DNA of 52,108 bases. It comes from Phycisphaerae bacterium (GTDB lineage Bacteria; Planctomycetota; Phycisphaerae; Sedimentisphaerales; UBA12454). Shown piece by piece: positions 1 through 52,108 of the stretch (positions within the stretch are counted from its first letter, which is position 1; each line of letters opens with the position of its first letter). The stretch spans positions 1 to 52,108 of the forward strand of contig JAPLMW010000065.1 in assembly GCA_026386845.1 (NCBI GenBank). The letters run 5' to 3'. The translations under genes were made by a program, and so were the position numbers. The notes under the pieces were generated by a model. That model saw only the letters and a program-made list of their open reading frames with translations. It was not told the origin of the DNA and did not search any database.

Positions 1-231
1 ATTATTATTGTAATTCAAGGGGGATATGATATTATTTTGGAGCTGGAGGGCTTGGTTGTGAAGCCAGGCGTTTAATATGGGAGAACCCAAATTGAGCAAT
101 TAAGAGGCCAAAATTAAGAAATTCACCTATTCTCAATAAAAACATGAAACGTTTAGCCTGTCTATAGAAAATTTGTTATTAAAAATTTATGAAGATGAAA
201 CCATTAACAGTTTAATTTGGAGGTACAAAAA
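1..231. other. Leading intergenic segment, no gene recognised
   Basis: This stretch precedes the first gene and shows no convincing ORF or RNA. It may hold the promoter of the following membrane protein gene and the end of an upstream transcription unit, but no clear -35/-10 pair was identified. Confidence 0.4.
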
Positions 232-918
232 ATGTTAGCTGTAATCGAATGGAAAAATCTTGTTATTGAACCGGTTACCCAAATGTTGACCAGAATTATG
301 GCCTATCTTCCTGTCCTGCTTGGGGCCTTAGTAATTCTGATAGTAGGCTGGCTCGTGGCCAAGGCAATCAGACGATTAGTCGACTGGCTGCTTAAGACAA
401 TACGCTTTGATACGCTGGCGGACAAGGCGGGTATATCAGAAGTTCTAAGGAAAGGTGATTTGGAAATTTCAGCCAGAGAAGTGGTAAGCAGCATAGTTTA
501 TTGGCTGGTTATTATTATGGTTTTAGTAATGACAGTCGATGCATTAGGTTTGCCCAAGTCTTCCGATATTCTTGAAAGCTTATTTGCTTACGTTCCGAAG
601 GTCATAGCGGCCCTGCTTGTTCTGGTGGTTGCTATGTTTCTGGCCAGTTTTGTCTCAGGAATAGTTCGCACGGCCGCAGGCAATGCCAATTTGCCCAAAC
701 CGGGGATACTTGCCGGCATAAGCCGATGGGCAATTATAGTCTTCGCAGTAACTATTTCATTAGAACAGCTTGGTATCGCCCCTCTTTTGGTAACTGCTAC
801 TTTCAATATTATCCTTGGTGGTATTGTCCTTGCTTTGGCTCTTGCGTTCGGATTGGGCGGTAAAGATGCCGCGGCAAAGTATCTTGAGGAATTAAGGCAA
901 AAACGCTCCGGGAAATAA
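232..918 (+). CDS. MscS-related small membrane protein (conserved TM helix repeats)
   Basis: A 228-residue membrane protein resembling the N-terminal transmembrane part of mechanosensitive-channel-like proteins (conserved TM helix family, PF05552 type). Four to five hydrophobic helices are visible (about 20-45, 85-105, 120-145, 165-185, 190-210), and the C-terminus ends in a Gly-rich LAFGLGGKDAAAKYLEEL segment typical of the family. The large cytoplasmic beta domain of MscS is absent, so it may not be a channel by itself. The ATG at 232 is preferred over the upstream TTG at 217, because GGAGG at 219-223 sits 8 nt before it. It is followed by small envelope/stress-type genes, suggesting an osmotic or envelope stress role (inference). 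Confidence 0.75.
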   Translation: MLAVIEWKNLVIEPVTQMLTRIMAYLPVLLGALVILIVGWLVAKAIRRLVDWLLKTIRFDTLADKAGISEVLRKGDLEISAREVVSSIVYWLVIIMVLVMTVDALGLPKSSDILESLFAYVPKVIAALLVLVVAMFLASFVSGIVRTAAGNANLPKPGILAGISRWAIIVFAVTISLEQLGIAPLLVTATFNIILGGIVLALALAFGLGGKDAAAKYLEELRQKRSGK

Positions 919-937
919 TAAAAAGTTAATAAGTGTT

Positions 938-954
938 ATTGTATGACTCCATTT
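938..954 (+). repeat. Copy of a 17-bp upstream element shared by two paralogous genes
   Basis: The sequence ATTGTATGACTCCATTT occurs here, just before the gene at 973, and again identically at 1934-1950 before its paralogue at 1979. Both copies are followed by an AGGAAAGGAATAG- or AGAAAGGAATAG-type ribosome binding region. The shared leader suggests that the genes duplicated with their control region. Confidence 0.7.
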
Positions 955-972
955 TTAGGAAAGGAATAGTAA

Positions 973-1380
973 ATGAAAAAGGTAATTATGATTGTAGTAA
1001 CGTTAGCCCTGGTAACCGTCTTCGGCTGCTATTCGAGCAGCGAGAAAGGCGGCAGCGTGCTCAAGGGCGAAGAATTTAAAATCGCCGTCCCAACATTTGA
1101 CATAGATATCAAACAGGGTGAAGTCCAAAGCGTTACCGTCTCTCTGGAGAGGGGCGAGTCTTTCAAGCAGGACGTGAAATTAATGTTCAAAACAGCCAAA
1201 GGCATCAGTATCGAACCGACCGATGTTATGGTCAAAGCGAGCGACAAGCCTGATGTGCAGCTCCGGATTACGGTGCCCAAGGCCGCTGCCCTCGGTGTAT
1301 ATCGTGTTTCTGTGACGGGAACGCCGAAAACCGGCGAACCGACCTCGACGGAATTCAACGTGAAAGTTATTACTCCGTAG
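973..1380 (+). CDS. Lipoprotein with one Ig-like beta-sandwich domain
   Basis: 135 residues. It has an N-terminal lipoprotein signal (VTVFGC, Cys about 19) followed by one repeat unit of about 105 residues that also occurs twice in the protein at 1979-2761. The unit starts near KGGSVLKGEEFKIAVP, contains KQGE-QSVTVSLERGESFKQDV, and ends with a strand-rich STEFNVKV tail. The alternating hydrophobic pattern and conserved Gly/Pro turns suggest an Ig-like or NEW3-like fold, by inspection only. Start: ATG after AGGAAAGGA. It probably sits at the cell envelope; no enzymatic function is evident. Confidence 0.7.
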   Translation: MKKVIMIVVTLALVTVFGCYSSSEKGGSVLKGEEFKIAVPTFDIDIKQGEVQSVTVSLERGESFKQDVKLMFKTAKGISIEPTDVMVKASDKPDVQLRITVPKAAALGVYRVSVTGTPKTGEPTSTEFNVKVITP

Positions 1381-1472
1381 ATTTCGGGTAGTTTGTTCTA
1401 ATCTGAGCAGCCCCAGGTCGCTTGACGTGGGGCTACTCGGTTGTTTAACCAAAAAAGAAAAGGAAAATTGTT

Positions 1473-1622
1473 ATGCTTTACACTTTAGCTGTTATTTTAA
1501 TCGTATTATGGCTCTTGGGACTGATTTCTTCCTACACCATGGGCGGTTTCATTCACGTTCTTCTGGTAATCGCCGTCGTGGTTGTCTTGCTTAGAATCAT
1601 CAGTGGACGAAAACCTGTGTGA
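1473..1622 (+). CDS. Lmo0937-family small membrane protein (DUF5670)
   Basis: A 49-residue protein starting MLYTLAVILIVLWLLGLISS and ending RIISGRKPV. Two hydrophobic helices flank a short YTMGGFIH turn, which is the recognisable pattern of the Lmo0937/DUF5670 family of tiny inner-membrane proteins. The start ATG follows AAAAGGAAAATTGTT. It lies 43 bp upstream of another small membrane protein gene. Function is unknown; homologues are often seen among stress-induced small membrane proteins. Confidence 0.8.
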   Translation: MLYTLAVILIVLWLLGLISSYTMGGFIHVLLVIAVVVVLLRIISGRKPV

Positions 1623-1665
1623 CCATTTTGTGGGCCAGGCATCAAAATCAAAAGGAGGCCTTTCT

Positions 1666-1869
1666 ATGAACAAAGCAGTTTTGCTCGCAATACTTGTCGG
1701 TGGTATCGTTCTTGTGATCTATGGCGTTTCTGCGTCAGAGTCATTCAGTTCTGATATTTCTCGTTTTTTCACCGGCTCACCGACCGACAAGGCGATATGG
1801 ATGCTGGTCGGCGGAATTGTTGCGATCATTATCGGGCTGGCTGGTCTATTGCGCGGTCAAGCTAAATGA
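1666..1869 (+). CDS. DUF3185 family small membrane protein
   Basis: 67 residues with two transmembrane helices (about 4-22 and 46-63) separated by a conserved SESFSSDISRFFTGSPTDKA loop, the signature of DUF3185. The correct start is the ATG at 1666, preceded by AAAGGAGG; a longer in-frame reading from 1582 runs through the Lmo0937-type gene in another frame and is unlikely. Function is unknown. It sits with Lmo0937-type and MscS-related genes, a typical set of small membrane stress proteins. Confidence 0.8.
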   Translation: MNKAVLLAILVGGIVLVIYGVSASESFSSDISRFFTGSPTDKAIWMLVGGIVAIIIGLAGLLRGQAK

Positions 1870-1909
1870 AAACTGAAGGCTTAGATGTGAAATATTAATT
1901 GTAACATAA

Positions 1910-1946
1910 GGAGTATTGTATAACTCCGGGAGTATTGTATGACTCC
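1910..1946. repeat. Tandem 18-bp dyads upstream of the two-domain Ig-like gene
   Basis: Two near-identical units lie side by side: GGAGTATTGTATAACTCC at 1910-1927 and GGAGTATTGTATGACTCC at 1929-1946. Each has GGAGT/ACTCC ends that can pair. A partial copy of the second lies at 938-950 upstream of the paralogous gene. They could be a regulator binding site or an RNA hairpin in the leader. Confidence 0.6.
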
Positions 1947-1978
1947 ATTTGTAATTTAATTTAAGAAAGGAATAGAAA

Positions 1979-2761
1979 ATGAAAAAAGCAATTGCGATTA
2001 CGATCGTACTAACGCTGGTTCTGGCAGCCGTCTCAAACGGCACAGACAGTCCTAAAGGCGGCAGTGTTGGCAAGGGCGAAGGATTCAGGATTGATGTCCC
2101 AACCTTCGACGTGAAGGTCAAACAGGGTGAAACCCAAAGTGTTACCATCAAACTGCAGAGAGGCGAGTCTTTCAAGCAGGATGTAACGCTGCAAATCGAA
2201 GCAGCTGAGGGCATCAGCGTCGAGCCGACTAAAGTTCTTGTCAAGGCCAGTGACGGACCGGATGTGGCACTCACGATTACGGTGCCCACGGATGCTGCCT
2301 TCGGTAAGTATAAGGTCTCTGTGAAGGGAACCCCGACAACCGGCGAACCAACCTCAGTGGAATTCAAAGTGAAGGTTGAGGCTCCGGAGGCCGGCTACAC
2401 CATGAAATCAGACAGCGATAAAGGCGGCAGCACACTCAAGGGCGAAGGATTCAAAATCGCTGTCCCAACCTTCGACACAAAGGTAAAACAGGGCGAAACC
2501 CAAAGTGTTACCATCTCTATAGAGAGAGGCGAGTCTTTCAAGCAGGACGTAACTCTGGAAATTAAATTGTTCAAGGGCGAAGGCATTACTTTCGAGCCGG
2601 CCAAAGTTGTCGTCAAGGCCAGTGACAAACCGGATGTGCAAATCACGGTTACGGCACCCAAGGACGCTGCTGTCGGTGAGTATAAAGTCTATGTGACTGG
2701 AACACCGACAACCGGCGAAGCAACCTCGACGGAATTCAACGTAAAGGTTGTGGCTCCATAG
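1979..2761 (+). CDS. Secreted protein with two tandem Ig-like repeats
   Basis: 260 residues: a signal peptide (MKKAIAITIVLTLVLAAVSNG) followed by two copies of the roughly 105-residue domain seen in the gene at 973. Copy 1 is about 25-135 and copy 2 about 147-260. Both share KGG.-GKGE-FKI-VPTFD, VKQGETQSVTI, ERGESFKQDVTL and VKASD-PDV. Unlike the single-domain paralogue it has no clear lipobox Cys, so it is probably exported in soluble form. Start: ATG after AAGAAAGGAATAGAAA. Internal duplication and gene duplication have both occurred. No catalytic motif is seen. Confidence 0.7.
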   Translation: MKKAIAITIVLTLVLAAVSNGTDSPKGGSVGKGEGFRIDVPTFDVKVKQGETQSVTIKLQRGESFKQDVTLQIEAAEGISVEPTKVLVKASDGPDVALTITVPTDAAFGKYKVSVKGTPTTGEPTSVEFKVKVEAPEAGYTMKSDSDKGGSTLKGEGFKIAVPTFDTKVKQGETQSVTISIERGESFKQDVTLEIKLFKGEGITFEPAKVVVKASDKPDVQITVTAPKDAAVGEYKVYVTGTPTTGEATSTEFNVKVVAP

Positions 2762-2788
2762 ATTTTAAGGAAGAAGTTATTCAAGGGA

Positions 2789-2863
2789 AAGTGCGCCATT
2801 TGGCGCACTTGACCATACCAGCGTTAAACGATAAGTCCCCCCTCCAGGAGGAGGTGGGGGACT
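2789..2863. terminator. Two strong hairpins after the Ig-like gene
   Basis: AAGTGCGCCA (2789-2798) pairs perfectly with TGGCGCACTT (2801-2810). A second hairpin pairs AGTCCCCC (2834-2841) with GGGGGACT (2856-2863). Neither is followed by a long T-run, so they may be processing or attenuation structures or REP-type dyads rather than intrinsic terminators. Confidence 0.5.
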
Positions 2864-2963
2864 CGCTGGGACCAGAAGCAATCCAGAAGGCGCTGTCTTC
2901 GGTGCGCATGGCACGAAATTTCAAAGACCAAATAATAATTACTATGATTCAAGGATGTGTAAC

Positions 2964-3842
2964 ATGAAAATGATATGTATGTTTTTGTTTTTTTCCATCG
3001 TGACGGCAGGCAGTTGCTACAGTAAAACCCCATCAGAAACGCCGTCAAAACAAGAAGACAGAATAAGCGACGGCACGGCTTCGAGCGGTCCAACGGTTAT
3101 ATTGAAATGTGATAAAGTTCTGAAAAATCCTACCCCTGACTTTATGTATTTTGTTCCACTGATATCGCCGACACTGGTTTACAGCGAGACGAGTAAGGGT
3201 AACGGGCAGAAGTCCGGTCTGATTTCCTGTGTCAGGAAACCAACTTCAAAAACTTTTTATGCTTCCGGCGAATTCCAGATGCAGGGAAGCGGTTTTCATA
3301 ACAACAAATTTGATTCAGCCGGAATGATTGCAAGAAATACAAAAAGGTTAAAACAGGGCAAGCCCCTTAAGAATATACTTGGTTATATTAAGTTTGAAGG
3401 AGAAGGATACGGCTGGATCGAGATTAAAGGCAACCTTAAGGGGAAAAAAGCAACCGCGACAGAGGTGAAAGTTCATTTTAACGGCAGAGGCAAAAACAGT
3501 CCGGTTACAGTGGGGATTTACAGCGTTAAACCCGTAAATGGAGAGTATAAATACGCAAATCAGTATAATGCTATAGTTGCCAGAGTTAACACCCTTACAT
3601 TCAATAAAAGTACAAACAAACCCCTGATGGGTATTGTAGTATCTTCGGTCTACGCCGAAGGCGGCAAGCCAGGTTTTTGGGGAAATCTAAAAGGAGCTAT
3701 GGCTAATTTGATTATAAAGCCTTTAGAGATAGACAAATTAGGCAATGATACGATGCTTGATTTTGGTTGTGCATTATTCGAAGAAAAAGAGACATTTACA
3801 TTTCCAAAGGCAAAGAATTTAAAAGTAGGCGGCAAGGACTGA
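2964..3842 (+). CDS. Secreted protein of unknown function, paralogue 1
   Basis: 292 residues with an N-terminal hydrophobic export signal (MKMICMFLFFSIVTAGSC). It has no domain I recognise. It is clearly homologous along its whole length to the next gene: shared blocks include TPSKQE, FDSAGMIARNT, LGYIKFEG/LDYIKFEG, SPVTVGIYSVKP, and the end KLGNDTMLDFG with FTFPKAKN. The ATG at 2964 is chosen because AAGGA at 2951-2955 is spaced 8 nt from it; the ATG at 2955 overlaps this site. The gap to the next gene is 22 nt, so the pair is probably co-transcribed. Confidence 0.65.
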   Translation: MKMICMFLFFSIVTAGSCYSKTPSETPSKQEDRISDGTASSGPTVILKCDKVLKNPTPDFMYFVPLISPTLVYSETSKGNGQKSGLISCVRKPTSKTFYASGEFQMQGSGFHNNKFDSAGMIARNTKRLKQGKPLKNILGYIKFEGEGYGWIEIKGNLKGKKATATEVKVHFNGRGKNSPVTVGIYSVKPVNGEYKYANQYNAIVARVNTLTFNKSTNKPLMGIVVSSVYAEGGKPGFWGNLKGAMANLIIKPLEIDKLGNDTMLDFGCALFEEKETFTFPKAKNLKVGGKD

Positions 3843-3864
3843 TTAATAGTTATTAGGGTTTAAA

Positions 3865-4782
3865 TTGAAGTTTAACTTGAAAATAGTATGTATGTTTTTG
3901 TGTTTTTGCATTGCGATGCCAGACCGCTGTTATAGTAACCCCCCATCAGAAGCACCGTCAAAACAAGAAGGCGGTATAAGTGACAGCACGGATTCAAATG
4001 GTCCAACGCTTATATTGAATTATAGTAAAGAGACATTCAAAAAAAATCCTATTTTAGCTTTTGCGTATTTTATTCCGCTGATATCTCCGGCACTTGTTAA
4101 CAGGGAAATCAGTGTCAATAATGAGCAGCAGGAAGGTATTATCTCGTATGAAAGAACGGTTACTTCAAACTCCTTTTATGCGGCCTGCGAATTTGAACTA
4201 TCGGGAAAGGGCTTTCACAAGAACACGTTTGACTCTGCAGGGATGATAGCGAGAAATACCGGTGATTTGAAAGAAGGAGAGCCGCTGACAAATATACTCG
4301 ATTATATTAAATTTGAAGGAGATGGGGTTGGTTTTATTGAGGTTAGAGGAACGATTACCGGTTCCACACAGACCGTTACCGAGGTGGATATTTGTTTCAA
4401 CGCAAGGGACCGAAAAAGCCCTGTAACCATTGGGCTTTACAGTGTTAAGCCCCAAAACGGACAATATAAGTACGAAAATAGATATAATGAGATAATTGCG
4501 AGGGTGGATACGCTTGCATTCAGGAAGAGTGAAAAGAACCCTAGAATGGGAATAGAAATAGCATCTATCCATAAGAAGACGGAGGATGAGAATTTCTGGG
4601 GGACTATCAAGGGGTTAATAGCCAATTTCTTTATAAAGCCGCTGGAAGTGGATAAACTCGGCAACGATACAATGCTCAACTTTGGGTATGCGATACTAAA
4701 GGAAAAACCTGCGTTTACTTTCCCAAAAGCCAAAAATATAAAGGACAACAGAATAGTTGCAATATACCATAAGCAAAAGTAA
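3865..4782 (+). CDS. Secreted protein of unknown function, paralogue 2
   Basis: 305 residues, paralogous to the preceding protein. The start codon appears to be TTG at 3865 (MKFNLKIVCMFLCFCIAMP signal), preceded by TTAGGG. Conserved blocks match the neighbour (FDSAGMIARNT, IKFEGDG, SPVTIGLYSVKP, KPLEVDKLGNDTML, FTFPKAKN). Both proteins contain a conserved NPxxxFxYFxPLISPxLV stretch near residue 60-80. Function is unknown; tandem duplication and export signals suggest an envelope or secreted role. Confidence 0.6.
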   Translation: MKFNLKIVCMFLCFCIAMPDRCYSNPPSEAPSKQEGGISDSTDSNGPTLILNYSKETFKKNPILAFAYFIPLISPALVNREISVNNEQQEGIISYERTVTSNSFYAACEFELSGKGFHKNTFDSAGMIARNTGDLKEGEPLTNILDYIKFEGDGVGFIEVRGTITGSTQTVTEVDICFNARDRKSPVTIGLYSVKPQNGQYKYENRYNEIIARVDTLAFRKSEKNPRMGIEIASIHKKTEDENFWGTIKGLIANFFIKPLEVDKLGNDTMLNFGYAILKEKPAFTFPKAKNIKDNRIVAIYHKQK

Positions 4783-4908
4783 GGGGCGGCGGGGAAACAG
4801 GGGCACATACAAAGTTCATTCCGGCTAAATAAATTCCATTGGGCTGTCATACAGTTGACACTGGTAGCGGATAATTGTGGATAGAATTTCTATGTATGGC
4901 AACAGTGT

Positions 4909-5006
4909 AAAAAGTGGATACTTTTTGCAGTCGCCTCCGGCAGGATTGTCCTTAGCGGGCAAACGGTGCTGTGACCGTATCCAAACCGGCCGGATGCGAC
5001 TTTTTT
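4909..5006 (+). ncRNA. Candidate structured RNA ending in an intrinsic terminator
   Basis: A leading hairpin AAAAAGT-GGAT-ACTTTTT (4909-4926) precedes a multibranch fold. The outer stem is GTCGC-CT-CCGGC (4930-4941) with GCCGG-AT-GCGAC (4989-5000), followed at once by six T residues (5001-5006). Inside are two hairpins: AGGA-TTG-TCCT (4942-4952) and ACGGT-GCTGTG-ACCGT (4963-4978). GGATAC (4916-4921) is complementary to GTATCC (4977-4982), allowing a long-range or pseudoknot contact. The T-run fits only plus-strand transcription, yet no plus-strand gene follows directly; the cupin gene is on the other strand. I do not recognise a known family. Confidence 0.45.
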
Positions 5007-5012
5007 ATTCAT

Positions 5013-5315
5013 TTATTCAAAGTTGTAGTGCTTTTTTACGGCTTCGCTGACCTGCCAGGTGCACTTGAGGCCGTTGGGGAAAATAACAAGCTCGCCGGGG
5101 CCAAACGAGACTGTTCCGTTCGCCGTAAGGCGTCCCTCACGGGAGCCGGGACGGTCCTTCACCGTCACCCTGCCCTGCAAAATCAGGCAGGTTTCTTTTT
5201 GCGTGTAATCCCAGTCGAAAGTACTTTTTTCACAGGTCCAGATGGGCCAGCTTTTGCATTCCGTTATTTCCTCTTTAGTCGGCTTTCTGACGATAACATC
5301 TTTAACAGTAGGCAT
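5013..5315 (-). CDS. Cupin domain protein (ureidoglycine aminohydrolase-like fold)
   Basis: A 100-residue single-domain cupin. The stretch STFDWDYTQKETCLILQGRV followed by GPGELVIFPNGLKCTW is the pattern of small cupins of the DUF861/EutQ-like type: cupin motif 1 around 30-52 and motif 2 around 72-90. The usual metal-binding His residues are mostly replaced (DYTQKETCLILQG), so metal binding is uncertain. Start ATG is preceded by AAGGAGT. It stands alone, divergent from the HD hydrolase gene. Substrate is unknown. Confidence 0.8.
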   Translation of the reverse strand: MPTVKDVIVRKPTKEEITECKSWPIWTCEKSTFDWDYTQKETCLILQGRVTVKDRPGSREGRLTANGTVSFGPGELVIFPNGLKCTWQVSEAVKKHYNFE

Positions 5316-5429
5316 TTGAAACTCCTTATTTTTGTAAACTCAATCCGGCATAGTTTAAAAGAAAATGGATTACCGTGCAAGATTTTTTAATCTAAACGGT
5401 GGAGATAACGCCTCTTTTGGGGTAAATTA

Positions 5430-6245
5430 ATGGTTTTATCAACGAAAGAAATTATGACGAAACAACAACTTGAACAGTTTAAAAAATGGTTTTATGACTA
5501 TGCGGCGACTTTTTACGGCGATGATGCGCTGACAAACGAAAGTATCAGGCTCAAGGATGACCATACCCGCAGAATGTGCGTTGATATTCAACTGATAACC
5601 AAAGAACTCGGGATAGACGATAATCGGAAGATGCTCGCCGAAACAGCGGTGCTGTTTCACGATGTCGGCAGGTTCGAGCAGTTTATGAAATATAAATCCT
5701 ATAATGACGTCGGAACTGAAAATCACAGTCTGCTCGCCCTGAAAATTCTTGCCGAAAATAAAGTCCTCGATTGTCTTTCGCAGCGGGAGAAAGAAATTAT
5801 CGAAGAGGCAATAAGATTTCACGGCGAAAAAGAACTGCCGAAGAATCTTGATGAGCAAACGGAACTTATCGCAAAATTAGTGCGCGATGCTGACAAGCTC
5901 GATATCTATCTTGTGATGATTAACTGGCTCGGCGATTTGCAAAAGAACCCGCAGAAGTATCTCGGAACTATGGGCTTTTCTGCGGAAAATAAATATTCAA
6001 AACATATTGTCATCGCCGTTCTTGAGGACAGGACGATTGATTACAAGGAGCTTAAGACACTTAACGATATGATTATTGCGCAGCTCGGATGGGTGATAGA
6101 TGTGAACTTTGTGCCGACACTCAAAGAGATAAAGAAACGAAAGCTGCTTGAACAAATGGCAACATTCGTGCCTGATACGGAAGATGTTCGCAGGGTTTTA
6201 AAACATTCGCAGCAGCAGCTCGAGGCAAGAATAGCCGGTAACTAA
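5430..6245 (+). CDS. HD-domain phosphohydrolase
   Basis: 271 residues. HD-superfamily signatures are present: His45 in DDHTRRM, the HD pair in LFHDVGRFEQ (77-78), IRFHGEKE (about 129-136) and LVRDADKLD (about 149-157). This is the metal-dependent phosphohydrolase fold of nucleotide and cyclic-nucleotide phosphodiesterases; the substrate cannot be told. Start: ATG at 5430 with GGGG 8 nt upstream; an internal ATG at 5454 is also possible. No signal peptide is seen, so it is cytoplasmic. Confidence 0.85.
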   Translation: MVLSTKEIMTKQQLEQFKKWFYDYAATFYGDDALTNESIRLKDDHTRRMCVDIQLITKELGIDDNRKMLAETAVLFHDVGRFEQFMKYKSYNDVGTENHSLLALKILAENKVLDCLSQREKEIIEEAIRFHGEKELPKNLDEQTELIAKLVRDADKLDIYLVMINWLGDLQKNPQKYLGTMGFSAENKYSKHIVIAVLEDRTIDYKELKTLNDMIIAQLGWVIDVNFVPTLKEIKKRKLLEQMATFVPDTEDVRRVLKHSQQQLEARIAGN

Positions 6246-6258
6246 GATAGAGACACAA

Positions 6259-7011
6259 TCAAAAGTCGATACACGTCAGAAGCATATCCTTGTAATTGTC
6301 CCAGAGCTTTTCTGGGGACAATCTCGAATCTTCTTCAGAAAGTTCAATAGTAATTATCGGGATGTTAAGCGTCTGGCCGGCATAAGAACCGAGAGAGCCC
6401 GGCTTAGCACCGATTTTGCGAACAGGCAATTTGCATTTGCCGGCGAGCCTGTCTGCTATTTGCGATGCCGAACCATCATAATCAATACAGCCTAATGTTT
6501 CGTGAAATGTAAGGATTTTATTCGGCTTATAAGTATTGATTATCTTATAAAGACTCCAGCTTTCCGGCTCACTAAGCGCAAAATATCCATTGTTGGCATC
6601 ATTCATTCTGTTGTCGGCGGGAAAGTTCCTGTTAAGGTCAATTTTGTTCGCATTGAAACGTGTTTTTTCGGTAAACCCGTCCGGGTTGACAATCGGCACA
6701 ATTATAACGGTTTTGCTGCAAAGCAGATGACGGTTTTTTTTCAGATAATCGCAGAATCTGTTGAGCAGAGAGGCGCCCGCTCGTTCATCGCCGTGGATTG
6801 AGCCGATAAGCAGAGTGGTATTCAGGCCGTCGCCTAATTTTGTATATTTGACTGATTTGCCTTTAACGGAGGCTCCGGCGATGCAGGCTTTAACAGGCGC
6901 GGAACATTTGATTGCCGCCCTTCCGGCCGCGGGTCTGATGACGGCACAGCCGCCGATGAAAATTGCTGCAGCAAATAAACACAGGAAAAGAAATTTTGTA
7001 TTGAATTTCAT
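6259..7011 (-). CDS. M14-family zinc carboxypeptidase-like lipoprotein
   Basis: 250 residues. A lipoprotein signal (FIGGC, Cys22) is followed by an M14-type catalytic domain: HxxE in SIHGDERAG (His73, Glu76), VNPDGF, DLNRNFP, a second His in TFHETLG, and the likely catalytic Glu in ITIELSEED. The order and spacing resemble MpaA-like murein-peptide amidases (DUF2817 or succinylglutamate-desuccinylase-like subgroups). It probably acts on peptidoglycan peptides at the outer side of the inner membrane. It begins 5 nt downstream of the oxidoreductase stop, so the two are probably co-transcribed, perhaps with glyA. Confidence 0.8.
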   Translation of the reverse strand: MKFNTKFLFLCLFAAAIFIGGCAVIRPAAGRAAIKCSAPVKACIAGASVKGKSVKYTKLGDGLNTTLLIGSIHGDERAGASLLNRFCDYLKKNRHLLCSKTVIIVPIVNPDGFTEKTRFNANKIDLNRNFPADNRMNDANNGYFALSEPESWSLYKIINTYKPNKILTFHETLGCIDYDGSASQIADRLAGKCKLPVRKIGAKPGSLGSYAGQTLNIPIITIELSEEDSRLSPEKLWDNYKDMLLTCIDF

Positions 7012-7016
7012 AAGTG

Positions 7017-8102
7017 TCAGGCGAATGGAGATTTTTCTTTTTCGGATATTTCGAAGAATGTTTGGGGCGATTCGGGCGTGCCGGTTTTTGCGCTTAAATA
7101 GGCCGCTTCAATAAGAGCCATTGACGCAAGGTCGAGACGGGCGCTGTTTCGCAGTTTGTATTTGTCCGGCTCAAGCAGTGCCCTGCCGAAATCTATGAAC
7201 ATTTCCGTTATACACTTTTCACTTTTGAGCGGGTATTTATTTTCCACGATTAAAGTATCCTTGTCATCATAGACCGCGAGCCGATTGGGCGTCGCAACAA
7301 TATTCTGCTGGGCTCCATAAATTCTTATCGGCGCCGCAGGCGCAGCGCCGGTATGCTGAGCGGCAAGAAAAGTGCCTATCAGGCCGTCCGCGAAAACAAG
7401 AGATACTGCTGCAGTATCCTCGCCGAGATATTGTTTTGCTTTTTTGTCGGGGTTTTGATTGGTTAATAGAGCGTAAATCTGCTGCGGAAGAGAGAAATTT
7501 TCGACAATGAGGCTGAGCAGCCCGAAGCAATCGTTAAGCAAGACTCCCCCGCCAGACAGTTTCCTGTCGGCCTGCGCGTGCGAAACGATAGGCTGAAAGA
7601 AATCGCTGCCGAACAATGCACAGGCATTGATAAAATAAAACTGCCGCCGGTCAACGGTTTTCAAATAGTCGCTCAACCGCTCAAAACCAGGCGCAAATCT
7701 CGCAGGACAGGCGGTAACATATTTTACATTGTTTTTCTCAGCAAGATTTATAAACTCGGCGGCCTGCTCAAAATTTGCCGCTGTCGGGATGAGCTTGAGG
7801 ATATGACATTTTTTGTTTATCGCGGTCTTGACAAATTCGGCGCACCTGTAAAGCGGCTCGGCAACTATAAGAACATCAGCATTATTTTGCAGGATGAACT
7901 GTCTATAATCGTCAAAGGCGGCGCAGCCTGTGGTGAGCGAAGCCGAATCATTGTATTTTTGAGCGACTCGCTCCGCCGTCGCCAGGCTGCTGTCGGCGAC
8001 TGCAATAATCTGGTAGAGTTCCGTCGAGCAGGCGAAAGAAAGAAGCTCGTCGGCCCCCCTGCCCAGCCCGAGGCAAGCCGTTTTGAGTTTACCGGTACTC
8101 AT
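7017..8102 (-). CDS. Gfo/Idh/MocA family oxidoreductase
   Basis: 361 residues with an N-terminal NAD(P)-binding Rossmann domain (KTACLGLGRGADELLSFA, then VADSSLATAERVAQKY) and a C-terminal Gfo/Idh/MocA substrate domain. The family's usual EKP motif is replaced by LKLIPTA, so the conserved lysine environment is altered. The substrate is unknown, probably a sugar or cyclitol. Residues about 52-60 (SASLTTGC) are encoded by a REP-like sequence at 7926-7949, which suggests an in-frame insertion into a surface loop. It lies 36 nt downstream of glyA on the same strand. Confidence 0.8.
   Translation of the reverse strand: MSTGKLKTACLGLGRGADELLSFACSTELYQIIAVADSSLATAERVAQKYNDSASLTTGCAAFDDYRQFILQNNADVLIVAEPLYRCAEFVKTAINKKCHILKLIPTAANFEQAAEFINLAEKNNVKYVTACPARFAPGFERLSDYLKTVDRRQFYFINACALFGSDFFQPIVSHAQADRKLSGGGVLLNDCFGLLSLIVENFSLPQQIYALLTNQNPDKKAKQYLGEDTAAVSLVFADGLIGTFLAAQHTGAAPAAPIRIYGAQQNIVATPNRLAVYDDKDTLIVENKYPLKSEKCITEMFIDFGRALLEPDKYKLRNSARLDLASMALIEAAYLSAKTGTPESPQTFFEISEKEKSPFA
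7926..7949. repeat. REP-like element within the Gfo/Idh gene
   Basis: The motif GGTGAGCGAAGCCGAA resembles the CCTGAGC..AGTCGAA-type repeats found at 46621-46703, 43696-43741 and 51508-51631. It lies in frame inside the coding sequence. Confidence 0.5.
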
Positions 8103-8138
8103 TTTGTTGTTCCGTCAACGAAAATTCACGAAGCGTTT

Positions 8139-9413
8139 TTAAATCAGGGAGAATCTTTTTTCAGGTATTATGAAATGTTCCGGCACAGGAAACTGCGAAC
8201 ATAAAAGCAGCGATTCTCTTCCAACCTGCGCGATAATTTCCTCGTTGTCGATATTCTCGGCAACTTTGGTTATCAGCGAAGCAATGATTTTCATCTGCTC
8301 TTCTTTCATACCGCGTGTAGTAACGGCAGGTGTGCCGATACGCAGGCCGTTCGGATTAAACGGCTTGGCGGGGTCGCCCGGAATCGTATTGTAATTCGTT
8401 TCAATCCTCGCCCTGTCGAGAGCTTTTGAAAGTTTCTTGCCCGGGATTCCCTTGCTGCGAAGGTCAATAAGAATAAGATGATTGTCCGTGCCGCCGCTGA
8501 AAAGTTTGAATCCTTTTTCCATAAGAGTTTCGGAAAGAACCTTCGCGTTTTTGATAATCTGTTTAGCATAAGCAACAAACTCCGGCGAATCGGCTTCCTT
8601 GAGCGCGACAGCCAGAGCGCTTATCGTATGCATATGCGGGCCGCCCTGCAGGCCGGGAAATACCGCCTTGTCGATCGCATCGGCAAGTGCGGCTGTACAC
8701 ATCAGCATTCCGCCTCGCGGGCCGCGAAGTGTTTTGTGCGTTGTTGTTGAAACGATGTCAGCATACGGAACGGGACTTTGATGAAGCCCTGCCACAACAA
8801 GGCCGCTGATGTGCGCGATGTCGCTTAAGTGATAAGCGCCGACGCGCTTTGCAATTTCACCGAAAGTTTTGAAATCAATTTTTCGCGGATATGCACTTGC
8901 GCCGGTGATGATAATTTTCGGCTTGTGCTGTTTTGCAAGCTCTTCTATTTTATTAAAGTCAAACTGCCCTGTCTCGGGGTCAACTTCGTAACTTACCGAA
9001 TTGAAAACTTTGCTCGTAAAACTTACTTTCCAGCCGTGACTTAAATGCCCGCCATACGGAAGAGCTAATCCCATAATCGTGTCGCCCACTGCGGCAACTG
9101 CGCTGTAAGCCGCCAGATTCGCAACTGCACCGGAATGAGACTGAACATTTACGTGGTCGGCCTTGAAAAGCTTCCTGGCCCTTTCAATAGCGATAGATTC
9201 CACAAGGTCGGTTATCTGCTGGCCTTCATAATAGCGTTTGCCTGGATAACCCTCGGCATATTTATTGGTCAGACAGCTTCCCGTTGCAGCCATAACTGCT
9301 TTGGAGACATAGTTTTCCGATGGGATGAGACGAATGCAGGCACTTTGCCGAGCGGCTTCCTGCCGCAATAATTCGTACATCTGCGGGTCATACTGTTCAA
9401 GCGGCGTAATCAT
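8139..9413 (-). CDS. glyA: Serine hydroxymethyltransferase
   Basis: 424 residues, normal length for bacterial SHMT. It converts serine and tetrahydrofolate to glycine and methylene-THF using PLP. Visible signatures: IRLIPSENYVS near the N-terminus (usually LIASEN), TNKYAEGYPGKRYYEG, VNVQSHSGAVAN, the PLP-lysine motif TTTHKTLRGPRGG, and PGLQGGPHMHTI. SDIAHISGLV replaces the more common DMAHIAGLV. ATG is preceded by AAAGGAGTAAGAAT. It is the first gene of a probable glyA-oxidoreductase-peptidase unit, divergent from parB. Confidence 0.95.
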   Translation of the reverse strand: MITPLEQYDPQMYELLRQEAARQSACIRLIPSENYVSKAVMAATGSCLTNKYAEGYPGKRYYEGQQITDLVESIAIERARKLFKADHVNVQSHSGAVANLAAYSAVAAVGDTIMGLALPYGGHLSHGWKVSFTSKVFNSVSYEVDPETGQFDFNKIEELAKQHKPKIIITGASAYPRKIDFKTFGEIAKRVGAYHLSDIAHISGLVVAGLHQSPVPYADIVSTTTHKTLRGPRGGMLMCTAALADAIDKAVFPGLQGGPHMHTISALAVALKEADSPEFVAYAKQIIKNAKVLSETLMEKGFKLFSGGTDNHLILIDLRSKGIPGKKLSKALDRARIETNYNTIPGDPAKPFNPNGLRIGTPAVTTRGMKEEQMKIIASLITKVAENIDNEEIIAQVGRESLLLCSQFPVPEHFIIPEKRFSLI

Positions 9414-9702
9414 ATTCTTACTCCTTTAAATAAAAAATCTATGCGAGAAGTTTATCAAAACTAAGACGTGCGGTCTAATGATTTTTGCTGCCCCCCTGCC
9501 GATGAGATAAACAAAATGTGTTTGTTAATGATACAACAAAATCAAATTTGCTTCAAGCGGACAAGTATAAAAAATGAAAAACTTAAATTCAACCGAACCG
9601 GCCGTGCTTTCATCAACCCTGACAATCCTGATTAAGCATCTTTGAATTTTGATTCATCCGTTTTCAAGTCCCCAGATTAATTTCGCAACGGCGCATAGAA
9701 AA

Positions 9703-9718
9703 AGTTTCACGTGGAACA
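9703..9718. promoter_or_regulatory. parS-like centromere site
   Basis: AGTTTCACGTGGAACA matches the bacterial consensus TGTTTCACGTGAAACA at 14 of 16 positions, with the CACGTG core intact. The TGTTTCACGTGGAACA variant is also a known parS form. It lies 110 bp before a perfect site. Confidence 0.8.
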
Positions 9719-9827
9719 GAAAATTATAAACCAGACAGTTACTTTTTGCTTCCTGCCTTCTGCATCCAACTTTCTTCCTTTTACACTGTTAGTCTGCTTT
9801 ATTTTCTACTATTTTGGCAAAATTACG

Positions 9828-9843
9828 TGTTTCACGTGAAACA
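9828..9843. promoter_or_regulatory. parS: Perfect parS site
   Basis: TGTTTCACGTGAAACA is an exact match to the canonical palindromic parS sequence bound by chromosomal ParB/Spo0J. It lies 130 bp upstream of parB, so ParB spreading probably also covers its own promoter. This places the window near the replication origin (inference from the usual parS location). Confidence 0.95.
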
Positions 9844-9889
9844 ATTGGTATTTTTTGCTGGAAAAGCTGAAATAAACCTGCTAACTTGT

Positions 9890-9918
9890 CCGCCATAGTC
9901 CCTTAGGGACGAAGGCGG
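9890..9918. repeat. Nested dyad upstream of parB
   Basis: Outer arms CCGCC (9890-9894) and GGCGG (9914-9918) enclose GTCCC-TTA-GGGAC (9898-9910). It has the look of a genome-wide REP-type dyad. It could form an RNA hairpin in the parB leader. Confidence 0.5.
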
Positions 9919-9973
9919 AAACTGCGACAAATAGTTTTACAAGGATGAACAAGTCTATAAAAAGGAGCTGTAT

Positions 9974-10915
9974 ATGACAACCCCGAAAAAGGAAAAACCA
10001 AAACATCTCGGCAGGGGACTGGAGTCTCTAATAGGTCCTATAACAAATATCGGACAAGAAAACTCCGATATGTCTTTGGGTGATAATCTATCTAACTTCC
10101 CTGTTGACAAGGAGTTACAGAATAATTTTATTGAAATACGTTTAAACGAGATAGACCCAAACCCGTATCAGCCGCGGAAAAACTGGGAAGTCCTGCAACT
10201 TAAAGAGCTTTCGGACTCCATCAGAGAAAATGGTGTTATTCAGCCAATAGTAGTCAGGCGGAAGGGCGGCAGATTTGAGATTGTGGCAGGGGAGCGGAGA
10301 TTTCGAGCTGCTCAAATTGCGGAAATTGGCAAGATACCGGCAATGGTCAGAACGGCAGATGATTCTGAAATGCTGGCTCTGGCTTTGGTGGAAAATATTC
10401 ACAGAGCGGATTTGAATCCGATTGAGAAGGCAAAAGCCTATCAGAATTTTATGGAGACTTTCGGCCTGACACAGGAACAGGCTTCGCAAAAACTCGGCCA
10501 GGACCGCTCGGTTGTCGCGAATTACATTCGGCTGCTTAATCTCCCCGCTGAAGTAAAACAGATGCTTGTCGATGGTTCTTTGGATATGGGACACGCAAGG
10601 GCGATACTCGCTCTGCCGACAGATGATTTGAGAAAGAGACTTGCCAATCGCGCACTGGCAGGGCGGTTGAGCGTCCGTGAAGTCGAGAGACTTGTAAGAC
10701 TTGCATTAAGTGAAAAAGATGAGACGAAGCAAAAACAGATAGTTGAAAAGCCCGCACATATAAGAGACCTTGAAGAAAAAATCAGGAGCAGGCTCGGCAC
10801 AAAAGTAAATATACAGGCAAGGAAAAACGGCCAGCGAGGAAGAATAGTTATAGAATTCTATTCACTCGATGAGTTTGACAGCATCACAGAAAAGCTCGGC
10901 GTTTCGTCGGAATAA
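9974..10915 (+). CDS. parB: Chromosome partitioning protein ParB
   Basis: 313 residues. A typical N-terminal tail KPKHLGRGLESLIG is followed by the ParB/Srx domain (IRLNEIDPNPYQPRKNW, then GERRFRAAQIAEIGKIPAMV with the CTP-binding box), a helix-turn-helix (LTQEQASQKLGQDRSVVANYIRLL) and a C-terminal dimerisation region. It binds parS as a CTP-dependent clamp and works with ParA. Start ATG follows AAAAAGGAGCTGTAT. No parA is adjacent: glyA lies on the other side of the parS region. The only ParA in the window is at 43763. Confidence 0.95.
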   Translation: MTTPKKEKPKHLGRGLESLIGPITNIGQENSDMSLGDNLSNFPVDKELQNNFIEIRLNEIDPNPYQPRKNWEVLQLKELSDSIRENGVIQPIVVRRKGGRFEIVAGERRFRAAQIAEIGKIPAMVRTADDSEMLALALVENIHRADLNPIEKAKAYQNFMETFGLTQEQASQKLGQDRSVVANYIRLLNLPAEVKQMLVDGSLDMGHARAILALPTDDLRKRLANRALAGRLSVREVERLVRLALSEKDETKQKQIVEKPAHIRDLEEKIRSRLGTKVNIQARKNGQRGRIVIEFYSLDEFDSITEKLGVSSE

Positions 10916-10921
10916 GTGGAA

Positions 10922-10959
10922 GTAAGGAAATAAGGACGCAAGGAAGTAAGGAAATAAAA
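10922..10959. repeat. Short direct repeats after parB
   Basis: The unit GGAAGTAAGGAAATAA occurs twice around here, separated by GGACGCAA. A related complementary run (CCCTTACTTCCTTACC) lies just after yidC near 23250. Confidence 0.5.
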
Positions 10960-10966
10960 TTTTAAT

Positions 10967-10998
10967 AAGGCTGATTGAAGAAATCGGCCTTTTTTATT
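10967..10998 (+). terminator. parB terminator
   Basis: AAGGCTGATT (10967-10976) pairs with AATCGGCCTT (10982-10991), allowing one G-U pair, and is followed by a T-run. A plausible intrinsic terminator 50 bp past the parB stop. Confidence 0.75.
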
Positions 10999-11056
10999 GG
11001 TTTTTGGGGTAAAAATGGAGTTTTTCAAGAATTTTTACAAAAAATGTAAAATTTAC

Positions 11057-11085
11057 TTGACATTATGTAATGTTTGGCTTACATT
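11057..11085 (+). promoter_or_regulatory. Promoter with overlapping dyad operator
   Basis: TTGACA (11057-11062) and TACATT (11080-11085) have a 17-bp spacer. ATGTAA (11065-11070) and TTACAT (11079-11084) form an inverted repeat covering the spacer and -10. Further ATGTAA/TTACAT copies flank it (11044-11049 and 11100-11105). This suggests autoregulation by the HTH protein encoded at 11542. Confidence 0.6.
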
Positions 11086-11120
11086 TTGTCTTGTATAGAT
11101 TACATTAAGGAGTTAATAAT

Positions 11121-11555
11121 ATGAACAGGGCACAAAAAGTAGCCTGGTTATTCGTAATTACTATATCTTTAGCAGTTGTAAGCAGTCTTGCGGCTTTTGC
11201 GATTTTATATATTAAAGTTGGAATCCCAAAAGCATTTGCCGGCTTTGCTCTTTTAGGGATTGCAGGTTTCGGGGGATTCGGGCCGATTGTTTTTCCCAAA
11301 GATAAAGGCAAAATTACCTGTGACGAACGAGACACTTTCATTGACCGGCAAGCCGCTATTGCTGGTTTTGCAACAGCATTTTTGGTTGTAGGGTTAGCGT
11401 GTATGCTTCCGTTTTTCATACTTGGGCCACAGGCAACTGTAGCTGTTTGGTGGCTGCCTAATATCTTTGGGGCGGCTGGTTTGGCCACATTTTTTGTACA
11501 TTCTGTGGTAATTCTGGTTCTTTACGGCAGGGGAGGCGGCAATGGCGAAAAATAA
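11121..11555 (+). CDS. DUF2178-like integral membrane protein
   Basis: 144 residues with about four transmembrane helices (roughly 8-30, 37-55, 77-100 and 112-136). A conserved-looking TCDERDTFIDRQAA segment sits between helices 2 and 3, as in DUF2178 membrane proteins that travel with a small HTH regulator. The ORF overlaps the downstream HTH gene by 14 nt. Start ATG follows TAAGGAGTTAATAAT. Function is unknown; these pairs are regulator/membrane-sensor couples in many bacteria. Confidence 0.7.
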   Translation: MNRAQKVAWLFVITISLAVVSSLAAFAILYIKVGIPKAFAGFALLGIAGFGGFGPIVFPKDKGKITCDERDTFIDRQAAIAGFATAFLVVGLACMLPFFILGPQATVAVWWLPNIFGAAGLATFFVHSVVILVLYGRGGGNGEK

Positions 11556-11754
11556 AATTAAAAATAATATTCGCCAGTTTCGCTTTAAAAATAATCAAAT
11601 GACCCAGGCTGAACTTGCCGACAAGGCCGGCGTTACACGCCAGACAATCATCGCAATAGAAGCAGGGCAGTATAGTCCATCTCTCGAACTGGCTATTCGA
11701 ATCGCAAGAGCTTTCGGCAAAAAGGTTGACGATGTATTTGAATATGAAGAATAA
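11542..11754 (+). CDS. XRE-family small transcriptional regulator
   Basis: A 70-residue protein that is essentially a single helix-turn-helix of the Xre/YozG type: MTQAELADKAGVTRQTIIAIE, then ELAIRIARAFGKKVDDVF. Translation is coupled to the membrane protein gene by a 14-nt overlap, with GGGGAGG as ribosome binding site. It probably binds the ATGTAA/TTACAT dyads in the operon promoter (inference). Confidence 0.9.
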   Translation: MAKNKIKNNIRQFRFKNNQMTQAELADKAGVTRQTIIAIEAGQYSPSLELAIRIARAFGKKVDDVFEYEE

Positions 11755-11798
11755 AAGTGTATTATAGTAAGCAGTAAAATTATTTAAGGAGCTTTGAA

Positions 11799-12761
11799 AT
11801 GAATGTTAAAAAAATAGTTTCAGTTTTTGCGTATGTTCTTGTTTTGTCGGCGGTTGTGTGTTCTGCCGCGCAGGATAAGGTGGACCTGAAATTGCGTCTA
11901 AAGGCGGGCGAAAAACACGAAATGAAGATGACGCAGAACCAGAACATCGCTCAGACGATGAACGGCATGGAGCAAAAAATGACCCATACGCAGGAAATGG
12001 TTATGGGCTTCGATTGTTTGAGTGTCGATGCCAATGGCGTAATGGATATCGAAATAACCTACAAATCTATGAAGATGATTATGGAAGGTCCAATGGGACG
12101 TATGGAATTTGATTCGGCAAATCCCAAACCGATTGACCCTAACAGGCCGGACCAGCAAATGATGGCCGCTATGGTTTCAGCGATGGCAGGCAGCAAACTT
12201 CAGATGAAAATGACTCCTACAGCCAAAACCTCAGACATTCGCGGCATCAAGGAAATGCTTGCAAAAATAAAGGAAAAGATGATGGGCAGCAATCCTGAAA
12301 TGCAGCGGATGGATTTTTTCGATAAAATGTTCGATGAAAAACAAGTCAAGGAAATGACCAGCAGTATGATGGGCGCCTTTCCCGCTGAACCTGTGGCTGT
12401 CGGCGATGCCTGGTACGACACTACAAGTATGAATTTCATTATGCCGATTGATATTGACACAACTTATATGCTCAAAAATCGCAAAGACGGCATCGCATAT
12501 ATTGACTCGGCAGCCAAGATGGATATGGGCGACAGCTCAAAGCCTCTTGAAATAGACCCGAACAATAAAGTCTCTATGCAAATATCCGGCACAATAAACG
12601 CAACGTGTGAAGTGGATGAAAAGACCGGCCTTACTCGCAAGAGCAATATTGCGATGAACTTTTCAGGGGTAATGAAAACGGGTGGAAATCCGCAAATGCC
12701 TGATGGAATGACGATGCCGATGACGATTACGGGCAATGCGGTTATTGAGCTGATTAAATAG
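11799..12761 (+). CDS. Exported DUF6263-like protein, methionine-rich
   Basis: 320 residues with a signal peptide (MNVKKIVSVFAYVLVLSAVVCSAA). The body resembles DUF6263-type planctomycete proteins: KVDLKLRLKAGEKHEMKMTQNQ, QTMNGMEQKMTHTQEM, a VGDAWYDTT-type motif and a VIELI end. Methionine is unusually common (MKMIMEGPMGRM, MMAAMVSAMAG). The fold is probably beta-rich and extracytoplasmic; no catalytic site is evident. Start ATG follows TTAAGGAGCTTTGAA. A strong hairpin terminator follows. Confidence 0.65.
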   Translation: MNVKKIVSVFAYVLVLSAVVCSAAQDKVDLKLRLKAGEKHEMKMTQNQNIAQTMNGMEQKMTHTQEMVMGFDCLSVDANGVMDIEITYKSMKMIMEGPMGRMEFDSANPKPIDPNRPDQQMMAAMVSAMAGSKLQMKMTPTAKTSDIRGIKEMLAKIKEKMMGSNPEMQRMDFFDKMFDEKQVKEMTSSMMGAFPAEPVAVGDAWYDTTSMNFIMPIDIDTTYMLKNRKDGIAYIDSAAKMDMGDSSKPLEIDPNNKVSMQISGTINATCEVDEKTGLTRKSNIAMNFSGVMKTGGNPQMPDGMTMPMTITGNAVIELIK

Positions 12762-12775
12762 GCAGGAAGCAAACA

Positions 12776-12810
12776 AAAGCGGCCTTTGGAAATTTTCCAA
12801 AGGCCGCTTT
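12776..12810. terminator. Bidirectional terminator
   Basis: A near-perfect palindrome: AAAGCGGCCTTTGGAAA (12776-12792) and its complement (12794-12810). It separates the plus-strand DUF6263 gene from the minus-strand polyamine genes and can serve both. Confidence 0.8.
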
Positions 12811-12827
12811 AATTTCCACAGGAGTTG

Positions 12828-12899
12828 TTATTTTTTCTTTTTGGCTTTGGCCTTTTTTGCTTTTTTCTTACCGCCACCGCATCCACATGTTGAACACAT
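12828..12899 (-). CDS. 23-residue Cys-cluster / poly-Lys peptide
   Basis: A tiny ORF reading MCSTCGCGGGKKKAKKAKAKK and ending in two more lysines. It combines a CxxCxC metal-binding-type motif with an almost purely Lys/Ala tail. The ATG at 12899 has AAAGGA at a suitable distance; a second ATG lies 2 codons earlier at 12905. It follows the agmatinase stop by 46 nt on the same strand and ends before the bidirectional terminator. The N-terminus recalls the nickel-binding MCxxCGC start of HypB, but that is only a resemblance. It could be a metal-binding peptide, or a chance ORF. Confidence 0.5.
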   Translation of the reverse strand: MCSTCGCGGGKKKAKKAKAKKKK

Positions 12900-12945
12900 A
12901 ATCATATCCTTTCATAAAATGGTGTCTATTTTATACATCTATCGG

Positions 12946-13806
12946 TTATTTCAGACAAAATCTGTAGCTTAAAAGTTTATAAATCAGTTTCGCGGCCAGG
13001 AAATCCGAAGCCTTGTTTTGAGAATTTGGGCATAATTCGACAACATCAAATCCTACAACATTTTTCTTTTTCATAAGAAGTTTAAGAAAATCCAAAACAG
13101 GGTACCATCCCAATCCGCCCGGCTCAGGTGTGCCCGTTGAAGGCAGTATGGCAGGGTCAAATACATCAAGGTCAATTGTCAGATAAACATTTTTTGTGAG
13201 TTTCTTCAGGCATTTACTAAACCAGTTACTGTTATCGTAAATATTTTGAGCAAGAAAGATATTATCCCTTTTTTGTATCAAATCTCTTTCTGTAATATCT
13301 GCGCTTCTTATGCCGACCTGAACAACCGGGGCAATTTCCCTTGCCCGTGCCATAACACAGGCGTGATTGAATTTTGAGCCGTGGTATTCTTCTCTCAAGT
13401 CCGCGTGCGCATCAAACTGCAGGACCGAAACGTTTTTAAAAGATTCGACGTGAGCCTGTATAGTCGCTGCGCCGATGGAATGTTCCCCGCCGAGCGTTAC
13501 GACATATTTTTTGTTTTTGATGTGTTTAAGAACTCTGGCTCTTAGTTCAGCGACCATAATTTGGGGCGATTTTTTTTCCTTTATGGGCTTGTCGGTAAAT
13601 ATACCCTGTTTGTAAACCTCGCAGTCCGCTTCGATATCGTAGGTTTCCATATTTGCCGAGGCTTCGATAATCGCTGCCGGACCTTTGTCGGCTCCTTTTA
13701 TCCACGTGCTTGTGGCGTCGAATGGAGCGGGGAGAATGACAATTTTAGATTTTTTATAGTCTCGATATTCTTCCGGCAAACCGCAGAAATTGTTTTCGTA
13801 TTTCAT
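12946..13806 (-). CDS. speB: Agmatinase / ureohydrolase
   Basis: 286 residues of the arginase-agmatinase family, which hydrolyses agmatine to putrescine and urea with two Mn ions. Metal motifs are intact: GGEHSIG, FDAHADLR, and DLDVFDP, with the late Glu in FDVVELCP. Agmatinase is favoured over arginase because the next upstream gene encodes arginine decarboxylase. ATG start; the exact ribosome binding site is weak. The upstream gap contains a nested dyad (13824-13906). Confidence 0.9.
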   Translation of the reverse strand: MKYENNFCGLPEEYRDYKKSKIVILPAPFDATSTWIKGADKGPAAIIEASANMETYDIEADCEVYKQGIFTDKPIKEKKSPQIMVAELRARVLKHIKNKKYVVTLGGEHSIGAATIQAHVESFKNVSVLQFDAHADLREEYHGSKFNHACVMARAREIAPVVQVGIRSADITERDLIQKRDNIFLAQNIYDNSNWFSKCLKKLTKNVYLTIDLDVFDPAILPSTGTPEPGGLGWYPVLDFLKLLMKKKNVVGFDVVELCPNSQNKASDFLAAKLIYKLLSYRFCLK

Positions 13807-13823
13807 TTGTTTCTCAAAAAACG

Positions 13824-13906
13824 GTTATCAGAAACACAGTTATCAGTTATCGGAAAACAACTTTGACAGAGATGGCATCTCTGCCAATAACCGAGTTTCT
13901 GATAAC
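13824..13906. repeat. Nested dyad element between pdaD and speB
   Basis: Outer arms GTTATCAGAAAC (13824-13835) and GTTTCTGATAAC (13895-13906) enclose a central hairpin CAGAGAT-GGC-ATCTCTG (13867-13883). It fills most of the 115-bp gap between the two genes. It may be a REP/MITE-like element or a mRNA structure that sets relative expression of the two enzymes. Confidence 0.6.
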
Positions 13907-13921
13907 GGATAACATTTTTAA

Positions 13922-14488
13922 TTAGTCAAATAGGAACATCGCAATAGCGACGGTGGTTGTCCACATACCTTTTTGGCCTCTTGAGGCCTGTGTGCAGTTT
14001 GAAGTTCTGATGATAAGGCCGCTGGATTTATATTCCTGTTCCTTTTCACTCCAGGCAGTGTTGGGGTCAACTTCAAGGCCGAGCGTGGTGCCGAGCATTT
14101 CAGCGGCAAGGTCTTCAGATAAATCGCCTGCCTGCTGCTCATTCATTCCGTGGCCGTGCACTTCGCTCAGATAGCCCCAGTTGTTTTTGTCTTTCGGCAG
14201 GGCCATTCCGATGGAGGTGGCGATGAGTCTGCCGTGCTCGTTAGTGTCGCATCTGGCCATAACGCAGAAGGCGATGGAACCCGGCACAAGCTCTTTTAGG
14301 CCGTTTTCCTTGCTGATGATTTTGCAGTGGGGGGGCAAAATCGAGGATACCTGCACAAGGTTCTGGTTTGCGACGCCTGCGTCTCGCAGGGCCTCCTCGA
14401 AAGATTTTAGCTGGTATCTATGTCTTCCGACACCTTTTGTTAAAAAAATTCTTTTTGCTACAAGACAATCAGCAGAGATATTTGACAT
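13922..14488 (-). CDS. pdaD: Pyruvoyl-dependent arginine decarboxylase
   Basis: 188 residues. It matches the PvlArgDC family: KGVGRHRYQLKSFEEALRDAG, then the self-cleavage region VQVSSILPPHC, where serine becomes the pyruvoyl group, then GYLSEVHGHGMNE. It decarboxylates arginine to agmatine, the substrate of the downstream agmatinase, so the pair forms a two-step route to putrescine. ATG is preceded by GAAAGGAACC. Length is normal for the family. Confidence 0.92.
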   Translation of the reverse strand: MSNISADCLVAKRIFLTKGVGRHRYQLKSFEEALRDAGVANQNLVQVSSILPPHCKIISKENGLKELVPGSIAFCVMARCDTNEHGRLIATSIGMALPKDKNNWGYLSEVHGHGMNEQQAGDLSEDLAAEMLGTTLGLEVDPNTAWSEKEQEYKSSGLIIRTSNCTQASRGQKGMWTTTVAIAMFLFD

Positions 14489-14880
14489 TTCTTCTGGTTC
14501 CTTTCAAAAATAACGTGCGAACTGATTTCGCGATTATACTACAGATGAAAACAAAATATAAAAAATAAAAATAAAAAATTTTTTGTTAATCCGCACCCGA
14601 AGCAAAACCTCGTCATTGCAATGAAGCAACTAACCTGCAGTCGGCCAAACCGCAGGTTTTACCGGCGGCTAAATATTCCCTGATTTGTGTCAATTCGTCC
14701 CGATTCATCGGAATTTGTGGTTAGTTGAATAATAAATCTGCCAAAATGGCACTTGACAGCTTTTGGGCAGCGGTGTTAACCTGTTTATCTATAAAAGGTT
14801 AAGTTTTTTGCTTTTGTTGGCACAGGCTTTGCACTTTAGGCTTTTGAGTAAGATTTTTTTGTCAAAAGGAGACAGAAACT
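14489..14880. other. Intergenic region upstream of dnaK
   Basis: 392 bp. It contains a perfect 12-bp palindrome TCATTGCAATGA (14613-14624), an AACCTGC/GCAGGTT inverted repeat (14632-14658), and a TTGACA box at 14753-14758 with only a weak -10 (TTAACC, 14776). No CIRCE element was seen, so HrcA control of dnaK is not supported. Confidence 0.5.
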
Positions 14881-16833
14881 ATGGCAAAGATTATTGGAAT
14901 AGATTTGGGAACGACAAACTCGGTCGTGGCGGTAATGGAAGGTTCACGGCCGAAGGTTCTGATAAACTCATCCGGCGGCAGATTAACGCCTTCGGTAGTG
15001 GGTTTTACCGACAAAGGCGAGCGTCTTGTCGGCCAGATTGCCCGCCATCAGCAGGTTACGAACCCTGAAAATACCGTTTTTTCCATCAAGAGGTTTATGG
15101 GCCGAAGACATAACGAGGTTGCTACCGAGGAAAAAACGGTTCCATATAAGATAGTCGGCGGACCAAATGAGCTGGTAAAGGTCAACATAAGGGGCAAAGA
15201 ATATACTCCGCCGGAGGTTTCGGCGATGATTCTGCAGGATTTGAAAAAGACCGCTGAGGATTATCTCGGCGAAAAGGTCGAGCGTGCCGTAATTACGGTT
15301 CCCGCCTACTTTAATGATGCGCAGAGGCAGGCAACCAAAGACGCCGGCACAATAGCCGGTTTGAAGGTCGAGAGAATCATAAACGAACCGACCGCAGCGG
15401 CTCTCGCTTACGGCGTTGATAAGAAGAAAAATGAAAAGGTGGCCGTCTTTGACTTCGGCGGCGGGACGTTTGATATTTCCATACTCGATATAGGCGGTTT
15501 CGAGGACAAAAGCGGTGTCGTCGAGGTATTAAGTACTAATGGCGATACCCATCTGGGCGGCGACGACCTCGATGAAATACTGATAAATTACCTTGCTGAT
15601 GAGTTCAAGAAGACAGAAGGCATCGACTTACGCAAAGACCCAATGGCACATCAGCGGCTCAAAGAGGCTGCTGAAAAGGCCAAGTGCGAGCTGTCCACTC
15701 AGGTTGAGACGACGGTAAATCTGCCGTTTATCACGGCTGACGCTTCCGGACCGAAACATCTGCAGCTGACGCTTACACGCAGCAAATTTGAGGCATTAGT
15801 AGAGCCGATATTCGAAAGACTCAAAAAGCCCTGTGTTCAGGCACTGGGCGATGCAAAGATGAACCCGTCCGATATAGCGGAGGTTCTGCTCGTCGGCGGC
15901 TCAACAAGAATTCCAAAGGTTCAGCAGATAGTCAAAGACCTGTTCAAAAAAGAGCCGAACAAGAGCCTCAATCCAGACGAGGTTGTGGCAATCGGCGCCG
16001 CTGTTCAGGGCGCTGTTCTTGCCGGCGATGCGGGCGTAAAGGATATTCTCCTTCTGGATGTTACGCCGTTGTCTTTAGGCGTTGAAACCCTCGGCGGCGT
16101 TATGACAAAACTGATTGAACGCAATACGACAATCCCGACAAGCAAAAAGGAAATTTTCTCGACTGCTGCCGACAGCCAGATGACGGTTGACATTCATGTC
16201 CTGCAGGGCGAGCGCGAGTTCGCACAGTATAACAGGACGCTTGGCAGATTTCAGCTTTCCGATATTCCGCCTTCTCCTCGCGGTATCCCGCAGATTGAGG
16301 TTGCCTTTGATATTGACGCCAACGGCATATTGAATGTCTCGGCAAAAGACCTCGGCACAGGCAAACAGCAGTCGATTCAGATTAAATCCAGTTCCGGCCT
16401 GAGCGATGAGGAAGTCAAGAAAATGCAAAGAGATGCCGAGGATCACGCCGCAGAAGACAAGAAGCGGCGCGAGGTGGTTGACCTCAAGAATCAGGCCGAC
16501 CAGCTTGTTTACTCAACCGAAAAGACTCTTAAAGAGCACGGCGCTAAGGTTTCAGCCGATACAAGAGGCAAAATCGAATTGGCGGTAAACAACCTTAAAG
16601 AAGCCGCTAAAGGCGAAGACGGCCAGGCTATAAAGAATGCTATGGAAAATCTCAGCAATACGGCCCAGGAGCTTGGCAAGATTCTCTATGAAGAGGCCGC
16701 AAAGAAGCAGGCCGGCCAGGGTCAGCCCCCGCCGGGAGCCAAACCTTCAGAACCAAAAGGCGGCGAAGGCCAAGTCCACCGCAAAGGCGGCGACGATGTG
16801 ATTGACGCAGAATTTGAAGCAAAAGACAAATAA
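14881..16833 (+). CDS. dnaK: Molecular chaperone DnaK (Hsp70)
   Basis: 650 residues. The N-terminal ATPase shows [31 protein letters not shown] and a late [13 protein letters not shown]; the interdomain linker region includes [19 protein letters not shown]. The substrate-binding domain and helical lid follow, and the C-terminus ends [13 protein letters not shown] as in bacterial DnaK. Start ATG follows AAAAGGAGACAGAAACT. No dnaJ or grpE is adjacent. It is transcribed alone, convergent with mnmE. Confidence 0.97.
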
Positions 16834-16846
16834 GGGACAAATTTGA

Positions 16847-16952
16847 CCCCGCACCTATTTGTATTGTGCTAAAACCAGAAAAAAATCGAGGCAATATCAA
16901 TCATTGCAATCGACCTTGACTTTGAGATAACACTGTACAAATAGGTGCGGGG
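16847..16952. repeat. 17-bp inverted repeat between dnaK and mnmE
   Basis: CCCCGCACCTATTTGTA (16847-16863) and TACAAATAGGTGCGGGG (16936-16952) are perfect inverted repeats 72 bp apart. The right arm abuts the mnmE stop codon. Inside is a smaller GCAAT/ATTGC dyad. It may be a mini mobile element end pair or a long convergent terminator. Confidence 0.6.
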
Positions 16953-18344
16953 TTATTTGCCTATACAGAAACGGGAGAAGATTTTTTCAAGTATTGCTTC
17001 GTCGATATGCTCAGCCTCGAAACTCGAAAGGTTTTGAATCGCCGAACGCAAAAACATCGCGGCGATTTCTTCGTTATTTCTTTTCATTTCAGCAGAAACA
17101 GCTTCGATATTTTCAGCCGCTTCAATTACCGCGGTTCTATGTCTTTCGGTAAGAGCTGTTTTTTCAGCGGCTTCGGTTGTATGCGAAGTTTGTCTGATTA
17201 TATTCTCCTGTATCACCTCTTTTAATTTATTTATACCCATAAGATTTTTCGAACTGGTTTCTAAAAAATCGTAACCGAAAATTTGTTTTAATTTCTGAAT
17301 TTCATTGTCCTTTAGTAAATCGCACTTTGTTGCTGTGCAGATAATAGTTTTCTTTTGGAAGGGTTTTAAAATCTGAATATCAACAGAATAATTCTCTTTT
17401 GTAATATCCACACAAAAGATTATTACGGTCGAATCCTCGATTGCCTTTAACGCTGCGGTGTTGGCAAGAGTTTGAATAATATCGGCAGGCTTAATGACGA
17501 GGCCGGCACAATCGAACAGGATGCAATCGCATTTGTCCAATTTCAGCCAGTGTTCAAGCACATCGCGGGTCGTGCCGCTCTGTTCTGATACGATGCTTCT
17601 TTTTGTTCCGACAAGCGCGTTTACAAGGCTGCTTTTGCCGGCGTTTGCAGTGCCTGCAATTATTACCGAAGGGGCATCGATAATCTGCTCGAATGTGATT
17701 GAACCGGCAAGAAGCTCATTGAGACTATCGTGAATTTTCCCCGCTTTTTCAATCGCCTTTTTTGCGCTGATTATTTCTATGTCTTCTGCGGCAAAATCCA
17801 GTCCTGCCTCGATTAAACTGAGAAGTTCGAGCGTTTTTTCACGAATCTGCCGAACTGTCTTTTCGACTGAGCCGCTAAAGAGCCTGCGGGCAGCGGATAA
17901 CTGGTACTGGTTTGAGCTTTGAATCAGCTGTGCCACCGCCTCGGCCTGGGACAAATCCATTTTCCCATTCACATAAGCCCTGTATGTAAACTCGCCGGCC
18001 TGTGCCGGTCTGCCGCCAAGAGCGGAAACTTTTGAAAAAAGAACTTCAATAACTTCATTGCCCGCAAAAATATGAATTTCGGCAAGGTCCTCGCCCGTAT
18101 AGGAATTCGGAGAAGGGAACAGGTAAAGTTTTGCTTCGATGGCAAAATCACTCGCGATTTTCAGCAGAGCAGTTGTAATTTCTTTCTGTTTGCCCGGGCG
18201 ATTGTCTTCGGCAAGTACTTTGAGGATGTCGAAAGTTTTATCGCCGCTGATGCGTATGATTTTCTTTACCGAAAAAGTTGTCCCGCTCGATACCGCAATT
18301 ATCGTATCGTTTATATCGCATCGGTTTACATTTGCCGACAGCAT
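16953..18344 (-). CDS. mnmE: tRNA uridine-34 modification GTPase MnmE
   Basis: 463 residues, normal MnmE/TrmE length. The N-terminal folate-binding domain (GEFTYRAYVNGKMDLSQAEA) is followed by an inserted G domain (GTANAGKSSLVNALVG Walker A, SGTTRDVLE, DCAGLV, TKCD) and the C-terminal FCIGK with the catalytic cysteine. With MnmG it installs the 5-carboxymethylaminomethyl group at wobble U34. mnmG is not adjacent. The start overlaps the end of the P-type ATPase gene by 19 bp, so it is probably translated from the trkH riboswitch mRNA. Confidence 0.95.
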   Translation of the reverse strand: MLSANVNRCDINDTIIAVSSGTTFSVKKIIRISGDKTFDILKVLAEDNRPGKQKEITTALLKIASDFAIEAKLYLFPSPNSYTGEDLAEIHIFAGNEVIEVLFSKVSALGGRPAQAGEFTYRAYVNGKMDLSQAEAVAQLIQSSNQYQLSAARRLFSGSVEKTVRQIREKTLELLSLIEAGLDFAAEDIEIISAKKAIEKAGKIHDSLNELLAGSITFEQIIDAPSVIIAGTANAGKSSLVNALVGTKRSIVSEQSGTTRDVLEHWLKLDKCDCILFDCAGLVIKPADIIQTLANTAALKAIEDSTVIIFCVDITKENYSVDIQILKPFQKKTIICTATKCDLLKDNEIQKLKQIFGYDFLETSSKNLMGINKLKEVIQENIIRQTSHTTEAAEKTALTERHRTAVIEAAENIEAVSAEMKRNNEEIAAMFLRSAIQNLSSFEAEHIDEAILEKIFSRFCIGK

Positions 18345-21300
18345 AATTTCTTTCTGAGTTCCTCCGCTAAAAAGATTAACAGTGAGAAGATACCCAGAAT
18401 TGCCCAGTCTGTCCAGCCGATACCGATGGTTTGGAACATTTTCTGGAAGAACGGCACATAAATCAGGATGCAGGTAAAAGCGAGCGAAATGACGATACTC
18501 CAGAAAATACGCTTGTTACTGAAGAACCCGACCTTAAAAGCTGAATATTTCTCGCTGCGGCAATTAAAAACATTCGCGACCTGCATCACTATGATGCCGA
18601 CAAAAAGAACAGTTATCGCCTTCAGATGAAGTGGATTAGTAAAGGTAGTGTCATTTGGCTCAAGCTGCATTCCGGGTTTCCATCCTCCCTGAAAAAGTAT
18701 AAGATAATAGGCGCCTAAAGTCGCTACGGTACTAAGCATGCCCAAAACGATATAACCTCTAAAGAGCACCATTTTATCAATGACCCCTTTCTTTTTAGGT
18801 CTCGGCGGAAGCTCCATAATTCCAGGCTCAGGTTTTTCCGCGCCTAATGCTAGCGCCGGAAAAATCTCTGTGCCCAAATCTATAGCTAAGACCTGCAGGA
18901 CAGTGATTGGTATAGGGATATTGAATAAAACATAGAATATAAAAGGTATCCCCTCAGGCACGAGATGCGCAAATATATAAGTAAGGAATTTCTTAATATT
19001 CTCAAATACGGCACGACCCTCTTCGATGGCCGCAACAATACTGGCAAAATTGTCGTCTATCAATATCATTTCCGCCGCCTCTTTTGCCACGTCAGTTCCG
19101 CGCAATCCCATTGCGATGCCGATATCTGCCCGCTTGAGCGCCGGTGCATCATTAACGCCATCGCCTGTAACCGCGACAATATTGCCCAATTCTTTAAAAG
19201 CACTTACGACTCTTAATTTATGCTCAGGATTGACTCTTGCGAAAACTACTTCTCTCTTCGTGAGCTTGTCTTTTAATTGCTCATCAGTTAAGTTGACAAG
19301 TTCTACTCCCGTTATAACTTCAGGATTGTCCGAACAAACAATTCCAACCTGTTTCGCAATTGAAAGTGCGGTTATCTGATAATCGCCGGTAATCATAACC
19401 ACTCTTATGCCCGCTTTTCTGCATACAGCTACCGCATCTTTGACTTCCGGCCGCGGCGGGTCATACATACCGGTAATGCCGATGAAGATTAAATCTTTTT
19501 CTGCTTTTTGTGCCGAGATATCCGGCAGTTCTTCAGAACTGAAAGGGCGATACGCCATACCGAGGACTCTAAGGCCGTCCTCGGCAAAGTTATCCAATTG
19601 TGCGACTATTTCCGATTTTTTTGATTCAGAAAGTTCGGTAATTTTCCCGTCGAGGACGATTTTGGCTGAAAGTTCCAGAACTTCTTTCGGCGCCCCTTTG
19701 ACGTAAACGGCCAAACTGCCGTCAGGAAATTTGCTTATACTGCTCATTCTTTTGCGGACCGATTCAAACGGAAAACGTTTCACGGTGGGGCAATTTTTGC
19801 GGTATCGTTCGCAATCGAAACCTGCTTTTTGCGCCAGCGCCAGCAAGGCTCCTTCTGTTGGGTCGCCGATGATGCTCCAGTAGTTCTGTGATTCCGAAGG
19901 TGAAACGAGTTTGGCGGTGTTGCATAAAACTGCAATGCGGAATAAAAGGTTAAGGTCGTTATTTTTAAGTGCGTCCGCTGAAATCGCATTGCCTCGAAAG
20001 CTGAATGTTCCTTTTGGTTCGTATCCGCTGCCTGACACTTCGATTATTTTATTGTTTATCCATATTTTTCGAACGCTCATCTCATTTGTCGTAAGCGTGC
20101 CGGTTTTGTCTGTGCAGATGACGTTTGTGCAGCCGAGAGTTTCAACGGAAGAGAGTTTCTTTATTAAAGTGTGCCGCTTTGCCGTCCTTATGACTGCCAT
20201 AGAAAGTGCCAGTGTTAGTGTAGGCATAAGGCCCTGGGGGACATTAGCTAAAATAATGCCTATAGCAACCATTACTGAAGCGAGGAATGTCATTTTGGCA
20301 AAAACTAAACCCACAAAAAGGAAAACGCCCCCCATAACAACCGATATAGCGGCAATTAATTTGCTTATGCGATTCACTTCTTTTTGCAATGGACTTAATT
20401 CTTCTTTAACTGTTTGCGTCAGATAAGCGATTTTGCCTATTTCCGTGCTCATTCCAGTGGCAATAACTACTGCTTTTCCCATTCCGCCGGCTACGCTCGT
20501 CCCGGCAAAAATCAGGTTGGGCATTTCGAGCCATAGAAAGCCTTTGCCGTCCTGAAAACCTGCTGCCATTTTGTGGGAAAGTTTTGATTCGCCGGAGAAC
20601 GCGCTGTTATCTATGCGTAGTTCCTGAGTCTCAATTAACCTCGCGTCAGCAGGAATATTATCACCTTCCTCTATGATAATGATATCTCCCGGCACAACGT
20701 CGTCGGTAGAGACTTTTGTTTCAACGCCGTCCCTGACCACCCGTGCGTAAGAAGGAATCATTTTTTTTAACGCATCAATTGCTTTTTCCGCCTTGAATTC
20801 CTGCCAGAAACTAAAGATTGCATTAATTAAAACTACTCCTATACACGCCCATCCTGCCTCCGGCATACCTGCCCAGAAGGAAAGGCCGCTGGCTATGCAC
20901 ATCAGAACAGCCAGAAGGTTGGTAAAATTATAAATGAACCGCAGGATAAGCGGTGTTCTTCTTATGGCCTTTAATCTATTGGGACCGTATGTTTCCAAGC
21001 GCTGGCGGGCGGTTGTTTCAGTTACCCCGTTTTCGCCTGTTTCGAGTTCGAGATAAATATCTTCCTTGTTTAAGTCGAGGAAGTTTTCCCTATCGATTCC
21101 TCCTCTTTTCAGAACGCCAAAAAGTTCGTCATCTGTAGAACATCGCACAATCTGTTCGATAAGCACTCTATGGCTCAGGAGCATGCCGATGCCAGCAAGA
21201 ATTTTCAGATGCAGGCCGCTCTCAAGAAGCGGCGTCAAAAAAAATACAATAAGATGGACAGGTTTGCCGTCAATTGAAGCAAAGTTTATTCCCCGCCTGG

Positions 21301-21547
21301 AAAGACCGACAAAAAGAACAGCTTCTTTGAGGTCTTCTATTCTGGCGTGAGGTATGGCACTGCCGCTGCCGATTCCGGTCGAACCCTGTTTTTCCCGTTC
21401 GAGTATCTTTTCGAGAACTTCCTGCTTGTTCTTGATTTTTTTGCTGGCGCCGATTCGATTTACAATCTCAGCGAGAACTTCGTCTTTAGTGTGCGATTTC
21501 AGGTGCGCCGCGACCAGCTGCCTGTTTACAAAATCAGATATTTTCAT
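18326..21547 (-). CDS. P-type cation ATPase fused to an N-terminal PTS EIIA domain
   Basis: 1073 residues. About 1-150 is an EIIA-Ntr/fructose-type PTS domain with STGIGSGSAIPHARI (phosphorylatable His67). About 160-1073 is a type II P-type ATPase: cation-ATPase N-terminal region, SGES (318-321, actuator loop), DKTGTLT (phosphorylated Asp480), VTGDGVNDAPALK, and a C-terminal six-helix part with IDLGTEIFPALALG and FNCRSEKYSAF that resembles type IIC (Na/K-ATPase-like) pumps. The M4 motif reads NVPQGL, not PEGL, so one usual cation-ligand glutamate is glutamine. It lies 5 bp after trkH, overlaps mnmE, and is probably controlled by the c-di-AMP riboswitch. Confidence 0.9.
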   Translation of the reverse strand: MKISDFVNRQLVAAHLKSHTKDEVLAEIVNRIGASKKIKNKQEVLEKILEREKQGSTGIGSGSAIPHARIEDLKEAVLFVGLSRRGINFASIDGKPVHLIVFFLTPLLESGLHLKILAGIGMLLSHRVLIEQIVRCSTDDELFGVLKRGGIDRENFLDLNKEDIYLELETGENGVTETTARQRLETYGPNRLKAIRRTPLILRFIYNFTNLLAVLMCIASGLSFWAGMPEAGWACIGVVLINAIFSFWQEFKAEKAIDALKKMIPSYARVVRDGVETKVSTDDVVPGDIIIIEEGDNIPADARLIETQELRIDNSAFSGESKLSHKMAAGFQDGKGFLWLEMPNLIFAGTSVAGGMGKAVVIATGMSTEIGKIAYLTQTVKEELSPLQKEVNRISKLIAAISVVMGGVFLFVGLVFAKMTFLASVMVAIGIILANVPQGLMPTLTLALSMAVIRTAKRHTLIKKLSSVETLGCTNVICTDKTGTLTTNEMSVRKIWINNKIIEVSGSGYEPKGTFSFRGNAISADALKNNDLNLLFRIAVLCNTAKLVSPSESQNYWSIIGDPTEGALLALAQKAGFDCERYRKNCPTVKRFPFESVRKRMSSISKFPDGSLAVYVKGAPKEVLELSAKIVLDGKITELSESKKSEIVAQLDNFAEDGLRVLGMAYRPFSSEELPDISAQKAEKDLIFIGITGMYDPPRPEVKDAVAVCRKAGIRVVMITGDYQITALSIAKQVGIVCSDNPEVITGVELVNLTDEQLKDKLTKREVVFARVNPEHKLRVVSAFKELGNIVAVTGDGVNDAPALKRADIGIAMGLRGTDVAKEAAEMILIDDNFASIVAAIEEGRAVFENIKKFLTYIFAHLVPEGIPFIFYVLFNIPIPITVLQVLAIDLGTEIFPALALGAEKPEPGIMELPPRPKKKGVIDKMVLFRGYIVLGMLSTVATLGAYYLILFQGGWKPGMQLEPNDTTFTNPLHLKAITVLFVGIIVMQVANVFNCRSEKYSAFKVGFFSNKRIFWSIVISLAFTCILIYVPFFQKMFQTIGIGWTDWAILGIFSLLIFLAEELRKKLCCRQM

Positions 21548-21552
21548 ATTGT

Positions 21553-22905
21553 TTAGCCTATAAAGATAGTTTCAGTTGCATACTCGTAGAGAACGGGTTT
21601 TTGTTTGCCGATAAAGAAAAAGCCCGCCGCCAAAGGTCCGATACGTCCAATGAACATTGTAACAATCAATACTGTTTTGCCAATAGGGCTTAAGTTGGAA
21701 GTTATACCCATAGACAAGCCGGTGTTGCCGAGAGCAGAGACAGTTTCAAAGAGTATTTGCAGATAAGAGGCTTTTTCGGTCGCAGACAATACAACCATAT
21801 CAACAATAATGATAAGAATAAACCAGGCAAAAACGCTAAAGGCTCTATAGATAAGGTCGGGCAGGATTCTTCTTTCAAAGATATTAATGTCTGTTCGCGT
21901 GGTTTTTAAATGAGACCAGAGAAATACAAATAAAAGGCCGAGAGTGGAAGTTTTTATTCCGCCGCCTGTGCTGCCCGGCGAAGCACCGACAAACATAAGA
22001 AACATAATGAAAGTAAGGCTTGTCGGCATCATTGCGCCGATATCGAGGGTGTTAAAACCAGCCGTGGTGGAGGCGGAAACGGCCTGAAAAGCTGATGCCA
22101 TCAGCCTTTGGCCGGGGTTTGTTGACTGCGGCCAATTTTCAGCAAAAAAGATGATGGCTGAGCCGAGGGACATAACAGCAAGGGAAACCAAAATTACAAG
22201 TTTGGAGTGCGCGGATAATCTTCTGGGGTATTGTTTTCTTAGTATTTTGAGAAAATAAATACATAAATCATAGAGAACGATAAAACCGATACCGCCGGCA
22301 ATTGATACAACTATAATGGTAATATTCACTATAGAACTTGTTTTGTATCTCATAAGACTGTCGGAGAATATGCCGAAGCCCGCGGTGCAGAACGCTGAAA
22401 CAGAATGAAAAGTTCCCAAATAAGCTGCTCGTCCCAGCGGGAATTCTTTGCTCCAGAACAAGGTTAAAACAATTGCGCCTGCCGTCTCAAACAGGAAAGT
22501 AAATGTCAGAACCGATAGGAAAAATCTACCCAGCATTCTATAATCGGGACCCGACAATGATTCTCGCGCGACCGCCTTTGCGATTATGGGTAACTCCATC
22601 TGAAGCAGGTACGCCAATGATATAATAAATGTCATATAGCCGATGCCGCCGATTTGAAATATGCACAAAAGCACAATCTGGCCGAACATATTATAATAAG
22701 AGCCAATATCAACAGGCGACAGTCCCGTAGTGCTGATGCCTGACGTGGCAACGAACAAAGCATCGAGAAATGGCTGGTGTTTTCCTGCGGTAGCGGAAAT
22801 TGGCAGTGACAAAAGGAATGCACCGAAAAATACAACCAGACCATAACCTGAAACAAGAATCTGAAACGCGGTCAGGTTCCTCAACCGGTTTTTTATGGTA
22901 TTCAT
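21553..22905 (-). CDS. trkH: TrkH/KtrB-type potassium transporter
   Basis: 450 residues, an integral membrane K+ uptake subunit. The four selectivity-filter segments are visible: TSGISTTGLSPVD, VSAFCTAGFG, VSASTTAGFNT and VSALGNTGLS, each with the key glycine. Length fits KtrB/TrkH. No trkA/ktrA regulatory gene is present beside it. It is the first gene after the ydaO-type riboswitch, the expected target for c-di-AMP control of potassium uptake, and is followed after 5 bp by the EIIA-P-type ATPase. Confidence 0.93.
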   Translation of the reverse strand: MNTIKNRLRNLTAFQILVSGYGLVVFFGAFLLSLPISATAGKHQPFLDALFVATSGISTTGLSPVDIGSYYNMFGQIVLLCIFQIGGIGYMTFIISLAYLLQMELPIIAKAVARESLSGPDYRMLGRFFLSVLTFTFLFETAGAIVLTLFWSKEFPLGRAAYLGTFHSVSAFCTAGFGIFSDSLMRYKTSSIVNITIIVVSIAGGIGFIVLYDLCIYFLKILRKQYPRRLSAHSKLVILVSLAVMSLGSAIIFFAENWPQSTNPGQRLMASAFQAVSASTTAGFNTLDIGAMMPTSLTFIMFLMFVGASPGSTGGGIKTSTLGLLFVFLWSHLKTTRTDINIFERRILPDLIYRAFSVFAWFILIIIVDMVVLSATEKASYLQILFETVSALGNTGLSMGITSNLSPIGKTVLIVTMFIGRIGPLAAGFFFIGKQKPVLYEYATETIFIG

Positions 22906-22938
22906 TTTTCCCTTTACCTTTGGGCAAAGGGGCGCAAT

Positions 22939-22961
22939 AAAAAAACTGCCGGGCGGCAGTT
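22939..22961 (-). terminator. Riboswitch expression-platform terminator
   Basis: Read on the minus strand, AACTGCC-GCCC-GGCAGTT is followed by a T-run (22945-22939), an intrinsic terminator 34 nt before the trkH start and just after the aptamer. It would cut transcription when c-di-AMP is bound. Confidence 0.85.
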
Positions 22962-22984
22962 CTCTATTTTTGCCATTGCCCTTT

Positions 22985-23106
22985 CAAATGCCTACGAGGT
23001 TAGCTGACGGGCGAGGGCTTGAAAGTGCCCTTTTCTCCTAAAGGAGAAATTAGCCCCAAAATTTGGGTCCCCCGTATTTGTGCAATTACGCACAAATCTC
23101 GGCTAC
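22985..23106 (-). promoter_or_regulatory. Cyclic-di-AMP riboswitch (ydaO/yuaA type)
   Basis: On the minus strand the leader contains the hallmark ydaO blocks in order: ACGGGGGACCCAAA (about 23075-23062), TTTGGGGCTAAT (about 23060-23048), a variable hairpin, AGGGC...GCCC, then CCCGTCAGCTAACCTCGTAGG (23011 to 22991). GCC near 23104 can pair with GGC near 22990 to close P1. An added stem ATTTGTGC/GCACAAAT lies near the 5' end. This matches known ydaO riboswitches, which turn off K+ and osmolyte transporters when c-di-AMP is high. A terminator follows at once. Confidence 0.93.
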
Positions 23107-23130
23107 AATAATTATTTACTTGTCGGTTAT

Positions 23131-23159
23131 ATTTTCCTTTGTGTATATTGTAATGTCAA
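23131..23159 (-). promoter_or_regulatory. Promoter for the riboswitch-trkH operon
   Basis: TTGACA (23159-23154) and GAAAAT (23136-23131) are separated by 17 bp on the minus strand, giving a start near 23124, about 20 nt before the aptamer. The -35 is perfect and the -10 matches 4 of 6. Confidence 0.55.
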
Positions 23160-23270
23160 ATAAAATATTTTCCTTAAGTACTTATTAATAAAAGACTTAT
23201 TTTGGCTGGTACCGCGAATGAACTCATAGAAAGCGGCTAAATTATTTTCCCTTACTTCCTTACCTCTTTT

Positions 23271-25286
23271 TTATGAGAATTTAATCGGCGGTTTTGGCTT
23301 TTTCTTTTTTAGTTTTCCGCCAAGTTTGCTCGTTGTGGACACAAGGCATGTCTGTTCAAGTGCTTCTTTTTCCTGAATGTGTTTTTTTATGACGTATTGC
23401 TCAACGACTCCGGCGACCGTGCTCGACATTATGTAAAGATTCAGCCCTGAAGGCGCCCTGTATAAAAACACAAGCATCATCACGGGCATCATCCATAACA
23501 TCATTTTCTGCTGCTGAGCCGCCTGCGGATTTGTCGAGGGAGCCGACGAAGGCATAAGTTTCTGCTGCGCGAACATTGCCACACCGAGCAGTATCGGCAG
23601 CAGGTTGAAGCTTGTTCCGAGAAAAGAGCCGATAAACGGGATTTTTTCGGCAGCGGCGGGAAAATAAAACAGCGCATCAACGCTCGAAAGGTCTGTTATC
23701 CAGAACGGCAGAAATTCTGCCCCTCTGAACTCGATGCCCGCGTAAATGGCGCTGTAAAGCGCAATCCAGATAGGCATCTGAAGCAGCATAGGCAGGCAGC
23801 CCATTACCGGCGCTGCGCCGTGTTCTTTGTAAAGCGTCATCATTTGCTTGTTCATTTCCGCCTTATTGTCCGCGTACTTCTGCTTTATTTCCTCAGCCTT
23901 TGGCGCCAGTTTCGACATCTTCATCATCGAAACCTGGCTTTTCTTCGTAATCGGATGCAGTATAAGCCGCACGATAAAAACGAAAATTATAATAACAACG
24001 CCGTAGTTATGAACATATTGATACAGCCAGTTCATAGCGCTGAGGATTAAGAAGCTCAGGCGGTTGAATGTATTTCCGAAGCAGGCCTGAAAATCAATCA
24101 CATTTATAAAGCCGAGCTTGTTATAAAGCGGATTGGCGACGAAAAGATGCCTGTCTTTTGGCCCGACATAAAGCTGAAAGCCGCAGGTATATTGGGCTGC
24201 CGGCGCGATGGAGATGGTTTCCGTCTGCAGTTCAACGCCTATGTCCTCATCGTTACTGTTGACTATTCCATCGGGGTCATAACATATCGCAGATTTTTCG
24301 GCAATCCATTCGGCGGATAAATTATTCTGGTCCTGCGGAATCGGTCTTATTATAGCGGTGAAGTATTTGCTGGATACGGAAGTCCAAAGAAATTTATACT
24401 CGGCATTTTTGTGGAATAACTGCGCTTTGCCGCCAAAATCTTTCTCCAGCTTTTTGATGTTCATTTTTGTTACTTCAACAGTTCCCTGAGAATTCAAGAA
24501 GCCTGTTGTTACGGTTCTTGTATCGATTCTCTCATTTTCTTTTGATATTCCAACAGGACCGAGCATATCAAGTGCGGTTTTAATCTCGGCATTGCTTACA
24601 TTGGCAATAGTAATAGAGCAGTCCAGCAGATAATCTTCGGGTCTTAAAGTATATGTTTTTGTCAGTTTGACAAATTCGCCGTTGTCTTTGAGGATTATTG
24701 CGTAAAAACTTATTGTTTGTGAGCCGTCGCTGTTTTGAGTTACACCATCGCTTTGCCAGTTGAGTCTATCAAGCGGGAAAGCCTTGCCCAAATCCGGCAG
24801 CAGCAGTTTTTTGCTTGCCATGGTATTTACCGACTCAACTATTGAAAAGACTTTAAAAGGTTGAGGGTTTTTACGGTCGCGGTTGTCATAGTCTCGAAGT
24901 CTTGCGGACGAAACAGCGGCACCTTTTGTGGTCAGCGTAATCTCAAGCTTATAAGGATTTTCTTTTGCAGGTAAAACCGAGCCGAGTGTAAATGTTTTTC
25001 CCTCGGCGCTGGCAGCGGTAATCTGCGGCGCGGAAGTGTCTCTGTCCGGCAGGGGAGCAATCTGGGGCAGCGACTTCGGGGCAGGTAAATTAACCTCGGC
25101 GGCGAGCGTCAAAATTCCCTGTGGATTATCCTGCTGTCCCGACCTGCCGCCTCGACTCGTCCCCTCTCTTGCTTCGCAAGAAGCAGAGGGGGCGGAGGCG
25201 GGAAATATGCCTGAGTTGAATATCAAAATAGTGCATATAATCAGATATGCGGAAACAAAGAGGATGGCCAGTTTTTTTACATCCAT
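23271..25286 (-). CDS. yidC: Membrane protein insertase YidC
   Basis: 671 residues. An N-terminal TM anchor (about 8-28) is followed by a large periplasmic beta domain (about 95-400) and a C-terminal five-helix insertase core with YGVVIIIFVFIVRLILHP, MGCLPMLLQMPIWIALYSA and SGLNLYIMSS, ending in a Lys-rich tail KLKKKKPKPPIKFS. It inserts membrane proteins with or without Sec. Residues about 35-55 (SCEAREGTSRGGRSG) are encoded by a GC-rich dyad at 25147-25201 that looks like an in-frame repeat insertion in the linker. The ribosome binding site lies within an inverted repeat with the upstream gene end. Confidence 0.95.
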   Translation of the reverse strand: MDVKKLAILFVSAYLIICTILIFNSGIFPASAPSASCEAREGTSRGGRSGQQDNPQGILTLAAEVNLPAPKSLPQIAPLPDRDTSAPQITAASAEGKTFTLGSVLPAKENPYKLEITLTTKGAAVSSARLRDYDNRDRKNPQPFKVFSIVESVNTMASKKLLLPDLGKAFPLDRLNWQSDGVTQNSDGSQTISFYAIILKDNGEFVKLTKTYTLRPEDYLLDCSITIANVSNAEIKTALDMLGPVGISKENERIDTRTVTTGFLNSQGTVEVTKMNIKKLEKDFGGKAQLFHKNAEYKFLWTSVSSKYFTAIIRPIPQDQNNLSAEWIAEKSAICYDPDGIVNSNDEDIGVELQTETISIAPAAQYTCGFQLYVGPKDRHLFVANPLYNKLGFINVIDFQACFGNTFNRLSFLILSAMNWLYQYVHNYGVVIIIFVFIVRLILHPITKKSQVSMMKMSKLAPKAEEIKQKYADNKAEMNKQMMTLYKEHGAAPVMGCLPMLLQMPIWIALYSAIYAGIEFRGAEFLPFWITDLSSVDALFYFPAAAEKIPFIGSFLGTSFNLLPILLGVAMFAQQKLMPSSAPSTNPQAAQQQKMMLWMMPVMMLVFLYRAPSGLNLYIMSSTVAGVVEQYVIKKHIQEKEALEQTCLVSTTSKLGGKLKKKKPKPPIKFS
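25147..25201. repeat. GC-rich dyad inside the yidC linker
   Basis: Nested arms CCGCCTC/GAGGCGG and CCCCTCT/AGAGGGG enclose CTTGCTTCGCAAG. It falls in the low-conservation linker after the first TM helix, so the reading frame survives. Confidence 0.55.
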
Positions 25287-25404
25287 CCCGCACCTTCTTT
25301 GTGTTCAGGTTCTTTGAAACATTCTGAAATCACTGAAATCATAATATTTTTTCGATTATTCCGAAAGTATTTGCGATATTTTGAATGTTTAGAAGGTGCG
25401 GGAT
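25285..25404 (-). promoter_or_regulatory. Long-range inverted repeat covering the yidC start
   Basis: ATCCCGCACCTTCT (25285-25298) and AGAAGGTGCGGGAT (25391-25404) are perfect 14-bp inverted repeats; a second pair AAACATTC (25317-25324) and GAATGTTT (25383-25390) extends the stem past an 18-nt bulge. In the yidC mRNA one arm contains the AAGGTG ribosome binding region and touches the start codon, so the fold would hide it. Confidence 0.55.
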
Positions 25405-25413
25405 CCATGATTT

Positions 25414-26190
25414 TTATTGTCCTTCGCTCAATCTGTCGGCCTCGAAATTATCAAGTTCCTCGACAGCATAGATTTTACTCTGCGTGGTTTTGTAATCGTA
25501 TGCAAGCCTTACAAAATGGACGTTGTTCTTTTCGACATAAACATAACTTGCTCTGTTGTCTCTGTCCCTGGGCTGGCCTACGGAGCCGACGTTTATAATA
25601 GCCCTTTCCTCTGGTACTATCGGATAGACATAATCAAGCTCGTCCGGAGCGTAGAAGTCAGGGTCGTCGAGAAAAACGCCCGGCAAATGAGTATGTCCTA
25701 TGAAGCAGATATGCCTGACACGGTCGAATTGTGCGGTTATTTTTGCCAGCGTTGTGTATACATCGTCCGGGAAAATATATTCATTGATAGGTCTTCTCGG
25801 TGAGGCGTGCACGAAGTCCAGAATAGCTTTTGTCCCGTTAAGTTCCGCAGAAAGCGTCCATCTCATCTGCTGGCTGCCCAGATAATTCCAGCGGTTATGC
25901 CGTTTTTCAGAACCCTGTTCAGTTTCGAGCTGGTTTCTTGTCCAGAAGCTCGCCCGTTCGGCGCCGAGGTTGAAGTTTGTCGGTTCGTACAATATTGCAT
26001 AGTCGTGATTGCCCATCACACAGGCCTGTGTTTTTGCAATCACAAGGTCGAGGCAATCCTTTGGGTCCGGACCATAGCCGATTATATCGCCAAGGCAGTA
26101 AATAGTTTTTATGCCTCTGGTTTCAATATCGGCCAGCACGGTTGTCAACGCTTCGAGATTCGAGTGTATATCGCTTATTATCGCAAACAT
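25414..26190 (-). CDS. Metallophosphoesterase (calcineurin-like)
   Basis: 258 residues with the complete two-metal phosphoesterase motif set: SDIHSN (Asp7, His9), GDIIGYGPDP, GNHDYA, and GHTHLPG near residue 165. The substrate is unknown; relatives are small cytoplasmic phosphodiesterases. No signal peptide. It lies 127 bp upstream of yidC on the same strand and may share its transcript. Confidence 0.88.
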   Translation of the reverse strand: MFAIISDIHSNLEALTTVLADIETRGIKTIYCLGDIIGYGPDPKDCLDLVIAKTQACVMGNHDYAILYEPTNFNLGAERASFWTRNQLETEQGSEKRHNRWNYLGSQQMRWTLSAELNGTKAILDFVHASPRRPINEYIFPDDVYTTLAKITAQFDRVRHICFIGHTHLPGVFLDDPDFYAPDELDYVYPIVPEERAIINVGSVGQPRDRDNRASYVYVEKNNVHFVRLAYDYKTTQSKIYAVEELDNFEADRLSEGQ

Positions 26191-26321
26191 GCAATATTCC
26201 TGCTTATCTGAATTACTATTTATTCACAAACAGAGGAGGTGTTTATACCAGAAAAATTACTGTTATTCCAGTGTCAAATAAAACAACTGCAAAGAAAACC
26301 TGTGCTATCCGGAAATGGCGG

Positions 26322-27182
26322 TTATTCCTCTTTAATTCCTTCGAGCCAATATTCTGACATAACTTGTAAATCATTGATGTCAACGGGGCCGTCTCCGGTC
26401 AGGTCGGTACCGAGCAGGCAATGACTGTTGGGGTCATTATGGTCGCTGGGATTATTACAGTTGCGCAGCCAGTCTGCGGCCAGAAATGCAAAATCCTGGA
26501 AATTTACCGTGCAGTCGCAGCTAAGGTCGCCCGCTGCCGGCGGGTCGTGACACAGAACAATTCCATCCACAATGAAATATGAGTCCCAGTACTCATCCTC
26601 ATAATCACCGACGAATATAGTCAGGTTATAAGTTCCTGCCTGATTAATATCAAAGGTATATTCGAACCTCTTCCAGCCGCTCATAGAGCTAAAGTCGCCT
26701 AAATCTGGGATGGATATCTGAACAATATTTACCTCGCTAAGGTTTAAGTCGCCCGGCGGAGGGATAAGCTTAATGTAGGCAAAATCGTCGTAGGGTCTGT
26801 AATCGCATGTACCGAAAAAGTATACACCGGTAAGTTTGTCGCAGGCATCGATGGTAATACTTTGCCAGACTTTCGCATATGTTACCTGCTCTGGCATATC
26901 TCCTGTACTAAGTACAAGAAAATGTTCTCCCTCAAAAGGAAACAGTCCGGCTGTGGTGTCAATTCGCCAGTTCGCGAATCCACCTTCGCCTGGATGGGGT
27001 ATAAAATTTCCAACAACATCGGTATAGTTTTCACACTGCCAGCCTGTGGGGACGTTAACCTCGTTAAACTCGTAAAGCTCAAATCTTCCGTTATTGACAT
27101 CAGAAGCACAAAAGCCTTGTGTGGTTAGAACAACAGCGATCAGGCTAATAGCATTCCAGAGATGCGTACATTTACAACTCAT
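26322..27182 (-). CDS. Secreted protein with C-terminal dockerin-like domain
   Basis: 286 residues from the ATG at 27182, which gives a signal peptide (MSCKCTHLWNAISLIAVVLT). A longer reading from a TTG at 27239 adds 19 residues before it and is less likely. The central region is a jelly-roll-like domain (GRFELYEFNEVNVPTGWQCEN...). The C-terminus has two Ca-binding-type repeats, DLSCDCTVNFQDFAFLAADW and TDLTGDGPVDINDLQVMSEY, the dockerin-like tail common in Phycisphaerae secreted proteins. Ligand and partner are unknown. Confidence 0.75.
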   Translation of the reverse strand: MSCKCTHLWNAISLIAVVLTTQGFCASDVNNGRFELYEFNEVNVPTGWQCENYTDVVGNFIPHPGEGGFANWRIDTTAGLFPFEGEHFLVLSTGDMPEQVTYAKVWQSITIDACDKLTGVYFFGTCDYRPYDDFAYIKLIPPPGDLNLSEVNIVQISIPDLGDFSSMSGWKRFEYTFDINQAGTYNLTIFVGDYEDEYWDSYFIVDGIVLCHDPPAAGDLSCDCTVNFQDFAFLAADWLRNCNNPSDHNDPNSHCLLGTDLTGDGPVDINDLQVMSEYWLEGIKEE

Positions 27183-27617
27183 CTTATAATAATGGCAACT
27201 GATGCCACTTTCCCAGTTATTATCATTATAACTCCCCAATTACAGAAAATCAAGCAAAATTGGCCTCCCAAAATATCCGTTTAGGCGATAACCCATCAAA
27301 AAACAATGGATAGACGCAATTTCAGCAATTTTTAGCAGTTTTTATAGGACTCGTGCCTTCAATAATCTAAGTTTTAAAAATAAATTACACCAGCTTTGGT
27401 TTGTAACTACTTATAAACAAACGACATATAAATTTTTACTTTCTACATATATGTTTTTAAAGGCAACATTCTGTAAAGATTTTAGCAAGTTAATTTATAT
27501 ACGATGTTTTTGAATAGTTGCGGCTAATTTATCTTGACAATGTTGCCCAATTTTGATATTTTAAAGATTAATTGTAAAGTTAGGAAAATTAGGCAGGGAA
27601 GGAAAAGGCAGGCAATC
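27183..27617. other. AT-rich intergenic region
   Basis: About 435 bp of strongly AT-rich sequence between divergent dockerin-type genes. A TTG-initiated extension of the LRR ORF begins at 27534 but encodes no signal peptide. No clear promoter, DnaA box cluster or RNA gene was found. Confidence 0.5.
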
Positions 27618-28634
27618 ATGGTTAACGTAGTTAACGACGCCAATCTTAGGATTGCTGTTATCGATCGGCTCAACTTGGACGCCAATTATGCCCCCCCTAT
27701 AAGCCCCAGTGACATGAATCACCCTACGGCGATAGATATGAACAGGCCGTCGTTTACTTCTCTTGACGCTAATCATCTGGGGATTTCCGACCTGAATGGA
27801 CTTGAGTATGCCACAAATCTAAAGACTCTTTATCTTGCCGACAATAATATCAGCGACCTCGGTCTGCTTTCCGGCCTGAAGAAGATGCAATATCTGCGTT
27901 TGTGGGGCAACAGCAACCTTGCCAATCTGGTTCCTCTGGCGGATATGAATAACCTGCTGTCTTTCTGGGCTTATGATTGCAACATCGCCGACATAAATGC
28001 GGTTTCTAAGTTTACAAAACTGGTGAGCTTGAATTTAAATTTGAACAACGTTACGGATTTAAATGCACTTTCAGGTTTGACAACCCTGACGTATTTAAAT
28101 CTGAATGACAATAATATCGCGGATATAAACTCGCTTAAGAATTTGACAAAACTTCGGCAGCTTTATCTGTCACGCAACTATAATATTTCCGACATCAATG
28201 CCGTGAAAGATATGAACAGTCTAAGTGAATTGGGACTTACCGATGTCAATTTGGTTGATATTTCCCCCCTTGCCGATGTTAATCAAATTAGATACTTGTG
28301 GCTTGGATACAATGAGATAACAGATATTAGTGCACTGACAAAGGACGTCAACTTTATCGAACTCAATCTTAATTATAACCCCTTGAATTTTGAATCATGG
28401 TGTGTTCATCTTAAGACAATTATTAATAACAAACCCTCTGCCACCATAACCAGCAATTTGCTTATTAATGATCGTTTTACCGATATGATTGATTTGTCAT
28501 TCTTTGCCAGTAAGTGGTTGAGGCAGGATTGCGTTGTCGATAGTGATTGCGGCGGTGCGGACTTTAGCGAGGACAGCAACGTGGACTTTTATGATTTCGC
28601 TATTTTTGCCAACTGGTGGATGTACAATAAGTAA
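27618..28634 (+). CDS. Leucine-rich repeat protein with dockerin-like tail
   Basis: 338 residues from the ATG at 27618 (a TTG start at 27534 would give 366). It begins VNVVNDANLRIAVIDRLNLD, the usual start of the cap before an SDS22/internalin-type LRR array; about nine 21-22-residue repeats follow (NLKTLYLADNNISDLGLLSG and similar). The C-terminus DMIDLSFFASKWL...VDFYDFAIFANWW is a degenerate dockerin-like pair. Proteins of this kind are secreted, but no signal peptide is found in either start version, so the 5' end may be lost or the gene decayed. Confidence 0.7.
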   Translation: MVNVVNDANLRIAVIDRLNLDANYAPPISPSDMNHPTAIDMNRPSFTSLDANHLGISDLNGLEYATNLKTLYLADNNISDLGLLSGLKKMQYLRLWGNSNLANLVPLADMNNLLSFWAYDCNIADINAVSKFTKLVSLNLNLNNVTDLNALSGLTTLTYLNLNDNNIADINSLKNLTKLRQLYLSRNYNISDINAVKDMNSLSELGLTDVNLVDISPLADVNQIRYLWLGYNEITDISALTKDVNFIELNLNYNPLNFESWCVHLKTIINNKPSATITSNLLINDRFTDMIDLSFFASKWLRQDCVVDSDCGGADFSEDSNVDFYDFAIFANWWMYNK

Positions 28635-28660
28635 TCACGGTGTAACTCTTACGATTTTAA

Positions 28661-28689
28661 AAAGGCCGCTATAACGAGCGGCCTTTTTT
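28661..28689. terminator. Bidirectional terminator
   Basis: AAAGGCCGCT (28661-28670), loop ATAACG, AGCGGCCTTT (28677-28686) and a T-run; an A-run precedes the stem. It serves the LRR gene and the convergent methyltransferase gene. Confidence 0.85.
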
Positions 28690-28736
28690 ATGTGCTTATC
28701 CCTGTTTAACCTTATCGCTTGGCTGTTTATTTCTTT

Positions 28737-29474
28737 TCATTTCAATTTTCTGAAAACCATTATTACGTTCGTCTTAAAACCTGAATAGAAATCACCTATC
28801 ATTTCTAATTTTTTGTTTTTCAGATACGAGTCGTCAATGTATTCTTTTAATCTTCTGTAGTCAAAACCCAGGTGAGGACCATGGGCTGGTAATTCGGGAG
28901 ACCTGAAGCCGTCTATATACTTGTTTCTTAACAGGTGCCAGGTATATCTTATGTAGCTTTTGTCCGCGAAAAAATCGTTGTATGCGTTGCGTCTTGTTAT
29001 AAGCCTTCCCAAAAATTTTACCAAACCGGTTATTCCCGTTTCATTAGGAACGGTTATAATCAGAATTCCGCCTTGTTTTAGGTTGTTGTATATATTCACA
29101 AAGGCGTTTTTATAATCGCCTACATGCTCCAGTGTTTCAAAACATGTAGCGACATCAAACTCGGAATTAATAATAGTTACGTTATTTAAATCCAGATATT
29201 TAAATTCAGCGTTAGGGATGTTTTTTTTACGTGCAAGCTCAATCAATTTTCCATTGTGGTCATAACCTATGATTGTTTTAAATCTGTAATCGCTTTGTTC
29301 AAGAATTTTTTGCGGAATAAAACCGTTGGAACAGCCGAAATCGACCCATGTTTCGCAAGTGGAGGGAACGTATTTGTAAAATACTTTCTGTATGGCTTTA
29401 AGTCTTTTTTGATGAATATATGAAGCCAGTCCCTTCCTATACGAATCTTCGTGAACAATTAACACTGGATGCAT
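28737..29474 (-). CDS. Class I SAM-dependent methyltransferase
   Basis: 245 residues with the SAM-binding motif VDFGCSNGFIPQKIL, then IIGYDHNGKLIELARKK, and FDVATCFETLEHVGDYKNA as motif IV. It is of the Methyltransf_11/UbiE-like type common in polysaccharide loci and probably methylates a sugar or lipid carrier. It lies downstream of the exopolysaccharide operon but after a terminator at 29571-29591, so it may be expressed separately. Confidence 0.8.
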   Translation of the reverse strand: MHPVLIVHEDSYRKGLASYIHQKRLKAIQKVFYKYVPSTCETWVDFGCSNGFIPQKILEQSDYRFKTIIGYDHNGKLIELARKKNIPNAEFKYLDLNNVTIINSEFDVATCFETLEHVGDYKNAFVNIYNNLKQGGILIITVPNETGITGLVKFLGRLITRRNAYNDFFADKSYIRYTWHLLRNKYIDGFRSPELPAHGPHLGFDYRRLKEYIDDSYLKNKKLEMIGDFYSGFKTNVIMVFRKLK

Positions 29475-29570
29475 AAAAATCCTTTTCTATTTTGTCTTCT
29501 GTCCGCAATGTTATCTAAAACGTATCGAGTTCTCAAGTGTGAAATCGGCTCGCCGATAAATAATAAAAAA

Positions 29571-29591
29571 GAGAGCCTTAAAAAGGCTCTC
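29571..29591 (-). terminator. Terminator of the exopolysaccharide operon
   Basis: GAGAGCCTT and AAGGCTCTC form a 9-bp stem; on the minus strand it is followed by a T-run (29570-29565). It lies 82 bp after the GT2 stop. Confidence 0.8.
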
Positions 29592-29672
29592 TTTATAAAT
29601 CGGTTCGCCTTTAAGACAGGCCGGTGGAACTTCGTCGAAAACCATACCCGCCTGTGCCGAACCGCAGGGTTT

Positions 29673-30512
29673 TTATATTCCGAAAACAATCCTTAATCGT
29701 CTTATCAGGCCTTGCGGCAGAATAGCCGCCGCCGAGCGAATTATTACATTGCGCAGAAATTGCGGCTTATTTATAAAACCGATTTTCAAAAACTCTTTTT
29801 GCAGTTTTATCTGCTGAGCGGCTCTTTTGAAGCCGCTTCGTCTTTTCAGAAGTCCTTTTTCCCATCGGTGATAATAAAGCACCTGGCCGATGGTTGCCAT
29901 TTTAGTTCCGTTTAGAAGCATTTTTGCCCAAAGAAGGTAATCCTCAAGGCCTGCAAAAGATGTATAGTTTCCCGCTGCCAGAACGGCTTTTTTGCGAAAC
30001 AAGCATGCAGCATGATTCATACAGAACCTGAACCTAAACTGCTTTTCTATCTGTTCGTGGAGCAGGGGTCCACGTCTTACAAATAAAACTTTTTCCGGGT
30101 TTTGCTCAAAGGCAGCGAGAAAGCAGCTTGCCACATCGATGTCAGGATTATTTTTTAGAAACGTTAACTGTTGTTCAAACCTTTGCGGTGCACTTATATC
30201 ATCGGCATCCATTCTGGCGACAATATCGAATGTGCAGTTTTTAATTCCCTCGGCAAGAGCGGCGCCAAGTCCTTTATTTTCTTCGAGACTTACGATTTTT
30301 AAGATATTACCTGTTTTTTGTTTGTATTCACTGATTAGGTTCTCAAACCCTGTGCTGACGGGACCATCCTTAACAAGCACAATCTCATCGGGCTTTACGG
30401 TCTGGTTGAGAATACTATCTATTGCGGTTCTGAAATAATCGGGGCTGTCTTTTTCATAAACGCTTATAAGAACAGAAAATTTCGGCAGGTTTTTATCGTT
30501 AAGCGGACTCAT
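29673..30512 (-). CDS. Family 2 glycosyltransferase
   Basis: 279 residues, GT-A fold: FSVLISVYEKDSPDYFRTAI, DEIVLVKDGP, and the metal-binding ARMDADD near residue 90, then LEDYLLWAKML as the acceptor-side ED motif. It is a soluble or peripheral enzyme that adds a sugar in exopolysaccharide repeat assembly; donor unknown. It follows the GT4 gene by 5 nt and is the last gene before the operon terminator. Confidence 0.88.
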   Translation of the reverse strand: MSPLNDKNLPKFSVLISVYEKDSPDYFRTAIDSILNQTVKPDEIVLVKDGPVSTGFENLISEYKQKTGNILKIVSLEENKGLGAALAEGIKNCTFDIVARMDADDISAPQRFEQQLTFLKNNPDIDVASCFLAAFEQNPEKVLFVRRGPLLHEQIEKQFRFRFCMNHAACLFRKKAVLAAGNYTSFAGLEDYLLWAKMLLNGTKMATIGQVLYYHRWEKGLLKRRSGFKRAAQQIKLQKEFLKIGFINKPQFLRNVIIRSAAAILPQGLIRRLRIVFGI

Positions 30513-30517
30513 AGCTG

Positions 30518-31651
30518 TTATAAAACCCCCAGTTTCCGGTAGATTTTAATAATGTTATCAACCATTTTTTCGCTGGTAAATTCTTTTTGCCACTTTTCAA
30601 AAGCGGCTGTTCGCATTTGTTCAAAATCCCCGGCCTTATGTGTAAAAACATATTCCAGAAGGTTGGCAAAGCCTTTTGGGTCTTTTGGTTTGCAGAGCAG
30701 ACCATTGTTGCCGTGTTCAATAATTTCACTGACGCCGCCAGTGTTGCTTGCGATAACTAATTTTCTTAAACTTATTGCTTCGAGTATGCAGTTCGGCACG
30801 CCTTCGCTGTCGGACGGCAGAACAACCACCGGTATCCCCGCAAGAGCATTGAAAACATCTTTAGTGTAGCCATAGAATTCAATCTGGTCTAAAACTCCGA
30901 GTTTGGCGGCCAGTTTTTTTATTGCGGATATAGTATTTTGCTTGCTGCTGCCTATTATGCCAAGTTCGCCGCCGATAAGTCTGGTTTTAACTATTAAATT
31001 TTTTCTTTTCAACGCGGCAAGTGCCTTTAATAGACAATCGTGCCCTTTGCCCTGCATAAAATTTGCTATCATTGCGATTCTTGCCGGCAGAGGTTCCTCT
31101 GGTTTGCCGTATGGCTCATCCGGCGGGCCTATCGGGTCCCTGCCGTTTAAAACGGTAATAACCTTGTCAGGATTGACTTTGGAGCGATTAACAATTTCGT
31201 CAGTCAGATATTGACCATTTGCCACGTAGCAATCAACCCATTGGCTGGTAAGTCTATCGAGTAAATGACAAAGTCTTTTTTTCCAGCAGGGAGTGCCGCT
31301 TGGATATACCTCTGCACGGAATATGTGCCGGATACCAGTCCTTTTTCTTCGGACAGCCCTGGCTATGAAACTTTCTATCAGCGGTGTTTGTATAACCGCA
31401 ACATCTCTGTCTTTAAGTATTTTTGAAACTTCTTTTGCCGCGGAAAGTATTTTCGCCTTGCCCATCGGAACAATAAACACCTCAAAGCCGCAACTGCTAA
31501 AAGCCTGCGCAAAGGGCGACTGCTTATCCGATGTTATCAGGACAGGTTTAAAGCATCCTCGGGAAAACAATTTTTCAGCAAGCTTCAGAATCTGCCATTG
31601 TATGCCGCCCATGTTCGCTGTGCTTTGTCGTATAAAAACAAGCTCTTTCAT
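30518..31651 (-). CDS. Family 4 glycosyltransferase
   Basis: 377 residues, GT-B fold. An N-terminal QWQILKLAEKLF segment (where many GT4s have a G-x-x-x-x-L motif) and a C-terminal nucleotide-sugar site with VVLPSDSEGVPNCILEAISL and SNTGGVSEII are seen. It likely builds the exopolysaccharide repeat at the cytoplasmic membrane face. It is separated from the upstream membrane protein gene by 2 nt. Confidence 0.88.
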   Translation of the reverse strand: MKELVFIRQSTANMGGIQWQILKLAEKLFSRGCFKPVLITSDKQSPFAQAFSSCGFEVFIVPMGKAKILSAAKEVSKILKDRDVAVIQTPLIESFIARAVRRKRTGIRHIFRAEVYPSGTPCWKKRLCHLLDRLTSQWVDCYVANGQYLTDEIVNRSKVNPDKVITVLNGRDPIGPPDEPYGKPEEPLPARIAMIANFMQGKGHDCLLKALAALKRKNLIVKTRLIGGELGIIGSSKQNTISAIKKLAAKLGVLDQIEFYGYTKDVFNALAGIPVVVLPSDSEGVPNCILEAISLRKLVIASNTGGVSEIIEHGNNGLLCKPKDPKGFANLLEYVFTHKAGDFEQMRTAAFEKWQKEFTSEKMVDNIIKIYRKLGVL

Positions 31652-31653
31652 CT

Positions 31654-33141
31654 TTAAAAACCTTTTGTGTAAAGATAAACAGCCAGCAGCACAAATACTG
31701 CATATACCCCTATGATAATTCTATTTTTCCATTGTTTTTCTTCTGCTATGAGGCTTTCAATTCCTGCACCTATAATGATAAAAGCTACAGGAGCAAGTGA
31801 ATCTCTGTATCTTAAAACGTTAGCCTCGAGTCCCCCGAGCAGCAAAGCTGCCGTGCTCATTGTTAATATGTAAGGCAGCAGAAAAGCCAGAAATTCTGTC
31901 CGTTTGGTAATTATTACAATTGCTCCTACTATCAAAAACGGGAAAGGCAGCCACCACTGACAGGTATTGGCCAGCAACATGATTTCATAGAGTTTATTTC
32001 CCTCGGTATAAATATGATGCAGGTTTTTGGGCGGAGGATTCAGCAGAGAAAGCGGTATATTAAGCAGTCTAAGCGGTCCATGCGATTGATATATGTTGTC
32101 TATTATCGCAACATTCTCCGGCCTGCCTCTTTGTCCCCGTTCTTTAAGTGTGTATCTGTCCGACATATTTTCGGCTTTGTGTGTCAGTTGACTGAATTGA
32201 CAAAAAAGAATTACTACGCCAAGAAAAATCAATGCCAAAACAGTAATAATTTTTCCAGCGGGATTACTTTTATGCCTGAAGTAAATGGCGATTGAACTTG
32301 CTGCAATAAACATTAGTCCGTATTCGATTCTAATCCACATAAACATGACACTTGCTGCTGCAATTGGCAATATCGCCGTGAATAGCTTTTTATTTCGGAT
32401 TATCATAGTAATCCCGAAAACCATCAGGCTTACTGCAAAAATTATCCATATTTCCTTGAGAAATTTGACCGAATAAAAAACTGTCTGCGGGGCCAGTGCA
32501 GAAAGCAGAGAAATAATTGAGCTGGTTTCTTTACTGAAAAACTCCTGGGCGGCCAGTGTTACAATGGCTGCGGCAAACGCGCCTAAAAATGTCCCAACGA
32601 GTCTCAACCAGACAAATTCGTCACCGAAAAGTTTGAATAATCTCGACACCAGAAAACCTGCTCTGTATGCATGGTCCGTAAATTCCGGCGAATTGATGAA
32701 TTCGCCGATTGTCGTATCGCTATATCTTTGTCCCTGATAGACATAGAAAAACTCATCTGCATGAAAGAGTACCGTGTCATAATGTCTTATCCATGGAAAG
32801 CTTCTTGTTCTGATATCGTCGGTCATATATGGTGTTGAATTTTCGAGCACAAAAACAAGACAAAGTCTTAAAAGCAGAGCGGCTGCGAATGTAAATGCGG
32901 CCAATTGCGAACCTTTCAACCTGAAAAGGAGAAATCCTGCAACTGCTAAAGCACAGAATATAATGATATTGAAGATTACATCGGTGGTGTCGCTTAGTTT
33001 AGTCACAAACAAAGGCAGGATTGCGAGCAGGGCAATCGCGGCCAGTATCACAAAAATCTGATATTCGGCCGCACTGCTCCATAAAGCCGCCGCTGTTCTA
33101 AAAAATCTGCTTATGACATTGTCATTATGGTTATTTGGCAT
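31654..33141 (-). CDS. Polytopic membrane protein, GT-C/GT39-like glycosyltransferase
   Basis: 495 residues with about ten to twelve transmembrane helices. Helices at about 25-65 and an external loop with RHYDTVLFHADEFFYVYQG recall the acidic-motif loop of PMT/ArnT-like GT-C glycosyltransferases; LRLVGTFLGAFAAAIVTL is a second typical region. It probably transfers a lipid-linked sugar on the periplasmic side or acts in polymerisation. Its assignment as a GT-C enzyme is based on topology, not on a fully conserved motif. Confidence 0.65.
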   Translation of the reverse strand: MPNNHNDNVISRFFRTAAALWSSAAEYQIFVILAAIALLAILPLFVTKLSDTTDVIFNIIIFCALAVAGFLLFRLKGSQLAAFTFAAALLLRLCLVFVLENSTPYMTDDIRTRSFPWIRHYDTVLFHADEFFYVYQGQRYSDTTIGEFINSPEFTDHAYRAGFLVSRLFKLFGDEFVWLRLVGTFLGAFAAAIVTLAAQEFFSKETSSIISLLSALAPQTVFYSVKFLKEIWIIFAVSLMVFGITMIIRNKKLFTAILPIAAASVMFMWIRIEYGLMFIAASSIAIYFRHKSNPAGKIITVLALIFLGVVILFCQFSQLTHKAENMSDRYTLKERGQRGRPENVAIIDNIYQSHGPLRLLNIPLSLLNPPPKNLHHIYTEGNKLYEIMLLANTCQWWLPFPFLIVGAIVIITKRTEFLAFLLPYILTMSTAALLLGGLEANVLRYRDSLAPVAFIIIGAGIESLIAEEKQWKNRIIIGVYAVFVLLAVYLYTKGF

Positions 33142-33142
33142 A

Positions 33143-34219
33143 TTAACCTATTCTCATAATTTCCTTCAATGTTGTTACGACCGTTCTGCCTGTTTCCTGA
33201 GGAAGCATTTTCGGAAGTCTAAGCAATTTGACTTCGCGGTTTCGACAGGCCAGGTCTATTACTGTACCCATTTGTGAAAAATATTCTGATAAGTCAATAA
33301 TACCAGCCCCGCCCATAGCAACAATCATTTCCTGACTGCATTTCCCTATCTCATACATCCAGTTGCCTATTAAACGCTGTCTGGCCCGGTCAACAGAGAT
33401 ATCTTCGAGGACTATCTTGCCGCCTGAATACCGTTCTATGAAAAGAACAGTATCTATCTTCGCCTTGTCGGAAAACTCAAAATCAGGCAAAGCCTGGCGT
33501 GCCGATACCTGCATATTTTCAGGTGTTATTCTTTTTGCGATATTTTCAAGTCTGGGAAATGCCATAATTGCCGGCTTGACAATGGTCCGTACTTTCTCAA
33601 ATATATTGGATAAACAGGAAGGAATTAAAATTTTGTGTCCCGATTTAAACAAGTGTGGAAACAGCGCGCGATGATACGGGTAGATAGAAAACGCCTTGGG
33701 ATTGGAATAAATCAAATCCAGCGAAATAAAACTGAAATCGTCACTGAGAAAACTCGAACCGAGTATTTCCTTCAAAATACAAATAATTGAACTTGTTTTC
33801 CCAGTGCCTCCCCAGCCGGGCAGCAACACGCCGCGACCATTTATCGCAACTGATGCGCCGTGAATCATACAATGTTTTTTTCTTAAACATAACATTTGCA
33901 AAACCGGATGAACAAAGGGCAGAAGGTCTCTTTGGCCGGCGAGTATCCAGAGATCGTTTCTTTTCAGCAAATGTACCTTATATCTTATAAAATAAAGATG
34001 ATTGTCGCCGAAATAATATGAACCGCCTGCATCGCTATATTCAGAAATTTCCGGAGCCTTGTTCTGAACCGAAAGGTCAATTTCTTCTTCCTTCAGGAAG
34101 TTCGTCCTGAATGGACTAAAGAATAGCTCAAAAGACCTTTCGCTCATATGGCCTTTTTCCAGACGCATCCTGACTAAATCATGAATATTATAATATAGCC
34201 AGTGTTTTTCTGTTTCCAT
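33143..34219 (-). CDS. HprK-like P-loop kinase-fold protein
   Basis: 358 residues. The region CMIHGASVAINGRGVLLPGW followed by GGTGKTSS is the Walker A and lead-in seen in HPr-kinase-like proteins (134-143), followed by LSDDFSFIS as a second conserved acidic motif. The N-terminal part resembles the beta-sheet lead domain of HprK-related proteins in polysaccharide loci. No HPr partner is present, and the phosphoryl target, if any, is unknown. It sits inside the exopolysaccharide operon with gaps of 1-3 nt to both neighbours. Confidence 0.75.
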   Translation of the reverse strand: METEKHWLYYNIHDLVRMRLEKGHMSERSFELFFSPFRTNFLKEEEIDLSVQNKAPEISEYSDAGGSYYFGDNHLYFIRYKVHLLKRNDLWILAGQRDLLPFVHPVLQMLCLRKKHCMIHGASVAINGRGVLLPGWGGTGKTSSIICILKEILGSSFLSDDFSFISLDLIYSNPKAFSIYPYHRALFPHLFKSGHKILIPSCLSNIFEKVRTIVKPAIMAFPRLENIAKRITPENMQVSARQALPDFEFSDKAKIDTVLFIERYSGGKIVLEDISVDRARQRLIGNWMYEIGKCSQEMIVAMGGAGIIDLSEYFSQMGTVIDLACRNREVKLLRLPKMLPQETGRTVVTTLKEIMRIG

Positions 34220-34222
34220 TCT

Positions 34223-35569
34223 TTATTCCTTCTTAAAATTATCTTCTTCAGAGGAGAAACTTTTTTCTGCCATCGAAATATATTTAACAAAAAACAAAAA
34301 CATAAATAACGAACAGATAGTAAAGTATATAACCTGTGCAACGGCCGCTCCTGTAACTCCGATGTTAACAAGCAGCAGATACAACGCCGGCAGAAAAACT
34401 ACAAATCCAATTATTTCAACCAGCAGGACTTTGCCAGCTCTGCCGATTGCAAGCAATCCGGCAGGCAGACAAAAGGCGAAACCCCATATAACAAGGGCGA
34501 ACATAAAAATAATCATCACACTCCAAGCCTGTGTATATTCAACTCCTGCTGCGATGTTCAGAATCCATTTGCCAAAAACTATCGAGCCAAGCCATACAAG
34601 CACTGATATACTGCCCGTAACGGCTGCCGTTTTTGTGATGACGTGTTTCATATCTGAAAATCGTTTTTCCGCCGCAAGGTGCGCTAGTTCAGGATAAATT
34701 ACTTGTGATATCGGCTCAATTAGCTGAACCAGAACCCAGGCAAACTGTCTTGCTATTTTGTATATGCCGGTTGCCGCTGCGCCTAAAATTGCACCGGTAA
34801 TCAGCACGTCCATTTCCCTTGAGGCAAGTCTGACCGATTGGTTTAGATTGGTGCTCAATACGAATTTCCAGATGGTTTTATTTTTTGCGATGGCACTTAA
34901 TTTTGCCTTGAGGAAATTATCGCCTGTTTCCTTATAAACCTGTCGCCATCCCGCAACCAGCAAAAACGCGGATTCCACGATACCGGCAACTACCCAGATA
35001 ACCACAAACATTAGTAAATCGCCGGAGAACATATATGCCAGCACTGCGAGAATCAGTTTTAAGAATGCCGCGGTTATCATTGCCGCGGAAATAAGCCTGA
35101 ACTTGCTGAACAGCCGCAGCAGACCGGTAGCGGTGCCCCTTAAATCAAAAAGTATCCAGAAACTATAAGCAATGGCTGCGTAAACCGTTTGTTGCTGCCA
35201 GCCCTTCCATCGGCCAAGTATATAAATAATGGCTATTGCCGTAAAAGTCCCTATAGCGGCAGTTGCGGCATCGAGAATCGTGCAGAATTTGGCAAGCGAT
35301 TTGAAATCTCTCTTTTTGTCCTGTTTGAGAAAATCAGCGCCGAACTTTATTACTGCCTGCCAGCACTGGAAATTCATAAGCCTGTCGATAATGATTACGT
35401 ATGACTGAATAAGCGCAAAGATACCCAGTTTTTCGGCACCTAATGTTCTGGCGGCAAGAGACAGGCTGATTAGCCCCATCAGGCCGGCGATACTCTGGCC
35501 GCCGAAAAGCACTGAAGCGTTTTTGAACATCCTTTTCAGAATAATGTCATTAAATATGGTTTTTAACAT
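34223..35569 (-). CDS. Wzx-type oligosaccharide flippase
   Basis: 448 residues with about 12-14 transmembrane helices of the polysaccharide-exporter (MATE/MVF) superfamily. The N-terminus NASVLFGGQSIAGLMGLISL and LGIFALIQSYVII fits Wzx/RfbX proteins. It should flip lipid-linked repeat units to the periplasm for polymerisation and ligation. It follows the glycosyl-1-phosphate transferase gene by 12 nt. Confidence 0.88.
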   Translation of the reverse strand: MLKTIFNDIILKRMFKNASVLFGGQSIAGLMGLISLSLAARTLGAEKLGIFALIQSYVIIIDRLMNFQCWQAVIKFGADFLKQDKKRDFKSLAKFCTILDAATAAIGTFTAIAIIYILGRWKGWQQQTVYAAIAYSFWILFDLRGTATGLLRLFSKFRLISAAMITAAFLKLILAVLAYMFSGDLLMFVVIWVVAGIVESAFLLVAGWRQVYKETGDNFLKAKLSAIAKNKTIWKFVLSTNLNQSVRLASREMDVLITGAILGAAATGIYKIARQFAWVLVQLIEPISQVIYPELAHLAAEKRFSDMKHVITKTAAVTGSISVLVWLGSIVFGKWILNIAAGVEYTQAWSVMIIFMFALVIWGFAFCLPAGLLAIGRAGKVLLVEIIGFVVFLPALYLLLVNIGVTGAAVAQVIYFTICSLFMFLFFVKYISMAEKSFSSEEDNFKKE

Positions 35570-35581
35570 AGCAAAAAGTTC

Positions 35582-36658
35582 TCAGTGATATTTTCTTTGC
35601 AGTGCACGCATAATCTGCCTGACGCCAACGGCGCCGATAACGTGAAAAATCAGAATAATCAGCACGAGTATTGAAACAAACATTATAATGCTTCTGACGC
35701 TTCTGGTCGCCATAAGGAAAACGCCTGCGCCGGTCGCAAGCAGCGTAACTATATAAGCAAGGACCGCTACGTGCCTTTGTTTTAGTCCAAGTCTTAAAAG
35801 TCTGTGATGAAAATGCTCCGTATCGGGCATATAGACCGGTTTTTTGTCGCCGAACCTGTTGAGCATAATAAACAGCGTGTCAAATATCGGTATTCCCATC
35901 GCCAGCAGCGGAAGCGCAAAACCTACGAGCGCCTGTGATTTTGCGGTGCACATAACGGTAGCAGAAGCAATGGTAAACCCGAGAAACAGGCTGCCGCAGT
36001 CTCCCATAAATATTTTCGCGGGATTAAAATTAAAAAACAAAAACCCTGTAAGTCCGCCCGCCAGCGCGAGCATCATTACGCATAATACCGTCTGCTCGAA
36101 ATAAATTGCCAGCGCCGCGATTGTTCCGCACGCTATTGCGCAAATACCGGCCGCAAGGCCGTCCAGCCCGTCAATAAAATTGACCGCATTCGTAACGCCT
36201 ACAATCCACAGAATCGTGAAAGGCCAGGAAAACACACCAAAGTCCAGACTGAACAAATCGGGTACGTTTATCACCTTTATTCTTATTCCGAATGCACAAA
36301 CCAGAATTGCCGCCGCTGTCTGTGTCAGAAGCTTTATCCATGTTTTGACAGGCTTTATGTCGTCAACCAAACCTGTTACAAAAACCAGCGTTGCTCCGCC
36401 GAGCAGCGCCAAAACTTTTGTGCCGAGCTGGCGAACATTCTCGCCGATTCTATTGGGCAGCAGATACACCGCCGCGACCATACACATCATCGAAATGAAA
36501 ATGGCCAGTCCGCCGATTCTCGCTATCCTGCCGGAGTGCACCTTTCTCGGCTCTGCGCGGTCGAACAGCTCGTACCGCACCGCCAGCGCAATTATCGCCG
36601 GCGTCAGTATCAGCGACATAACAAGTGAGCCAAGATATGTAAGGATATAAGTCTTCAT
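35582..36658 (-). CDS. Undecaprenyl-phosphate sugar-1-phosphate transferase (MraY/WecA family)
   Basis: 358 residues with about ten transmembrane helices and the family's catalytic loops: VDDIKPVKTW, NAVNFIDGLDGLAAG (catalytic Asp), GDCGSLFLGF and HFHHRLLRLG near the C-terminus. It starts repeat-unit synthesis by moving a GlcNAc-1-P-type group to undecaprenyl phosphate. The ATG overlaps the ligase stop as ATGA. Confidence 0.92.
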   Translation of the reverse strand: MKTYILTYLGSLVMSLILTPAIIALAVRYELFDRAEPRKVHSGRIARIGGLAIFISMMCMVAAVYLLPNRIGENVRQLGTKVLALLGGATLVFVTGLVDDIKPVKTWIKLLTQTAAAILVCAFGIRIKVINVPDLFSLDFGVFSWPFTILWIVGVTNAVNFIDGLDGLAAGICAIACGTIAALAIYFEQTVLCVMMLALAGGLTGFLFFNFNPAKIFMGDCGSLFLGFTIASATVMCTAKSQALVGFALPLLAMGIPIFDTLFIMLNRFGDKKPVYMPDTEHFHHRLLRLGLKQRHVAVLAYIVTLLATGAGVFLMATRSVRSIIMFVSILVLIILIFHVIGAVGVRQIMRALQRKYH

Positions 36659-39201
36659 TTTATGGTGAGCTCCGTCGAACCATTCTTCTCTATCCCGCTA
36701 ACGTTCTGTTTCATCACTTCCGGTTTTACCGAAAGCTCCGCCAGCAGTTTTTCAGCCTGCCGATACTTCGGCTTGAGTTTGAGGCATATTCTCAGTTGTT
36801 TGACGGCCTCGTTTGCCTGTCCGCTTTCGGCCAGAGCCTGCGCAAATTTCAGCCTCAAATCAGCGTTGCCGTAGTCCGCCGCAACTGCCGCACCAAGATA
36901 TTCCGCCGCCTTTTGACTATTGTTGTTTTTGCGATAGTAATCGCCGAGCAGAATTAATTCGCCGATATCCGCGGTATTTTTCGATGCCTTCTGTTCCGCC
37001 ATGGCAACCAGTTTCGATCGTGCCTTTTCAGCTTCGCCGGCAAAATCACTATTCTGCGACAGCATATCAGCAACATATTTTAATCTCTTTGTATCGTCTG
37101 CGGCAACTTCAACGGCAAGGTCCGCTCTTTTTTCCTGTTCAATATAAATCCGGACAATATCTCTGAAAAATGTTCCGCCCAGACCAACGGATTTACTGAA
37201 CTTCTCGAAGGAGCGTTCAGTCTCGCCTGCGCTTATATCCAGACATCCGGCGGCAAAAAGCGTTATTTCGTCGTTGGGTTCGAGCATAAATCCTTTCTTT
37301 ATATTGTCCTCACCCGCAGGTTCAAGCAGCACAAATTTCTGCAACTGCCCCAGCAAACAATACACCGGCCCGAATGTCGGACATACGGCTCGTGCCTTTT
37401 TAAGCTCATCCACGATGCCGTAAACTTCCCCGATGGCTTTATTTGTCAGCCCGCCTGTTTCCGAATCCGTTTTGCCGGCTGCGTTCTGCCATTTCCAGAC
37501 ACCCAGCCAATATCTGTATTCAATATTATCCGGCTGTGCCTGCACGGCTTTGGCCGCATAAGAAATCAATTTCTCAAAATCCCTGTTGTCGCTGATTTCG
37601 TTGCTGGTTTTTGATTTATTTTCTATTTTGTGCGCTTCCCGCCACCATCCCTCGGCAATTCTTGCCTTATCCGCGTCGATTAAGACCCAGCCGTATAAAC
37701 ACGCAAGAACCGCAGATAATATTAATAATGCCGGTTTTGGCGGTCGGACAGCGTAAGCTGTTTGTTCGCCTTTTGATCGCCTGCCGAGTGTTATTATCAA
37801 TCCGCAGAAAATCGCGGAGAGCATCGCATTGGCCGGCAGATGCTGACCGAAGTCGGTAACGCTGTGAATGAGAACCGCCATAAGCCCGAATCCAAGACCG
37901 TACACCGCGACGCTGATGGAATCTTCCTTGTTCCGCACGGCCCTGATAAAATTTACCACCACAATGAAAGCAAAAATAAGCATTATTATAAAACCCGCCA
38001 GACCGGTCTCTTCCAGAAGCTGAGCGTATTCATTTTCGGCATATCTGAACTGAAGAGCTGTATATATGCTTTGGAACATCGGATATATAACCGTATGGCT
38101 TCCCAATCCCGTGCCGAAAAAGATAAACCGTCTTACAGGCTCGGTCATATCTTTCAGTACTTCCAGTCTTGTCTGGTATCCATCGAGCGAACTAAGTGTT
38201 GCCAGTCTTTCATATACCGTATCGAATCCCGTGTATAAAACACAGACAAGTGCCGCCAATGCGATGATAACGACTATCCAGCCGTGCTGCCTGAGAGACT
38301 TTCGGGCCGATAGAAGCAGAACCGTAACGCTCATCGCGACGAGCATTGATAGCATACCGCCCCTTGTGAGCGACGCAAAAACAGCCGCTGCCGATATGCC
38401 TGCCGCTGCGACCAAAAGCCATAACGCCCTTGCCCGGGAAGAATCGAAATAATCGAATACTGTCGCGACGGTAATTTCTCTTTTATCAAACTCACGGTGC
38501 AGTATCAGCAGCGCAAGCGACAAAATCGCTCCAATGGACATATTCATAAACTGCCCGAAGTGGCTGTGATTGACAAACGGCCCGCTGACAGCTTTTGACG
38601 GAACAGAAACAAACCAGTAAATTTTCCCGTTCCCGGCGACATTCTGTGCTATCGCCAGCAGAGCCGCCGCCGTCCCGATAATTACGATTGCCTTCAAAAG
38701 TCTTTTAATTTGTTCGGCGGATTTAAAAACATTCAGCACGACAACGAAAACCGCTCCAACGCTAAGAATGATTCTTAAGTTATCTTTTGTCCCGCGGGGA
38801 TAAAAACTGAGCGTAAAATTCTCTTTCTGATTTGCTGCCTCCGTGTTTTCTGAGAGAAGTTCATTTTTGAGTGAAACGGTTTGGGGCGAAAACACCGAAA
38901 TGGTTTTCTGCGGCATCGGAATAATGGTAAATATTGCCAGAAGAGTAAATGCTGCTACGGGCACATAAGCCCATGTGAAAAGAAAACCCTCAGCGGAAAA
39001 TATCTGCCTGACGAGAAAAATAAAAAACACAGCCGCGGAAATGACAACAACAATCTCCTGGCTCAGGTCGTGGACTGCACCGAACGCCAGCGGCATAAAA
39101 GCCAGAAGCGTTATCAGTAGAATCTCAATGACTCTGTCGCTAAGCCGTATATATTCAGCCGGCAGACCGGCAGTTTTATTTATTCTTCTTCCCGTAACCA
39201 T
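36655..39201 (-). CDS. O-antigen ligase/polymerase family protein with TPR domain
   Basis: About 848 residues from the ATG at 39201, which overlaps the kinase gene end by 26 bp; a much longer upstream reading covers the kinase C-terminus and is not credible. The N-terminal half has about 12 transmembrane helices with the Wzy_C pattern (VNHSHFGQFMNMSIG, FGTGLGSHTVIYPMF, NEYAQLLEETGLAG). The C-terminal half is helical TPR-like repeats (EYLGAAVAADYGNADLRLK, NEAVKQLRICLKLKPKYRQA) that probably recruit partners in the periplasm. Polymerase versus ligase cannot be decided. Confidence 0.8.
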   Translation of the reverse strand: MVTGRRINKTAGLPAEYIRLSDRVIEILLITLLAFMPLAFGAVHDLSQEIVVVISAAVFFIFLVRQIFSAEGFLFTWAYVPVAAFTLLAIFTIIPMPQKTISVFSPQTVSLKNELLSENTEAANQKENFTLSFYPRGTKDNLRIILSVGAVFVVVLNVFKSAEQIKRLLKAIVIIGTAAALLAIAQNVAGNGKIYWFVSVPSKAVSGPFVNHSHFGQFMNMSIGAILSLALLILHREFDKREITVATVFDYFDSSRARALWLLVAAAGISAAAVFASLTRGGMLSMLVAMSVTVLLLSARKSLRQHGWIVVIIALAALVCVLYTGFDTVYERLATLSSLDGYQTRLEVLKDMTEPVRRFIFFGTGLGSHTVIYPMFQSIYTALQFRYAENEYAQLLEETGLAGFIIMLIFAFIVVVNFIRAVRNKEDSISVAVYGLGFGLMAVLIHSVTDFGQHLPANAMLSAIFCGLIITLGRRSKGEQTAYAVRPPKPALLILSAVLACLYGWVLIDADKARIAEGWWREAHKIENKSKTSNEISDNRDFEKLISYAAKAVQAQPDNIEYRYWLGVWKWQNAAGKTDSETGGLTNKAIGEVYGIVDELKKARAVCPTFGPVYCLLGQLQKFVLLEPAGEDNIKKGFMLEPNDEITLFAAGCLDISAGETERSFEKFSKSVGLGGTFFRDIVRIYIEQEKRADLAVEVAADDTKRLKYVADMLSQNSDFAGEAEKARSKLVAMAEQKASKNTADIGELILLGDYYRKNNNSQKAAEYLGAAVAADYGNADLRLKFAQALAESGQANEAVKQLRICLKLKPKYRQAEKLLAELSVKPEVMKQNVSGIEKNGSTELTIK

Positions 39202-41404
39202 AGCCGTATCCATAGTAACCATAATGAGAATAGTAACCGTATCGGCTATGTCTCGGCGAAACATCGTTAACAATCGCTCCGAGCACGTGCGCTCCGACGC
39301 CGACCAGAGCTTCTTTTGCCTGTTGCGCCGCTTTTTTCGTCGATTTCTCCGCACGAAGCACGAGAATGGTCGCGTCGCAGATAGCCGCCAGTATCTGGCT
39401 GTCCGCCACAGGCGTAATCGGCGGTGAATCAATCACTATTCTGTCATAGCGGTGCGTCAATTCCTTCAGCAGGTTTGCAAACGCTTCGCTGTTGAGCAGT
39501 TCGCTGGGGTTCGGCACATCGGGCCCGCTTGTCAGCAGGTCCAGCCCTTCTGTCGGGCAGTGTCTTATCGCCTCGTCGAGAGAAATCTGGCCTGCAAGCA
39601 CGCTCGACAGACCTTTTTCAGTTTCGTTTGTGAAGGCGAATACATTATGCTGCATCGGTTTTCTGAAGTCTGCATCGACAACAAGCGTTTTCTGGCCTGC
39701 TTGAGCCATCGCTATGGCAAGGTTGCTTACCATAGTAGTTTTGCCGTCGTTTGGCGCCGGTGAAGTAACCAGAATAGTTCTTGCCTGTCCCTTCGGCACG
39801 CTGAAGAACACGGCGGTTCGTATAGTCCTGTATGCTTCAGCAACAGAAGATTTAGGTTCAAGGTGAACTTTTTGTCCGTGGTCGGTAACGGCCTTTTTGC
39901 CCTTTCCGCCCATAGACGGCACGATTCCGAGCACCGGCACAGCCAGAATAGCCGATATTTCATCGGTGCTTCGCAGTCGCCAATCCATCAATTCTCTGAT
40001 TACAGCAAAGCCGATTCCGAACAGAATTCCGAGTATGAGACTTACTGCTACAATTTTTGCTCTTTTGGGGCTTGTCGCCAGTTCGGCGGGTCTTGCCGCT
40101 TCAAGTATGTTTACGTTAAGCGCTCCGGTGTCTTCCGAAACGTTCAATTCCTTTATCCGTTCATCGAGTATTTCGCAGAACCTTTTGCTCCGTTCGAGTT
40201 TGGACTCAATAACCGCATATTCCGTCGCCTTGACATTGAGGTCCTGTGCGGCTTTTTCTTCCTGTTTATATGACGCCATCAGCTCATCTTCTCTCTGCTT
40301 GGCGGTCTGATATTTAATATCCAGAACTTCAATATATGCCTTTGCCTGATTGTTTAACTGCAAGGCAAGCTGTCTTTCGATATCCGCTATTTTGCTTTTC
40401 AGCGCCTTGACCGTCGGATGGTCATCGCTGCACTGCAGAAGTGCGCTTTCAAGCTCGGTTTTTGACCCATCCAGTTCGATACGAAGCCGTTTTTCGCTGT
40501 CTCCTTCGAAAAGCCCCTGGTTTGTATTCAGCTGAGTCATCGCATACTGCTTGATTTTCAGCGGGTCTTCGGCAAGTTTCTGCACGGCTTCGAACTCGGC
40601 CTTTGCGTTAATGGCGGAAAGCTGGGCCTCGGCCAAAGAAACGCTGAGAGTTTTAAGCCTCTGGAACACTGCATTTTCATTGCTTCTTTCGAACGATACA
40701 ACACCGTATTGCCGCGTAAAATTCAAAAGCTCTTCAAAATTCCCCGCAAGCTCTTTGTCGCGTTCTATCTTTTCTTTCTGCAGAATTCTCAGCACTTCCG
40801 AAACGGTGCTTTTCTTTTGACTTGTCTGATAATTTACATAAGATTCGACTATAGCATTGACGATCTGGGCCGCTTCCTCTCTGTAATTCGATTCACAGCT
40901 TACCGCTATAATGTCGTCCTTGATGCCGATTTTTACATCGATTATTTTCTTCAGATAAACCACGAGATTATCAATCTCGCCTACTTCGATTATCGGCTCT
41001 GCCAGCCCGATTCGGTTCTTTATTTCTTCCGCGATAGTCGTGGGTTTTTTCTTGAGTGTCTCCAGCTTTTTTATGTCGCTTCTTTGCACAACCTGTGCAA
41101 GTATTGGCGTGGACCTAACAAGCTCTCCCTGTGTATAGAGATAATTCTTCGACTGTGTCATAATCCCTTCGTATTCGGTAATGATTCTGGGGCCTGTCTG
41201 CTCAACATAGAGCCTCGCGGTGCTTGTGTAAGTCGGCACAGCCCTTGAGATATAGAGAATCGCCGCTGCTATAAAGACCACTGTTACAATAAGGATGCTC
41301 AGTTTTCTTCTTTGCAGTGTTACCGCAAAAGTTCTGCCTTTGCCCTGTGTCAACTGCTCGGCAGCGACTGCCTGATTTCCCGTATTTATGTTGTTCTCTG
41401 TCAT
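39176..41404 (-). CDS. Wzc-like polysaccharide co-polymerase / bacterial tyrosine kinase
   Basis: 742 residues in one chain: an N-terminal Wzz domain with TM1 (about 36-54) and a long coiled periplasmic region, TM2 (about 451-470), then a BY-kinase domain with Walker A SPAPNDGKTTM (548-558), Walker A' VVDADFRKP and Walker B YDRIVIDSPPI. The tail RYGYYSHYGYYGYGYGYGKK is a Tyr cluster, the usual autophosphorylation site. It controls chain length and export with the Wza-like protein 20 nt upstream. Confidence 0.95.
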   Translation of the reverse strand: MTENNINTGNQAVAAEQLTQGKGRTFAVTLQRRKLSILIVTVVFIAAAILYISRAVPTYTSTARLYVEQTGPRIITEYEGIMTQSKNYLYTQGELVRSTPILAQVVQRSDIKKLETLKKKPTTIAEEIKNRIGLAEPIIEVGEIDNLVVYLKKIIDVKIGIKDDIIAVSCESNYREEAAQIVNAIVESYVNYQTSQKKSTVSEVLRILQKEKIERDKELAGNFEELLNFTRQYGVVSFERSNENAVFQRLKTLSVSLAEAQLSAINAKAEFEAVQKLAEDPLKIKQYAMTQLNTNQGLFEGDSEKRLRIELDGSKTELESALLQCSDDHPTVKALKSKIADIERQLALQLNNQAKAYIEVLDIKYQTAKQREDELMASYKQEEKAAQDLNVKATEYAVIESKLERSKRFCEILDERIKELNVSEDTGALNVNILEAARPAELATSPKRAKIVAVSLILGILFGIGFAVIRELMDWRLRSTDEISAILAVPVLGIVPSMGGKGKKAVTDHGQKVHLEPKSSVAEAYRTIRTAVFFSVPKGQARTILVTSPAPNDGKTTMVSNLAIAMAQAGQKTLVVDADFRKPMQHNVFAFTNETEKGLSSVLAGQISLDEAIRHCPTEGLDLLTSGPDVPNPSELLNSEAFANLLKELTHRYDRIVIDSPPITPVADSQILAAICDATILVLRAEKSTKKAAQQAKEALVGVGAHVLGAIVNDVSPRHSRYGYYSHYGYYGYGYGYGKKNK

Positions 41405-41424
41405 TTTTGTTCTCGCTTGTTTAA

Positions 41425-43131
41425 TTATAGAGCTAAGGGGTTAACATAAACTCCAAAATTGATGCGAAGCATTTGATTCAGAATCACGTTCCTTTTTGTC
41501 CTTGACGTAACATCGATTGAGATAATATCGCCCGGTTTTATTTTTACGTTACAGCTTTTAGCCATAAAATCCCTGTCGATTCTGAAGACTGCCGAGACGA
41601 TTTCACCCTTTGTATCCTGCCTGTAAACGGTCACGAATCTCGGGTCGGCTATAAGGTCAATACCGCCTGCGAAACCGACGGCCTGCATAAGGTTGTATTC
41701 GACATCCGGCGGATACGGAAAAGCGCCCGGCGATTTTGCCAGTCCTATGACGGTAAAGACCGCAGGATTAAGTCTCTTTACTTCGATAAGGTCGCCTTCC
41801 ATAAGCGGCACATCAGCAAACGGAATATTCAGCCCCTTCACAGGCAGAACAATCGCGTCGGTAGTATTGGCCGGCGGCGTTACTGCAGCCGGCTGCTCTT
41901 TGCTCTCGACAGGTTCAATGAATTTTACTTCATTAACGTTATCGACAGGCTCGGACTTAACTTTGTTTTCAACCGGAGTCTCAATGTATTTTTGATTGCT
42001 TGCCGCGGCGGAACTCGCCGGTGCCGGGCAGTTGGGACAGTCCTCTTTCTTTTCAGTATCCTGGCTCTCGGCCTTGCTGTGTTCTAAGTCATTTGCCGCT
42101 TCGAGGAGTTCTGTTTCTTCCGAACCGGGCTGTTTTCCCTGGCTCGCCGCAATCGCGGGCGAAAACTGCTCGGCAAGCTGCTCTATCGCCTGACCGACTA
42201 TGTATGCCTGCTCGGTGCCGATAACGTTCTGCAGCTCTTTTATATATTCAGCTCGTTGGGCCGCATTCTTAATATCTATTCTTTTTGTATAAAGTATTTC
42301 AGAACCGCGCTGAACAAGCAGGTTTCCCTGCGTTGCGCCCGGACTTTCAGGCTGAAATGCGAGGTCGGCCGCAAGTGCGGAAAAATCAGCCTCGTTCTTC
42401 GGCGTTTCGGCATCTTTTATATATTTCTCATCGACACCGGTATCAAGCTCAGCCAATTGCTTTATTTCATCGGCCCCTTTTGCTGGCTGAGGACTGGGCG
42501 TATATTTTCGTTTGGGATTTTTGATTGTGATAATGCTTGCTCCGCCTTCAACAATGCCGCCTGCTTTCATAAGAGCGTTTACCAGCGACATCTCGTTGCT
42601 CTGGAGCTTATAAACGCCCGGCTGCACAACCGCGCCGATTACCGTAACGTTTTTCAGATAATATTCCTTGACGTTGCATACGACACTGGGCTGGGTGACG
42701 ATATATTGGGGATAATATGCGTTAACTATTTCAGTTTCTATCTGGGCCAGCGTTTTGCCCACAATATTTATTTGGCCGAGCATCGGCAGTGTGATTGTGC
42801 CTGAATCTGATACTCTGCACAGATACGGCTGGACCTGCTGTTGCTGGTATTGAAGGTCTTTATAAAGTTTCGGCGATACTGCCGTCAATATCGTCGGCAT
42901 TTGCAGTTCGAGAACATCTCCCGCGCCGACCGTATAGGTGCCGTAATTATCTTTGGCGGTAAGCAATTGGTCGATATCAACCTTTGGAGTAATAGGACCT
43001 GCCAGTTCGAACGCCTTGACTTGTTCATTACCAGATAACCGCGGCTCTCCCTGGCAGCCGATAAGAAAAATTGCCGTAAAGCCAAACGCCGCAATCAGCA
43101 GACTCATTTTTGATATACTGTTTATTGTCAT
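41425..43131 (-). CDS. Wza-like polysaccharide export lipoprotein
   Basis: 568 residues from the ATG at 43131, chosen because GGAGGG lies just upstream and the lipoprotein signal FLIGC begins there; 44 upstream in-frame residues are discounted. Domains: Poly_export (YTVGAGDVLELQMP, GTITLPMLGQINIVGKTL), a first SLBB domain (VTVIGAVVQPGVYKL), a long linker rich in E/P/S/A (about 300-420) and a second SLBB (FTVIGLAKSPGAFPYP, NLMQAVGFAGGI). It forms the outer-membrane export channel. First gene of the operon. Confidence 0.92.
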   Translation of the reverse strand: MTINSISKMSLLIAAFGFTAIFLIGCQGEPRLSGNEQVKAFELAGPITPKVDIDQLLTAKDNYGTYTVGAGDVLELQMPTILTAVSPKLYKDLQYQQQQVQPYLCRVSDSGTITLPMLGQINIVGKTLAQIETEIVNAYYPQYIVTQPSVVCNVKEYYLKNVTVIGAVVQPGVYKLQSNEMSLVNALMKAGGIVEGGASIITIKNPKRKYTPSPQPAKGADEIKQLAELDTGVDEKYIKDAETPKNEADFSALAADLAFQPESPGATQGNLLVQRGSEILYTKRIDIKNAAQRAEYIKELQNVIGTEQAYIVGQAIEQLAEQFSPAIAASQGKQPGSEETELLEAANDLEHSKAESQDTEKKEDCPNCPAPASSAAASNQKYIETPVENKVKSEPVDNVNEVKFIEPVESKEQPAAVTPPANTTDAIVLPVKGLNIPFADVPLMEGDLIEVKRLNPAVFTVIGLAKSPGAFPYPPDVEYNLMQAVGFAGGIDLIADPRFVTVYRQDTKGEIVSAVFRIDRDFMAKSCNVKIKPGDIISIDVTSRTKRNVILNQMLRINFGVYVNPLAL

Positions 43132-43762
43132 TTTCACTTTGACCCTCCGAAAAGAAACACAACCACCCTTATAGGGATGATGATTATTTTTCAGCCCCGA
43201 AAACCTGCTTCTCAATAACATCGCTGCAGGATAGCCAAAACTATCTTTTTCGACGAAGTTCACTTTCTTAACCCTTTATCAGAAAGACCTTACGCCCTGT
43301 TCGCAAAGTCGAGAATTAACTGAGTATCAGAGATGAATTGCCCAGCTTTTCAGTTTTGCCTATCTTAACACGCGAAAGTCGAAAAGTAAAGCAAATTGTG
43401 CTGTTATAAGGCTTTACGGCAAAAAAAAGCGGATTTCATACTTTAAATCAGCAAATTATAGGACGGCCTTTAAATCTTTTTTCACAGGGACGAATTAATC
43501 CAAAAAGGTCTCCGATAAACACGGCCGTGACGGCAAGGGGGGTGGCTGTTTTTTAATACTGAAAAATGGGTAAATTTTCGTCCTTTTGTCCGATAAAGCC
43601 TAAAGTTTCTAACCTGCAAAGGCCGAAAAATCCAATATAGGACTTTTTCTCTATGCGATAAAGCGGCGGTTTTTAGTGCTGAAAACGCGCTTTAACCTGT
43701 CCTGAGCTTGTTTATATTGAGCTTTGTCGAAGTATCGAAGGAATTGAATAAAGGATTGTCCA
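43132..43762. other. Divergent region between the export operon and the ParA-CBM48 gene
   Basis: About 630 bp without a gene. A minus-strand -10 (TATAAT at 43460-43455) is present with only a poor -35, possibly serving the export operon. A CACGGCCGTG palindrome lies near 43522. The right end (43696-43741) is a REP-like repeat pair close to the ParA gene. No riboswitch signature was recognised. Confidence 0.5.
43696..43741. repeat. REP-like repeats upstream of the ParA-CBM48 gene
   Basis: CCTGTCCTGAGCTTG and TTGAGCTTTGTCGAAG are two tandem versions of the CCTGAGC..GTCGAAGG repeat family found also at 46621, 47885 and 51508-51631. They end about 20 bp before the start codon. Confidence 0.6.
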
Positions 43763-45028
43763 ATGAGAACGGTAGCGATAATAAATCAGAAAGGCGGCTG
43801 CGGAAAGACAACTGTTGCGATAAATCTTGCCAGTGCCTTGGCGGCTGAAAACAAAAAAACTTTACTCGTTGATATAGACCCGCAGGGACATTGTGCGGTC
43901 GGCCTTGCTGTGCCGGAAGAACAGATTGAGCAGAGCATCTATGATGTGTTGATAAGCTCCCGCCGCGGAGAGCCTGTCAAGCCCACAGAGATTCTATGGG
44001 AAATCGGCGATAACTTCGAGCTTGCGCCGGCAAGCATCGACCTGGCCGCGTTTGAACAGCAAACAAATGGCGTTACTGACCGTGAAAACTGCCTTAAAGA
44101 TGTTCTTAAAACCGTCGAACAGGACTTCGATTATGTCGTTGTCGATTGTCCTCCCGCCGTAGGAATTTTAACATTCAACGCCATTAGAGCCTCCACCGAT
44201 GTTATTGTGCCGGTGGAAACAGGATATTTCTCGCTGCACGGCCTGAGCAGACAGCTTGATACGCTCAGCGTTTTATGCAAGCAATGCTCGCAGCACATAA
44301 ACGTTATGGTGCTTGCGAGTATGTATGATATCCGAACCAAGATGGGCAGAGAAATTCTCGCCGACCTTCGAAAGCACTTCTCCGGCAGAATGTTCCAGAC
44401 CGTTGTTAATTTCAATACCAAGCTTAAGGAAGCCGCCAGTCTCGGCCAGCCAATCTGCGAGTATGACCCTGCCAGCAGGGGACACAAGGATTTTCAGTGC
44501 CTTGCTCAGGAGCTGATAGCGACCGATACGATGGTCGAGCCGAAACAAATCGCAAGTGCGATTCAAAAAACAGAACCCCAAACGCAAATTGTTGAGAAAT
44601 CGCAGGATAGAAAGGAAATCGTCAAAAACTTCGACGATAAGCTCGATGCTATCAGTTCATCGGCACAGGAGTTGATGGCAAGTCTTAACGAACCGCAGCC
44701 GAAAACCAGGGCGAAGATTATGCGCGATATTGACGGCAGATTAAACGATTTTTACGGCACAAGGCAGTTCGGCGGCGCGGTTAAATTCGTTACGCTTTAT
44801 CCGCGAGCCAGAAGCGTTCAGATTGCGGGAGATTTCAACAACTGGCAGCCGCAGCAGACAACTATGAAACCCGCCCAGGACGGCAAATGGGAACTTGCTC
44901 TGACGCTTGCCCCGGGCAAGTATCGTTATCGTATGGTTGTTGACGGCCAGTGGCAGCAGGACCCCTACAACGAGCAGGTGGAAATGAATCCCTTCGGCGA
45001 ATTCAACTCCGTCCTCGAAGTCAAATAG
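43763..45028 (+). CDS. ParA-family ATPase fused to a C-terminal CBM48 glycogen-binding domain
   Basis: 421 residues. Residues 1-250 are a ParA/Soj-type ATPase with deviant Walker A INQKGGCGKTTVAINLASA (Lys10 and GKT), LLVDIDPQGHCAVGL (Walker A'), YVVVDCPPAVGI (Walker B) and the NVMVLASMYD region. Residues about 250-330 are a charged linker. Residues about 335-421 are a CBM48/AMPK-type glycogen-binding domain: VQIAGDFNNWQPQQTTMK, GKWELALTLAPGKYRYRMVV, DGQWQQDPYN. Start ATG, with a weak ribosome site. It stands alone, divergent from the exopolysaccharide operon. It is 33 kb from parB. Confidence 0.93.
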   Translation: MRTVAIINQKGGCGKTTVAINLASALAAENKKTLLVDIDPQGHCAVGLAVPEEQIEQSIYDVLISSRRGEPVKPTEILWEIGDNFELAPASIDLAAFEQQTNGVTDRENCLKDVLKTVEQDFDYVVVDCPPAVGILTFNAIRASTDVIVPVETGYFSLHGLSRQLDTLSVLCKQCSQHINVMVLASMYDIRTKMGREILADLRKHFSGRMFQTVVNFNTKLKEAASLGQPICEYDPASRGHKDFQCLAQELIATDTMVEPKQIASAIQKTEPQTQIVEKSQDRKEIVKNFDDKLDAISSSAQELMASLNEPQPKTRAKIMRDIDGRLNDFYGTRQFGGAVKFVTLYPRARSVQIAGDFNNWQPQQTTMKPAQDGKWELALTLAPGKYRYRMVVDGQWQQDPYNEQVEMNPFGEFNSVLEVK

Positions 45029-45035
45029 CCGTCCG

Positions 45036-46799
45036 CTACGGCTTCCAGATTACCCTGTAAAGCGTCTTTTCGCGCACAGCAAGCGCCTCAAATCCTCCAC
45101 CGAAAGCCGTGGGAAGGCAGACAATTCCTTCATACTTCGGCCCGGCTTTGTTATCAACAACAATCACTTGTTTGTCGCCTCTCATCGCCGCATAAGCCGC
45201 GTGATTGCCATCAGGACTAAACACTATCGCACCTTCCAGAATTTCATCGTATGCCGGACCGTTTTGGTCATCGATAACTACCTGCCATCTATTATCTTTC
45301 TGCGCTGCGTATGCTGTATGCTTGCTGTCCGCGCTGAAAACAGGATAGCCTTTTCTGATAGCATCGTATTCCGCTCCGGCATTGCCGTCAACAACGACAA
45401 CCTGCTTGTAGTTATTCTTGGCTGCATAAGCCGCGCGATTGCTGTCGGGACTGAAAACAACCGTGCCGTCCAGAACACTATCGTACGGTGACCCGGCCCG
45501 GCCATCAACAATAACCTGCCATTTGCCGCCTTTCCACACCGCGTATGCTATATGTTTGCTGTCAGGACTAAAAATGGGAGTGCCTTCTTTAATGTCGTCA
45601 TATTCCACCCCGGCATTGCCGTCAATGACAAGCTGCCACTTATCACCGTTCTTGGCTGCGTACGCCATACGATTGCCGTTCGCGCTGAAAACGACAGAAC
45701 CTTGTTTGATAATGTCATATTCCGGCCCGGCGATGTTATTATCAACAATAACAATTTGCTTGTAGTTGCTGTTTCTGGCCACATACGCAATGTGGTTGCT
45801 GTCGGGACTAAAAACCATCGTGCCTTCCGGAATATTGTCATAAGCCGGTCCGTTCTGGTCGTCAATGATAACCTGCCATTTGTTGTTCTTCTTTGCTCTG
45901 TATGCGATGTGTTTGCCGTTTGGACTAAAGACAGGAAAGTCTTTTCCGATTTCGCTGTATACCGCTCCTGCCAGGCCATCGATTACTACCTGCCGGTTGA
46001 TGCCTTTGCGGCCTATGTATGTTACGCATTTGCCGGTCGGACCAAGCATAGCAGAACTGATATCGTCATACACCGGCCCTGCCTGACCATCAACTGCCAC
46101 CAGCTTTTGAGCGCCCAGCCACACTATATAGGCCACGTGATTACTGTCGGAGCTGAAGGCCGGTGCACTTCTCATTGTTAGAAGGTCGTATTCCGGCCCT
46201 GCCTGACCATCGACAACAAATATCGTTTTCTTATTCTTCTGCGCCATATACGCCACGCGCTTGCTGTTCGGGCTGAAAGCAATAACACCGACGCCCTCGT
46301 ATACCGGACTGGCGACGCCGTCGATAATAACCTGTCTTGCGCTGCCGTTTTGGACTGCGTATGCCAGGTGGTTGCTGTCAGGACTAAAAATTACAGAGCC
46401 TTGTCCGACCGTCTCGTGCACCGGTCCGGCATTGCCATCGACAATGACCTGGAATTTTCCATCTTTCGCCCCGACGACCAAAGCTATATGCCGCCGGTCG
46501 GGGCTGCGGACGATATCAAATATCTGGTCGGGTAACGTCCCCAGCGCAACTTCGGTAAAATTGCCGGTCTTGTTTGGTTCATTGAGCCTGGCAGGTTTGT
46601 TCGGCTCAACTGAATTCGCCTGCCCTGAGCCTGCCTGTGGTGAGCGTAGTCGAACTGCTTGTGGTGAGCTTGCCTGCACTGAGCTCTGTCGAGGGGTCGA
46701 ACCAGCCGAATTCGCCGAAGTCTGCCCGTAAGACGCCGCCGCTGCAAGTAAAAATACCGTTACAACCGCCATATACAGAACACATTTACAGCCATTCAT
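45036..46799 (-). CDS. Secreted PD40/WD40-like beta-propeller protein
   Basis: 587 residues with a signal peptide (MNGCKCVLYMAVVTVFLLAA). After a Ser/Gln-rich linker (about 28-75, partly encoded by REP-like repeats at 46621-46703) come about eleven repeats of roughly 42 residues in the form FSPDSNHIAYVA-KG-KWQVIVDG-AGP-YD-I--G. Each unit has a PD40-type SPDS(N/K) turn. It probably forms one or two beta-propellers in the envelope. It starts 15 nt after the YbbR gene end, with AAGGAGT as ribosome site, so the two are co-transcribed. Confidence 0.82.
   Translation of the reverse strand: MNGCKCVLYMAVVTVFLLAAAASYGQTSANSAGSTPRQSSVQASSPQAVRLRSPQAGSGQANSVEPNKPARLNEPNKTGNFTEVALGTLPDQIFDIVRSPDRRHIALVVGAKDGKFQVIVDGNAGPVHETVGQGSVIFSPDSNHLAYAVQNGSARQVIIDGVASPVYEGVGVIAFSPNSKRVAYMAQKNKKTIFVVDGQAGPEYDLLTMRSAPAFSSDSNHVAYIVWLGAQKLVAVDGQAGPVYDDISSAMLGPTGKCVTYIGRKGINRQVVIDGLAGAVYSEIGKDFPVFSPNGKHIAYRAKKNNKWQVIIDDQNGPAYDNIPEGTMVFSPDSNHIAYVARNSNYKQIVIVDNNIAGPEYDIIKQGSVVFSANGNRMAYAAKNGDKWQLVIDGNAGVEYDDIKEGTPIFSPDSKHIAYAVWKGGKWQVIVDGRAGSPYDSVLDGTVVFSPDSNRAAYAAKNNYKQVVVVDGNAGAEYDAIRKGYPVFSADSKHTAYAAQKDNRWQVVIDDQNGPAYDEILEGAIVFSPDGNHAAYAAMRGDKQVIVVDNKAGPKYEGIVCLPTAFGGGFEALAVREKTLYRVIWKP
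46621..46703. repeat. REP-like repeat cluster in the propeller gene linker
   Basis: Several degenerate copies of CCTGAGC/GGTGAGC...AGTCGAA lie head to tail here, in frame, coding for the peptide STPRQSSVQASSPQAVRLRS. The position between the signal peptide and the propeller tolerates it. Confidence 0.6.
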
Positions 46800-46814
46800 A
46801 CTATAACTCCTTCT

Positions 46815-47819
46815 TTACTCGGGCGGCCGGTTGCCGTCTGCCACCGGCACAAGCCTGAACTTCGCCTCCACAGGGTCGCCTTTGAGGCGAATTTTTTCTT
46901 CGCGAACATATTGTATCGGAAAATTATACGTCACCTGCCGGGTTACTTCAGGCTTGCCTACATCGTCGTCCTGTATCTCAAGCAGAGTTTCAAACCCTCT
47001 TTCTTCATAAGCGGTCTTTGCCTCTTCGGTCGCTATTATTGTTATGCTGCCGATTTCAGGCCGTTTGATAAATTCCACCTTATATTCGCCGGCGAGATTC
47101 GCGCTGAAAATAAAGCCCAGCGTGCCGCTGATTGTGTATTGCTTCATATCTTCCTGTGTTATCGGCAATTCAACCTTCACCGCAGTATCAGCGTATCTTA
47201 TTTCGCCGACGGCAAATTCAACATAAGGCTTTTTGTCGATAGTCCCGCCGCGAGCCTGTTTCTTCTCCGCCGGCGTTGCTATTTTTACCTCCGCATCCGT
47301 AACCTGTTCAGGCACAAGCATAGTAATAACATCCGGCGTTATATGGGCGCCGGCGATTTCGCTGTCCGTTTCATCCACGCACTTTATCGGCAGCGTCTTT
47401 TCCTTCAGCTCCACCACTTTTATTCGCTGCAGTTTGTCCGGCCTTGCCGCCCTGACAGTCAGTCCGTATTCCTGAATCTTTTTGCTCTCCGCGACAAACT
47501 TTCTCATGTCCGGCAAAGTATATTCGCCCGCGGTGTTCATATTCTGTTGCTCCGCGTCGAACATAACCTCAAATTTTTCCTTGCCGCCTTCTATCTTTTT
47601 GGAAAGTTCGCGCACCTTTGCCACCGGCCCGCTCAGGTCGGCTTTTATCTGTATTTCCGGCTTGCCTTCCAGCGTAATCCACAGTTTGGGGTTTGCCTTG
47701 CTTGCGGTGATGGTTATCGTCTGGTTATTGAGGTTTTCGTCAAGGCTCAAATCCGCCCAAACCCATATCAGGCAGGTTATAAATATCACAAGAACCGCTT
47801 TTTTGATTTTGGCAAACAT
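46815..47819 (-). CDS. cdaR: YbbR-domain protein, CdaR-like
   Basis: 334 residues: one N-terminal transmembrane helix (KKAVLVIFITCLIWVWADLS) and an extracytoplasmic region of YbbR-like repeats (about 80-150, 160-240, 250-330), beta-strand rich with motifs such as VRAARPDKLQRIKVVELKEK. YbbR/CdaR proteins regulate the diadenylate cyclase CdaA and are usually encoded just after it. Here the 3' end of cdaA is 3.8 kb away on the same strand, with the methyltransferase cassette in between. No ribosome binding site is visible; see the promoter at 47828-47855. Confidence 0.8.
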   Translation of the reverse strand: MFAKIKKAVLVIFITCLIWVWADLSLDENLNNQTITITASKANPKLWITLEGKPEIQIKADLSGPVAKVRELSKKIEGGKEKFEVMFDAEQQNMNTAGEYTLPDMRKFVAESKKIQEYGLTVRAARPDKLQRIKVVELKEKTLPIKCVDETDSEIAGAHITPDVITMLVPEQVTDAEVKIATPAEKKQARGGTIDKKPYVEFAVGEIRYADTAVKVELPITQEDMKQYTISGTLGFIFSANLAGEYKVEFIKRPEIGSITIIATEEAKTAYEERGFETLLEIQDDDVGKPEVTRQVTYNFPIQYVREEKIRLKGDPVEAKFRLVPVADGNRPPE

Positions 47820-47827
47820 CTCAACTT

Positions 47828-47855
47828 ACTATATAGAAAAACCCGTATTTGTAAA
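47828..47855 (-). promoter_or_regulatory. Promoter for the YbbR-propeller operon
   Basis: TTTACA (47855-47850) and TATAGT (47833-47828) have a 16-bp spacer, each matching 5 of 6 consensus bases. The predicted start near 47821 lies only 2 nt before the ATG, consistent with the missing ribosome binding site and a leaderless mRNA. Confidence 0.6.
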
Positions 47856-47884
47856 GGGGGTTTTCTTTTTGTTTAGCCCCTGCC

Positions 47885-47897
47885 TGCCCTGAGCGGA
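47885..47897. repeat. Left REP-like flank of the methyltransferase cassette
   Basis: TGCCCTGAGCGGA is repeated in the same orientation at 51607-51619 on the other side of the cassette. Confidence 0.75.
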
Positions 47898-47916
47898 AAG
47901 GCCATGATTTTCCCCT

Positions 47917-47945
47917 TTGCCTTTGCCCTGTTTCCCTGCTATAAT
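47917..47945 (+). promoter_or_regulatory. Promoter of the ParB-like/methyltransferase cassette
   Basis: TTGCCT (47917-47922), a 17-bp spacer and a perfect extended -10 TGCTATAAT (47937-47945). The leader of about 85 nt holds the inverted repeat ATTCCTTG (47953-47960) / CAAGGAAT (47982-47989), a possible operator or hairpin. Confidence 0.7.
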
Positions 47946-48036
47946 CCTCCCAATTCCTTGAGGGGCAACTAATGGAAAAAACAAGGAATAGAATGCTCTA
48001 TAAAATTAGAGAAATATCATTGGAAGGATTTTCGAA

Positions 48037-49182
48037 ATGTCTAAAATATCTAATAAAACCCACGATGGAAAACACCCTCAACAGTATATTGACATAGAAA
48101 AGCTCCACTTGGATGCAGATAACCCACGACTTCCAGAGAATATACAAGGCCAAAATGAAGCAGAACTGCTAAAATCACTTTACAAAGGTTTTAATTTAAA
48201 TGAACTTGTCGATTCTATGAGCCAAAATGGTTATTTTGATGAAGAGCCTTTGGTTGTAATTCCGCGAAACGTGCCCGGCAAGTTATCCAAGGCTGATATT
48301 TCTTCGACGGAATTCGAGGAGTTTATAAAAAAGGACACAACCACCTTTACAGTGGTTGAGGGAAACCGCCGGCTTGCGGCTGCCAAGTTACTAATAGATC
48401 CAAAGTTAAGAAGCCAACTCAATATCAAGCAGTGGCAAGAAGTACTACCAGCGATTATTGACGATTTGAAACTTTTACCCGCTATCGTTTACCCCAAAAG
48501 ATCAGATGTAATTCCTTATATGGGAGTACGCCATATTGTAGGCATACAAAAATGGGGTTCTTATGCAAAAGCACGATACATTGCAAGGTTAATCGACCAA
48601 GGAAAAACTCTTCAAGAAGTGGAAACACAAATTGCAGACAGTCAAGGGTCGGTAAGGAAAAATTATATTAGCTATAAGCTTCTTCAACAAGCCAGAGATG
48701 AGTTTGATTATGACACAAAATCGGCGGAGGAAGGTAAATTTTCATTATTAATACTTGCCATTGGGCAAGGAAAAATTAAGCGTTATTTAGGACTACCAAC
48801 TAGCCTAAAAGACACAAGCCCAAGTGCTCCAGTTCCCAAAGAAAAAATTAAAAGCTTGCAAAACTTAACGAGTTGGGTGTTTGGTGATGATCGGAATTCA
48901 CCGGTCATCGGGGAGTCGCGAGATATCACAGACTATTTATCTAGTGTTGTAGAGAGCCCAGACGCACTTAAACACCTTGAGCGAACACGAAACCTCCAAG
49001 AAGCCTACGACTTAAGCGATGGGGAAGAACAAATGATTCTTAGATATTTGGCGTCTATAAATAGTAAGTTGCAAACGGTTTTAGGATTAGCGCATCTTCA
49101 CAAAACAGCAGATGTTATTAGTGAGGTGGAAAAGTGTGCTGAAACAGCGAAACAACTGCTGAAAACAGTGAAAGAAAAGTAA
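48037..49182 (+). CDS. ParB/Srx-like domain protein of a modification cassette
   Basis: 381 residues. The N-terminal half has a ParB/Sulfiredoxin-type domain: YIDIEKLHLDADNPRLPEN, LVDSMSQNGYFDEEPLVVI and VVEGNRRLAAAKLL (EGNRR at 108-112). The C-terminal half is helical and unlike chromosomal ParB; no parS partner role is implied. Domains of this kind act as nucleases, CTPases or DNA-sequence sensors in several defence systems. RBS AAGGA. Its stop overlaps the next start as TAATG, so translation is coupled. Confidence 0.8.
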   Translation: MSKISNKTHDGKHPQQYIDIEKLHLDADNPRLPENIQGQNEAELLKSLYKGFNLNELVDSMSQNGYFDEEPLVVIPRNVPGKLSKADISSTEFEEFIKKDTTTFTVVEGNRRLAAAKLLIDPKLRSQLNIKQWQEVLPAIIDDLKLLPAIVYPKRSDVIPYMGVRHIVGIQKWGSYAKARYIARLIDQGKTLQEVETQIADSQGSVRKNYISYKLLQQARDEFDYDTKSAEEGKFSLLILAIGQGKIKRYLGLPTSLKDTSPSAPVPKEKIKSLQNLTSWVFGDDRNSPVIGESRDITDYLSSVVESPDALKHLERTRNLQEAYDLSDGEEQMILRYLASINSKLQTVLGLAHLHKTADVISEVEKCAETAKQLLKTVKEK

Positions 49183-50033
49183 TGATAAGAATTTCAGATC
49201 CAAATTCAACCACCTTCGTTTCGGACTGGATAGAACTGTATATCGCTGTAACTGGCGAGTTTATTTCCAAAACGAAGCTCAGCCAACTGCTTGAAAGAGA
49301 CACAGGAGAAGAGCCAAAGGAATCTTTTATTTGTGATGTTTGGACAGAACTAGAATACAGAAAGAAATTATATAATACGTGTCCATTCCAAATCGATAGT
49401 CTTGCCATAGAATCTAATGCTAGTTTTGCACCAAATAGCGCATATTTGGCCTGTTTGATCATGGTTATCTTCGGCGCTGAAAACGGTTCACAGAGCACCT
49501 CCAAGCTTTTCGAAAGACTCGTCTGTAAAGCCATTCAAAAGTATATTTCTGGGGAAGCTGTTGTCTTTGGATGGCCTGTTATAAAAGGTGAAAAAACTTC
49601 AATTCGAGACAGAATTGTTGATTTATCTGTCAGGCTTAATGAAAGATATGTAGAATCACCAGCAGAAAAGTACAAAGACCGTGGAGTGGATGTAGTTGCA
49701 TGGAAACCTTTTTTAGAAAAACCACCAAGACCAAGTCAAGTAGTCATACTGCTTCAATGTGCTGCTGGCCAAGGCTGGCGAAGCAAGACTGGTGATTTGC
49801 CCTTGCGTGCATGGGAGCAGTATATACATTGGTCTTGCAATCCCATCAAAGCATTTGCAGTACCTTATATAATTCCTAAAAGAGATTGGCATGATGTGTC
49901 TAAAGAAGGTGGGATATTATTTGATAGGATTCGAATAATAAACCTGATTTGCAGTGCTGCAGACGATAAGATACTTGACAGAGAATTAGCCTCATGGGTA
50001 AAAACCAAGTTAAAAGAGTATGAGATTCGTTGA
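49182..50033 (+). CDS. Putative restriction-endonuclease-like protein (variant PD-(D/E)XK?)
   Basis: 283 residues with no family I can name firmly. The middle shows a pattern like PD-(D/E)XK nucleases: a helix with Glu111 (LFERLVCKAIQKYISG), then RGVDVVAWKPF with Asp170, then a strand QVVILLQCAAGQGW where the usual E-x-K is Q192-C-A. This form (D... then QCA-G--W) suggests a nuclease with an altered active site. It is translationally coupled to both neighbours (1-nt and 14-nt overlaps), so it most likely acts with the methyltransferase. Confidence 0.55.
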   Translation: MIRISDPNSTTFVSDWIELYIAVTGEFISKTKLSQLLERDTGEEPKESFICDVWTELEYRKKLYNTCPFQIDSLAIESNASFAPNSAYLACLIMVIFGAENGSQSTSKLFERLVCKAIQKYISGEAVVFGWPVIKGEKTSIRDRIVDLSVRLNERYVESPAEKYKDRGVDVVAWKPFLEKPPRPSQVVILLQCAAGQGWRSKTGDLPLRAWEQYIHWSCNPIKAFAVPYIIPKRDWHDVSKEGGILFDRIRIINLICSAADDKILDRELASWVKTKLKEYEIR

Positions 50034-51282
50034 CTTATTTGCAGGGTTAGGCGGGTTTCATTTGGCCGCAAAAGGTCTGGGGGGACAGTGTGTCTTTGCT
50101 TGTGAGATAGACGAAAAGCTCCGCACAAATTATGAAGCTAACTTTGGAATTAACCCAGCAGGTGATATAAAGAAAGTTAATCCCAAAGAAGTCCCACATC
50201 ACGATTTGCTCTGCGCGGGTTTTCCTTGTCAGCCTTTTTCCAAAGCCGGAGACCAGATGGGCTGGAAGGATGCTGTCCGGGGTACAGTATTTTTCAATAT
50301 TGTTGAGATTTTGCGGCATCATCAGCCGAAGTTTGTGGTATTAGAGAATGTTGCGCATTTTGTCAAACACGACAAGGGTAATACTTATACCAAGGTTAAA
50401 ACGGCTTTGGAGAAGTTGGGATACGATGTGAAACATGAACAACTCTCGCCACATAGGTTTGGCGTACCACAAATAAGGGAAAGAATGTATATGATTGGGC
50501 AGCTTGGAGGATTAAATGGATTCCAATGGCCCAAGCCACAGACAACAGGTGATGAGCTTTCAGTACGAGATATTTTAGACGAGAATCCTTCTGACGCTAT
50601 TGGTTTGAGTGAACAGGTAACGAATTGCCTAAATACATGGCAGGAATTTATCGAATTATTTCCAAAGAAAGAAGAGTTGCCGTCCTTTCCTATCTGGAGC
50701 ATGGAATTCAAGGCAACATATCCTTATAAACAGGATTCTTTATACGAGGTTGAATTAGAAAAACTCCGCAAGAAGCGAGGTAGTTTCGGAAAAACGCTTA
50801 ATTACAGGTTTAGAGAGAATTTGATGGCACATCTGCCAAGCTATGCAAGATACCGAGAGAACTCATTTCCCGACTGGAAACAGATATTCATAAAACACAA
50901 TAGAGATCTTTACGAAAATCATAAGAAAAAGATTGACCGTTGGCTGGACAAGATTCAGAAGTTTCCCCCAAGTTTGCAGAAGCTTGAATGGAATTGCAAA
51001 GGAGGGGAACGTAATATCTGGAATTATATGATACAGTTCAGAGCATCTGGCGTAAGAATTAAACGCCCGACAACATCACCATCATTAGTTGCTATGACCA
51101 CTACTCAAGTTCCTATTATCGGATGGGAAAAGCGTTACATGACGGTGAGAGAATGTGCCCGGCTGCAATCAATGGATAAACTAAAGCACTTTCCTGCTGG
51201 TTCTGCAGCTATGGCTGCACTTGGAAATGCGGTTAATGTAAAAGTTGCAAACCTTGTTCTTAAGAGCCTCTTAAAAGGATGA
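50020..51282 (+). CDS. C5-cytosine DNA methyltransferase
   Basis: 420 residues with the full set of C5-methyltransferase motifs: I DLFAGLGGF, IV GFPCQPFSKAG (catalytic Cys70), VI VLENV (Glu109), VIII QIRERMYMIG, IX RECARLQSMDKL and X GNAVNVKVA. The target recognition domain lies at about 170-340. It methylates cytosine at C5 in a sequence not predictable here. It overlaps the preceding gene by 14 nt, and with the ParB-like and nuclease-like genes it forms a compact modification or restriction cassette. Confidence 0.95.
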   Translation: MRFVDLFAGLGGFHLAAKGLGGQCVFACEIDEKLRTNYEANFGINPAGDIKKVNPKEVPHHDLLCAGFPCQPFSKAGDQMGWKDAVRGTVFFNIVEILRHHQPKFVVLENVAHFVKHDKGNTYTKVKTALEKLGYDVKHEQLSPHRFGVPQIRERMYMIGQLGGLNGFQWPKPQTTGDELSVRDILDENPSDAIGLSEQVTNCLNTWQEFIELFPKKEELPSFPIWSMEFKATYPYKQDSLYEVELEKLRKKRGSFGKTLNYRFRENLMAHLPSYARYRENSFPDWKQIFIKHNRDLYENHKKKIDRWLDKIQKFPPSLQKLEWNCKGGERNIWNYMIQFRASGVRIKRPTTSPSLVAMTTTQVPIIGWEKRYMTVRECARLQSMDKLKHFPAGSAAMAALGNAVNVKVANLVLKSLLKG

Positions 51283-51330
51283 TATCTTCCATATCAAACT
51301 CCTTTTCAGATATTGTTTATGTTAAGGAAA

Positions 51331-51362
51331 GATACTTATAAATCTACGATACTATAAGTATC
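51331..51362 (+). terminator. Terminator of the methyltransferase cassette
   Basis: GATACTTATA (51331-51340) pairs with TATAAGTATC (51353-51362), followed by ATTTTGTTATTTT. A second small hairpin CTACC-TAAA-GGTAG lies at 51392-51405. Confidence 0.7.
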
Positions 51363-51507
51363 ATTTTGTTATTTTCTACCGTATAAATCGACTACCTAAA
51401 GGTAGCATTGTGGAAAATTTGAGTATTTGAAGAATACAGGTTTTACTGTAATTTAAGAGTGATTTTTAGCAAAGACGAAGACGAACGGCAGTTCCGCAAC
51501 TTTTAAC
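51363..51507. other. Cassette right-flank spacer
   Basis: With the terminator and the REP cluster this makes up the 315-bp gap between the methyltransferase and cdaA. It is AT-rich and contains no gene. Confidence 0.5.
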
Positions 51508-51631
51508 TGCCTGCCCTGCCTGTCCCGAGCATGGTCGAGGGAAGCGAATTTATCCTGAGCATCGTCGAAGGAAGTCGAAGGGTTCACTTTTAACTTTTCA
51601 CTGCCTTGCCCTGAGCGGAGTCGAAGGGGTT
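51508..51631. repeat. REP-like cluster at the 3' end of cdaA
   Basis: At least three degenerate units: GTCCCGAGCATGGTCGAGG (51522-51540), CCTGAGCATCGTCGAAGG (from 51554) and TGCCCTGAGCGGAGTCGAAG (from 51607). The last contains the direct repeat also found at 47885-47897, and it codes for the final residues of CdaA. Confidence 0.7.
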
Positions 51632-52108
51632 GTTTCTTTCTTTGCTGCCCCTCGCCGCAGTTTGGACATCACGCTGGCGTCAATAAACATACTCGTCAGT
51701 CTCTTGCGCAGTTCTTCTTCGGTTACGGGCCGTTCGAGTTTGCCGTCTTCGGCTATACTCAGAGTTCCCGTTTCTTCGCTGACCACTATCGCGATGGCGT
51801 CGCTGCCTGTGGTTATGCCTATTGCCGCTCTGTGTCTTGAGCCTAATGCTCCGCCGACAAGGCTGGCTTCCGCCAGCGGCAGTTGTACGCGCGCAGCTAC
51901 GATTCTATCGCCGTGTATTACCACTGCGAGGTCATGCAGGGGTGAGCCGGGGTGGAATATTGTCTTGAGCAGTGCCGCTTTGACTTTCGCGTCTAATTGC
52001 ACGCCCATTTCGGTAAATTCGCCTAAGGCTACCTGTCTTTCGAGAACGATGATTGCCCCGACCTTTTTCTCGGAAAGGGTAACAACTGCGCTTATTATCT
52101 CCTCGACT
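51598..52108 (-). CDS. cdaA: Diadenylate cyclase CdaA, 3' part (5' end outside window)
   Basis: About 169 C-terminal residues are visible; the frame stays open to the window edge (EKKVGAIIVLERQVALGEF precedes the internal ATG at 52008). This is the DisA_N catalytic domain: LDAKVKAALLKTIFHPGSPL, LGSRHRAAIGIT with the RHR motif, and IAIVVSEETGTLSI. It makes c-di-AMP from two ATP. The usual DGA motif reads DLA (SPLHDLAVVIHG). The C-terminal TTPSTPLRARQ is translated from a REP-like repeat. The N-terminal membrane helices expected for CdaA lie beyond the window. Confidence 0.9.
   Translation of the reverse strand, partial: VEEIISAVVTLSEKKVGAIIVLERQVALGEFTEMGVQLDAKVKAALLKTIFHPGSPLHDLAVVIHGDRIVAARVQLPLAEASLVGGALGSRHRAAIGITTGSDAIAIVVSEETGTLSIAEDGKLERPVTEEELRKRLTSMFIDASVMSKLRRGAAKKETTPSTPLRARQ

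Follow-up and report, generated by a model that had tools for sequence, protein, structure and literature searches.

Architecture of the ParA-CBM48 fusion

The window, by which we mean the whole stretch of DNA analysed (52,108 nucleotides from a Phycisphaerae bacterium), carries a gene whose product joins a ParA ATPase to a carbohydrate-binding domain. The gene and the parts of its product are as follows.

43763..45028, + strand: parA-CBM48 fusion gene, an open reading frame with an ATG start (421 aa)
43763..44527, + strand: ParA/Soj ATPase domain, residues 1-255 (Pfam AAA_31, model match to Soj, conservation)
44528..44752, + strand: variable helical linker, residues 256-330 (structure model, low conservation)
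44753..45025, + strand: CBM48 / AMPK-beta glycogen-binding-type domain, residues 331-421 (Pfam, structure matches, conservation)

Pfam assigned AAA_31 to residues 1-180 of the fusion (E 1.7e-48), AMPK1_CBM to residues 349-421 (E 2.5e-13, 50.5 bits vs a cut-off of 26.8) and CBM_48 to residues 340-402 (E 1.6e-9, 38.4 bits vs a cut-off of 22.4). In a sequence search of the PDB, residues 1-256 matched ParA/Soj (E 4e-51) and residues 349-421 matched AMPK beta (E 4.6e-7). The preliminary description had read the gene as an intact ParA ATPase with a C-terminal CBM48/AMPK-beta domain, and these PDB matches and above-cut-off Pfam assignments bear it out. Between the two domains the structure model predicted helices at residues 239-269, 282-306 and 315-328, mostly with low pLDDT. 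Because the full-length model returned structure matches to ParA only, the CBM was folded separately. A plasmid search with the fusion gave matches confined to the ParA part.

The Walker A motif of the fusion is the deviant NQKGGCGKTT with the signature lysine K10, and both the Walker B residue D128 and D39 are present. K10, K15 and D128 were found in all of 128 fusions, and D39 in 127 of them. The fusion shares these motifs with the ParA/Soj partition ATPases, and the model of the ParA part superimposed well on Soj (Z 33.1, 1.9 Å over 247 residues). By alignment and a 29-residue spacing, R191 and K220 of the fusion are equivalent to R189 and R218 of B. subtilis Soj, its non-specific DNA-binding arginines. 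Position 191 is arginine in 113/128 fusions, and position 220 is lysine or arginine in 116/128. In Soj the R189E replacement abolished DNA binding (PMC10120649). Judged by these two positions, nucleoid binding by the fusion is plausible in most lineages. It cannot be universal, since some lineages have R191 or K220 swapped for acidic or small residues with the CBM retained. Family f5 (L016, L021-L023), for instance, has an acidic or other residue at position 191 and keeps K220 and all the CBM contacts; its members may use a surface other than the nucleoid. One further locus (L146:1-1143, genome G302) has KGGCAKTT as its Walker A motif (G14 to A) and intact CBM contacts.

The CBM alone was modelled with a pLDDT of 92.6. 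Its best Foldseek match was the glycogen-binding domain of AMPK beta1 (1z0m, 1.5e-7), and VIA aligned it with 1z0n at Z 12.9 and 1.6 Å over 80 residues. A profile built from 40 relatives likewise matched AMPK beta-2 at 7.4e-9, together with pullulanases and glycogen branching enzymes. The top VIA matches also include the CBM48 domains of feruloyl esterases, one of them solved with xylobiose. Domains of this family are thus able to bind glycans other than alpha-glucan, and the case for an alpha-glucan ligand is weakened to that extent.

The fusion CBM and the AMPK beta domain share their fold and the positions that contact sugar: in the alignment, W361, R390, W397 and N415 correspond to W100, K126, W133 and N150 of AMPK. 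There, Trp100 and Trp133 stack on glucose units, Lys126 and Asn150 form hydrogen bonds, and beta-cyclodextrin is contacted (PMC9788615), while in the plant protein PTST starch binding was lost once the matching tryptophans were mutated (PMC4339375). The two domains differ in that K126 is replaced by R, L146 by F or Y and T148 mostly by E, and in that the AMPK domain sits in a kinase complex whereas the fusion CBM is joined to ParA. Among the 128 fusions, W361 was found in 126, R390 in 127, W397 in 124 and N415 in 122. In 42 non-redundant members the contact positions had a mean entropy of 0.32, against 1.83 across the domain (p about 0.0008), a test of conservation and not of binding, in which some contact residues are possibly kept for structure. 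One or both tryptophans are lost at L019, L151 and L170. The second of these (L151:962-2401, genome G111) is a degenerate fusion on a very long branch, in which D39 has changed to N and both tryptophans are gone, as if the two functions were decaying together. On the pattern of retained contacts, alpha-glucan binding by the fusion CBM is likely.

Distribution and conservation in the Phycisphaerae

A scan of GTDB representative contigs for relatives yielded 80 loci, and almost every one carries the fusion in full length, at 53-79 percent identity. All 80 are labelled Planctomycetota, mostly Phycisphaerae or Sedimentisphaerales. Two loci bear other labels, L049 Blastopirellula and L110 Kuenenia; because the tree places L049 inside the order, it is likely a mislabelled MAG. 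A survey of the fusion across planctomycetes, a check suggested in the preliminary description, found the architecture in 46 of the 61 sampled Phycisphaerae genomes. This count consists of 38 full-length fusions from a profile search and 8 from families f94 and f102, where a CBM_48 match within the same open reading frame was confirmed from the frame sequences. The fusion is missing from f96, f101 and G127. Outside the class, the sole fusion seen was that of G058, among 392 Planctomycetota genomes with the CBM read in the best thirty loci; phyla beyond Planctomycetota were covered by the close-relative contig scan only. Many genomes of the class also hold many short stand-alone CBM48 open frames of 97-279 aa with no assigned role (e.g. 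G198:C9:218396 and G300:C22:94449).

In a tree of 101 ParA domains, the fusions formed one clade (support 99/92) apart from the housekeeping ParAs of the class and the phylum, in a bootstrap that is not fully settled and with unsure places for the long branches G058 and G111. Five members of this clade lack the CBM (G220; G421, G340 and G405; G429) and are read as at least three later CBM losses, and L169, also inside the clade, has it. Mean pairwise identity was 0.45 for the CBM, 0.48 for the ATPase and 0.21 for the linker, so that the CBM has diverged at nearly the same slow pace as the ATPase. Measured against close relatives, pN/pS was 0.13-0.26 for the CBM, 0.09-0.17 for ParA and 0.35-0.52 for the linker; only the ranking of these values counts, because pS is near saturation. 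The comparison indicates that the tail of the fusion is under strong purifying selection. Taken at the level of sequence, the phylogeny and conservation argue that the fusion has a single, ancient origin, is conserved and is not a product of chance.

Gene neighbourhood and the orphan parB

In the window, the fusion gene lies beside homologues of Wza, Wzc and Wzy, which are not of the bcs type. From this adjacency the preliminary description had tied the fusion to exopolysaccharide, and the adjacency itself holds. The neighbourhood was absent from the 80 related loci: homologues of Wza and Wzy stood beside none of them (flanks up to 8 kb, many shorter), and a Wzc homologue appeared beside one as a weak partial match. 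Thus, the exopolysaccharide link is local to the window. The same comparison bears on a reading in which the fusion localises the adjoining exopolysaccharide machine in the manner of BcsQ, itself a ParA relative connected with polysaccharide. The three neighbours and a TIGR03371 match of 87.6 bits speak for this reading, but that score is far under the BcsQ cut-off of 157.85, the fusion has no cellulose operon, BcsQ carries no CBM, and the neighbours do not recur at related loci. We therefore consider it highly improbable, and an exopolysaccharide role was rejected as contradicted by the gene context at the related loci.

No conserved neighbour or adaptor gene was found across the related loci. 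A same-strand gene lies less than 150 bp upstream in 6/65 loci and less than 150 bp downstream in 9/65, and in relatives the fusion gene mostly forms a transcription unit by itself. The purE and Memo genes occur near the fusion in a minority of loci. Within the window, a repetitive PD40/TolB-like beta-propeller protein encoded at 45036-46799 (- strand) converges on the fusion gene, and no homologue of it was found beside related fusions. Further along are a diadenylate cyclase (DAC) gene (51598-52107, - strand) and an apparent YbbR-like gene (46815-47819, - strand), the latter named by eye with no Pfam match. These two genes, usually neighbours, are here split by three genes on the + strand (48037-51282) that encode a PADLOC PDC-M38A / PD-Lambda-5_A-like protein, an unknown protein and a C5 DNA methylase. 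The stretch looks like an inserted defence-type cassette.

The window also holds a parB gene.

9974-10915: complete canonical ParB (ParB_N, HTH_ParB, ParB_C), with no adjacent parA and 33 kb from the fusion

In the window no parB adjoins the fusion, and among the 80 related loci a single partial parB match (L071) was found. The genome of the window encodes a second, canonical ParA at C22:33077, adjoining an rsmE-like gene, which falls within the phylum-wide housekeeping clade. The fusion is thus not the only ParA of its genome, and a pairing with the orphan parB is not supported: another contig carries a ParA from the phylum-wide housekeeping clade, and since it is present the fusion need not partner ParB. 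These observations also weigh on the view that the gene encodes the usual chromosomal ParA, its tail being incidental. Its Soj-like sequence and the canonical ParB in the same window are in favour. The fusion shares with ParA/Soj the fold and catalytic motifs (Z 33) and the DNA-binding positions R191 and K220, and differs by its separate clade, its extra linker and CBM48 and its lack of a linked parB. With a separate housekeeping ParA in the genome and a tail under strong purifying selection, this view is very unlikely to be correct.

A putative glucan tether and its alternatives

Enzymes of cytosolic alpha-glucan metabolism are present in the window genome, none of them encoded near the fusion. 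They comprise an alpha-glucan phosphorylase and the products of two GT5 glycogen-synthase-like genes, each adjoining a GH57 gene (L193 and L194, on contigs C78 and C12 of G000, a small genome); one of the two clusters also encodes a glycogen debranching enzyme of archaeal type. The sole AMPK1_CBM domain of this genome is that of the fusion. At least one alpha-glucan enzyme family was found in 46/46 fusion genomes: GlgP in 41, and GT5, BE_C or GH57 in the other five; the fusion carriers G302 and G317 have full-length GH57. G127, of the same order and without the fusion, has none of the tested alpha-glucan enzyme markers. However, co-occurrence is weak evidence, because 14 of the 15 fusion-lacking class genomes also hold such enzymes, and f96 and f101 keep the enzymes without the fusion, so that the enzymes do not need it. 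In the class sample, apart from the G127 pattern, there was no useful correlation of the fusion with markers for GT5, GlgP, GlgE, CBM48 enzymes or GH57 branching enzymes. The enzyme pattern is consistent with an alpha-glucan ligand and does not prove it.

We tentatively favour the reading that the fusion is an ATP-switched tether of cytosolic alpha-glucan to the nucleoid, serving the even placement and inheritance of a carbon store, which we hold to be quite possible but short of probable. An ATP-bound dimer would grip the nucleoid through its ParA surface, while the CBM48 on its flexible linker would hold glycogen or a maltodextrin polymer as the cytosolic alpha-glucan. As ATP is bound and hydrolysed in turn, glucan particles would stay distributed across the nucleoid and would not end up pushed to one pole; dividing cells would then share out their carbon store, and the chromosome would be left unobstructed. 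Positioning of alpha-glucan can reasonably be inferred because the ParA ATPase is intact and the CBM48 ligand positions are retained, and we infer from this both positioning and inheritance of glucan by the fusion. The ParAs known to position cargo mostly depend on a stimulator that the cargo carries, and the tether reading is weakened because, unlike them, the fusion has no linked adaptor gene. In csrA mutants of E. coli, the glycogen that collects at the old pole keeps the chromosome out (PMC4836754). A carrier that distributes glucan across the nucleoid would prevent this, and a biological need for one is plausible.

A close comparison for such a tether is with McdA and the other ParA/MinD positioners of carboxysome and chemotaxis cargos, which have a related fold (6nop, Z 26.7) and whose supposed common logic is a cytosolic cargo spread over the nucleoid (PMC10241942, PMC6328274). 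McdA uses a separate adaptor, McdB, whereas the fusion carries the cargo-binding domain itself.

The main rival of the tether is an alpha-glucan-sensing regulatory switch, in which glucan on the CBM alters ParA dimerisation or ATPase and reports carbon status with no cargo moved; its targets could be, for instance, replication control (as with Soj and DnaA) or glycogen enzymes. AMPK reads glycogen through its CBM and is inhibited on binding (PMC9788615), the f5 members have lost the DNA-binding R191 with every CBM contact in place, and the gene stands alone without an adaptor, all of which suit a switch. The linker, however, varies both in its length and in its sequence (21 percent identity), which is unlike allosteric coupling, and R191 and a basic residue 220, kept in most members, point to nucleoid binding. 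We regard the switch as rather unlikely.

Less probable again is a scaffold, in which the CBM fixes the protein to glucan and a client enzyme or complex is brought there or positioned by the ParA part; the CBM could also make a protein contact. The precedent is PTST, a CBM48 protein without enzymatic activity that has helical regions and brings GBSS to starch (PMC4339375). PTST localises something on a glucan particle by means of CBM48 and helices, as the fusion would, and helices are predicted in the linker. PTST, unlike the fusion, has no ATPase and belongs to the plant plastid. Moreover, Walker motifs and D39 kept in practically all members go beyond the need of a passive scaffold, and no client gene is linked.

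A literature search, mainly of open-access papers, found no published description of a ParA-glycogen protein. The ParA/MinD proteins known so far have DNA, protein shells, membrane machines or protein clusters as their cargo. A storage polysaccharide, if true, would add a new cargo class, and a cargo hook built into the ATPase, if true, would break the usual rule of an ATPase with a separate adaptor. Still more tentatively than the tether itself, we propose a bacterial system that would actively position and partition storage polysaccharide throughout one class of Planctomycetota, in which an adaptor-free ParA would grip glycogen through its built-in CBM48. Whether bacteria control how their carbon stores are inherited can be put to the test through a single gene; the class has cultured members, and the two CBM tryptophans offer a ready mutant design. 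By analogy, the fusion suggests that Phycisphaerae may actively place or share out a glycogen-like store, as other bacteria do with DNA or carboxysomes.

Follow-up and report, generated by a model that had tools for sequence, protein, structure and literature searches.

PD-lambda-5 is a validated system of broad phage defence in E. coli (Vassallo et al., 2022, PMC9519451), which the PADLOC model (PD-Lambda-5_A/B) defines as a ParB-like protein together with a D12 methyltransferase. A pair of this type is also present in Marinobacter phage AS1 (L005, 3983-6448), where the ParB-like protein of 486 aa and the D12 methyltransferase are annotated just as a hypothetical protein and a DNA methyltransferase. 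A recent survey treats ParB-CTPase folds as nucleotide switches of a general kind (PMC12704722), and the portion of it available presents no member shown to drive restriction. The locus analyzed here combines a ParB-like protein (A), a nuclease-like protein (B) and an m5C methyltransferase (C). The original prediction had suggested that it may be an uncharacterized restriction-like or epigenetic system, and we found no description of the A-B-C trio in the open-access literature, though A is a relative of the ParB-like protein of the validated PD-lambda-5 and a description in REBASE or in subscription journals is possible.

The window is the whole stretch of 52,108 nucleotides from a Phycisphaerae bacterium (JAPLMW010000065.1:1-52108), and the host genome (G000) is assembled into 96 contigs totalling 2.4 Mb. 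The features of the cassette and its flanks are as follows.

46815-47819, - strand: ybbR-like gene (CdaR-type partner of cdaA), left flank; directly after cdaA in most relatives
47858-47897, no strand given: left flanking copy of the REP-like repeat TGCCTGCCCTGAGC, from a dispersed repeat search
47917-47945, + strand: possible cassette promoter TTGCCT-17-TATAAT with a TG-extended -10, from a consensus scan; about 90 bp upstream of A
48037-49182, + strand: gene A, ParB-like protein, 381 aa, from the ORF position
49182-50033, + strand: gene B, nuclease-like protein, 283 aa; TAATG, one-base overlap with A
50020-51282, + strand: gene C, m5C methyltransferase, 420 aa; 14-base overlap with B
51505-51619, no strand given: right flanking copies of the REP-like repeat TGCCTGCCCTGAGC, extending into cdaA at its 3' end
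51598-52107, - strand: cdaA diadenylate cyclase (PF02457, 1.2e-37; TIGR00159, 2.3e-46), right flank; 5' part past the window edge
Protein A: modelled ParB-CTPase fold at about 13-170 (EGNRR box 108-112), ParB-type HTH at about 170-306, helical C-terminal region 308-381
Protein B: modelled winged helix 1-84, PD-(D/E)XK nuclease 85-283
Protein B, motif: E111 / D170 / Q192-C193 / K202 / D248-R249-x-R251

The open reading frames lie exactly where three overlapping plus-strand genes had been predicted, with overlaps of 1 and 14 bp, and B contains the GVDVVAW...QCAAG segment described for it. A promoter and a terminator belonging to the cassette had been proposed as well. The extended -10 is indeed present, yet the consensus scan gave 8 promoter-like sites in the region against 9.0 in shuffled sequence, which is no excess; the terminator was not recovered, as a scan of the + strand found no terminator-like site 3' of 51282. 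The A/T-rich look relative to the neighbours is borne out by the GC content, which is 40.6% for the cassette against 45.1% in the remainder of the window and is not extreme overall (12th lowest among 196 equal-sized windows), and by the third-position GC, which is 32-40% in the cassette compared with 54-58% in the adjacent genes.

The cassette separates two genes, cdaA and ybbR, that are almost always neighbours in the relatives searched. The gap between them is 3 bp in the relative G009, and they lie 3.8 kb apart in the present genome. Another relative, G001, carries its own trio at a different site, with an S24 repressor gene and genes of the pheA/tpiA type nearby. Since the cdaA-ybbR pair is split here and adjacent in nearly all relatives searched, the third-position GC is deviant and the G001 copy lies elsewhere, these sequence comparisons support the acquisition of the cassette, in agreement with the transfer suggested originally. 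With at most one mismatch allowed, the REP-like repeat TGCCTGCCCTGAGC is found 39 times across the 2.4 Mb genome, whereas the reversed control gave 0; the copies on both sides of the cassette could have provided a substrate for recombination. The last residues of cdaA are encoded by one related copy of this repeat. Further to the left, the window encodes an unusual fusion of a ParA/MinD-type ATPase (43763-45028, + strand; AAA_31, 1.7e-48) with a C-terminal glycogen-binding domain (AMPK1_CBM, 2.5e-13; CBM_48). With this ParA as the query, a second protein related to ParA/AAA_31, 742 aa long, is seen at 39176-41404 (- strand), and 45036-46799 (- strand) encodes a 587-aa protein of WD40-like PD40 repeats of the beta-propeller type.

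Neither A nor B belongs to a confident Pfam or NCBIfam family, and their PHROG matches (phrog_3694, phrog_14650 and phrog_3984) carry no known function; for A, phrog_3694 is matched at 4.6e-74. In the AF2 model (mean pLDDT 88.8), A is a ParB-CTPase fold joined to an HTH. The best PDB fold matches are to KorB, with a Z value of 11.1 over 206 residues, and the Myxococcus ParB-CTPgammaS structure gives a Z value of 10.4 with 26% identity over 95 aa. The profile of A matches ParB/Noc with E values of 0.003-0.04, and A matches PADLOC PD-Lambda-5_A at 3.8e-18. The EGNRR box is present in 102 of 104 A proteins, and the two arginines of ParB box II (R111 and R112) in all 57 proteins compared. Asn110 stands where the GERR motif of ParB has its catalytic Glu; thus, nucleotide hydrolysis by A may have been lost.

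The 283-residue protein B had been predicted to be a nuclease with Gln in place of the usual Glu, and the structure check is consistent with this on both points. The AF2 model, built from 61 relatives, has a mean pLDDT of 90.9, and the AF2, fold and profile searches all point to a nuclease fold. The fold neighbours of the nuclease domain are MspJI, BsaWI, SdaI, FokI, BsmI, Card1 and Can2, with middling structural Z values of 7-8; Foldseek ranks MspJI highest (1.1e-4), and its Z values of 7.7-7.8 are among the best. MspJI is also the sole PDB match of the B family profile, at a weak E value of 0.028. In the profile alignment, D170 and Q192 of B coincide with D334 and Q355 of MspJI, which are catalytic in MspJI together with K357. 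Residues 5-84 of B match winged-helix domains. These models identify B as a predicted DNA-cleaving subunit.

The conservation pattern follows the putative active site. D170, Q192, C193, D248 and R249 are invariant in 61 diverse B members, whereas the first-helix Glu is kept in only 43. K202, ten residues past the Gln, is found in 58 of the 61, and the three members without it (L056, L074 and L090) carry a Lys at residue 194 instead, which is the canonical QxK position and corresponds to K357 of MspJI. A fourth member (L020) has Lys at both 194 and 202. The QxK position is therefore occupied by Lys in 4/61 members and Q+10 in the rest, the B of the window included, and none of the 61 lacks both. 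The probability of this pattern by chance is about 1e-4 if the positions are independent, and the four members with the QxK lysine are related; thus, the pattern probably reflects a single event. The alignment shows that the B lineage always keeps a putative catalytic lysine. The lysine shift from Q+2 to Q+10, with a double-Lys intermediate, offers a clear case of active-site migration in a PD-(D/E)XK nuclease. Fourteen further members from other collections could be aligned, leaving out the doubtful member L014, in which the active-site columns fail to align; D170 and K202 are present in 14/14, and position 192 is Gln in 13 and Asn in one (L012). A search for further loci of the QxK form returned the same four contigs only. 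We also considered the QxK lysine as a mark of all members with a methyltransferase other than m5C, and rejected it, as L012 and L013 (N6/N4) have K202.

The third protein, C, matches PF00145 at 1e-68 and M.HhaI at an E value of 1.2e-53. All key motifs are present (FAGLGG, PCQ, ENV, QIRER and GNAV), and a long variable (target-recognition) region spans about 166-360. By these matches, C is a C5-cytosine DNA methyltransferase with complete catalytic motifs.

To place the three genes among other genomes, we used 80 viral contigs retrieved by the profile of A; B as a single-protein or small-alignment query against genome and viral contigs returned nothing or one locus, because B diverges fast. 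The predicted three-gene neighbourhood recurs in this sample. B adjoins A in 79/80 contigs, mostly with overlapping reading frames or a spacing of a few bp, and the one exception is truncated by the end of its contig. Within 1.5 kb of A, sequence search finds a methyltransferase in 76/80 (73 m5C and 3 of the D12 adenine type), and Pfam adds one of the N6/N4 type in L090, so that a DNA methyltransferase is kept together with the nuclease-fold gene in 77/80 loci. The three A loci without one are short or cut at the contig end. L012 and L013 also have N6/N4 methyltransferases, and L015, a Bacteroidetes MAG, has the gene order Vsr-A-B-C. Several loci show additional features. In one prophage contig (L061, 6053-8194; L103 is the same contig), B is split into parts of 247 and 153 aa separated by about 0.9 kb, likely by an insertion in that copy. 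In the gut phage contig L001 (1-7555), a single locus contains an m5C methyltransferase fragment, a Z1-domain protein and two diverged A-B pairs in convergent orientation. On the rhizobial plasmid L006 (1-5873), an A-B pair accompanies a Z1 protein and a DUF4420 nuclease, which suggests that A-B also joins larger restriction-like loci.

The trio also recurs in E. coli. Among 5,426 complete genomes, the A-B alleles are present in 103 and 36 and the methyltransferase in 139, an exact match of totals rather than one made genome by genome; the regions inspected contain all three genes. In the W-phi prophage of the laboratory strain E. coli W and in other E. coli prophages, the trio has the portal gene of the P2-type prophage on one side and its replication-endonuclease gene on the other, and one of these two genes is within about 5 kb in 50/80 viral loci. 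This site is a defence hotspot that houses tin, old and several validated systems (PMC9519451). Two near-isogenic P2-type phages (L021 and L034) are 98% identical in DNA up to 4841 and 94% from 7132 on, and the DNA across A-B, between these positions, has no detectable similarity. Their A and B proteins are 32% and 21% identical, respectively, whereas the methyltransferases are 98% identical. Near-isogenic P2-type prophage pairs that differ only in A-B exist in nature, one of them in E. coli W; the P2 A-B allele other than that of W-phi is of the 12474III type.

The distances among 63 non-redundant trios separate the three genes in the same way. The Mantel r value is 0.975 for A-B, compared with 0.53 for A-C and 0.52 for B-C, and of 43 well-supported splits in the A tree, one conflicts with the B tree and 30 with the C tree. 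The contrast seen in the two P2-type phages recurs on a smaller scale between the window and G001 cassettes, where the identities of A, B and C are 37, 34 and 82%, respectively. A-B blocks of 21-32% identity have been swapped beside a near-constant methyltransferase in P2-type prophages, and A-B is partnered with three unrelated methyltransferase classes (m5C, D12 and N6/N4). As judged from these trees and distances, A and B co-evolve and are inherited as one unit, and the methyltransferases are freely exchanged.

Because A-B behaves as one unit, the nuclease residues are guarded, the methyltransferases are swappable and the trio occupies a defence hotspot, we regard the cassette as likely to be a restriction-modification system in which the ParB-like protein and the nuclease are the two subunits of the restriction module. 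The broad phage protection given by PD-lambda-5 supports a defence role for the cassette and not membership of that system. C would methylate host cytosines and so mark the DNA as self. A is predicted to be a nucleotide-controlled DNA-binding or loading subunit, which would bind or load onto DNA through its HTH, probably under the control of a nucleotide used in the ParB-CTPase pocket; the role of DNA sensor or loader suggested for it originally is plausible, since the modelled ParB-CTPase fold carries an HTH. A would then form a complex with B, the winged-helix PD-(D/E)XK nuclease, and direct or activate it; B would cut unmodified (foreign) DNA, methylation by C would block the cutting, and the outcome would be phage resistance. 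The A-B family provides a compact, widespread case of a ParB-CTPase fold locked to a restriction-type nuclease.

Several observations count against this restriction-modification reading: the weak sequence similarity of B to MspJI and its middling Z values, the first-helix Glu kept in only 43 of 61 members, and the Asn of A at the place of the catalytic Glu. In addition, near-identical methyltransferases stand beside A-B proteins that share just 21-32% identity, a finding one would not expect if A-B alone reads the methylation site. Either the diverged A-B alleles both read the site of the shared enzyme, or the methyltransferase or the methylation state sets the target. In a tentative version of the latter, which we lean against, A would act as a nucleotide-switched clamp of ParB type that loads on unmethylated DNA and recruits B, with the target set by the methyltransferase or methylation state and not by A-B. 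Such targeting would explain both the exchange of A-B blocks beside a near-identical methyltransferase and the use of three classes, and, if true, it would be a restriction mechanism without a description in the open literature searched. How strongly diverged restriction modules share one methyltransferase is the question that these loci pose. That A-B alleles of 21-32% identity share a methyltransferase 98% identical between them, and that one A-B type is seen with three classes, also fits a reader of the methylation state or of the methyltransferase rather than of a private site in a different scheme, in which A-B is a dormant toxin-like nuclease restrained for as long as methylation continues. 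A phage that inhibits C or outpaces it, or that has modified bases, would set off A-B, with destruction of all DNA and death of the cell. The related PD-lambda-5 was termed a compact 'RM+Abi' by Vassallo et al. (PMC9519451), which is in keeping with this scheme, but no domain of an abortive effector, HEPN and TM included, is seen and ordinary restriction-modification explains the same genes, so we consider it unlikely.

The closest fold of B belongs to MspJI, a modification-dependent enzyme, and ParB-like DUF262 proteins make up the type IV GmrSD systems (PMC12373910). A and B could accordingly be imagined to cut foreign DNA with certain modified bases, C only shielding or tuning them. We find this quite improbable, since B has a winged helix at its N-terminus and not the base-flipping SRA-like domain of MspJI, an adjacent m5C methyltransferase would create such targets rather than avoid them, and a methyltransferase is almost always present. 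Least credible of all, and hardly to be expected, is a role in phage life or partition, with A as a plasmid or prophage ParB and B and C helping in replication or packaging. The ParB annotation of A and the many prophage copies are the points in its favour; however, no ParA gene occurs near A at any of the 80 viral loci and the ParA-binding motif is found in 0/104 A proteins, on which grounds we also rejected membership of a ParABS partition system. Moreover, the planctomycete-like and Bacteroidetes copies lie among ordinary chromosomal genes, and the P2 backbone is otherwise complete without the cassette.

The restriction-modification reading can finally be set against the known systems. The cassette resembles PD-lambda-5 in the homologous N-terminal part of the ParB-like first protein, in the adjacent DNA methyltransferase and in the prophage setting. 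However, PD-lambda-5_A exceeds A in length (about 430-500 aa) and is matched by A mainly over the N-terminal 160-200 residues, PD-lambda-5 has no separate nuclease gene B, and its methyltransferase is of the D12 (m6A) class whereas the C of the window is m5C. Membership was rejected accordingly, as A covers profile positions 5-173 or 69-286 of profiles of 428-508 aa, and C is a PF00145 protein with no PD-Lambda-5_B among the best 25 of 64 PADLOC families. With ParB, Noc and KorB, A shares the ParB-CTPase fold and the ParB-type HTH, but it has Asn for the GERR glutamate and neither a ParA partner nor the motif for one. The ParB-CTPase fold is likewise shared with the ParB-fold defence proteins DndB and GmrSD; A is not fused to HNH and its partner is a separate PD-(D/E)XK protein, and a type IV GmrSD assignment was discarded, with no DUF262 or HNH/DUF1524 Pfam match in A or B. 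The Z1/DUF4420/MORC restriction-like loci (Iyer et al., 2008, PMC2292703) include A-B pairs in two cases, L001 and L006, whereas the window cassette is without the Z1 helicase, DUF4420 nuclease and MORC ATPase. The MspJI family (type IIM/IV) is similar in the nuclease domain, where the alignment is exact for the D and Gln of the D-QxK site; B differs in the winged helix that takes the place of the SRA-like domain, in the Lys ten residues downstream in most members, and in its partner ParB protein and methyltransferase, and the absence of the N-terminal SRA-like modified-base domain sets it outside that family. Lastly, the cassette is like the type II m5C restriction-modification systems (HhaI, EcoRII) in joining a methyltransferase and a PD-(D/E)XK nuclease in a small cassette, with Vsr at one locus. 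In contrast to these systems, its restriction enzyme seems to depend on a second subunit of ParB type, its methyltransferase class is interchangeable, and its A-B blocks swap beside a constant methyltransferase.
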